Positions 1 to 23,056 of a stretch of 23,056 bases of DNA are shown here, piece after piece. The stretch spans positions 1 through 23,056 of IMG/VR virus record IMGVR_UViG_3300009165_000040; one strand, 5' to 3'. Under the pieces are notes generated by a model. The model saw only the letters and a list, made by a program, of their open reading frames with translations, ran no database searches and was not told the DNA's origin. The position numbers and the translations under genes are program-made. Every line of letters begins with the position of its first letter. The stretch's first letter is position 1. This DNA comes from a virus.

Positions 1-1386
1 ACCCGCAGTGACAGGCTTGGTGAAGTCTATATAAGGGAAAATACCATCTAGCTGGTCAGAAATCTTGCTCGTTGTTGAGCCAACCAAGGCATAGACCCCG
101 TAGTTATTCATAAACAACACAGAACGGAAGTAAGGGTAAACAGCATATTTCAGCTTACTACCTACAGACGCAGACACGTTTGTGTTTGTGAACAGGGTAT
201 CCCCTGTGTTTGTAATCCTGACATCAGAAAAGACGTTGATGCTGTCTTCTCCAAAAATGTACAGAAAGTTGTTGGCAGACACCATGTTTTGTATGTTGCC
301 ACGCAAGGTAGAGTCTGTAATTGTCTCTGCACCAGCAGAAAGAGAAGTGAAGTCAGTAGGGCTAGTGGCAGAGGAAAAGGTAACTGTACGACCTGTAGCC
401 ACCCACACACGACCAGAAAACGTAGAGACAGCAGCTATTTCTTCTAGATTGGGTACACCTATTACCGTGGCATTTGCGTTGCCAGTGGGAGTTGGAGGAG
501 CCGCTATCGTGACAGTAGGCACACTTGTGAAGTTGTCACCCACATTTGACATGATGACTTGTGTGACTGCATTGCCAAACACGATAGCAGTGGCTGTGGC
601 ATTACCCCCTCCACCTCCAGTAATGGTGACGGCGGGAGCAGAAGCAGGGTCATAGCCAGAACCACCGTTAGTCACTTGTATGAACAACGCACCCTTTTTA
701 AAGGTCAAGATTTCAGCAATAGCAGTAGCACCGCTACCACCACCACCCGTGATGGTCACCGTAGGCGCAGCAGTGTATCCACTACCACCTTCTGTAATAG
801 AAATAGAAGACACCGCATTTGCCGTAATTGTGGACACAGCAATAGCTTGTACGCCATTTGTCTGGTTCGGTGCAGAGATAGTGACTGCTGGCGCAGAGGT
901 GTAGCCAGAACCTCTGTTTGTAAGCCCTATTTGACCTACACCGCCAACTTGTAGCAAATCAGTGCTGTCCCAAGTAAAAAGTCCTTTGTTGGGGTCACCT
1001 ATAAATACTTCCTCGTTCTTCCACTGTGCGATAGACACGTTGGCAGAAGAGAATGTACCTGTCACTCCTACATTGCCTACAGTGCCTGTATCTATGACAA
1101 CGTACTCTCCTCTGCCATCTTCTTGGAAAGCCAACAAGTAGTCAGACAAACCAAGATTGGTGTTTGTAAGGGTAGAGACTGTGTTGCCAAAAGAAATGGC
1201 ATTGCTACCACCATCTTTAACCGTGACTTGAGCGGGAACAATCTTGATGTTACCAAACCCGATAGGCATGGCATTTTCTATCCACGCAAACTCTTCTTCA
1301 TCAATAGCTGTTCTGTTGGCCTTGGTATTCAGGCCTTTGAAATTCTTATAGACAGCATAAGATTTCTTTTGTTCTGCGGAGGCCAT
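1..1386 (-). CDS. Tail hub / DNA-stabilisation-like protein (P22 gp10-like), 3' end missing
   Basis: The frame is open for 462 codons from the ATG at 1386 to the left edge, so the C-terminus lies outside the window. Residues 1-150 and 312-462 have the alternating strand pattern of propeller-like neck/hub proteins that seal DNA in the head. Examples are a '[13 protein letters not shown]' stretch near 338-350 and '[15 protein letters not shown]' near 373-387, which resemble the P22 gp10 layout. Residues 154-310 are four imperfect repeats of about 41 residues (listed separately). The start is two bases after the stop of the upstream adaptor gene, so translation is probably coupled. The position directly after the adaptor, at the distal end of the head-gene order, fits a neck or tail hub. 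The family is inferred from pattern only; a receptor-binding or tail-tubular role is possible. I am confident that it is a real virion gene, less so about its exact role. Confidence 0.75.
457..927 (-). repeat. Four tandem ~41-residue GSGY/APxVTI repeats inside the hub gene
   Basis: Translated repeats begin near residues 154, 195, 236 and 277 of the hub protein. The core is [18 protein letters not shown] followed by an Ala/Thr-rich strand. Units 1-3 keep GSGY; unit 4 has VGDNF at that place and APPTP instead of the Gly run. The pattern suggests a small beta-solenoid or beta-sandwich array inserted in a propeller-like scaffold. It is a protein-level repeat; the DNA of the units has diverged. 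Confidence 0.85.
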
Positions 1387-1388
1387 GA

Positions 1389-2228
1389 TTAGAACGTGCT
1401 GTAGGGGTCAGGGATTCTGCGGGTGTACACAGAGTTCAACACCGCTTGAACTTGCTTGGCATATTCTTGCTTGTATATCTCAGCTTCTCCATAGCTCTGT
1501 TCTTTGTACTTGGCCTTGTAAGCCGCATAGAAAGCTACAGGTGTTGTGTAGGGGTCTTGTATCTGGTCATTAACGTTGGGCGTGTTCAAGCTCAATGCTG
1601 TCGGCAAGATAGTGCTATCTATCTCCACCACATAGGCTTGGTCTGGAACAGGGCCGATATAAATAGTGTTTTGACCATAAACAGAGAAACACACAGGTCT
1701 GCCTACATAGTTTTGCCAGTAGCGTAACTGTGCATTAAAGTTTGACCAGGGCAAGTACCGCAAAGGAATGCGGCTGTTTCCCCAGTAAATGTTGACGTTC
1801 AAAATGTCTAGTGTCGTGCCCGTGGCAATATTGGCATAGGGGATAATTTCCGCAGGGCCAGAATACTGCAATGTGGCAGTGCCATCTGTGAATGGAGTAG
1901 AAGGCGGGAAAGTGTAGCCAGAAGCGGGATAAGGTGGAGGTGTAGTGCTAAGAACACCGCTGCCAGTTACCTCATAGATAAAGATATTGTTAAATATGAA
2001 TTGACCAGCAGTAACAGTAGCACCCGCAGTCCATACGGTTGCGGGTACGCCTGTGCTAGAAATTGGGGTGGCAGTAATTTGAAGGGTGCGTAAGCACCCA
2101 GTATCTCTCGCTACTCGCTCACGGGCATCGTTGATGTAGTCCGTTAGCTCCGAGGTAGACCAGAAGACAGAGTTTGCATCATGCAATAAACGCTGTACTT
2201 CCGTGATGTAGGAAGAGAGAGTTGCCAT
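1389..2228 (-). CDS. Head-to-tail adaptor (neck) protein
   Basis: This 279-residue protein starts with a helical segment '[21 protein letters not shown]' (trimmed; roughly residues 14-34), followed by an Arg-rich 'RERVARDTG' helix. That is the usual opening of head-completion/adaptor proteins that dock under the portal (the gp6/P22 gp4/SU10 adaptor type). The middle is Thr/Gly/Pro-rich beta structure. The C-terminal part from about residue 215 is helical ('[19 protein letters not shown]') and ends in '[10 protein letters not shown]'. Its place between the decoration/coat genes and the hub gene supports a neck role. Its stop lies two bases before the hub start. The family call is from pattern and synteny; confidence that it is a neck protein is good, the exact subfamily is not certain. 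Confidence 0.75.
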
Positions 2229-2240
2229 GTTACCTTCATG

Positions 2241-2582
2241 TTATGCAACCCTCTGATTGGACTTTCCCCCAACGGATTTCTCAATCCGTAAGGGTACTAC
2301 GCCAACTGCCGAGGGTAACGAGCAGTTCTTTTGTGGATACTCTTCAGAGATTTGTAATCTTTTGAATTTTTCCGTTGCTTCTTCAAGTTCGCTGTGAAGT
2401 CGTATCAAGCCCAACTGGACAAGATACTTCTCCTTTTCCTCATCTCCATAACCTAACATATGCCTAGCAGCAGGGGCAGTCAACTCAACTGTCTTGCCAA
2501 TAGGAAAGTCATAACCGACATAGTTGTACTCAGCGTACAGGTCTTTATCGGTATGGTTGGTTACATAAACAAGGTCGGTCAT
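2241..2582 (-). CDS. Small conserved-type virion-region protein, unknown function
   Basis: This is a 113-residue soluble protein with an N-terminal beta-rich part ('LVYVTNHTDKDLYAEYNYVGYD', residues 4-25, cut to a fragment here), then a helix with 'TAPAARHMLGYGDEEKEKYLVQLG' features, and a basic C-terminus. Its ATG overlaps the stop of the upstream gene (ATGA, 2579-2582), so it is translationally coupled to the putative decoration protein. It has no membrane segment or signal peptide. The position between decoration and adaptor genes suggests a head-completion or assembly factor, but I recognise no family. It could equally be a non-structural chaperone. Confidence 0.65.
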   Translation of the reverse strand: MTDLVYVTNHTDKDLYAEYNYVGYDFPIGKTVELTAPAARHMLGYGDEEKEKYLVQLGLIRLHSELEEATEKFKRLQISEEYPQKNCSLPSAVGVVPLRIEKSVGGKSNQRVA

Positions 2583-2989
2583 AGTGTTACAACGTCACCG
2601 TACACTGCGATGTCAACTGTGTTGTTTGCGGCAGCGGCTGTATTGACACACACAAACAAAGAACCAGAATAGATTGTTGTGGCAGTGTTTGCCGTCAACC
2701 CTAAATCCTGATAATTTGTCGTTGCTGTGATATTTGCCAAAACAACTGCGTTTGAAACTGCGTTTGCTACGACACCATCATTGCTGTTAATGATAGTGAC
2801 GTTGGCAGCGGCAACACTTCCATTGGCATTTTGGACAGTAATACGGCGAACAATGTAGCTTGTACCGATTGTTGGAATAGTTGCAATGGCATTACCTGTG
2901 CTTCCCAAACCGATGGGAACAGATGTAGTGCCAATCAAAACATTACCAAAACTATCGGGATACAGTGCACCTACATGATTCGAGTTCAT
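2579..2989 (-). CDS. Probable head decoration/virion protein (Ala/Asn/Thr-rich)
   Basis: The product is 136 residues, dominated by Ala, Asn, Thr, Val and Ile with almost no charged residues after the first third. It reads as alternating short beta strands ('YIVRRITVQNANGSV', 'ANVTIINSNDGVVAN', 'SLFVCVNTAAAANN'). This composition is typical of capsid decoration and fibre proteins. It lies just downstream of another low-complexity beta protein and the major capsid gene. An SD-like sequence (AAGGAGA) precedes the ATG at 2989. The role is inferred from composition and position; no catalytic motif is present. Confidence 0.6.
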   Translation of the reverse strand: MNSNHVGALYPDSFGNVLIGTTSVPIGLGSTGNAIATIPTIGTSYIVRRITVQNANGSVAAANVTIINSNDGVVANAVSNAVVLANITATTNYQDLGLTANTATTIYSGSLFVCVNTAAAANNTVDIAVYGDVVTL

Positions 2990-2998
2990 ACTGTCTCC

Positions 2999-3322
2999 TT
3001 AGCTTGTGTAAGTGCTGTTTGCGTTGATACCACCATTGATGGTCAAAGCAGTGGCAGCACCTGCGCCAGCAATAATTGACTGTGCAAACACGTTCACGCC
3101 ATCAGACAAAATCATGCCGCCAGTGTTATTGGCAAGCAGAGTTGTGATGGATGAGCCGTTATTTGCAGTAACAATTACGTTGGCTGCGGGAAACACCATG
3201 TAAGTACCTGCGGGAATCACAGTACCTGCGTTAGCGGCAGTCAGTGATACGTTGGAGAAGTACGCACCAGCAGTGTTGGTGGTTGCATTCGCCAGAATGA
3301 TTTTGTTCATTGCTAAAGCCAT
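2999..3322 (-). CDS. Probable head decoration protein directly after major capsid gene
   Basis: This 107-residue, Ala/Asn/Thr/Val-rich protein has hardly any charged residues and a beta-strand rhythm ('AYFSNVSLTAANAGTVIPAG'). It begins only 12 bases after the end of the major capsid gene and has an AGGAG Shine-Dalgarno 8 bases before its ATG. Capsid decoration (cement) proteins commonly sit in this position. It resembles the next gene in composition, so the pair may be an old duplication or two decoration subunits. No specific family is recognised. Confidence 0.6.
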   Translation of the reverse strand: MALAMNKIILANATTNTAGAYFSNVSLTAANAGTVIPAGTYMVFPAANVIVTANNGSSITTLLANNTGGMILSDGVNVFAQSIIAGAGAATALTINGGINANSTYTS

Positions 3323-3334
3323 GACTTTTTCTCC

Positions 3335-4336
3335 TTACAGTGAAAGGTAGTTGTAACCCGTCACCTTGGTCATTGACTTAGGTTTGACGTTCACCAATTC
3401 GGCAATCATCAAAACTGCGCCAACATAACCAATTTGCCAGTTCGGGAGTGTGGACTCAAAGCCTGTAAACACAAACGAACCTTGCTCATGGATGTACAGA
3501 GACAAGTAGTTGGTGTTCAGGAAGTACACAGTACCTTCAGGGCAGTAAGGGTCTGGATAGATAGGTACGCCAGCAACCATCAAGGCACGGAAAGCAGCTT
3601 GAGGGCCATTGGTTTCGCCATCAAAACCTGCGCCTGGGGTGATAACGTATTGCTCTTGACCAACAAAGTCTTGAGCTAACAGTGTCCAAGTGCCAAAACC
3701 GCAAATACCAAGGCTAGGCATTTCAGCACCAGCTTTCACTGTGCCAGAAATGTATTGCAGAATGTTTTGACGGGTTGGGTTCACAGAGCCAGCGGCATAC
3801 TGTGAAGATTTCCACCAAGTGTAGGTACTACGGTCAATGTTGCCGTAAGTGCCTGAGTTTGCAACAGCAGCGGGTAAACCGATGAACTGTTGTGTGTTGC
3901 TGGTGTTGTTGTACAAAGCGGTTGCCATTGCATCCATCATCACGTTGGTTGCATCGTTCATACGAGCTTCAATCAACGGAATAATGGCAGCATCTTGCTG
4001 AACTGCGCCTTCCATACCGAGGAACGGTACAGGAGAAATCATCAGTTTCAGGTCGAATTCAGCGTTGTAAGCACCTTGCTGGACTGACGGTTGGGCAAAA
4101 GAGCCACTGTAGTCAGACCATTGAGCGTTCACAAACTGTGCGCCTTGGACAGGAACGGTTACAGAAGAAACACCACCAGAGGCAGACTGACTGTTGGCAA
4201 TCAGAGCCGCCATGAGGGGTGTCGAGTTATAAAGCTGGACAACCAGCTTGGGGATAAAGGCTCTACGAGTAACGTAAGTCAGTTCGTTGAACTGTGCTGA
4301 CCCTGTTGCTGGTAGGATGCCGCCGCCAATAGCCAT
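3335..4336 (-). CDS. Major capsid protein (HK97-fold type)
   Basis: The 333-residue protein is preceded by a perfect AGGAGG Shine-Dalgarno and is the usual size for a phage coat protein without a protease domain. It has an N-arm ('MAIGGGILPATGSAQFNELT'), then 'RRAFIPKLVVQLYNSTPLM' with the helix/strand pattern of the spine region. The mid region has 'EARMNDATNVMMDAMATALY', a long spine-helix candidate, and the C-terminal half has 'GVPIYPDPYCPEGTVYFLN' (A-domain strands). 'AFRALMVAGVPIYPD' and the 'NWQIGYVGAVLMIAELV' strand near the end are typical of these coat proteins. It is flanked by a scaffold candidate upstream and decoration candidates downstream. The start is set by the strong SD. Confidence 0.85.
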   Translation of the reverse strand: MAIGGGILPATGSAQFNELTYVTRRAFIPKLVVQLYNSTPLMAALIANSQSASGGVSSVTVPVQGAQFVNAQWSDYSGSFAQPSVQQGAYNAEFDLKLMISPVPFLGMEGAVQQDAAIIPLIEARMNDATNVMMDAMATALYNNTSNTQQFIGLPAAVANSGTYGNIDRSTYTWWKSSQYAAGSVNPTRQNILQYISGTVKAGAEMPSLGICGFGTWTLLAQDFVGQEQYVITPGAGFDGETNGPQAAFRALMVAGVPIYPDPYCPEGTVYFLNTNYLSLYIHEQGSFVFTGFESTLPNWQIGYVGAVLMIAELVNVKPKSMTKVTGYNYLSL

Positions 4337-4365
4337 AAGGCCTCCTATGAAAAAAAATTACCCTC

Positions 4366-4896
4366 TCACAACCCAATAGGACGATGCGGTTTCCGCAAGT
4401 CATTGAGCGCATTCATTGCCTCATTACGAGCAGCGGCTGCTGGATTCTTCCAATACTTGTTCAAGTCAAATTGCTTGACAGCACTTGGGTTGTATCCAGA
4501 TGAAGTCGGCACTGCGGCTTGCTTCATCCACTGATGGTATTCGGCTGCTGTTTCGTGGTTAGTGATACCACGCTCCAACATAATTTTTTCTACGTCACCA
4601 ACTTCTGATTCGTTAGAAATCAAACCCTTTTTCATCAAAGACTGACGGCGATTGTTGAGTTCTTCAATCGCTTCTTTCTCACGCAACTTGGCTTCTAAGG
4701 CTTGCACACGGTCTTCAGAACGGCTGACCGCTCTGTGTGTGTAGTCTTCGATGTCAAGTTCTGGAATAGGAAGGTCTGGTTTGACCTTCTTAGTCATACG
4801 CAAGAAGTCTTTGCGGGTATCGGGGTTTTCCGCAAGAGTTTGAGCAAGTGCTGCTAACTCATCACGGGCTTCTAAGGAAAGATTTTCTAGTGACAT
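4366..4896 (-). CDS. Capsid scaffolding-protein candidate
   Basis: This 176-residue, highly charged, mostly helical protein contains a coiled-coil stretch around residues 57-95 ('SRSEDRVQALEAKLREKEAI') and a basic C-terminal tail ('RKPHRPIGL'). A charged helical protein with a basic C-terminus encoded immediately before the major capsid gene is the standard profile of a phage scaffold. The basic tail is where scaffolds usually bind coat. A 29-base gap with an 8-T run and an AGGAGG site separates it from the coat gene. The role is inferred; no sequence family is recognised with certainty. Confidence 0.65.
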   Translation of the reverse strand: MSLENLSLEARDELAALAQTLAENPDTRKDFLRMTKKVKPDLPIPELDIEDYTHRAVSRSEDRVQALEAKLREKEAIEELNNRRQSLMKKGLISNESEVGDVEKIMLERGITNHETAAEYHQWMKQAAVPTSSGYNPSAVKQFDLNKYWKNPAAAARNEAMNALNDLRKPHRPIGL

Positions 4897-4917
4897 AAAG
4901 TTACCCTCTTTATACGA

Positions 4918-5100
4918 TTAAATAACACGCTTGCCGTCTGCTGGTTTTTGGACAGCCATACCCGACTTGCTGATTTTGTTCGGGCCACTCAAGCCACCGA
5001 ACTGTGAAAAACGTGGAGTGTTGGTGACAACGCCATTTTGTTGGTTATTGTCTGTAGGTTTGCGAGGTGCTGCTGCGCCTCTAGGCTTAAAGAGTTCCAT
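4918..5100 (-). CDS. Small basic protein of structural block, unknown
   Basis: The predicted 60-residue protein is rich in Lys, Pro, Gly, Asn and Gln ('FKPRGAAAPRKPTDNNQQNG') and looks disordered, with no transmembrane segment. It sits nine bases after the upstream gene and before the scaffold candidate, in the same direction, with an AAGGAATC-type SD upstream. Such small basic proteins in head operons may bind DNA or assist assembly, but nothing in this sequence fixes a function. Confidence 0.5.
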   Translation of the reverse strand: MELFKPRGAAAPRKPTDNNQQNGVVTNTPRFSQFGGLSGPNKISKSGMAVQKPADGKRVI

Positions 5101-5109
5101 TTTGATTCC

Positions 5110-5568
5110 TTACATTGGGGGAGGGGGAGGCATACCACCAGCGGTAGGCATACCAGGGATAGGTGCTTGAGCCATTGCTTTGCCTTCAGGGGTAGCACCA
5201 CCCGCCTGTGGCAAGGTTTGCAGTAACTGAAGAATTTCAGATTGCTGTAACTCGTCAGTTTTGCCTTTTTTCTGACCAATCAAGCCACTGAGTGCACGAA
5301 TGGCATTGAGGGTTTTCTTGCCCTCTTCGGAAACTGAGCCAAATGCGGGTAGGGACTGTTCAAGCAAGTCGATAGCCATGCTTATGTTGATAAGTGCGGC
5401 TTCTCTGTTTCCCATCTTGGGTTCTGGAGTAGACATGGGGGAGGCCATTGGAGGCGGCTCAATTTCACCCATGTCTTCTGGCATTTGCGATTCATTAGGG
5501 GTGGGTGCGCCCGCAGCCGCTTGGCTACCACGCATTAACTCCATCAACTTATCTGGTGGAACACTCAT
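5110..5568 (-). CDS. Pro/Met-rich head-region protein, unknown
   Basis: I choose the ATG at 5568, five bases after AAGGAG, rather than the GTG two codons upstream; this gives 152 residues. Three parts are visible: a disordered Pro/Met/Ala-rich N-terminal third ('PEDMGEIEPPPMASPMSTPE'), a helical core from about residue 55 to 105 ('ALINISMAIDLLEQSLPAFG', 'KTLNAIRALSGLIGQKKGK'), and a Gly/Pro/Met-rich tail ending in a run of five prolines. It lies between portal and scaffold genes. Similar disordered-helical-disordered proteins can act as scaffold or portal-associated factors; that is speculation here. Confidence 0.6.
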   Translation of the reverse strand: MSVPPDKLMELMRGSQAAAGAPTPNESQMPEDMGEIEPPPMASPMSTPEPKMGNREAALINISMAIDLLEQSLPAFGSVSEEGKKTLNAIRALSGLIGQKKGKTDELQQSEILQLLQTLPQAGGATPEGKAMAQAPIPGMPTAGGMPPPPPM

Positions 5569-5651
5569 AATCACTCCTTGCCGTGTTTGTAACCACTTAC
5601 AAACATCTTGTCAATAGGTAGAGGGCATTTTTTGTCAGCCCTCTGTAGACA

Positions 5652-5711
5652 TTACTTGCGGTCTTTACGGGCTTTGCGTCCCATACGAGCCATTTTTGCT
5701 TTTCCGTACAT
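5652..5711 (-). CDS. Tiny basic peptide MYGKAKMARMGRKARKDRK
   Basis: This short frame encodes 19 residues, ten of them Lys or Arg, with no acidic residue except one Asp. An AAAGGAAA Shine-Dalgarno lies about eight bases before its ATG. It falls in what would otherwise be a 246-base gap in a densely packed operon, next to a second tiny basic frame. The peptide could bind nucleic acid or the acidic portal/scaffold proteins. It is too short for family assignment, so the call depends on the SD, position and composition. Confidence 0.45.
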   Translation of the reverse strand: MYGKAKMARMGRKARKDRK

Positions 5712-5782
5712 CACAATAATTTCCTTTTACAAGGCCACCTACAAAGGGGAGGCAGCCATACCCTTCCTCACGGAATCCTAGA

Positions 5783-5824
5783 TTAACGGCGGCACTTACG
5801 ACCGCTTTTTGCTTTCATGTTCAT
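5783..5824 (-). CDS. Tiny basic peptide MNMKAKSGRKCRR
   Basis: The 13-residue frame starts at an ATG that overlaps the stop of the upstream gene (ATGA) and has GGAGGA six bases before it, a very strong site. Seven of 13 residues are Lys, Arg or Cys. The coupling to the upstream gene and the strong SD argue that ribosomes engage here. It could also be a leader whose translation exposes the next site. It is probably too short to be called by automatic annotation. Confidence 0.4.
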   Translation of the reverse strand: MNMKAKSGRKCRR

Positions 5825-6003
5825 CGCATTCCTCCAGTTTGTTTACGGTTGAAGTCACGTTGGCTTCTTCCGTATGAGGTTTTATACCCAGTTTGACGCA
5901 AAGTCAAGTTAGGTGCAGACTCATTGCGTTTCAAAGAAGCTGTGTCAACCCGTGGTTGGTCAGCCGTAGGTTGTGTCATGCCAGTGTTGTTTATAGCCAT
6001 CAT
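5821..6003 (-). CDS. Small protein coupled to portal gene, unknown
   Basis: The protein has 60 residues (or 59 from the second ATG). It is polar and basic towards the C-terminus ('TLRQTGYKTSYGRSQRDFNR') and has no membrane segment. Its start overlaps the portal stop (ATGA at 6000-6003) and AAGGTGG from the portal's last codons serves as SD. It probably has a head-assembly or DNA-associated role by position, but no family is recognised. Confidence 0.5.
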   Translation of the reverse strand: MMAINNTGMTQPTADQPRVDTASLKRNESAPNLTLRQTGYKTSYGRSQRDFNRKQTGGMR

Positions 6004-7646
6004 CCCACCTTTTTCAAGTCTGGTTTACCTTCTGCCTTTGGAGGTTGCATTTGTTGTGCTTGTTGCTCCATCGCCTGTTGAGCAGCTTGTTTCTCTTCTG
6101 CTTTTCTTAATCTTTCCAACAACAATTGTTTCATTGGCGGTTCAATCATGTCAAGCAAGGACTCTTTGTCAATCACGCCAGCTTGGAACAACTCAAACGC
6201 CATCTTGCGACTGTCTTCCATGAAGATAGGTGAATTAGAGTGAGCATCCACTTTTACTACAAAATCTTTGGTGAACTGGTCTGCAATAAATTTCAGTCCA
6301 CGTGTGTCTGTGTAGTGGGTGTTGTCATAGACCTGCATTAACTTGAGATACAGGGTTGCCATTTTCTCTAAGCTGTCTTCAATGATAAGGGCACGTTTCT
6401 TGGCTCGGCTTGAACCTAGTCGAGCAAGTTGTGAGGCATGTCCTGAAGAGCGAACACCTGCTTCGCCACGGCCTTGCAATACAGAAACAATGCCAGATGC
6501 CTCTTCAAACATCAGGTCAACTTCACCAATTTCTCTGAACAAGTCAGGTGGGATAGTGGGTGCTAACTTCTCTACTTTTGCGCTTGGCATATCGGTTGAC
6601 AGCAAGCCACCTGCTCTGTTTAGCGCAAAGTTCTTCTCATCAAGAATACCTGTAAAGCCAATCAAGGCGGTAGGTGGACTGACCTGTTTGGCAAGCAAGT
6701 CTAAGATTTCGGTCATACGCTTGTTGCGTAGTTGCTGGAGATAAATTAGACGCTGTACTTCGGACGCACCCCAGTAGTAATCGTAGAGCGGGTTGGGGCA
6801 GATTTGGACAAAAGGCAACTCGCCTTTCAAGAACATTGACTCGCCTGTGCGGTCATAGATGATGACATCAGGGTCTGCTTTTGTCACGACTTGATAGTCT
6901 TTTGTCTCATCATTCCATACCCACAACTCGACCATTTCAATGGTGTCTTCAGAGACTTGTGCTTTGTAGGTTGGGTTACCTGACAAGTCAAGATTGATGT
7001 TGCCGTACATCGTGGGGTTAGATTGGGACAAGATGATGCGCTGAATGCCGTTGGCAATTTCGGTGCGCTCATGTTGCGTGGACATCACCCGTTTGACAAT
7101 AGAGTCTCTTTGCGGGTGGCTGTAGAGTCTGTCGTACAACTCAGACTTGGTGATGTAGTAGGTTTGAACAATGGCTTCTTGTCTGTCTGTGTAGGGGCTG
7201 TCTTCACGCAAGACACCTATACAAGCGGGTTCTACCATGTAGGGGTGGATGCCGTTGTTGACAACGAGTTTGACAAAGGTTGTGTTGTAGCAAAGTGACC
7301 ACGTGACTGCGGTTGAGAACACCTGGTCGGCATTGCTGTTGAGCCATTCGTCATTGAGTGCTTTGCTCAAGGTCGGTACTTTGATTTGCTCATCCTCAGA
7401 AACAGATGCGCCTGTGTGGATAGAGAACTTGGTAGTTTCTGCGGAGTACAGGAACGAGGTAAGTTGGTCTATGTGCGGGTAGATTTTGTTGTAGATGGCG
7501 GGAACGTCATCAGGTGCATTGCCGAACAGGTAGTAAGAGCGCAAAGAAGAGTAGTCAACCTTGCGCTGCTCTCGACTGACAAGGCATTTCTCTATGAGGT
7601 CTAAATAAAAATTTTCTCTAGCTACGGGTTCTTTAGGGATTCTCAT
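6000..7646 (-). CDS. Portal protein
   Basis: The protein is 548 residues, within the normal range for podo/siphovirus portals. Portal-like features are the N-terminal helical 'YSSLRSYYLFGNAPDDVPAI' region, an early 'KIYPHIDQLTSFLYS', a strand-rich wing, and the stem/crown region near 390-440 ('EASGIVSVLQGRGEAGVRSS', 'HASQLARLGSSRAKKRALII'). It ends in a long Glu/Gln/Lys/Ala-rich helical tail, as barrel or crown helices do. It forms the dodecameric channel through which terminase packs DNA. Its ATG overlaps the upstream gene's stop (7643-7646). The gene order terminase - portal - scaffold - coat supports the call. Confidence 0.85.
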   Translation of the reverse strand: MRIPKEPVARENFYLDLIEKCLVSREQRKVDYSSLRSYYLFGNAPDDVPAIYNKIYPHIDQLTSFLYSAETTKFSIHTGASVSEDEQIKVPTLSKALNDEWLNSNADQVFSTAVTWSLCYNTTFVKLVVNNGIHPYMVEPACIGVLREDSPYTDRQEAIVQTYYITKSELYDRLYSHPQRDSIVKRVMSTQHERTEIANGIQRIILSQSNPTMYGNINLDLSGNPTYKAQVSEDTIEMVELWVWNDETKDYQVVTKADPDVIIYDRTGESMFLKGELPFVQICPNPLYDYYWGASEVQRLIYLQQLRNKRMTEILDLLAKQVSPPTALIGFTGILDEKNFALNRAGGLLSTDMPSAKVEKLAPTIPPDLFREIGEVDLMFEEASGIVSVLQGRGEAGVRSSGHASQLARLGSSRAKKRALIIEDSLEKMATLYLKLMQVYDNTHYTDTRGLKFIADQFTKDFVVKVDAHSNSPIFMEDSRKMAFELFQAGVIDKESLLDMIEPPMKQLLLERLRKAEEKQAAQQAMEQQAQQMQPPKAEGKPDLKKVG

Positions 7647-8149
7647 TTTCTCACCTGTAAGTTTTCGTGGTCATTCATTACCACACTCGCACGGGGGCCT
7701 TGCAAGTTACCCGCTGCTTTGGGGTTAATTCCCACGGATTCTCCGTTAACAGACTTAAATTGTCCACCCATGACTGATTTCATGTTGATGTTTCCGCCAC
7801 CACCCCAGATAACGGAGTCACCAGGGCGGGTTTGCTTCTGTTTTTGCTCATTTTGGGCTTGCATAGCGTCTGTAGCCTCGGCAAACTGCTTGTCTGTGAG
7901 CTTATTCTTGCGTTTCATGTAGCCAGATTGGTGTTCACCAGCTTTTGTGGACTTGATATCCGTCATATCGTATTCAATGGCAAGTTGCTTCAGATTATTG
8001 TCAGTTGCAGAGGTTTTTGCCGACCTTGTGCCCACAGGCTTCAAGTGAACAACAGATAACTCTCCTTTGCAGTTCTTCATGGGGCATGTAGCCTCCCATG
8101 CCTCAAAGATTCCGTGGTTTGTGCAGTAATAGTCTCTCAAAATACCCAT
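7643..8149 (-). CDS. Zinc-ribbon-like phage protein, unknown function
   Basis: The 168-residue protein opens with 'YYCTNHGIFEAWEATCPMKN' and a following C, giving a C-x2-H ... C-x4-C spacing that can bind zinc like small phage zinc ribbons. The rest is polar. Residues about 63-105 are a Lys/Gln/Glu-rich helix ('KNKLTDKQFAEATDAMQAQN'), and the tail is Gly/Asn-rich ('VIWGGGGNINMKSVMGGQFK'). It sits just before the portal and overlaps its start. It may be a packaging or head-assembly accessory; the metal site is read from the sequence, the role is not known. Confidence 0.6.
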   Translation of the reverse strand: MGILRDYYCTNHGIFEAWEATCPMKNCKGELSVVHLKPVGTRSAKTSATDNNLKQLAIEYDMTDIKSTKAGEHQSGYMKRKNKLTDKQFAEATDAMQAQNEQKQKQTRPGDSVIWGGGGNINMKSVMGGQFKSVNGESVGINPKAAGNLQGPRASVVMNDHENLQVRK

Positions 8150-8151
8150 TT

Positions 8152-8541
8152 TTACCCCCTAAGTGCTTCGTCAAGTGAAATTTCGCTGTAATCGTGCCTG
8201 TTTGCCATCCCAACTTTGATTTTTATGCCGTCTGAGGTCACTTGCAGACCCATTTTTGGCTTAAAAACGGGTTGAGATGTCTTTCTGTAGTCCACGTAAC
8301 GGGTGTTATCTATGCGTTTCATCACCTTTACGTTACCTGCTTTCCACTGTTGGTAGGCTTTACTGACCCGCTTTTGGACGTTTTCCGTCAGTGGTTCTTC
8401 GTTATAGATGAATACATCATGGAAATGACCATGACTTATCCCTGCAAGTTCAGCAAAAAGGGCGATAGAGATGCCTCTATCCTTGTCTGCATAGAAGCGT
8501 TGCATGTGTTTTGTGAGTTCACGCTTGGATAACGGGGGCAT
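8152..8541 (-). CDS. HTH-like small protein between glycosyltransferase and portal block
   Basis: The frame extends upstream, but the ATG at 8541 has GGAG seven bases before it and limits the overlap with the upstream gene to 23 bases, giving 129 residues. Residues about 19-66 ('ISIALFAELAGISHGHFHDV', then 'TENVQKRVSKAYQQWKAG') look like a XRE/lambda-repressor-type helix-turn-helix with a following helix. The C-terminal part is a basic beta-strand region ('FKPKMGLQVTSDGIKIKVGM'). It could be a DNA-binding regulator of late genes or a small-terminase-like DNA-recognition factor; no small terminase is otherwise evident near the large subunit. That role is inference. Confidence 0.6.
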   Translation of the reverse strand: MPPLSKRELTKHMQRFYADKDRGISIALFAELAGISHGHFHDVFIYNEEPLTENVQKRVSKAYQQWKAGNVKVMKRIDNTRYVDYRKTSQPVFKPKMGLQVTSDGIKIKVGMANRHDYSEISLDEALRG

Positions 8542-9322
8542 ATTGGTACTCCACTGTGTAGCCTTGTTCTTGTAACCACAACATAAATGCCACTTCACCG
8601 TGCGCTTTTGTCGGGTCAGACGGAACAACGATGTGGTTATCTGTTTTTAGCTTCCTAGACTGGGCATGGTGGCCTAGCAAACTTGAGAAATCAAACCCAT
8701 CTTCGTGAAAATCGTTACCGACATACTCCATGCTGAAGTGTTTGGCAATGTCGATAGGGCAATACTTGTAGCCGTAGCTCTCTAGTACAGGCTTTAGGAT
8801 GACAGACAGCTGTGCATCTTCGTTCCACCCGTGTATCTCATTGCTGTTCAAGTGCACGATGCCATGCTTGTTACAGGCTTCTAGAAATCTTTTACTTCTC
8901 AGAGAGAAGCCACCGTTTTGTACAACGCTTACAGGCTCTGTTGCTTGTGTCCACTGAAAGTTTAAGTACAGAGTACCGTTGCCAAAAGCGCAGTGTGATG
9001 GTGCGCCTATGTAATCGTAGTCATAGTATTCAGGCTTGAAGTTCTTGCCGTTAAGAACCCACCCATCGTCTTGGACGATAAGGCAGTAGTCTGTCTCTAT
9101 GTAGGCATAGAGGCTGTGCATCATAAACAGGGAATACCCTAAGTAGTCTATGACATGGCAGCGTTTCCAGACCACATTGCTTGGCAAGTTGGGCGGCTCT
9201 TCTATAGAAATGAGCAAGCCCTGTGAGCCTGGCAACTCCCGCATACTTCTGACGATTGAGGGTATGGCAGACGCTCCATTGTTGTGCCCATAGACAGAGA
9301 CAATTGTTAATTGGTTATGCAC
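8519..9322 (-). CDS. DUF5672-type glycosyltransferase
   Basis: The 267-residue protein carries the hallmarks of this GT-A-like family in order: 'DYCLIVQDDGWVL' (77-90, with the DD metal/nucleotide-sugar site), 'YDYIGAP' (102-108), 'QNGGFSLRSKRFL' (135-147), and 'HGWNEDAQLS' (164-173) with a probable catalytic-base Glu/Asp pair. A transferase of this kind would move a sugar from a nucleotide sugar onto a surface glycan or another acceptor. It is embedded between terminase and the HTH/portal genes, overlapping both neighbours (by 8 and 23 bases). It is therefore expressed late with the structural block, not with the second glycosyltransferase in the early operon. A virion or host-envelope acceptor is plausible but unproven. 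Confidence 0.8.
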   Translation of the reverse strand: MHNQLTIVSVYGHNNGASAIPSIVRSMRELPGSQGLLISIEEPPNLPSNVVWKRCHVIDYLGYSLFMMHSLYAYIETDYCLIVQDDGWVLNGKNFKPEYYDYDYIGAPSHCAFGNGTLYLNFQWTQATEPVSVVQNGGFSLRSKRFLEACNKHGIVHLNSNEIHGWNEDAQLSVILKPVLESYGYKYCPIDIAKHFSMEYVGNDFHEDGFDFSSLLGHHAQSRKLKTDNHIVVPSDPTKAHGEVAFMLWLQEQGYTVEYQYAPVIQA

Positions 9323-11069
9323 CGTACATTCCTATTCTTTTGAGGTAGTCGCTAACATTTCTGCCTACAGCGATTTGTTCAGGGGAAAAAGACTCTTGTG
9401 CTGCGCTCACGTTGCGGGAGAGCTTGTGTGCTATCAATCTAGGCTGAATCTGCTCTGCGTAGGCAACGGCAGCGAGGGCAGAGGCAATCACACGGTCATC
9501 TTTACCACGACCAGGTGCGCCTAAGAAGCCACCTTCTCGCACGATACCTTTCATTTCCTCTAGGGTATCCATGCTGAGTATGCCCATCATGCCCCGCTCA
9601 AAATAGTCTTTCATGTACTGCAACATGCGTTCTTTGCTGTTGGCAGTGGTGAGGTAGCCAATACTGTTGGAGAGGCCACCAAGGGTGTCATTACGCCTCC
9701 AGATGTAGTTTGTCATGCTACCCAACACATCCATCAAGTCACGTCCTGTAGCCCCGCCCATAGAGGTTGCCAAGCGTTTCAAGTTCCTGAGTTCGTTGAT
9801 GACGGCCTGACCTGGGCCATTCACCTCCAAGTTCAGGGTAGAGTTCTTGTATGCACCTGCAAGGTGCGCTATCACCCACGCAAACTGGTAAGTGTTGAGT
9901 TCAGAGGTTGCAAACTCTGCTACTTGGTCTAGGCCATCTGCATAGCAGCGGTAGACCTGAATACAGAACCTGTCTGCCCAGTCAGAACTGCCGTAGGCAG
10001 GGTCTGCACCTATGACATAGTAGGCAGAGTCTATAGGTTCTTCCCACACCTTGAGAGTTCCCAGACGCTCTGTTGACTTCAGCACCTCAGTGTCTTGGAA
10101 GAGTTGACCAAACGAATACCTGTAGTAGTCGCACTCTGTGGTCTTGCTCTTCTTAGCAGCTTCTGTACAGCGGGTATGCGAGAAGAAGGATGTGCCCGTC
10201 ATCACAAAGGCATAGTCCTCAGTGGGTGGAAACTCTTGGTACATAAGAGCATCATCTTTGATGCCCTCTGCCATCTTCCAACGCCACCATGCCATTTGTC
10301 TGCTGTTAATCTCAAAGCCGTAGAGCTTCTTAATGTCTTTGTGCCATTCTTTCTCTTCGCCTGTCAGCTTGCCATCCCAGTACACCTTGTAGATGTTGGA
10401 GTCGGCAGGGACTTGGTAATACTCATTCCTCCACCAGCCGCAGAAGATGGCACGTTGAGTCTTAGCTCGCTTGGCAGTCTTGTACATGTCGTGAAACATG
10501 TTGAAGCCTTGAGCCGTACTTTCAAACATGTACAGCCTCTCTGCATTCTTTTCAGCAAGAGAAGCTATCAACGAGGCTAGACCTTCTTCATTTCCCCATG
10601 AGGCTGTCTCTGTACCGTGCAGATAAGTGATAGCTTTACCCTGCCCCAGACGAGACTTATTTCCTGCAATTTGATAGAACAGTCTTGACCTGTTCTTGAG
10701 AACCATCTGGTTTCTGTTGTGGGCAACCAGCGGAATCTTGTACTCTTTTGGCAGACCTTCAATGTACATAGCCAGAGTGCTTCTGAACATGTCTCTGTTT
10801 TCTTCTGTATCAGCAACCAGAGTTCCTTGCCACCCTGGATGGGTAAACTGCCAATATAGGTCAAGTGCCAAGGAAATAGTCGTGATACCCAACTGCCTAC
10901 CTTTGAGGATGACAAAGAAGTGGATGTCATTGTCTAAGCCCTTTTGTATCTCTTCCATCACATAGGTCTGAGTCCCCAGAAGGTTACCCATCTTCTTCAA
11001 ACCCTCTTCCTTAGTCTCAATCTTGAGTTCAGAACAGAACTTGTAAAACTTCTTCAGGTCAAAGTTCAT
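9315..11069 (-). CDS. terL: Large terminase subunit
   Basis: The 584-residue protein is the DNA-packaging motor. The N-terminal ATPase has a Walker A variant 'KGRQLGIT' (56-63), a Walker B/catalytic-Glu region 'AITYLHGTETASW' (146-158), and 'MFESTAQG' (181-188) as the coupling motif. The C-terminal RuvC-like nuclease shows the acidic residues at 'GADPAYG' (354-360), 'LEVNGPG' (414-420) and 'GKDDRVIA' (522-529). It overlaps the upstream 55-residue gene by 11 bases and the glycosyltransferase by 8. No clear small subunit is recognised beside it; the small upstream proteins and the HTH protein at 8152-8541 are candidates. Confidence 0.92.
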   Translation of the reverse strand: MNFDLKKFYKFCSELKIETKEEGLKKMGNLLGTQTYVMEEIQKGLDNDIHFFVILKGRQLGITTISLALDLYWQFTHPGWQGTLVADTEENRDMFRSTLAMYIEGLPKEYKIPLVAHNRNQMVLKNRSRLFYQIAGNKSRLGQGKAITYLHGTETASWGNEEGLASLIASLAEKNAERLYMFESTAQGFNMFHDMYKTAKRAKTQRAIFCGWWRNEYYQVPADSNIYKVYWDGKLTGEEKEWHKDIKKLYGFEINSRQMAWWRWKMAEGIKDDALMYQEFPPTEDYAFVMTGTSFFSHTRCTEAAKKSKTTECDYYRYSFGQLFQDTEVLKSTERLGTLKVWEEPIDSAYYVIGADPAYGSSDWADRFCIQVYRCYADGLDQVAEFATSELNTYQFAWVIAHLAGAYKNSTLNLEVNGPGQAVINELRNLKRLATSMGGATGRDLMDVLGSMTNYIWRRNDTLGGLSNSIGYLTTANSKERMLQYMKDYFERGMMGILSMDTLEEMKGIVREGGFLGAPGRGKDDRVIASALAAVAYAEQIQPRLIAHKLSRNVSAAQESFSPEQIAVGRNVSDYLKRIGMYGA

Positions 11070-11226
11070 CTTCTTCGTTTTCTATAGATTCGTTGATGAG
11101 TTGTTGCTTGACCAATTCCAACACGCCAATGACTGTTGACATATACAGTGTTTCGTCATACTTGTGGATGGTATGAAGTAAGTCATCAACCAAACCATCA
11201 GCTAACTTGCCTTGGGACAGAATCAT
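11059..11226 (-). CDS. Small acidic protein upstream of terminase, unknown
   Basis: This 55-residue frame starts 'MILSQGKLADGLVDDLLHTI' and ends in an acidic tail 'INESIENEEDEL'. AGGAG lies seven bases before the ATG, the stop overlaps the terminase start by 11 bases, and the ATG abuts the upstream gene's stop at 11227. The amphipathic helical profile suggests a small oligomeric protein. A small-terminase-like or terminase-partner role is possible from position only. Confidence 0.6.
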   Translation of the reverse strand: MILSQGKLADGLVDDLLHTIHKYDETLYMSTVIGVLELVKQQLINESIENEEDEL

Positions 11227-11376
11227 TTATAACTCCTCATCTTTCCATTCAAGGATGTCACACGCTGCACGTTTATTCTTCGCACAGTTGATAAGCGTCT
11301 TCACATGGTCTGCACAATACTTACTCTTCCACTCTGCCACCAACGCCAGCTTCTGCTTCTTGTTAGTGCAACACAT
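11227..11376 (-). CDS. Small Cys/Lys-rich protein, unknown; start uncertain
   Basis: From the ATG at 11376 this gives 49 residues ('MCCTNKKQKLALVAEWKSKY', then 'NCAKNKRAACDILEWKDEEL'). The frame is open further upstream with ATGs at 11427 and 11451, but these would overlap the upstream gene by 65 and 89 bases, so I prefer 11376. That start has a weak GGAAAG site and a 14-base overlap. Five Cys residues and many Lys could form a small metal site. The gene may be longer than given here. Confidence 0.5.
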   Translation of the reverse strand: MCCTNKKQKLALVAEWKSKYCADHVKTLINCAKNKRAACDILEWKDEEL

Positions 11377-11578
11377 GGCTTTCCAAATGTCCTCTTTCAG
11401 CTGAATACGACTCTCCCGCAATGCCATCCTCGTAGCCAACTCTATAGCCATATTCCACAGCCCTCTCAATACTTATCGCCATCATCATCATCATCTGCTC
11501 TGTACGGGCGAGCTTAGTCATCAGGTCTGCATACGCACCCCGCAACTCATCCTCATCCATCCAGAATGTCTCATTCAT
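11363..11578 (-). CDS. Small acidic helical protein, unknown
   Basis: I choose the ATG at 11578, which overlaps the upstream stop (ATGA) and has GGAG six bases before it, over a GTG at 11590. The 71-residue product begins 'MNETFWMDEDELRGAYADLM', carries a run of five Met residues in a helix, then 'ERAVEYGYRVGYEDGIAGES'. It is helical, has no signal peptide and its function is not recognised. It belongs to the string of small genes at the head of the late unit. Confidence 0.55.
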   Translation of the reverse strand: MNETFWMDEDELRGAYADLMTKLARTEQMMMMMAISIERAVEYGYRVGYEDGIAGESYSAERGHLESHVLH

Positions 11579-11799
11579 GCCGTTCTCCACACCCTCACTT
11601 GGTCACCCTCGGTCTTGGCAGTAAACACCCTACCCAACCGCTTACCAGCCCTGTAGTTGGCATTCAACACCTTTGCCCTAGCATCCAGCGGTACACAGAA
11701 GCTATCCCCCACATCCATATCCTCGTAAGGATAGGCATACACAACCCTCATCTTGGGTGCAGGTACACCTACTTCAACCTCTATCGCAGTAATCATCAT
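11575..11799 (-). CDS. First gene of leftward unit; small 'RVWR'-ending phage protein
   Basis: This 74-residue protein has the layout of a widespread small phage family: a short N-terminal strand, 'YAYPYEDMDVGDSFCVPL', a helix 'RAKVLNANYRAGKRLGRVFT', and a final strand ending 'VRVWR'. The helix and basic strand suggest nucleic-acid binding, possibly a regulator, though family function is unknown to me. It starts at 11799 (or 11796) with GAGGGGAAGAG just upstream and lies about 25 bases downstream of the candidate leftward promoter, so it is the first gene transcribed. Confidence 0.65.
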   Translation of the reverse strand: MMITAIEVEVGVPAPKMRVVYAYPYEDMDVGDSFCVPLDARAKVLNANYRAGKRLGRVFTAKTEGDQVRVWRTA

Positions 11800-11823
11800 C
11801 TCTTCCCCTCTACCAATAACTCC

Positions 11824-11852
11824 ATAGTATAGACAAAAAAAGGGTTAGTCAA
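11824..11852 (-). promoter_or_regulatory. Sigma70-like leftward promoter candidate
   Basis: On the minus strand TTGACT (11847-11852) is followed 15 bases later by TATACT (11826-11831), or 17 bases later by the weaker TACTAT (11824-11829). Transcription would start near 11815-11820, just before the first gene's SD. The -35 box lies inside the descending arm of the terminator hairpin. Confidence 0.5.
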
Positions 11853-11873
11853 GAAGTAACCCCTGACCAACCC
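11835..11873 (-). terminator. Rho-independent terminator reading leftwards, upstream of the late genes
   Basis: On the minus strand GGGTTGGTCA (11864-11873) pairs with TGACTAACCC (11842-11851) over 10 base pairs with one G-U wobble, around a 12-base loop. A run of seven T follows at 11835-11841. The plus strand has an A-C mismatch there and no T-run, so it works only leftwards. It lies upstream of the first leftward gene, so it would stop transcription entering from the control region. Confidence 0.7.
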
Positions 11874-11952
11874 TGAAGGCAACCGCTAGAGCATTCGGGA
11901 ACTAGCAGCAACTGCAATATACACCAACACGAATGAGGACTGTTTGTGGGAA

Positions 11953-11970
11953 CTACCGTCTAGACAGTAG
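11953..11970. repeat. Imperfect 18-bp palindrome, operator candidate
   Basis: CTACCGTCTAGACAGTAG matches its own reverse complement except at one symmetric pair. It lies about 100 bases upstream of the leftward promoter. The size and symmetry suit a dimeric repressor, but no regulator is tied to it. Confidence 0.35.
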
Positions 11971-11999
11971 CCAATCCCCATACGTGAAACCACAGTCTA

Positions 12000-12034
12000 C
12001 CAAAAACACTATTTTTGGAAAAACAGAATTTTTC
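12000..12034. repeat. Two adjacent AT-rich inverted repeats
   Basis: CCAAAAA (12000-12006) pairs with TTTTTGG (12012-12018) around CACTA. Sharing its last G, GAAAAA (12018-12023) pairs with TTTTTC (12029-12034) around CAGAA. Two back-to-back five-base-loop hairpins of this kind could extrude or be melted easily in an origin or promoter region. Confidence 0.45.
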
Positions 12035-12161
12035 TATGGGGGGCGAGAAGTGGGGTGCACGCCTTTTCAGACCCTCAAACCCAAAAGCAAGGGCGCTAAA
12101 GCTGTGGCGAGCTAACGCAAAGCACAGGCAAGACCCTACCCAAAATCTAAAGCAATGACTA

Positions 12162-12200
12162 GGGAGAGGGGAGGGAAAGACTAGCGCAAGGGAGGGCGGG
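12162..12200 (+). other. G-rich tract with six G-runs
   Basis: Runs of three or four G occur at 12162, 12168, 12173, 12190, 12194 and 12198. The gaps are 3, 1, 14, 1 and 1 bases. Four runs can combine into a G-quadruplex with one long loop. No coding frame is convincing here. Confidence 0.4.
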
Positions 12201-12346
12201 ATGTGATAACCCCATTGTGGCCCTTGTAGTTGACCAGGCTAAAGGATAGATAACCTATTAGATAAACACACCTAGAATATATCTAGTATACATCTTAGTC
12301 TAACCTTAGTCTATTACAGGTGTCTTAACTAAGTTATTAACAGGTC

Positions 12347-12380
12347 TGTGCATAACCAGGTCTTATCCACACTATCCACA
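12347..12380. promoter_or_regulatory. DnaA-box cluster
   Basis: TGTGCATAA (12347-12355) is the complement of TTATGCACA, and TTATCCACA lies at 12363-12371; both fit the TTATNCACA consensus. CTATCCACA (12372-12380) differs by one base. The first is opposite in orientation to the other two. The adjacent AT-rich block upstream would be the unwinding region. Confidence 0.6.
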
Positions 12381-12382
12381 GG

Positions 12383-12450
12383 GTGCACTGTTATGGTGAT
12401 TATGTGCACTGTTGTGGTGTTGTGCAGTGCAGTATTGTGCTATTGTGGTG
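12383..12450 (+). repeat. Iteron-like direct repeats
   Basis: GTGCACTGTTATGGTG (12383-12398) and GTGCACTGTTGTGGTG (12404-12419) differ at one base and are exactly 21 bases apart, two helical turns. A shorter relative GTGCTATTGTGGTG follows at 12437-12450. They directly adjoin the DnaA boxes and may bind an initiator or repressor. Confidence 0.5.
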
Positions 12451-12501
12451 CATAGCTATTTTAGAGAATGCGGCAAAATAAGGGGCTAGCATATTGGCAT
12501 G

Positions 12502-12515
12502 ATACATGCATGTAT
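12502..12515. repeat. Perfect 14-bp palindrome
   Basis: ATACATGCATGTAT is self-complementary and overlaps a TATAAA sequence (12513-12518) about 65 bases before the first early gene. If TATAAA is a -10 box, the palindrome would be a good operator; the -35 match is weak. Confidence 0.4.
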
Positions 12516-12553
12516 AAAGTGTGGTTAGACTAAAAGCATGTTGCAGATAGTAG

Positions 12554-12562
12554 TTATCCACA
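12554..12562 (+). promoter_or_regulatory. DnaA box upstream of first early gene
   Basis: TTATCCACA is a full consensus match, 22 bases before the ATG at 12584. It could join origin function or let DnaA influence early transcription. Confidence 0.5.
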
Positions 12563-12583
12563 GCAATAAACAAGGGGCATAGT

Positions 12584-12805
12584 ATGCAAGTAACAGCAGT
12601 TTATCAAGGCAGCGAGATAGGGTACGGTGAAGGCCAGCACTACATCTACGCTATAGAGGAATGCATAGACAGCATAGACTCTATGTATATAGAGAATGCT
12701 TTGCAAGATATAGAGTTATATTTTGTAGGGAATACTGAGGGAGCTACACTGCCTAAGATAGCTAACCTCACTGACTACTACTATAAAGAGAGAGAGTATT
12801 TCTAA
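12584..12805 (+). CDS. First early gene, acidic Tyr-rich small protein, unknown
   Basis: The 73-residue protein ('MQVTAVYQGSEIGYGEGQHY') is acidic, with many Tyr and Ile residues and no basic cluster or membrane segment. An AAGGGG Shine-Dalgarno lies seven bases before the ATG. It is the first gene after the control region, where phages often place small host-takeover or anti-defence proteins. Nothing in the sequence fixes a function. The surrounding DNA is unusually rich in CTAG and TAG-like tetramers compared with the structural block. Confidence 0.65.
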   Translation: MQVTAVYQGSEIGYGEGQHYIYAIEECIDSIDSMYIENALQDIELYFVGNTEGATLPKIANLTDYYYKEREYF

Positions 12806-12812
12806 AGTCTAG

Positions 12813-12874
12813 CGTATGGCCTAGCGTGCTAGGTCATGCGATATGCTTTGCATGTCAATCAATCAATCAATCAA
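12813..12874 (+). promoter_or_regulatory. Structured two-hairpin leader, copy 1
   Basis: Hairpin 1 pairs 12813-12825 with 12828-12840 over 13 base pairs (two G-U). Hairpin 2 pairs GATATGC (12840-12846) with GCATGTC (12850-12856) around TTT. Five TCAA units follow (12855-12874), then an AAAGGA site and the ATG at 12887. The element begins a few bases after the stop of the upstream gene and is homologous to copy 2 at 13694-13750. Confidence 0.65.
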
Positions 12875-12886
12875 AGGATAGTATCC

Positions 12887-13546
12887 ATGCGAACAATACC
12901 AATTCACGTTATGAATAAGTCACAGGCTAGCGTTATAGCTGGCAGTGTGACTAGCACATCTAAAATGCCATGTAAGAGTTATTCACTGCCTACAGTGGCA
13001 TGCATCACAGGCTACAAAATGAGCAAAATAGCTGGCAGCATATGTAGCACATGCTATGCGAATAAGGGTAATTATGTGCAATATGCGAACAATATTGAAC
13101 CAGCACAGCATGCCAGGCTAGATAGCCTAAACGATAGCCTGTGGGTATCTGCTATGGTGGCGCATATTGGCAGTGACAGCTATTTTAGGTGGCATGATAG
13201 CGGTGATTTACAGGGTTTATGGCATTTAGAGAAAATAGCACAGGTAGCTATTGAGACACCTAACTGTAGACATTGGCTGCCTACAAGGGAATACGCTATG
13301 GTCAAAGCATACATAGCTAAACACGGTGCACTGCCTAAAAACCTGATTGTCAGATTATCTGCCATGTACGTAGATAAACAGGTAACGATACCAGCTAGCC
13401 TACAGGGTATAGCTAACGTGGCAGTTAGTAACGTGCACACAGTGACAGCTATAGGCCACGAATGCAATTCACCGAAACAGGGTGGCAAGTGTTTAGACTG
13501 TCGTGCATGCTGGGGTACTAAACCTGTTAGCTATAAGATTCACTAA
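12887..13546 (+). CDS. Phage Gp88-like Cys-containing protein
   Basis: The start is the ATG at 12887, preceded by AAAGGA at eight bases; the frame's earlier ATG (12836) lies inside the leader hairpin. The 219-residue product has 'MPCKSYSLPTVACITGYKMS', then 'CSTCYANKGNYVQYANN' and a C-terminal 'CNSPKQGGKCLDCRACWG'. Paired CxxC and conserved 'YFRWHDSGDLQ' and 'TPNCRHWLPTRE' segments match my recollection of the mycobacteriophage gene-88 family, which keeps a Cys cluster resembling Fe-S or radical-SAM-like proteins. No function is established for that family. It sits between the two leader copies. Confidence 0.65.
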   Translation: MRTIPIHVMNKSQASVIAGSVTSTSKMPCKSYSLPTVACITGYKMSKIAGSICSTCYANKGNYVQYANNIEPAQHARLDSLNDSLWVSAMVAHIGSDSYFRWHDSGDLQGLWHLEKIAQVAIETPNCRHWLPTREYAMVKAYIAKHGALPKNLIVRLSAMYVDKQVTIPASLQGIANVAVSNVHTVTAIGHECNSPKQGGKCLDCRACWGTKPVSYKIH

Positions 13547-13560
13547 AAAGGGGGCACAGC

Positions 13561-13686
13561 ATGAAAATTGTATTTAATCGTTTACTCGGTGCATGGTACA
13601 TAGTACGTGGTGCACATCATACCCCTATAGGGGGTAGATTTGAATCTAAACAGGCAGCACAGGCATGGCTAGCTAGGGATAGATAG
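13561..13686 (+). CDS. 41-residue early peptide, unknown
   Basis: The frame starts at an ATG with GGGGG seven bases upstream, 14 bases after the Gp88-like gene, and stops just before leader copy 2. The peptide 'MKIVFNRLLGAWYIVRGAHH' continues 'TPIGGRFESKQAAQAWLARDR'. It reads as a beta-hairpin followed by an amphipathic helix, a compact layout seen in many small phage proteins. It is too short for confident family assignment. Confidence 0.6.
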   Translation: MKIVFNRLLGAWYIVRGAHHTPIGGRFESKQAAQAWLARDR

Positions 13687-13693
13687 CAGCTAG

Positions 13694-13750
13694 CCTATAG
13701 CCTAGCATGCTGGGCTATGGGATATCTACTAGTAGGTATCAATCAATCAA
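13694..13750 (+). promoter_or_regulatory. Structured two-hairpin leader, copy 2
   Basis: Hairpin 1 pairs 13694-13706 with 13709-13721 over 13 base pairs. Hairpin 2 pairs GATATCTAC (13721-13729) with GTAGGTATC (13732-13740) around TA. Three TCAA units follow (13739-13750), then GGAG and the ATG at 13768. It keeps both stems of copy 1 despite changed bases, with full compensation at two pairs of hairpin 1. Confidence 0.65.
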
Positions 13751-13767
13751 CACACATGGAGCATAGT

Positions 13768-14028
13768 ATGCAAAAACGAATGATAGCTAAATTTAACGGG
13801 ATAGATTCACGTACAGGTTACCCCATACGCAAAGGGGACGAAATAATCTATGACACAGTCACCCGTAAAGCATGGATAACGGACGAAGACGAAGACACAC
13901 CACGCCTGACGTTTCAATCACCAGATAGGTATATATCTGACGTTTATAACGTTGGTGGACGTGAATATTATCGAAATAAGCAGGGATTGTGCGTAGATGC
14001 CCCTTGCTGCGGCTGCTGTACTGTTTAA
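13768..14028 (+). CDS. Early protein with Cys-rich C-terminus, unknown
   Basis: The ATG at 13768 has GGAG seven bases upstream (GGAGCATAGT-ATG); an upstream in-frame ATG lies in the leader and is rejected. The 86-residue protein is basic then acidic ('MQKRMIAKFNGIDSRTGYPI', 'ITDEDEDTPRLTF') and beta-rich, resembling a small nucleic-acid-binding barrel. It ends 'CVDAPCCGCCTV', five Cys in ten residues, possibly a metal or redox tail. Its stop lies inside the start element of the next gene. Confidence 0.6.
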   Translation: MQKRMIAKFNGIDSRTGYPIRKGDEIIYDTVTRKAWITDEDEDTPRLTFQSPDRYISDVYNVGGREYYRNKQGLCVDAPCCGCCTV

Positions 14029-14041
14029 AGGAGATAGCCCC

Positions 14042-14179
14042 ATGACATTAACAAAAATGTACCGTGCACACCGTGACCGCCACATTGCATATGGTTGGCG
14101 TCCTTTGTCTTTTCGCCATTGGTTAGATAAATGGGGTAGACACGTTAAAAACCCACAATCATTTAATCCTTATAGGTAG
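14042..14179 (+). CDS. Small basic protein, unknown
   Basis: The true start is the ATG at 14042, after AAAGGAGATAGCCCC; an in-frame ATG 45 bases earlier lies in the previous gene. The 45-residue product is rich in Arg, His and Trp ('MYRAHRDRHIAYGWRPLSFR', 'WLDKWGRHVKNPQSF'), a helical basic protein likely to bind nucleic acid. Its stop TAG is part of the start element of the next gene. Confidence 0.6.
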   Translation: MTLTKMYRAHRDRHIAYGWRPLSFRHWLDKWGRHVKNPQSFNPYR

Positions 14180-14183
14180 CCCC

Positions 14184-14396
14184 ATGACTACATTAAAAGC
14201 CCTAGAGACAAGCCTGTACTGGATGCAGGTCGTTTACAAGCAAAGTACAGACCCCACACAACGTGCACGGGTGAAAGCCCGTATAGCCAAGCTTGAAGCC
14301 CAAATAGCAGATTTTGAAGCCCCTCATAGCCCCAATTGCCCCGCAGTTGATGGCTTTGGATGCCGTTGTAACGAATTGGAAAAGGTAGCCCCATGA
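14184..14396 (+). CDS. Helical small protein with C-terminal Cys-His-like motif, unknown
   Basis: The 70-residue product starts 'MTTLKALETSLYWMQVVYKQ', continues with 'RARVKARIAKLEAQIADFE' (amphipathic coiled-coil-like helix), and ends 'HSPNCPAVDGFGCRCNELEKVAP' features with Cys-x7-Cys-x-Cys. The C-terminal Val-Ala-Pro and the TGA stop are encoded by the TAGCCCC-ATG start element of the next gene, which it overlaps. Confidence 0.6.
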   Translation: MTTLKALETSLYWMQVVYKQSTDPTQRARVKARIAKLEAQIADFEAPHSPNCPAVDGFGCRCNELEKVAP

Positions 14397-14557
14397 CTGA
14401 GCAAAATATTATTGATTTTCTGTGGGATGTGCTGGGTGACTATCGTCACCAAGTTATTCCCGAAGGTATAGCCCCAAATGACGAAAAGTGGAACGACATT
14501 TGTACCGTCATGGCATGGCTAGAAGAAGACTACAAAGCCCCAACACATTTCGATTAA
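14393..14557 (+). CDS. Small acidic protein, unknown
   Basis: A 54-residue acidic frame ('MTEQNIIDFLWDVLGDYRHQ', ending 'MAWLEEDYKAPTHFD') overlaps the stop of the upstream gene (ATGA) and has AAAAGG seven bases before the start, within the shared start element. It has many acidic and aromatic residues. DNA-mimic-like small acidic proteins often occur in early phage operons, but the link is speculative. Confidence 0.6.
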   Translation: MTEQNIIDFLWDVLGDYRHQVIPEGIAPNDEKWNDICTVMAWLEEDYKAPTHFD

Positions 14558-14569
14558 AGGATAAGCCCC

Positions 14570-14749
14570 ATGAAAAAATACAAAGTATTAGCCTCTTATC
14601 GAACATACGTTTACGCCCTTGTCGAGGCCGAAGATGAAGACCAAGCCTATGACATAGCCCGTGACATGGACGGTGGAGATTTTGAGAGGGCTAAAGGTGA
14701 TGACCTCTCAGACTGGTCAATAGATGACGTTGAAGAGGTAGCCCCATGA
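14570..14749 (+). CDS. Small acidic beta-helix protein, unknown
   Basis: The 59-residue protein starts 'MKKYKVLASYRTYVYALVEA', continues 'EDEDQAYDIARDMDGGDFER', and ends in 'VAP'. It has a beta-strand then 'A-x-D-x-x-Q-A' helix layout as seen in small phage proteins that begin with a strand resembling a ribbon. The GGATAAGCCCC-ATG start element precedes it. The C-terminal VAP is produced by the element of the next gene. Confidence 0.6.
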   Translation: MKKYKVLASYRTYVYALVEAEDEDQAYDIARDMDGGDFERAKGDDLSDWSIDDVEEVAP

Positions 14750-14922
14750 TAAAAGCCCCAAGCCCCCACAATGACACTACACGTATGTACCCACGCACCC
14801 TGTCGGAGGCATTCCCTGCTGCCCCCACATGGCAAAGTGAAGCCCCTTTGCATGACAAAGTGCTGTATGCAGTAGGGTTATTCACATTGGGGTTCTTGAC
14901 AGCCCTTGTGACTTGTTGCTAA
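14746..14922 (+). CDS. Small C-terminally anchored membrane protein
   Basis: The 58-residue protein overlaps the previous stop (ATGA) and carries 'RTLSEAFPAAPTWQSEAP' near residues 17-34. It ends with one hydrophobic segment 'VLYAVGLFTLGFLTALVTCC' (39-58), a probable single membrane span with two terminal Cys. Small tail-anchored phage proteins of this kind are common in early operons and function is usually unknown. It is the last gene before a large hairpin terminator candidate. Confidence 0.6.
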   Translation: MIKAPSPHNDTTRMYPRTLSEAFPAAPTWQSEAPLHDKVLYAVGLFTLGFLTALVTCC

Positions 14923-14957
14923 TATCTGCCCCGTTGTCGTAGAAAACAACTATGTCT

Positions 14958-15033
14958 AAGCCTCTTACACATGCTCTCGCCCTTGGTCTTCACCTATGGG
15001 TTTCTACCGAGGGCAGTTGTAAGGGGCTTTTTT
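14958..15033 (+). terminator. Large nested hairpin with U-tract; terminator or small RNA
   Basis: AAGCCTCTTACA (14958-14969) pairs with TGTAAGGGGCTT (15018-15029) over 12 base pairs (one G-U). Inside it GCCCTTGGT (14979-14987) pairs with ACCGAGGGC (15006-15014), with ACC/GGT at 14992-14994 and 14999-15001 closing the top. Six T follow from 15028. It fits a rho-independent terminator for the early unit, but the nested arm with a 9/3 internal loop is larger than needed. Confidence 0.6.
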
Positions 15034-15295
15034 ATTGCCCCATCTACGTCAGCCGTACCCCACACGATAGCAAGCATTTACATGGATGGCGTGGGAGAAA
15101 ACATAGGGCAACGCATCACCCCGTTGAACCCTCGCAGACTGTGTGCGTGGTACTGCATAAGACAGGGGGACATGGTGAGACAAGACCCCTATCGAATGAA
15201 ACGCATCCTCAAAGGGAAGCTGGTGCACTCTGTGCATGGGCTTGGGGGAGATGCTTCTCACCCTTGGGGAAACTATTGTCAAAAGGAAAGTAACC
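15034..15295. other. Gap of ~260 bases without a convincing gene
   Basis: Both strands carry open frames here, but none has a Shine-Dalgarno at a usable ATG and the translations have erratic Cys, His and Arg use. GCCCC at 15037-15041 can pair with GGGGC of the preceding hairpin, an alternative to the terminator stem. No clear promoter for the following genes is visible. Confidence 0.5.
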
Positions 15296-15490
15296 ATGAA
15301 CAAACAAGAAGCAAATCAACTCTTAAACCAAGTCAGAGAAGGTGTACTACACCCCCCCTCTATCATCATCAAAGCCCTAACCATCACAGGAGACATACAT
15401 GCTAAATGCCCTAACTTGGATAGCACTGCTGACAGCAGGTGCAGTAGTAGTGATAGCCCCCATGTGCCTGATGTTGCTGTACAAAATTAA
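15296..15490 (+). CDS. Small protein 'MNKQEANQLL...', C-terminus uncertain
   Basis: The start has AAAGGAAAG eight bases upstream. Residues 1-36 ('MNKQEANQLLNQVREGVLHP', then 'IIIKALTITGDI') form a helical protein of a type common in phages, where the product usually ends near the 'TGDI' segment. Here the frame continues 28 Ser/Asp-rich residues that mostly overlap a different, better-supported frame (15399-15509). The tail may be unselected read-on after loss of a stop. The N-terminal part is likely real; the full length is doubtful. Confidence 0.55.
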   Translation: MNKQEANQLLNQVREGVLHPPSIIIKALTITGDIHAKCPNLDSTADSRCSSSDSPHVPDVAVQN

Positions 15491-15509
15491 GAAGGAGAAC
15501 CCCCAATGA
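15399..15509 (+). CDS. 36-residue single-span membrane peptide
   Basis: The frame starts at an ATG with AGGAG seven bases upstream and overlaps the 3' part of the previous frame. Residues 4-28 ('ALTWIALLTAGAVVVIAPMC', then 'LMLLYK') are one hydrophobic span followed by a basic end 'YKIKKENPQ', a typical small membrane peptide. The stop overlaps the start of the next gene (ATGA). A single-span peptide of this type could affect the membrane, but the location away from the lysis genes argues against a holin. Confidence 0.6.
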   Translation: MLNALTWIALLTAGAVVVIAPMCLMLLYKIKKENPQ

Positions 15510-15829
15510 CACAAGATGAAATCATTGCGATGGCAAGACAGGCTGGTTTTTTAGAACATAAAAATCAGTTTTATACAAACCATGAGTATGGTGATTGCAA
15601 ACTTGAGCTTGAAGCCTTTGTCAAACTGGTAGAAGACAAAGCGTTTCAGGACGGCTATGAAAAAGGCATAGCCGCGTTTAATGAAGCAGTTGAACTTGAG
15701 CGTGAAGCCTGTGCAAAAGCGTGTGAAAACATGACGCTTGAATGGAAAAACCAACCACACATTGCTAAGGTAGAACTGTCAACCATGATGGATTGCGCTC
15801 TTGCCATCAGAGCCAGAGGTGAAGCATGA
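15506..15829 (+). CDS. Small phage protein, helical, unknown
   Basis: The 107-residue protein starts 'MTQDEIIAMARQAGFLEHKN' and has a mid-region 'FVKLVEDKAFQDGYEKGIAA', then 'ELEREACAKACENMTLEWKN' and a final 'CALAIRARGEA'. This ordering of an N-terminal Gln/Met helix, an 'EREACAKAC' helix and the 'AIRARGE' end is widespread in phage accessory operons, with no known function. Its start and stop both overlap neighbours by four bases, so it is part of a coupled cassette. Confidence 0.7.
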   Translation: MTQDEIIAMARQAGFLEHKNQFYTNHEYGDCKLELEAFVKLVEDKAFQDGYEKGIAAFNEAVELEREACAKACENMTLEWKNQPHIAKVELSTMMDCALAIRARGEA

Positions 15830-15852
15830 TTAAAGTATTGAAACAGGCGCTT
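15826..15852 (+). repeat. 27-base gene-start repeat, copy 1 (copy 2 at 16165-16191)
   Basis: The first nine codons of two adjacent genes are identical except for one A/G change (Lys3 to Glu3). Such a block would serve as a recombination point for exchanging gene bodies. Confidence 0.8.
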
Positions 15853-16161
15853 GAGGCGTTGGAAAGCTGCACACCACAAGACACATCAACAGGCCATGTA
15901 ATTCACGCTTGGCATGATGAAGAGTTGGTTAACAAATCCATCACATCCCTACGCCAAGCCATTGCAAAGTTGGAAAGCCAAGAGCCTTTTGCGTATGTAA
16001 ATGTTGAAATGCGTAGGCTTGAATTTGCACAGCCAATCAAATGGTATACGCCTACTGTTGTGAATCTAGACCGAATTCCATTGTTTACCAAAGAAGCTTT
16101 GGAACAAGATCAAAACATCTGGTCTGATGATGGGTCTGTCAAGATAATCTATGAGGAATAA
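15826..16161 (+). CDS. Modular small protein with MIKVLKQAL N-terminus
   Basis: The 111-residue protein opens with 'MIKVLKQALEALESCTPQDT' and contains 'LRQAIAKLESQEPFAYVNVE'. It carries the 'ALxxLExC' and 'QEPFAYVN' modules found in many phage accessory proteins that are shuffled by recombination. Its first 27 bases recur at the next gene with one change. The tail 'NIWSDDGSVKIIYEE' is acidic. No enzymatic motif is visible. Confidence 0.65.
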   Translation: MIKVLKQALEALESCTPQDTSTGHVIHAWHDEELVNKSITSLRQAIAKLESQEPFAYVNVEMRRLEFAQPIKWYTPTVVNLDRIPLFTKEALEQDQNIWSDDGSVKIIYEE

Positions 16162-16164
16162 CAC

Positions 16165-16416
16165 ATGATTGAAGTATTGAAACAGGCGCTTACGGATGCA
16201 AAACGCAATGAGAGGCATAACAATGTTGCTGAGACACGCTATTGGTTAAACCAATACAAACTGATTGCAGAGCAAGCCATTGCACAGCACCCACCACAGC
16301 GCACATGGGTAGGGCTGACCAATGAAGAAATTGAAGAAATTAAGTTGAAGGCTTGTGGTAATGTGTTTAGCGCAATCATGTTTACAAATGACAGGCTTGA
16401 GGAGAAGAACACATGA
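16165..16416 (+). CDS. Second modular small protein, paralogous N-terminus
   Basis: The 83-residue protein begins 'MIEVLKQALTDAKRNERHNN', sharing its first 27 bases (one mismatch) with the previous gene, then diverges completely. 'QHPPQRTWVGLTNEEIEEIK' follows, a common phage module of the 'WVGLT-x-E-E-I' type, and it ends 'MFTNDRLEEKNT'. The shared DNA start and different rest suggest domain swapping by homologous recombination. The start follows the previous stop by three bases. Confidence 0.65.
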   Translation: MIEVLKQALTDAKRNERHNNVAETRYWLNQYKLIAEQAIAQHPPQRTWVGLTNEEIEEIKLKACGNVFSAIMFTNDRLEEKNT

Positions 16417-16514
16417 GATACAGGTTATCCGAGTTACCTGTTTCAAAACTCGGAACAATTGGAGTTAAAACCCATGAAAAACGAAATCGAAACTGCAATC
16501 AAGTTGCTGGCTGA
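16413..16514 (+). CDS. 33-residue mini-gene or leader peptide
   Basis: An ATG preceded by GGAGAAGAACAC, the same leader used at 16656, opens a 33-residue frame ('MRYRLSELPVSKLGTIGVKT', then 'HEKRNRNCNQVAG') that overlaps the next gene by 41 bases. The frame spans two mutually exclusive hairpins, so it may be a leader peptide controlling the gene at 16474 as much as a protein in its own right. Confidence 0.4.
   Translation: MRYRLSELPVSKLGTIGVKTHEKRNRNCNQVAG
16421..16454 (+). repeat. Alternative hairpins before the gene at 16474
   Basis: CAGGT (16421-16425) can pair with ACCTG (16436-16440). TCCGAGTT (16428-16435) pairs perfectly with AACTCGGA (16447-16454). The two stems overlap and exclude each other. 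The second ends a few bases before the GGAG of the next gene. Confidence 0.5.
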
Positions 16515-16617
16515 AAAAATAGACAAGTCTGTAAAAAGTGAAGACGCATTGCGTTTTACTCAAGCGGCCTTAAATCTTGCCCATGTTCTTGCAACATTAA
16601 ACAACATGAAAAACTAA
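16474..16617 (+). CDS. 47-residue helical phage protein, unknown
   Basis: The product 'MKNEIETAIKLLAEKIDKSV' continues 'KSEDALRFTQAALNLAHVLA', a two-helix amphipathic protein of a type repeatedly seen in phage accessory regions ('A-L-x-F-x-Q-A-A-L-N-L-A'). GGAG lies nine bases before the ATG. A UUCG-capped hairpin follows its stop. The function is unknown. Confidence 0.6.
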   Translation: MKNEIETAIKLLAEKIDKSVKSEDALRFTQAALNLAHVLATLNNMKN

Positions 16618-16624
16618 AAACAAT

Positions 16625-16638
16625 GCCCCTTCGGGGGC
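16625..16638. other. GCCCC-TTCG-GGGGC hairpin with UUCG loop
   Basis: A five-base-pair GC stem capped by a stable UUCG tetraloop lies between two genes, 18 bases before the next ATG. No T-run follows on the plus strand, so it is more likely an mRNA-stability or processing hairpin than a full terminator. Confidence 0.6.
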
Positions 16639-16655
16639 GTTAAGGAGAAGAACAC

Positions 16656-16856
16656 ATGATTGACCGACTTATCCTCGGTGTCGTGCTGTCTGTTGTTGGG
16701 TGTAATGGCTTCTTACCTGATAAGCCACCTACACCATTGACGCTGAAAGAAAAAGCAAAGATGCAATCAGTTGGTAAGGTGTGCGTGAAGAAAAACAAAC
16801 AAACACCAACAGTAAAACAACTATGTAAACGATGGGAGGTGCAAAAATCAAAATAA
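16656..16856 (+). CDS. Small predicted lipoprotein
   Basis: The 66-residue protein starts 'MIDRLILGVVLSVVGC', a short basic N-region, hydrophobic core and lipobox-like V-V-G-C with Cys16 as the acylation site. The mature part is Pro then Lys rich ('DKPPTPLTLKEKAKMQSVGK'). An AAGGAGAAG SD precedes the ATG. Small Pro-rich lipoproteins include outer-membrane spanins of the Rz1 type, but the partner inner-membrane spanin is not seen here, and other roles such as superinfection exclusion are equally possible. Confidence 0.6.
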   Translation: MIDRLILGVVLSVVGCNGFLPDKPPTPLTLKEKAKMQSVGKVCVKKNKQTPTVKQLCKRWEVQKSK

Positions 16857-16860
16857 ACAC

Positions 16861-16908
16861 TTGACATCATCTAATTAACTGTGCTTATAATCTAATCCCA
16901 ATTAACTG
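16861..16908 (+). promoter_or_regulatory. Consensus sigma70 promoter with AATTAACTG repeats
   Basis: TTGACA (16861-16866) and TATAAT (16886-16891) are both perfect hexamers with a 19-base spacer. AATTAACTG occurs at 16873-16881 and 16900-16908, 27 bases apart, flanking the -10 box, a likely operator pair. It drives the recombination operon from 16923 on. Confidence 0.7.
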
Positions 16909-16922
16909 AAAGGTTCGTGACC

Positions 16923-17183
16923 ATGAAACTGTGTATTCACTGCAAGCACTGCTTGCCATCAGAGGTTTTACCCAAAGACCCTGAGTATTCTAGATGTGGG
17001 TTTGAACGCCCTATAAGCCTCGTTACAGGCCGTCTACGCTCTATCCCCGAACTACCCTACTGCTCTAGCGATAGAAGCCGTTCTGGACGCTGTAAGCTAG
17101 ATGCTGTCAACTGGGAAGCTGCTGACCATGTGATGACTCCAGAAGAGGAAGAACTCATGCTCAAGGAGGCCAAGTATGTCTGA
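16923..17183 (+). CDS. Cys-rich zinc-binding-type protein at operon head
   Basis: The chosen ATG at 16923 has AAAGG nine bases upstream; a GTG two codons earlier is possible. The 86-residue protein has 'CIHCKHCLPSE' near the start, then single Cys residues in 'YSRCGFERPISLV', 'LPYCSSDRSRSGRCKL', so six Cys form two likely zinc knuckles. Such small proteins commonly precede phage exonuclease genes. It overlaps the exonuclease start by eight bases. The role is unknown; nuclease partner or DNA-binding is plausible. Confidence 0.65.
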   Translation: MKLCIHCKHCLPSEVLPKDPEYSRCGFERPISLVTGRLRSIPELPYCSSDRSRSGRCKLDAVNWEAADHVMTPEEEELMLKEAKYV

Positions 17184-18069
17184 CTTCACACCAGAAACCC
17201 GTAACTCTGCCATTTGGTCAGGTGACTCCCGCAAGGTAGCCAACGGCAAAGCCAATGAAGTCATCCTGACAAAGCAAGGCAAGATGGAAATAGAAGACAT
17301 TTCCCATGTTGAAGCAGTTCAGATGGGTCATGTGATGGAGCCTGTCATTGGCAGACTCGCACAGGCCAAGCTAGGCGTAGAGTTAATCAAAATAGAGGAT
17401 AGTCTCACCCATGCCAAACACCCTTGGTTTAAGTCTCATTTTGACTTTGCTGGCAAACAAGGCGGTAAGACATTTCTCGTTGAAGCTAAGAACTACAACG
17501 CAGCAACTCGCAATAAGTTCGATATTGCGGGGGTCTGTCCTCCACCAGACATGGCTCAACTGGTACATGAAGCTGCTGTATTCGGTGTCGATATGGTTTA
17601 TCTCGCCGTTCTATTCGGTGGTCAGGAATTCGTCCTCATTCCCTTCACCATCACAGATGAACAGAAGGAAGACCTTATCAAGCAAATGGCAGTCATATGG
17701 GGACATGTCCAAGCTCAGACTACCCTACCAGCAGAAGACTTGGAACAAGTCAAACTTCTCTATCCTGTTTCAACAGAGTCGGTCAAGACAGCTTCAGCAT
17801 CAGTCGAGCAAGCCTGTCTAGCACTTGCTCAAATCAAGGCCAACATCAAGGCTTTAGAAGCACAGGAAGAGCAGTACGACACCCTTGTCAGAGGCTACAT
17901 GGCAGACAGGGACACGCTGACCACCATAGACGGCAAAGTTCTAGCCACGTGGAAGTCAGCCAAGTCAAGCATCAAGTTCGATGCCAAGCTCTTCCAAGAG
18001 TCCATGCCAGACATCTACAAGCAGTACATGCGTGAGATGCCTGGCTCCCGTAGATTCCTTTTAAAGTGA
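17176..18069 (+). CDS. YqaJ-like viral recombinase exonuclease
   Basis: The 297-residue protein has the lambda-exonuclease/YqaJ fold signature: a conserved Glu in 'QMGHVMEPVIGR' (49-60), 'HPWFKSHFDFAG' with Asp90, and 'FLVEAKNYN' (Glu103-x-Lys105) as the PD-(D/E)XK active site. 'CPPPDMAQLVHEAAVFGVD' follows as the usual supporting helix. It degrades DNA ends to expose 3' single strands for the annealing protein encoded downstream. The C-terminal 'KLFQESMPDIYKQYMREMPGSRRF'-type tail (trimmed) is found in this family. It starts in the overlap with the Cys-rich gene. Confidence 0.85.
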   Translation: MSDFTPETRNSAIWSGDSRKVANGKANEVILTKQGKMEIEDISHVEAVQMGHVMEPVIGRLAQAKLGVELIKIEDSLTHAKHPWFKSHFDFAGKQGGKTFLVEAKNYNAATRNKFDIAGVCPPPDMAQLVHEAAVFGVDMVYLAVLFGGQEFVLIPFTITDEQKEDLIKQMAVIWGHVQAQTTLPAEDLEQVKLLYPVSTESVKTASASVEQACLALAQIKANIKALEAQEEQYDTLVRGYMADRDTLTTIDGKVLATWKSAKSSIKFDAKLFQESMPDIYKQYMREMPGSRRFLLK

Positions 18070-18077
18070 GGTTCACA

Positions 18078-18266
18078 ATGTTTTTTAGAAACAAAGACTT
18101 AGAGAGAAGAGTTGCTGATTTAGAGCAAAGTCTTTTCAGAACGCAAATGGATTTAGAAACCACCGAAATCCGTTTAAATGGACTTTTGAAAGCCTATCCG
18201 CACGGCACTACCCGCACAGGTGCGCCACGCAAGAAGCCAGGCAGAAAGCCGATGGTGAAAGCATGA
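18078..18266 (+). CDS. Coiled-coil small protein with basic tail, unknown
   Basis: The ATG at 18078 has GAGG eight bases upstream; the GTG at 18066 would overlap the exonuclease stop and is not chosen. The 62-residue product has a coiled-coil heptad region 'LERRVADLEQSLFRTQMDLE' and a Lys/Arg/Pro-rich tail ('TRTGAPRKKPGRKPMVKA') suited to DNA binding. It ends by coupling (ATGA) into the next HTH gene. Confidence 0.55.
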   Translation: MFFRNKDLERRVADLEQSLFRTQMDLETTEIRLNGLLKAYPHGTTRTGAPRKKPGRKPMVKA

Positions 18267-18577
18267 GAAAAAAAATGACACCAGAACAAGCGATAGATGC
18301 TTTTCAACGTTATCAAGATGGAGAGAAACTCAAAGATTTGGCGGCAGAGTATGGACTCTCTCAATCACGTTTAGGGCAAATGAGAGACAAGTTTAAGCGG
18401 GTCATAAAGGCTCGTATTGCTTATATGGTTGCGTTGGCCTTGAATTGCGGAAGTAACATGGAAGACATTACTAAAGCTATTGAATGGGGTTTACATATCT
18501 ACCAAAGAGAAAAGAAAGAAGAATTTGTAAAGTTTTCAGAAGAATACAACAAGTCTTTGGAGTTTGACAATTTATGA
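18263..18577 (+). CDS. Helix-turn-helix regulator candidate
   Basis: The 104-residue protein contains 'KLKDLAAEYGLSQSRLGQMR' near residues 22-41, a resolvase/response-regulator-type helix-turn-helix, followed by 'DKFKRVIKARIAYMVALALN' and a charged C-terminal helix. It overlaps both neighbours by four bases. A small DNA-binding regulator in the middle of the recombination operon could act on the AATTAACTG promoter upstream, which is speculation. Confidence 0.65.
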   Translation: MRKKMTPEQAIDAFQRYQDGEKLKDLAAEYGLSQSRLGQMRDKFKRVIKARIAYMVALALNCGSNMEDITKAIEWGLHIYQREKKEEFVKFSEEYNKSLEFDNL

Positions 18578-18780
18578 AAGCCTATCCCTACATGCACAAG
18601 CATCCAACCTCTGGACAAACAACAGAGAGCGAGGGGATGGATTTACTAGACTGGTTCGCTGGTCTTGCCATGCAAATCTTTATTGCTAGACAGCGCACCT
18701 CGCTTGCAGATGATGCAAAAGACTCTTACGAGCTAGCACACTTAATGATGAAACAAAGAAAGGAAGTTCCCAATGAGTAA
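18574..18780 (+). CDS. Small phage protein ('GMDLLDWFAG'), unknown
   Basis: The 68-residue protein carries 'SEGMDLLDWFAGLAMQIFIA', a segment I have seen often in small phage proteins of accessory operons, usually of unknown role. It is followed by 'DDAKDSYELAHLMMKQRKE', a charged helix. It overlaps the RecT-like gene by eight bases, so it is coupled to it. Confidence 0.6.
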   Translation: MKAYPYMHKHPTSGQTTESEGMDLLDWFAGLAMQIFIARQRTSLADDAKDSYELAHLMMKQRKEVPNE

Positions 18781-19633
18781 TATCGTAGCTTTTAGTGACA
18801 TGCAGCAGATGGCAGAGGTTGCCGCTGGCAGCAAGATGTTCGGGTTCAAGAACACACAGGAAGCAATGGCAATCATGCTCTTGTGCCAAGCCGAGAACCT
18901 ACACCCCGCAGTAGCCATGCGTGATTTTCACGTCATCCAAGGCCGTCCCGCTCTTAAAGCAGACGCAATGCTTGCCAGATTTCAACAAGCTGGCGGTTCA
19001 GTTAACTGGAAGGAATATACAGATGAGCAAGTCACAGGCGTGTTTTCGCATCCTTCGGGGGGAACTCTTGAGCTTACGTGGACATTGGCTCAAGCCAAGA
19101 AAATTGGGATTGCCACGAAGGATAACTGGAAGAACTATCCAAGAGCAATGCTTAGGGCGAGAGTCATTAGCGAAGGCATTCGTTCCGTCTTTCCAGGCTG
19201 TGTTGTCGGAGTCTATACACCTGAGGAAGTGCAGGATTTTGAACCTCCCAAAGAAAAGTTCATGGGTAATGTTGAACGGGTTAAAGACATACAAGAAGTT
19301 GAGATTGTCGAACTGGTTGAGGACGGAGCGTTTGCGTTATATGTCCCGAACTCTGACCAACCCTACAAACGCTACGCAAGCGTAGAGGATTGGATAGATG
19401 GATATGCACAAATGGTCGGACGCATCACCGCAAGCCCAAAATACTCTTTGGAGGAAAAGGCAGAAAAGCTCACATCTCTTGCCGAGTGCAACAAGGTTGT
19501 TACAGAAAACTTCTCAACAATGGATAAGGTCAAGCTCAAAGGAGCAATTGTTGAATCAGGAGGAACAGTCTCCCCAAAGCTCGACAAGTCCCAACCACTT
19601 CCCGATATGGGACTCAACGAGCAAACGTTTTGA
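18773..19633 (+). CDS. RecT-like single-strand annealing protein
   Basis: The 286-residue protein has the RecT-family signature: 'EAMAIMLLCQAENLHPAVAM', then 'IQGRPALKADAMLARFQQAG', 'LELTWTLAQAKKIGI', and 'YPRAMLRARVISEGIRSVFP' with 'GVYTPEEV'. It pairs complementary single strands produced by the exonuclease encoded upstream. The two form the usual phage recombination module. Its C-terminal third (after residue 190) is acidic and poorly conserved. Its stop overlaps the start of the next gene. Confidence 0.85.
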   Translation: MSNIVAFSDMQQMAEVAAGSKMFGFKNTQEAMAIMLLCQAENLHPAVAMRDFHVIQGRPALKADAMLARFQQAGGSVNWKEYTDEQVTGVFSHPSGGTLELTWTLAQAKKIGIATKDNWKNYPRAMLRARVISEGIRSVFPGCVVGVYTPEEVQDFEPPKEKFMGNVERVKDIQEVEIVELVEDGAFALYVPNSDQPYKRYASVEDWIDGYAQMVGRITASPKYSLEEKAEKLTSLAECNKVVTENFSTMDKVKLKGAIVESGGTVSPKLDKSQPLPDMGLNEQTF

Positions 19634-19800
19634 TGTGTCTGCAAAGCGGCAAAAGTCTGACACCACTGGAGGCATTAAATGAATTCGGTTGTTTCAGGCT
19701 TGCAGCACATATCGAAAGTCTTCGTAAAGACGGACACAGAATCTTTACGCACATGGTTAATGAAAATGGCAAGAAGTACGCCAGATACACACTCAACTGA
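19633..19800 (+). CDS. Winged-helix/HTH_39-type small protein
   Basis: The 55-residue frame opens at TGATG overlapping the RecT-like stop. Its sequence 'LTPLEALNEFGCFRLAAHIE' then 'LRKDGHRIFTHMVNENGKKY' and 'ARYTLN' matches the compact HTH_39-type pattern, with a helix, a turn at 'FGCFRLAAHI', and a wing at 'GKKYARYTL'. Such proteins occur beside phage recombination or helicase genes and probably bind DNA. Confidence 0.7.
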   Translation: MCLQSGKSLTPLEALNEFGCFRLAAHIESLRKDGHRIFTHMVNENGKKYARYTLN

Positions 19801-19810
19801 AAGGAAATAC

Positions 19811-20122
19811 ATGTCAACAGGAAATGCACACAAAGAGATGCCTGGTTCAGGTGTCATGTACTGGGAAGAAGAAGAGATGCGTAAGTCTCCTAAAGGGCCA
19901 GACTTCAAAGGTTTTCTAGTTCTGGATATGGACTACAAAGCTGGCGAGAAGCTCAAGATTGCAGCATGGCAAAAGCCAACCAGCCGAGGACACAGCTTGC
20001 TTGCTTTGAAAGAAGACAATTGGAGCAAGAAAAAGCGTGAGGAAGAGCGAGGTGATAAAGAGGTTGTGCCATCGTACAACCGCAGACCCGCTCGTAATGA
20101 TGATGAAGATGTACCTTTTTAA
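19811..20122 (+). CDS. SSB-like protein with acidic C-terminal tip
   Basis: I choose the ATG at 19811 (AAGGA five bases before); the longer frame from 19679 overlaps the HTH gene. The 103-residue product has 'GPDFKGFLVLDMDYKAGEKL', 'KIAAWQKPTSRGHSLLALKE' with the strand pattern of a small OB-like fold, then a disordered charged linker and 'NDDEDVPF' at the end. The tip closely resembles the bacterial SSB partner-binding tail (...DDDIPF). Being next to the exonuclease and RecT genes supports a ssDNA-binding role. No classical SSB domain is evident. Confidence 0.65.
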   Translation: MSTGNAHKEMPGSGVMYWEEEEMRKSPKGPDFKGFLVLDMDYKAGEKLKIAAWQKPTSRGHSLLALKEDNWSKKKREEERGDKEVVPSYNRRPARNDDEDVPF

Positions 20123-20137
20123 TCACAGGAGAGAAAA

Positions 20138-20287
20138 ATGAAAATTTTTTTAATCGCGGCTTGGCTTTCTGTTTCTAGTTCTATGGTTTGGGCCGCATGT
20201 TCAACACATACCTACTCACAAAATGGTCGGTATGTGACTTGCACCACCTGCTGTTACGGCAATAACTGCACAACAAACTGCTATTGA
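20138..20287 (+). CDS. Secreted Cys-rich micro-protein (49 residues)
   Basis: The frame has AGGAGAG about six bases before the ATG. 'MKIFLIAAWLSVSSSMVWA' is a signal peptide with VWA-A as the predicted cleavage site. The mature 30 residues hold six Cys (21, 35, 38, 39, 44, 48) in 'YVTCTTCCYGNNCTTNCY'. It would be a disulfide-stabilised periplasmic peptide. It lies between a DNA-binding gene and a nuclease-like gene and is coupled to the latter (TGATG). The role is unknown; envelope target or superinfection effect are guesses. Confidence 0.65.
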   Translation: MKIFLIAAWLSVSSSMVWAACSTHTYSQNGRYVTCTTCCYGNNCTTNCY

Positions 20288-20610
20288 TGGCAACGAAAGT
20301 CTCTCCCACACAGCGTAGCTTGGCTCACCTTCGTGAGTTGGGCTACCACGTTGAAATAGTTGAGAAGTGGAACAGCTTCACCAAACAACGAAAAGACCTG
20401 TGGGGATGGGCAGACCTTCTTGCTATCAGGAAGGGTGAGGTTCTGGCAGTGCAGGTTACCGCCTCTGCTGTCAGTGACCGCATAAAAAAGATTATGGCCT
20501 CTGACACTCTTGCTCTTGTCAGGGATGCTGGAATCAGGATTGAAGTTCATGGCTGGCGCAAGTCAGCAAAGACCAACAAATATGTTTTAAGAATTGAGGA
20601 TATATCGTGA
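20287..20610 (+). CDS. PD-(D/E)XK-like small nuclease-fold protein, degenerate site
   Basis: Starting at the ATG at 20287 the product has 107 residues. 'TQRSLAHLRELGYHVEIVEKW' (trimmed) forms the first helix, then 'KDLWGWADLLAI' with Asp43, and 'VLAVQVTASAVSDRIKKI'. This is the fold of small nucleases (VRR/HJR-like) where Asp43 and a following E-x-K should lie. Here the latter reads Gln56-x-Thr58, so catalysis is doubtful. Similar Gln-x-Thr versions recur in phages, so it may be a DNA-binding relative or use a different chemistry. Confidence 0.6.
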   Translation: MATKVSPTQRSLAHLRELGYHVEIVEKWNSFTKQRKDLWGWADLLAIRKGEVLAVQVTASAVSDRIKKIMASDTLALVRDAGIRIEVHGWRKSAKTNKYVLRIEDIS

Positions 20611-20795
20611 GTGAAGTTCAACAAGCACAACAAATTCAAATGAGTGAAGACAGCATGAAGAAAGCTGGCAACTCTATCAACTACGCAGTCAACCTGGTCA
20701 ACATGTCTTTGCAACAACTGTGGAACATTGCCTACCAAGCTGGCTTTGAAGACGCACAAGCAATTATGAAGACAGACAGAGGTCAACAACAATGA
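20607..20795 (+). CDS. Small helical protein with GTG start, unknown
   Basis: The GTG at 20607 overlaps the stop of the previous gene (GTGA) and has GAGG seven bases before it; an ATG is available at 20640. The 62-residue protein is Gln-rich at both ends and reads 'GNSINYAVNLVNMSLQQLWN' and 'IAYQAGFEDAQAIMK', a pattern of small helical phage proteins. Its stop overlaps the next gene's start. Confidence 0.55.
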   Translation: MSEVQQAQQIQMSEDSMKKAGNSINYAVNLVNMSLQQLWNIAYQAGFEDAQAIMKTDRGQQQ

Positions 20796-21538
20796 GCAAG
20801 GCACACATCTTTGTGGCAACCCCTATGTATGGCGGCATGACCACAGGCTACTACTGTCAGTCACTGGTGAACATGACCACCGTTATGCGGGGAAACGATA
20901 TAGACATGAGCTTTAGCTGCATGTTTAACGAGTCCCTCATTCAGCGGGGCAGAAACGCTCTTGCACATGGCTTTCTTAACAAGAAGGAAGCTACCCACCT
21001 GATGTTTATTGACGCAGATATTAAGTGGAATCCAGCCGACATCGTGCCTATGATTGAGGCTGACAAAGACATCATCTGTGGTATTTACCCTAAGAAGGAA
21101 ATAAATTGGCATGGGGTAGAGCAAGCCGTCAAAGAGGGTGTTCCTGTTGACCAACTGAAAACCCGCACAGGTAGCCTTGTGGTTAACCTTGTGGACTATC
21201 AGGGGACAGTCACAGTACCAGCACATGAGCCTGTGGAAATCTGGAATGGCGGCACAGGCTTCATGCTTATAAAGCGTAGTTGTTTAGAAGACCTTGCTAC
21301 CAAGATGCCTAGTTATATCAATGATGTAACTTTCCTGTCAGGTGAAATCAAGCAAGACAAGATTGTTGAATTCTTTGCTTGTGCGATTGAGGAGGGTGTG
21401 GGCAGATTGTTGTCAGAGGACTACTATTTCTGTCAGGAAGCCCGTAGGCATGGGTACAAGATTTACGCTGCACCGTGGGTGGTTCTAGGGCATTTTGGTA
21501 GCTATCTGTTTGAAGGTGGACTGCTGCCAGCACCATGA
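20792..21538 (+). CDS. GT-A-fold glycosyltransferase
   Basis: The 248-residue protein carries 'ATHLMFIDADIKWNPADIV' with the DxD metal site (Asp74, Asp76), 'IWNGGTGFMLIKRSCLEDL' (150-168) and 'LSEDYYFCQEARRHGYKIYA' (207-226) with the catalytic Glu/Asp region, then 'GHFGSY' with a metal-binding His near 234. It would transfer a sugar, possibly to a lipid/glycan or to modified DNA bases. It directly precedes a SAM methyltransferase, with which it overlaps by four bases, so both may decorate the same acceptor. Confidence 0.8.
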   Translation: MSKAHIFVATPMYGGMTTGYYCQSLVNMTTVMRGNDIDMSFSCMFNESLIQRGRNALAHGFLNKKEATHLMFIDADIKWNPADIVPMIEADKDIICGIYPKKEINWHGVEQAVKEGVPVDQLKTRTGSLVVNLVDYQGTVTVPAHEPVEIWNGGTGFMLIKRSCLEDLATKMPSYINDVTFLSGEIKQDKIVEFFACAIEEGVGRLLSEDYYFCQEARRHGYKIYAAPWVVLGHFGSYLFEGGLLPAP

Positions 21539-21999
21539 ACATTTCTCTTGACCTTGGGTGCGGAGAAACCATCCGCAACCCCTACCAAGCAAACAAGGTG
21601 ATAGGGCTTGATATTCAGGACGCTGACCTGGCTATTGAGCCTATCCCTCACCCTGATGACCATTTTGACTTTGTAACGGCATACGACTTTCTGGAACACA
21701 TTCCCAGACTGTTGTATGTTCCGCAGCGCAGATACCCGTTTGTAGAGCTTATGTCAGAGGTTTGGCGGGTGATGAAGGTGGGCGGAAAGTTCTTATCTTC
21801 TACACCAGCGTTTCCACATGCGCCAGCATTCCAAGACCCGACTCATGTCAACATCATCACACCTCTGACTTTTGCAGAGTATTTTGATGATGAGAAGACT
21901 TGGGCAAAGATGTACGGGTTTAAGGGCAAGTTCCATATTTTGAACATGCGCTACCACGGCCCTCACCTGATAGCAGAACTAGAGAAGGTCAGCGTTTAG
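21535..21999 (+). CDS. Class I SAM-dependent methyltransferase, compact
   Basis: 'MNISLDLGCGETIRN' is motif I (LDLGCG at residues 5-10), 'VIGLDIQ' gives the acidic residue that holds the ribose, and 'FDFVTAYDFLEHIP' is the usual post-I/motif-II region. 'SEVWRVMKVGGKFLSSTPAF' follows as the late Rossmann strand. At 154 residues it is shorter than typical enzymes and has no obvious substrate domain, so it likely works with a partner such as the adjoining glycosyltransferase. Its last 11 bases overlap a minus-strand gene at 21989, so the operon ends head-on against the lysis genes. Confidence 0.75.
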   Translation: MNISLDLGCGETIRNPYQANKVIGLDIQDADLAIEPIPHPDDHFDFVTAYDFLEHIPRLLYVPQRRYPFVELMSEVWRVMKVGGKFLSSTPAFPHAPAFQDPTHVNIITPLTFAEYFDDEKTWAKMYGFKGKFHILNMRYHGPHLIAELEKVSV

Positions 22000-22135
22000 C
22001 AGTCCGTGCCGACTTGATAAATGCCGCTTTGGTAGGGTAACCAGCTTGACCCTTGCGTTTGGGCGGCAGTCCCGCTGCTCTGCGTTGATTGATGTTGAAG
22101 TACAAGCCACGTTGGGCTTTAGGTGTGTATGCCAT
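21989..22135 (-). CDS. Small basic 'MAYTPKAQRGLY' phage protein
   Basis: The 48-residue minus-strand frame reads 'MAYTPKAQRGLYFNINQRRA', then 'GLPPKRKGQAGYPTKAAFIK' and 'SARTAKR'. It is strongly basic, and similar short basic proteins recur in tailed phages close to lysis or structural genes. Its stop lies inside the methyltransferase's 3' end, giving an 11-base tail-to-tail overlap. Its ATG shares a base with the upstream stop (TAATG). Its role is unknown; nucleic-acid binding is likely from composition. Confidence 0.65.
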   Translation of the reverse strand: MAYTPKAQRGLYFNINQRRAAGLPPKRKGQAGYPTKAAFIKSARTAKR

Positions 22136-22368
22136 TATCTGCAACCCCATCTCTTTCTTGCTGCTTTACCACGGTCGCCCGTCCAGCCACTGCTTCTAGC
22201 GCAGAACGACTTGTGGCGAGGATTAGAAGTATCTTTGGTAGGAGCTTTCAGGTTGCTACCTGTCGCCCTGTTTGCCTTTGCTCTACCCTTGGCAGTCAAC
22301 CCACCACCCGCCTTGACAGAGAGCTTCTCTCCTCTGCCGACAGATAGGTTAGGGAACTTCTTTTTCAT
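22135..22368 (-). CDS. DUF6321-type small basic protein
   Basis: The 77-residue product has 'GGGLTAKGRAKANRATGSNL', then 'KAPTKDTSNPRHKSFCARSS' and a C-terminal 'RKRWGC', which matches the DUF6321 pattern (GGLTxKGRxxYNRxTGSNLKxP, SFCAR, RRW-x-C). The family is common in phages and has no known function; the two Cys may bind metal. It overlaps the endolysin gene by four bases, and belongs to the same minus-strand group. Confidence 0.75.
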   Translation of the reverse strand: MKKKFPNLSVGRGEKLSVKAGGGLTAKGRAKANRATGSNLKAPTKDTSNPRHKSFCARSSGWTGDRGKAARKRWGCR

Positions 22369-22706
22369 CCTACATTCCTCTCAAAATGGGGACAATCAAC
22401 CAAGTTAGAAAAGTTGCCACCCCATCTGTTTTTGGGGTGCAAGGACTCCCAGTACACACCCAAAGGCGCAATGATTTCCTTGCTCCAAATTATCTTCCCA
22501 TCTTTGAAGAAATTCAAGTCTATAGCGCAACGCTTTAAGTGAATGCTCTTCATGGTCTTAGAGCGTCCAGTCTTAACGTATATGGCTTGCTGTTCAGGTG
22601 TGCGGGACAGTTCCCCACCTGTAACCATAAAACCTTGTTCAGTAGCGTACTGGATGAGTTTGCAAGCATCCAATAGGAAAGCGGCTTGTTCTTTACTGAG
22701 GCTCAT
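22365..22706 (-). CDS. M15-family peptidase endolysin
   Basis: The 113-residue protein has the M15 (D-Ala-D-Ala carboxypeptidase / L-Ala-D-Glu endopeptidase) zinc site in 'SKTMKSIHLKRCAIDLNF': Ser54, His56 and Asp63 fit S-x-H-x6-D. The third ligand is His107 in 'LVDCPHFE'. 'GGELSRTPEQQAIYV' precedes, as in T5-type lysins. It would cut the peptide part of peptidoglycan at the end of infection. It is a single compact domain with no cell-wall-binding domain, as in Gram-negative phages. It sits with the holin candidate directly upstream (four-base overlap). Confidence 0.85.
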   Translation of the reverse strand: MSLSKEQAAFLLDACKLIQYATEQGFMVTGGELSRTPEQQAIYVKTGRSKTMKSIHLKRCAIDLNFFKDGKIIWSKEIIAPLGVYWESLHPKNRWGGNFSNLVDCPHFERNVG

Positions 22707-23056
22707 TTTTTCCTCATATCTGCAAGTTTTTCAATTGTGCGCCCACCAAAGTAAGCACCCATGATAAGCATACCCCACTGCCCAAGCAATTGAACGTAGG
22801 ATTCATTTGCGTTATGTCCAAAGGCAGACATCATGGCAAACAGGAAATAGCCCATAAAGATGGCTATCAAGCTCATAGGGCGTATGTTTTTGGACAGCCA
22901 AGAGTCACTAGACATATCTGCTTGCCAGCGGTCTGTCACGTTTTCAGCATCACTCTGAGCAGCCTTGGCATACATTTCCATCTCAGCCAACTCCATCTTG
23001 GCCTTCTCTATGCCAAGCTCCAACAACCGTTCTTCATGGTCGTATTGAAGCTCTCG
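22703..23056 (-). CDS. Holin-like membrane protein, N-terminus outside window
   Basis: The frame stays open to the right edge (visible 117 residues), so the start lies beyond 23056; an internal TTG at 23026 is not a convincing start. An N-terminal amphipathic Glu/Lys/Ala helix ('EKAKMELAEMEMYAKAAQSD') leads to 'SWLSKNIRPMSLIAIFMGYF', then 'LFAMMSAFG' and 'LLGQWGMLIMGAYFGGRTIE', two to three membrane segments. This resembles the 3TM holin group associated with gene-transfer agents and phages. It directly precedes the peptidase, the normal holin-endolysin order. Confidence 0.7.
   Translation of the reverse strand, partial: RELQYDHEERLLELGIEKAKMELAEMEMYAKAAQSDAENVTDRWQADMSSDSWLSKNIRPMSLIAIFMGYFLFAMMSAFGHNANESYVQLLGQWGMLIMGAYFGGRTIEKLADMRKK

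Follow-up and report, generated by a model that had tools for sequence, protein, structure and literature searches.

The window analysed here is a 23,056-nt stretch of the tailed-phage record IMGVR_UViG_3300009165_000040. Its late genes, including terminase and portal, occupy the minus strand from position 1 to approximately 11.8 kb, and its early genes, which include GP88 (PF17338), a YqaJ exonuclease and RecT, run along the plus strand from 12584. The intergenic region between these divergent operons (12300-12580) is origin-like, with perfect DnaA boxes TTATCCACA at 12363 and 12554 and repeated copies of the motifs GTGCACTGTTNTGGTG. A near-consensus sigma-54-type promoter, TTGGCATGATACATGCA, is located at 12494-12510, upstream of the first early gene; in related loci such as L009 and L013 their own first early gene is instead preceded by sigma-70 promoter sequences (TTGACA-N17-TATAAT). 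The Cys motifs of GP88 are invariant. A structure search with its AlphaFold model (pLDDT 81) returned weak TIM-barrel, viperin-like and radical-SAM matches, none of them significant, and GP88 is possibly a radical-SAM-like protein.

Two homologous leaders precede the GP88 gene and an 86-residue gene further downstream (Table 1). The original prediction had described both as a pair of hairpins followed by TCAA repeats, five in the first copy and three in the second, and direct reading of the sequence confirmed this arrangement. The compensatory differences it reported between the two copies of stem 1 are also present, at pair 2 (G-C to C-G) and pair 6 (G-C to A-T), as are the wobble changes at pair 7 (G-U and G-C) and pair 10 (U-A and U-G). 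Stem 1 of copy 1 is realistically a 12-bp helix with a 4-nt loop. The outermost G of stem 1 doubles as the closing G of hairpin 2, and the two helices compete for this one residue. The final two bases of the stop codon of the upstream 73-residue ORF open the copy 1 element. We refer to the nucleotides right after the stop as strand U, to the 5' arm and loop of hairpin 2 as strand X, and to its 3' arm as strand D; U is the 5' strand of an alternative helix, P0, whose 3' strand in copy 1 is strand X.

Table 1. Positions of the two leaders, their structural parts and the flanking genes in the window.
Feature	Position	Strand	Remarks
Upstream 73-aa ORF	12584-12805	+	Stop TAA 12803-12805 (sequence)
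Copy 1 strand U (AAAGTCTAG)	12804-12812	+	5' strand of P0; RNAalifold, pair counts, R1-independent tests
Copy 1 P0 pairing	12804-12808 and 12810-12811 with 12842-12843 and 12845-12849	+	
Copy 1 stem 1	12813-12825/12828-12840	+	13 bp, 2-nt loop; third pair a conserved U.G wobble
Copy 1 hairpin 2	12840-12846/12850-12856	+	7 bp, loop TTT
Copy 1 linker, TCAA x5	12855-12874	+	Unstructured, G-poor
Start-codon hairpin GGAT-AGT-ATCC	12876-12886	+	Abuts GP88 ATG; arms covary in relatives
GP88 gene, downstream of copy 1	12887-13546	+	ATG 12887; PF17338, E 6e-21
Small ORF	Starts 13562; stop TAG 13684-13686	+	Sequence
Copy 2 strand U (AGCAGCTAG)	13685-13693	+	5' strand of P0; partner 13723-13730
Copy 2 P0 pairing	13685-13686, 13688-13689 and 13691-13692 with 13723-13724, 13726-13727 and 13729-13730	+	
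Copy 2 stem 1	13694-13706/13709-13721	+	13 bp
Copy 2 hairpin 2	13721-13729/13732-13740	+	9 bp, loop TA
Copy 2 linker, TCAA x3	13739-13750	+	
86-aa gene (MQKRMIAKF...), downstream of copy 2	13768-14028	+	ATG 13768; no Pfam match

A separate mini-hairpin abuts the GP88 start codon. Several early genes in related loci (e.g. L001:4294, L004:1862 and L013:5690) have the same arrangement at their start codon, GGNN-AGT-NNCC-ATG, with arms GGTT/AACC, GGAT/ATCC or GGTA/TACC. The AGT loop placed exactly at the ATG was counted in 27 cases, and any other combination of loop and offset in at most 3. A variant that includes the ATG itself, GCAT-AGT-ATGC, is found in the window at 12584 and 13768.

Among loci fetched through GP88-type genes and the 86-residue gene, we found approximately 90 distinct copies of the element in IMG/VR phages, one or two per phage and adjacent to GP88-type genes of the early operon. 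Searching with GP88 returned 85 IMG/VR contigs; the region before GP88 contains the same leader in two of these and diverged two-hairpin leaders in others. R1, a covariance model of P0 and stem 1 that excludes hairpin 2, identified 65 distinct sequences across the GP88- and 86-residue-gene-anchored loci. Strong matches to R1 lie on the coding strand; its minus-strand matches are weaker and mirror the same sites, which are nearly palindromic. One copy usually lies upstream of GP88, sometimes with a small ORF in between, and another upstream of the 86-residue gene, relatives of which often come after the second copy in other phages. Scanning whole contigs with R1 revealed no other strong sites beyond the one or two per phage.

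We also used a structural descriptor, a long stem with an abutting second hairpin, which ignores P0 and the primary motif except for its outer bases. Over 1.09 Mb of related loci the descriptor returned 123 plus-strand matches, 22 minus-strand matches and 10 matches in shuffled sequence; the structure of these leaders is well beyond chance. Seven convincing copies that R1 had missed were recovered in this way. Anchoring on a DUF7227-like protein and on diverged GP88 added 160 loci and many further copies of very different sequence. As the descriptor was less specific in these loci (178 plus-strand, 125 minus-strand and 47 shuffled matches), we retained only matches that immediately follow a stop codon and removed ten that were doubtful. 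An exact consensus pattern had no match across viral contigs; a looser version turned up the same gene neighbourhood in three more contigs. Genome G+C content of the carriers ranges from approximately 0.30 to 0.59.

Some close GP88 phages lack the element, which is thus not essential to GP88. In one phage whose GP88 gene is without it (L002), a consensus-type sigma-70 promoter sequence with a 5'-end hairpin, CTATCTAATCATAGATAG, lies directly upstream of GP88 at 5900-6001 in its place, as if promoter and element substitute for each other. Conversely, the GP88-like gene of L183, L184 and L269 is strongly diverged and lacks the WLPTREY motif, yet is flanked by the same pair of elements, so the elements are a more constant mark of the locus than the protein sequence is.

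Stem 1 and hairpin 2 are 100% paired in 12 diverse copies that have the same hairpin-2 geometry, and double changes occur in 12 of the 17 pairs. This level of pairing and covariation was reached in 0 of 500 shuffles, and slid versions of the alignment came nowhere near it; kinship among the copies was handled by redundancy filtering and permutation, and the covariation statistics are calculated without a phylogenetic null such as R-scape. The covariation also holds when hairpin 2 is tested alone. Among copies found with R1, its own arms outscored swapped arms in all of 5000 permutations (0/5000), and because hairpin 2 lies outside that model this covariation is independent of how the copies were found. 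All 12 copies, and 16 of the 21 copies of a wider set, have U.G as the third pair of stem 1, a conservation that points to RNA. A primary motif, TAR-CSTATAGC...GCTATGSGRT, is also kept in many copies. The original prediction, that selection acts on an RNA fold rather than on the sequence, is strongly supported by these many further copies, which keep the stems in related phages; it thereby withstands the refutation test that was set out with it.

Alignment of 11 copies with RNAalifold gave as the best consensus not the two hairpins but a longer structure containing P0. Strand X is common to P0 and hairpin 2, and the two helices are therefore mutually exclusive. In the predicted fold A, strand U, the 6–10 nt that immediately follow the upstream stop, would pair with X to give one long interrupted hairpin of approximately 20 bp with stem 1 on top; in the predicted fold B, X would pair with D to form hairpin 2, leaving two abutting hairpins. 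P0 is paired in 91.7% of alignment cells and has a covariation score of 0.563, compared to 0.240 in shuffled alignments, none of which (0/500) reached the observed value. As R1 contains P0, we repeated the analysis with copies found without it. In seven such copies the exact permutation test gave 9/5040, and in 29 further copies, a set that shares a few sequences with the earlier one, 0/20,000. The 18 of these 29 that R1 does not match have a mean energy of -6.29 kcal/mol for their own strands and -2.50 kcal/mol for swapped strands (0/20,000 permutations). Descriptor matches that are not preceded by a stop codon, which served as a negative control, show a small and far weaker P0 effect.

The predicted energy of fold A minus that of fold B has a median of -0.35 kcal/mol (sd 3.0) in 28 copies and of -0.60 kcal/mol (sd 2.7) in 29 copies, differences about as large as the error of thermodynamic models for 60-nt RNAs. 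Mutually exclusive folds that both covary and have nearly equal predicted energies are the hallmark of bistable RNA switches. Alternative pairings that are both conserved argue strongly, on comparative grounds, for such a switch, and covariation is seen here for each of the two states in dozens of diverged copies. Judged from sequence comparison, the element is very likely a structured, bistable RNA. It is probably a genetic switch, and it may sense whether the upstream gene is translated.

The location of the element bears on this last suggestion. The copies lie on the coding strand and begin right after the upstream stop codon. The distance from stop to stem 1 is 6–9 nt in 22 of 32 non-redundant junctions, whose upstream genes vary widely, and 14–18 nt in a few copies; hairpin 2 mostly ends 18–31 nt before the next start. 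A site just after the stop could be a mere product of compact genomes. The original interpretation is partly supported: its account of the fold stands, and it did not include the alternative helix, the fixed distance from the stop codon, the breadth of the family or the start-codon hairpin.

With a stop codon in the A site, a ribosome shields approximately 10 nt beyond the stop. Strand U lies within this stretch, and a ribosome positioned there is thus expected to favor fold B. We propose that a ribosome that has reached the upstream stop would mask U and shift the RNA to fold B, and that RNA without a translating ribosome would be free to adopt fold A. When the ribosome was simulated by masking U in silico, the mean probability of hairpin 2 rose from 0.46 to 0.74. 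Our preferred reading, to which we assign a probability of roughly 0.45, is that these leaders are translation-sensing, cis-acting bistable intercistronic RNA elements of phage early operons. The part played by the upstream ribosome as trigger, which the position of U suggests, we regard as plausible at somewhat less than even odds.

How the choice of fold would act on the downstream genes is narrowed by three observations. Sequestration of the Shine-Dalgarno (SD) sequence was rejected, as its predicted accessibility is the same in the two folds (0.43 and 0.44). An intrinsic terminator was also rejected: the linker after hairpin 2 is a mixture of A, U and C without U runs, and the match of a terminator scanner at 12813 counts T residues that belong to hairpin 2. 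The third observation is that the downstream reading frame is not conserved (see below). This leaves recognition of one of the shapes, for which RNA polymerase, RNases and phage proteins are the candidates. On balance, the output seems somewhat more likely to run through transcription or mRNA processing than through SD occlusion. A factor that acts on the early transcript might recognize the two shapes and in turn set the expression level of the downstream genes; RNA polymerase and RNases are the likelier candidates for this role, and a phage protein the less likely one. If the switch operates as proposed, the element would represent a new phage-wide regulatory RNA family, possibly one that senses translation termination between two ordinary genes, and it provides a handle on a gene family, GP88, of unassigned function. 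The predictions for masking of the U strand, a shift of the stop codon and compensatory mutants are clear and simple, and can be tested with a plasmid reporter without the phage.

Among other explanations, the one that fares best is an RNase III-type processing site in the early polycistronic mRNA, at which the fold A hairpin would be cut and the resulting mRNA segments separated and stabilized. The early mRNA of T7 has intercistronic RNase III sites of this kind, hairpins between the stop codon and SD of early genes. The early-operon location of our element, between a stop codon and an SD, and the approximately 20-bp interrupted helix of fold A would both suit such a site. We nevertheless consider it unlikely: hairpin 2 excludes fold A yet is second only to stem 1 in conservation, many copies keep a sequence motif for which RNase III has no need, and no more than one or two of the operon's junctions carry the element.

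Somewhat less probable is an antitermination RNA of the put type, in which the hairpins of fold B would bind the elongating RNA polymerase and allow it to read through early terminators. The two adjacent stem-loops in approximately 60 nt, the restriction to the early operon and the one or two copies per phage fit this explanation, and in L009, L013 and L059 sigma-70-like early promoters precede the first copy by approximately 250 nt, similar to the approximately 270 nt of HK022 putR (PMC9378689). However, R1 matches nothing in HK022, the proportions of stems I and II differ, and the second copy is located approximately 900 nt further along the same operon. Few terminators are seen downstream, and the published description of put has no such competing helix (PMC9378689).

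The element could also be an operator RNA bound by a protein, for example in autoregulation by GP88 or another early phage protein, with the alternative fold tuning the binding. Copies do cluster at GP88 and GP88-like genes, and the junction, with its conserved purine-purine mismatch and U.G wobble, has the look of a recognition site. The existence of GP88 phages without the element argues against this, as does the GP88 model, which resembles no RNA-binding protein and has only the weak, non-significant TIM-barrel and radical-SAM matches noted above; we judge an operator improbable, and a little more so than the put-type explanation.

A DNA element, such as an ESAS-like inverted repeat, a cassette boundary or a recombination site that folds as RNA by accident, is far less probable than any of these. 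Although the sites are imperfect palindromes and copies of them flank genes, they are strand-polar, G.U wobbles are conserved, including the U.G of stem 1, changes of the G-C to G-U type occur, two alternative RNA helices are maintained, and the site is fixed between the stop codon and the SD and start of the next gene. The DNA cassette boundary offered as an option in the original prediction is thus disfavored. Stimulation of stop-codon readthrough to make fusion proteins, suggested by a stem 1 that begins 6–9 nt after the stop and by the open frame from copy 2 into the next gene, is the least probable explanation and was rejected: the downstream frame is not conserved across 70 junctions (28, 23 and 19 in the three frames), 17 of the 28 in-frame junctions contain a further stop, and copy 1 has an in-frame TAG.

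Rfam 15 gave no match at the gathering score in the window, and none that was relevant in sensitive scans of both leaders and seven other copy loci. Among named phages the region of the window has no DNA match and the 86-residue gene is absent, and the GP88 regions of eight named phages contain no convincing copy. We found no description of the element in a literature search whose coverage of subscription journals is small.

In phage HK022, put consists of two adjacent stem-loops near the early promoters (PMC9378689). Antitermination by put RNA involves the zinc-binding domain of the RNA polymerase beta' subunit. The elements described here resemble putL and putR in their length of approximately 60–70 nt, their two adjacent stem-loops, their location downstream of early promoters and their one or two copies, but differ in having a stem 1 longer than stem 2, an additional exclusive helix and a placement from stop to start. 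R1 finds no site in HK022 (NC_002166), even at an E-value of 10.

The original prediction had likened the leaders to the ESAS of cluster K mycobacteriophages. This holds for location, as both are inverted repeats directly upstream of a short start-associated sequence at non-structural genes. It does not hold for pairing: the authors of the cluster K study report that RNA pairing is not supported for the ESAS repeats (PMC3203893), and it is supported here. The cluster K ESAS is a 17-bp imperfect inverted repeat with many copies per genome, and its sequence and start motif are unlike those of our element; the start codon site is the 13-bp SAS GGGATAGGAGCCC in cluster K and GGGATAGTATCC in this phage group. 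In TM4 the ESAS folds as a single repeat without hairpin 2. Membership in the SAS/ESAS group was rejected on these three grounds: start motif, RNA pairing and the missing second hairpin of TM4.

Unlike the early RNase III sites of T7, the element has a conserved primary motif and a competing hairpin, and is found at only one or two junctions. In design it parallels the ribosome-sensing trp and erm attenuators. As in these, segment 1:2 pairing alternates with 2:3 pairing through a common middle strand, segment 1 can be covered by a ribosome, and the folds are nearly balanced; of the features of a translation-sensing attenuator, exclusive folds of which one can be blocked by a ribosome are present, as judged in silico from folds and geometry. 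An effect of the fold choice on a terminator or on access to the SD was not found, as the element has no intrinsic terminator and no predicted SD occlusion (0.43 versus 0.44). It also differs in having a complete gene, translated to its usual stop, as the upstream ORF instead of a leader peptide, and in that its placement is independent of the gene. We tentatively suggest that these leaders may form an undescribed, widespread class of phage RNA switch, in which the ribosome that terminates a full-length upstream gene would, by its place on the stop codon, select between two conserved folds and thereby control the next early genes.
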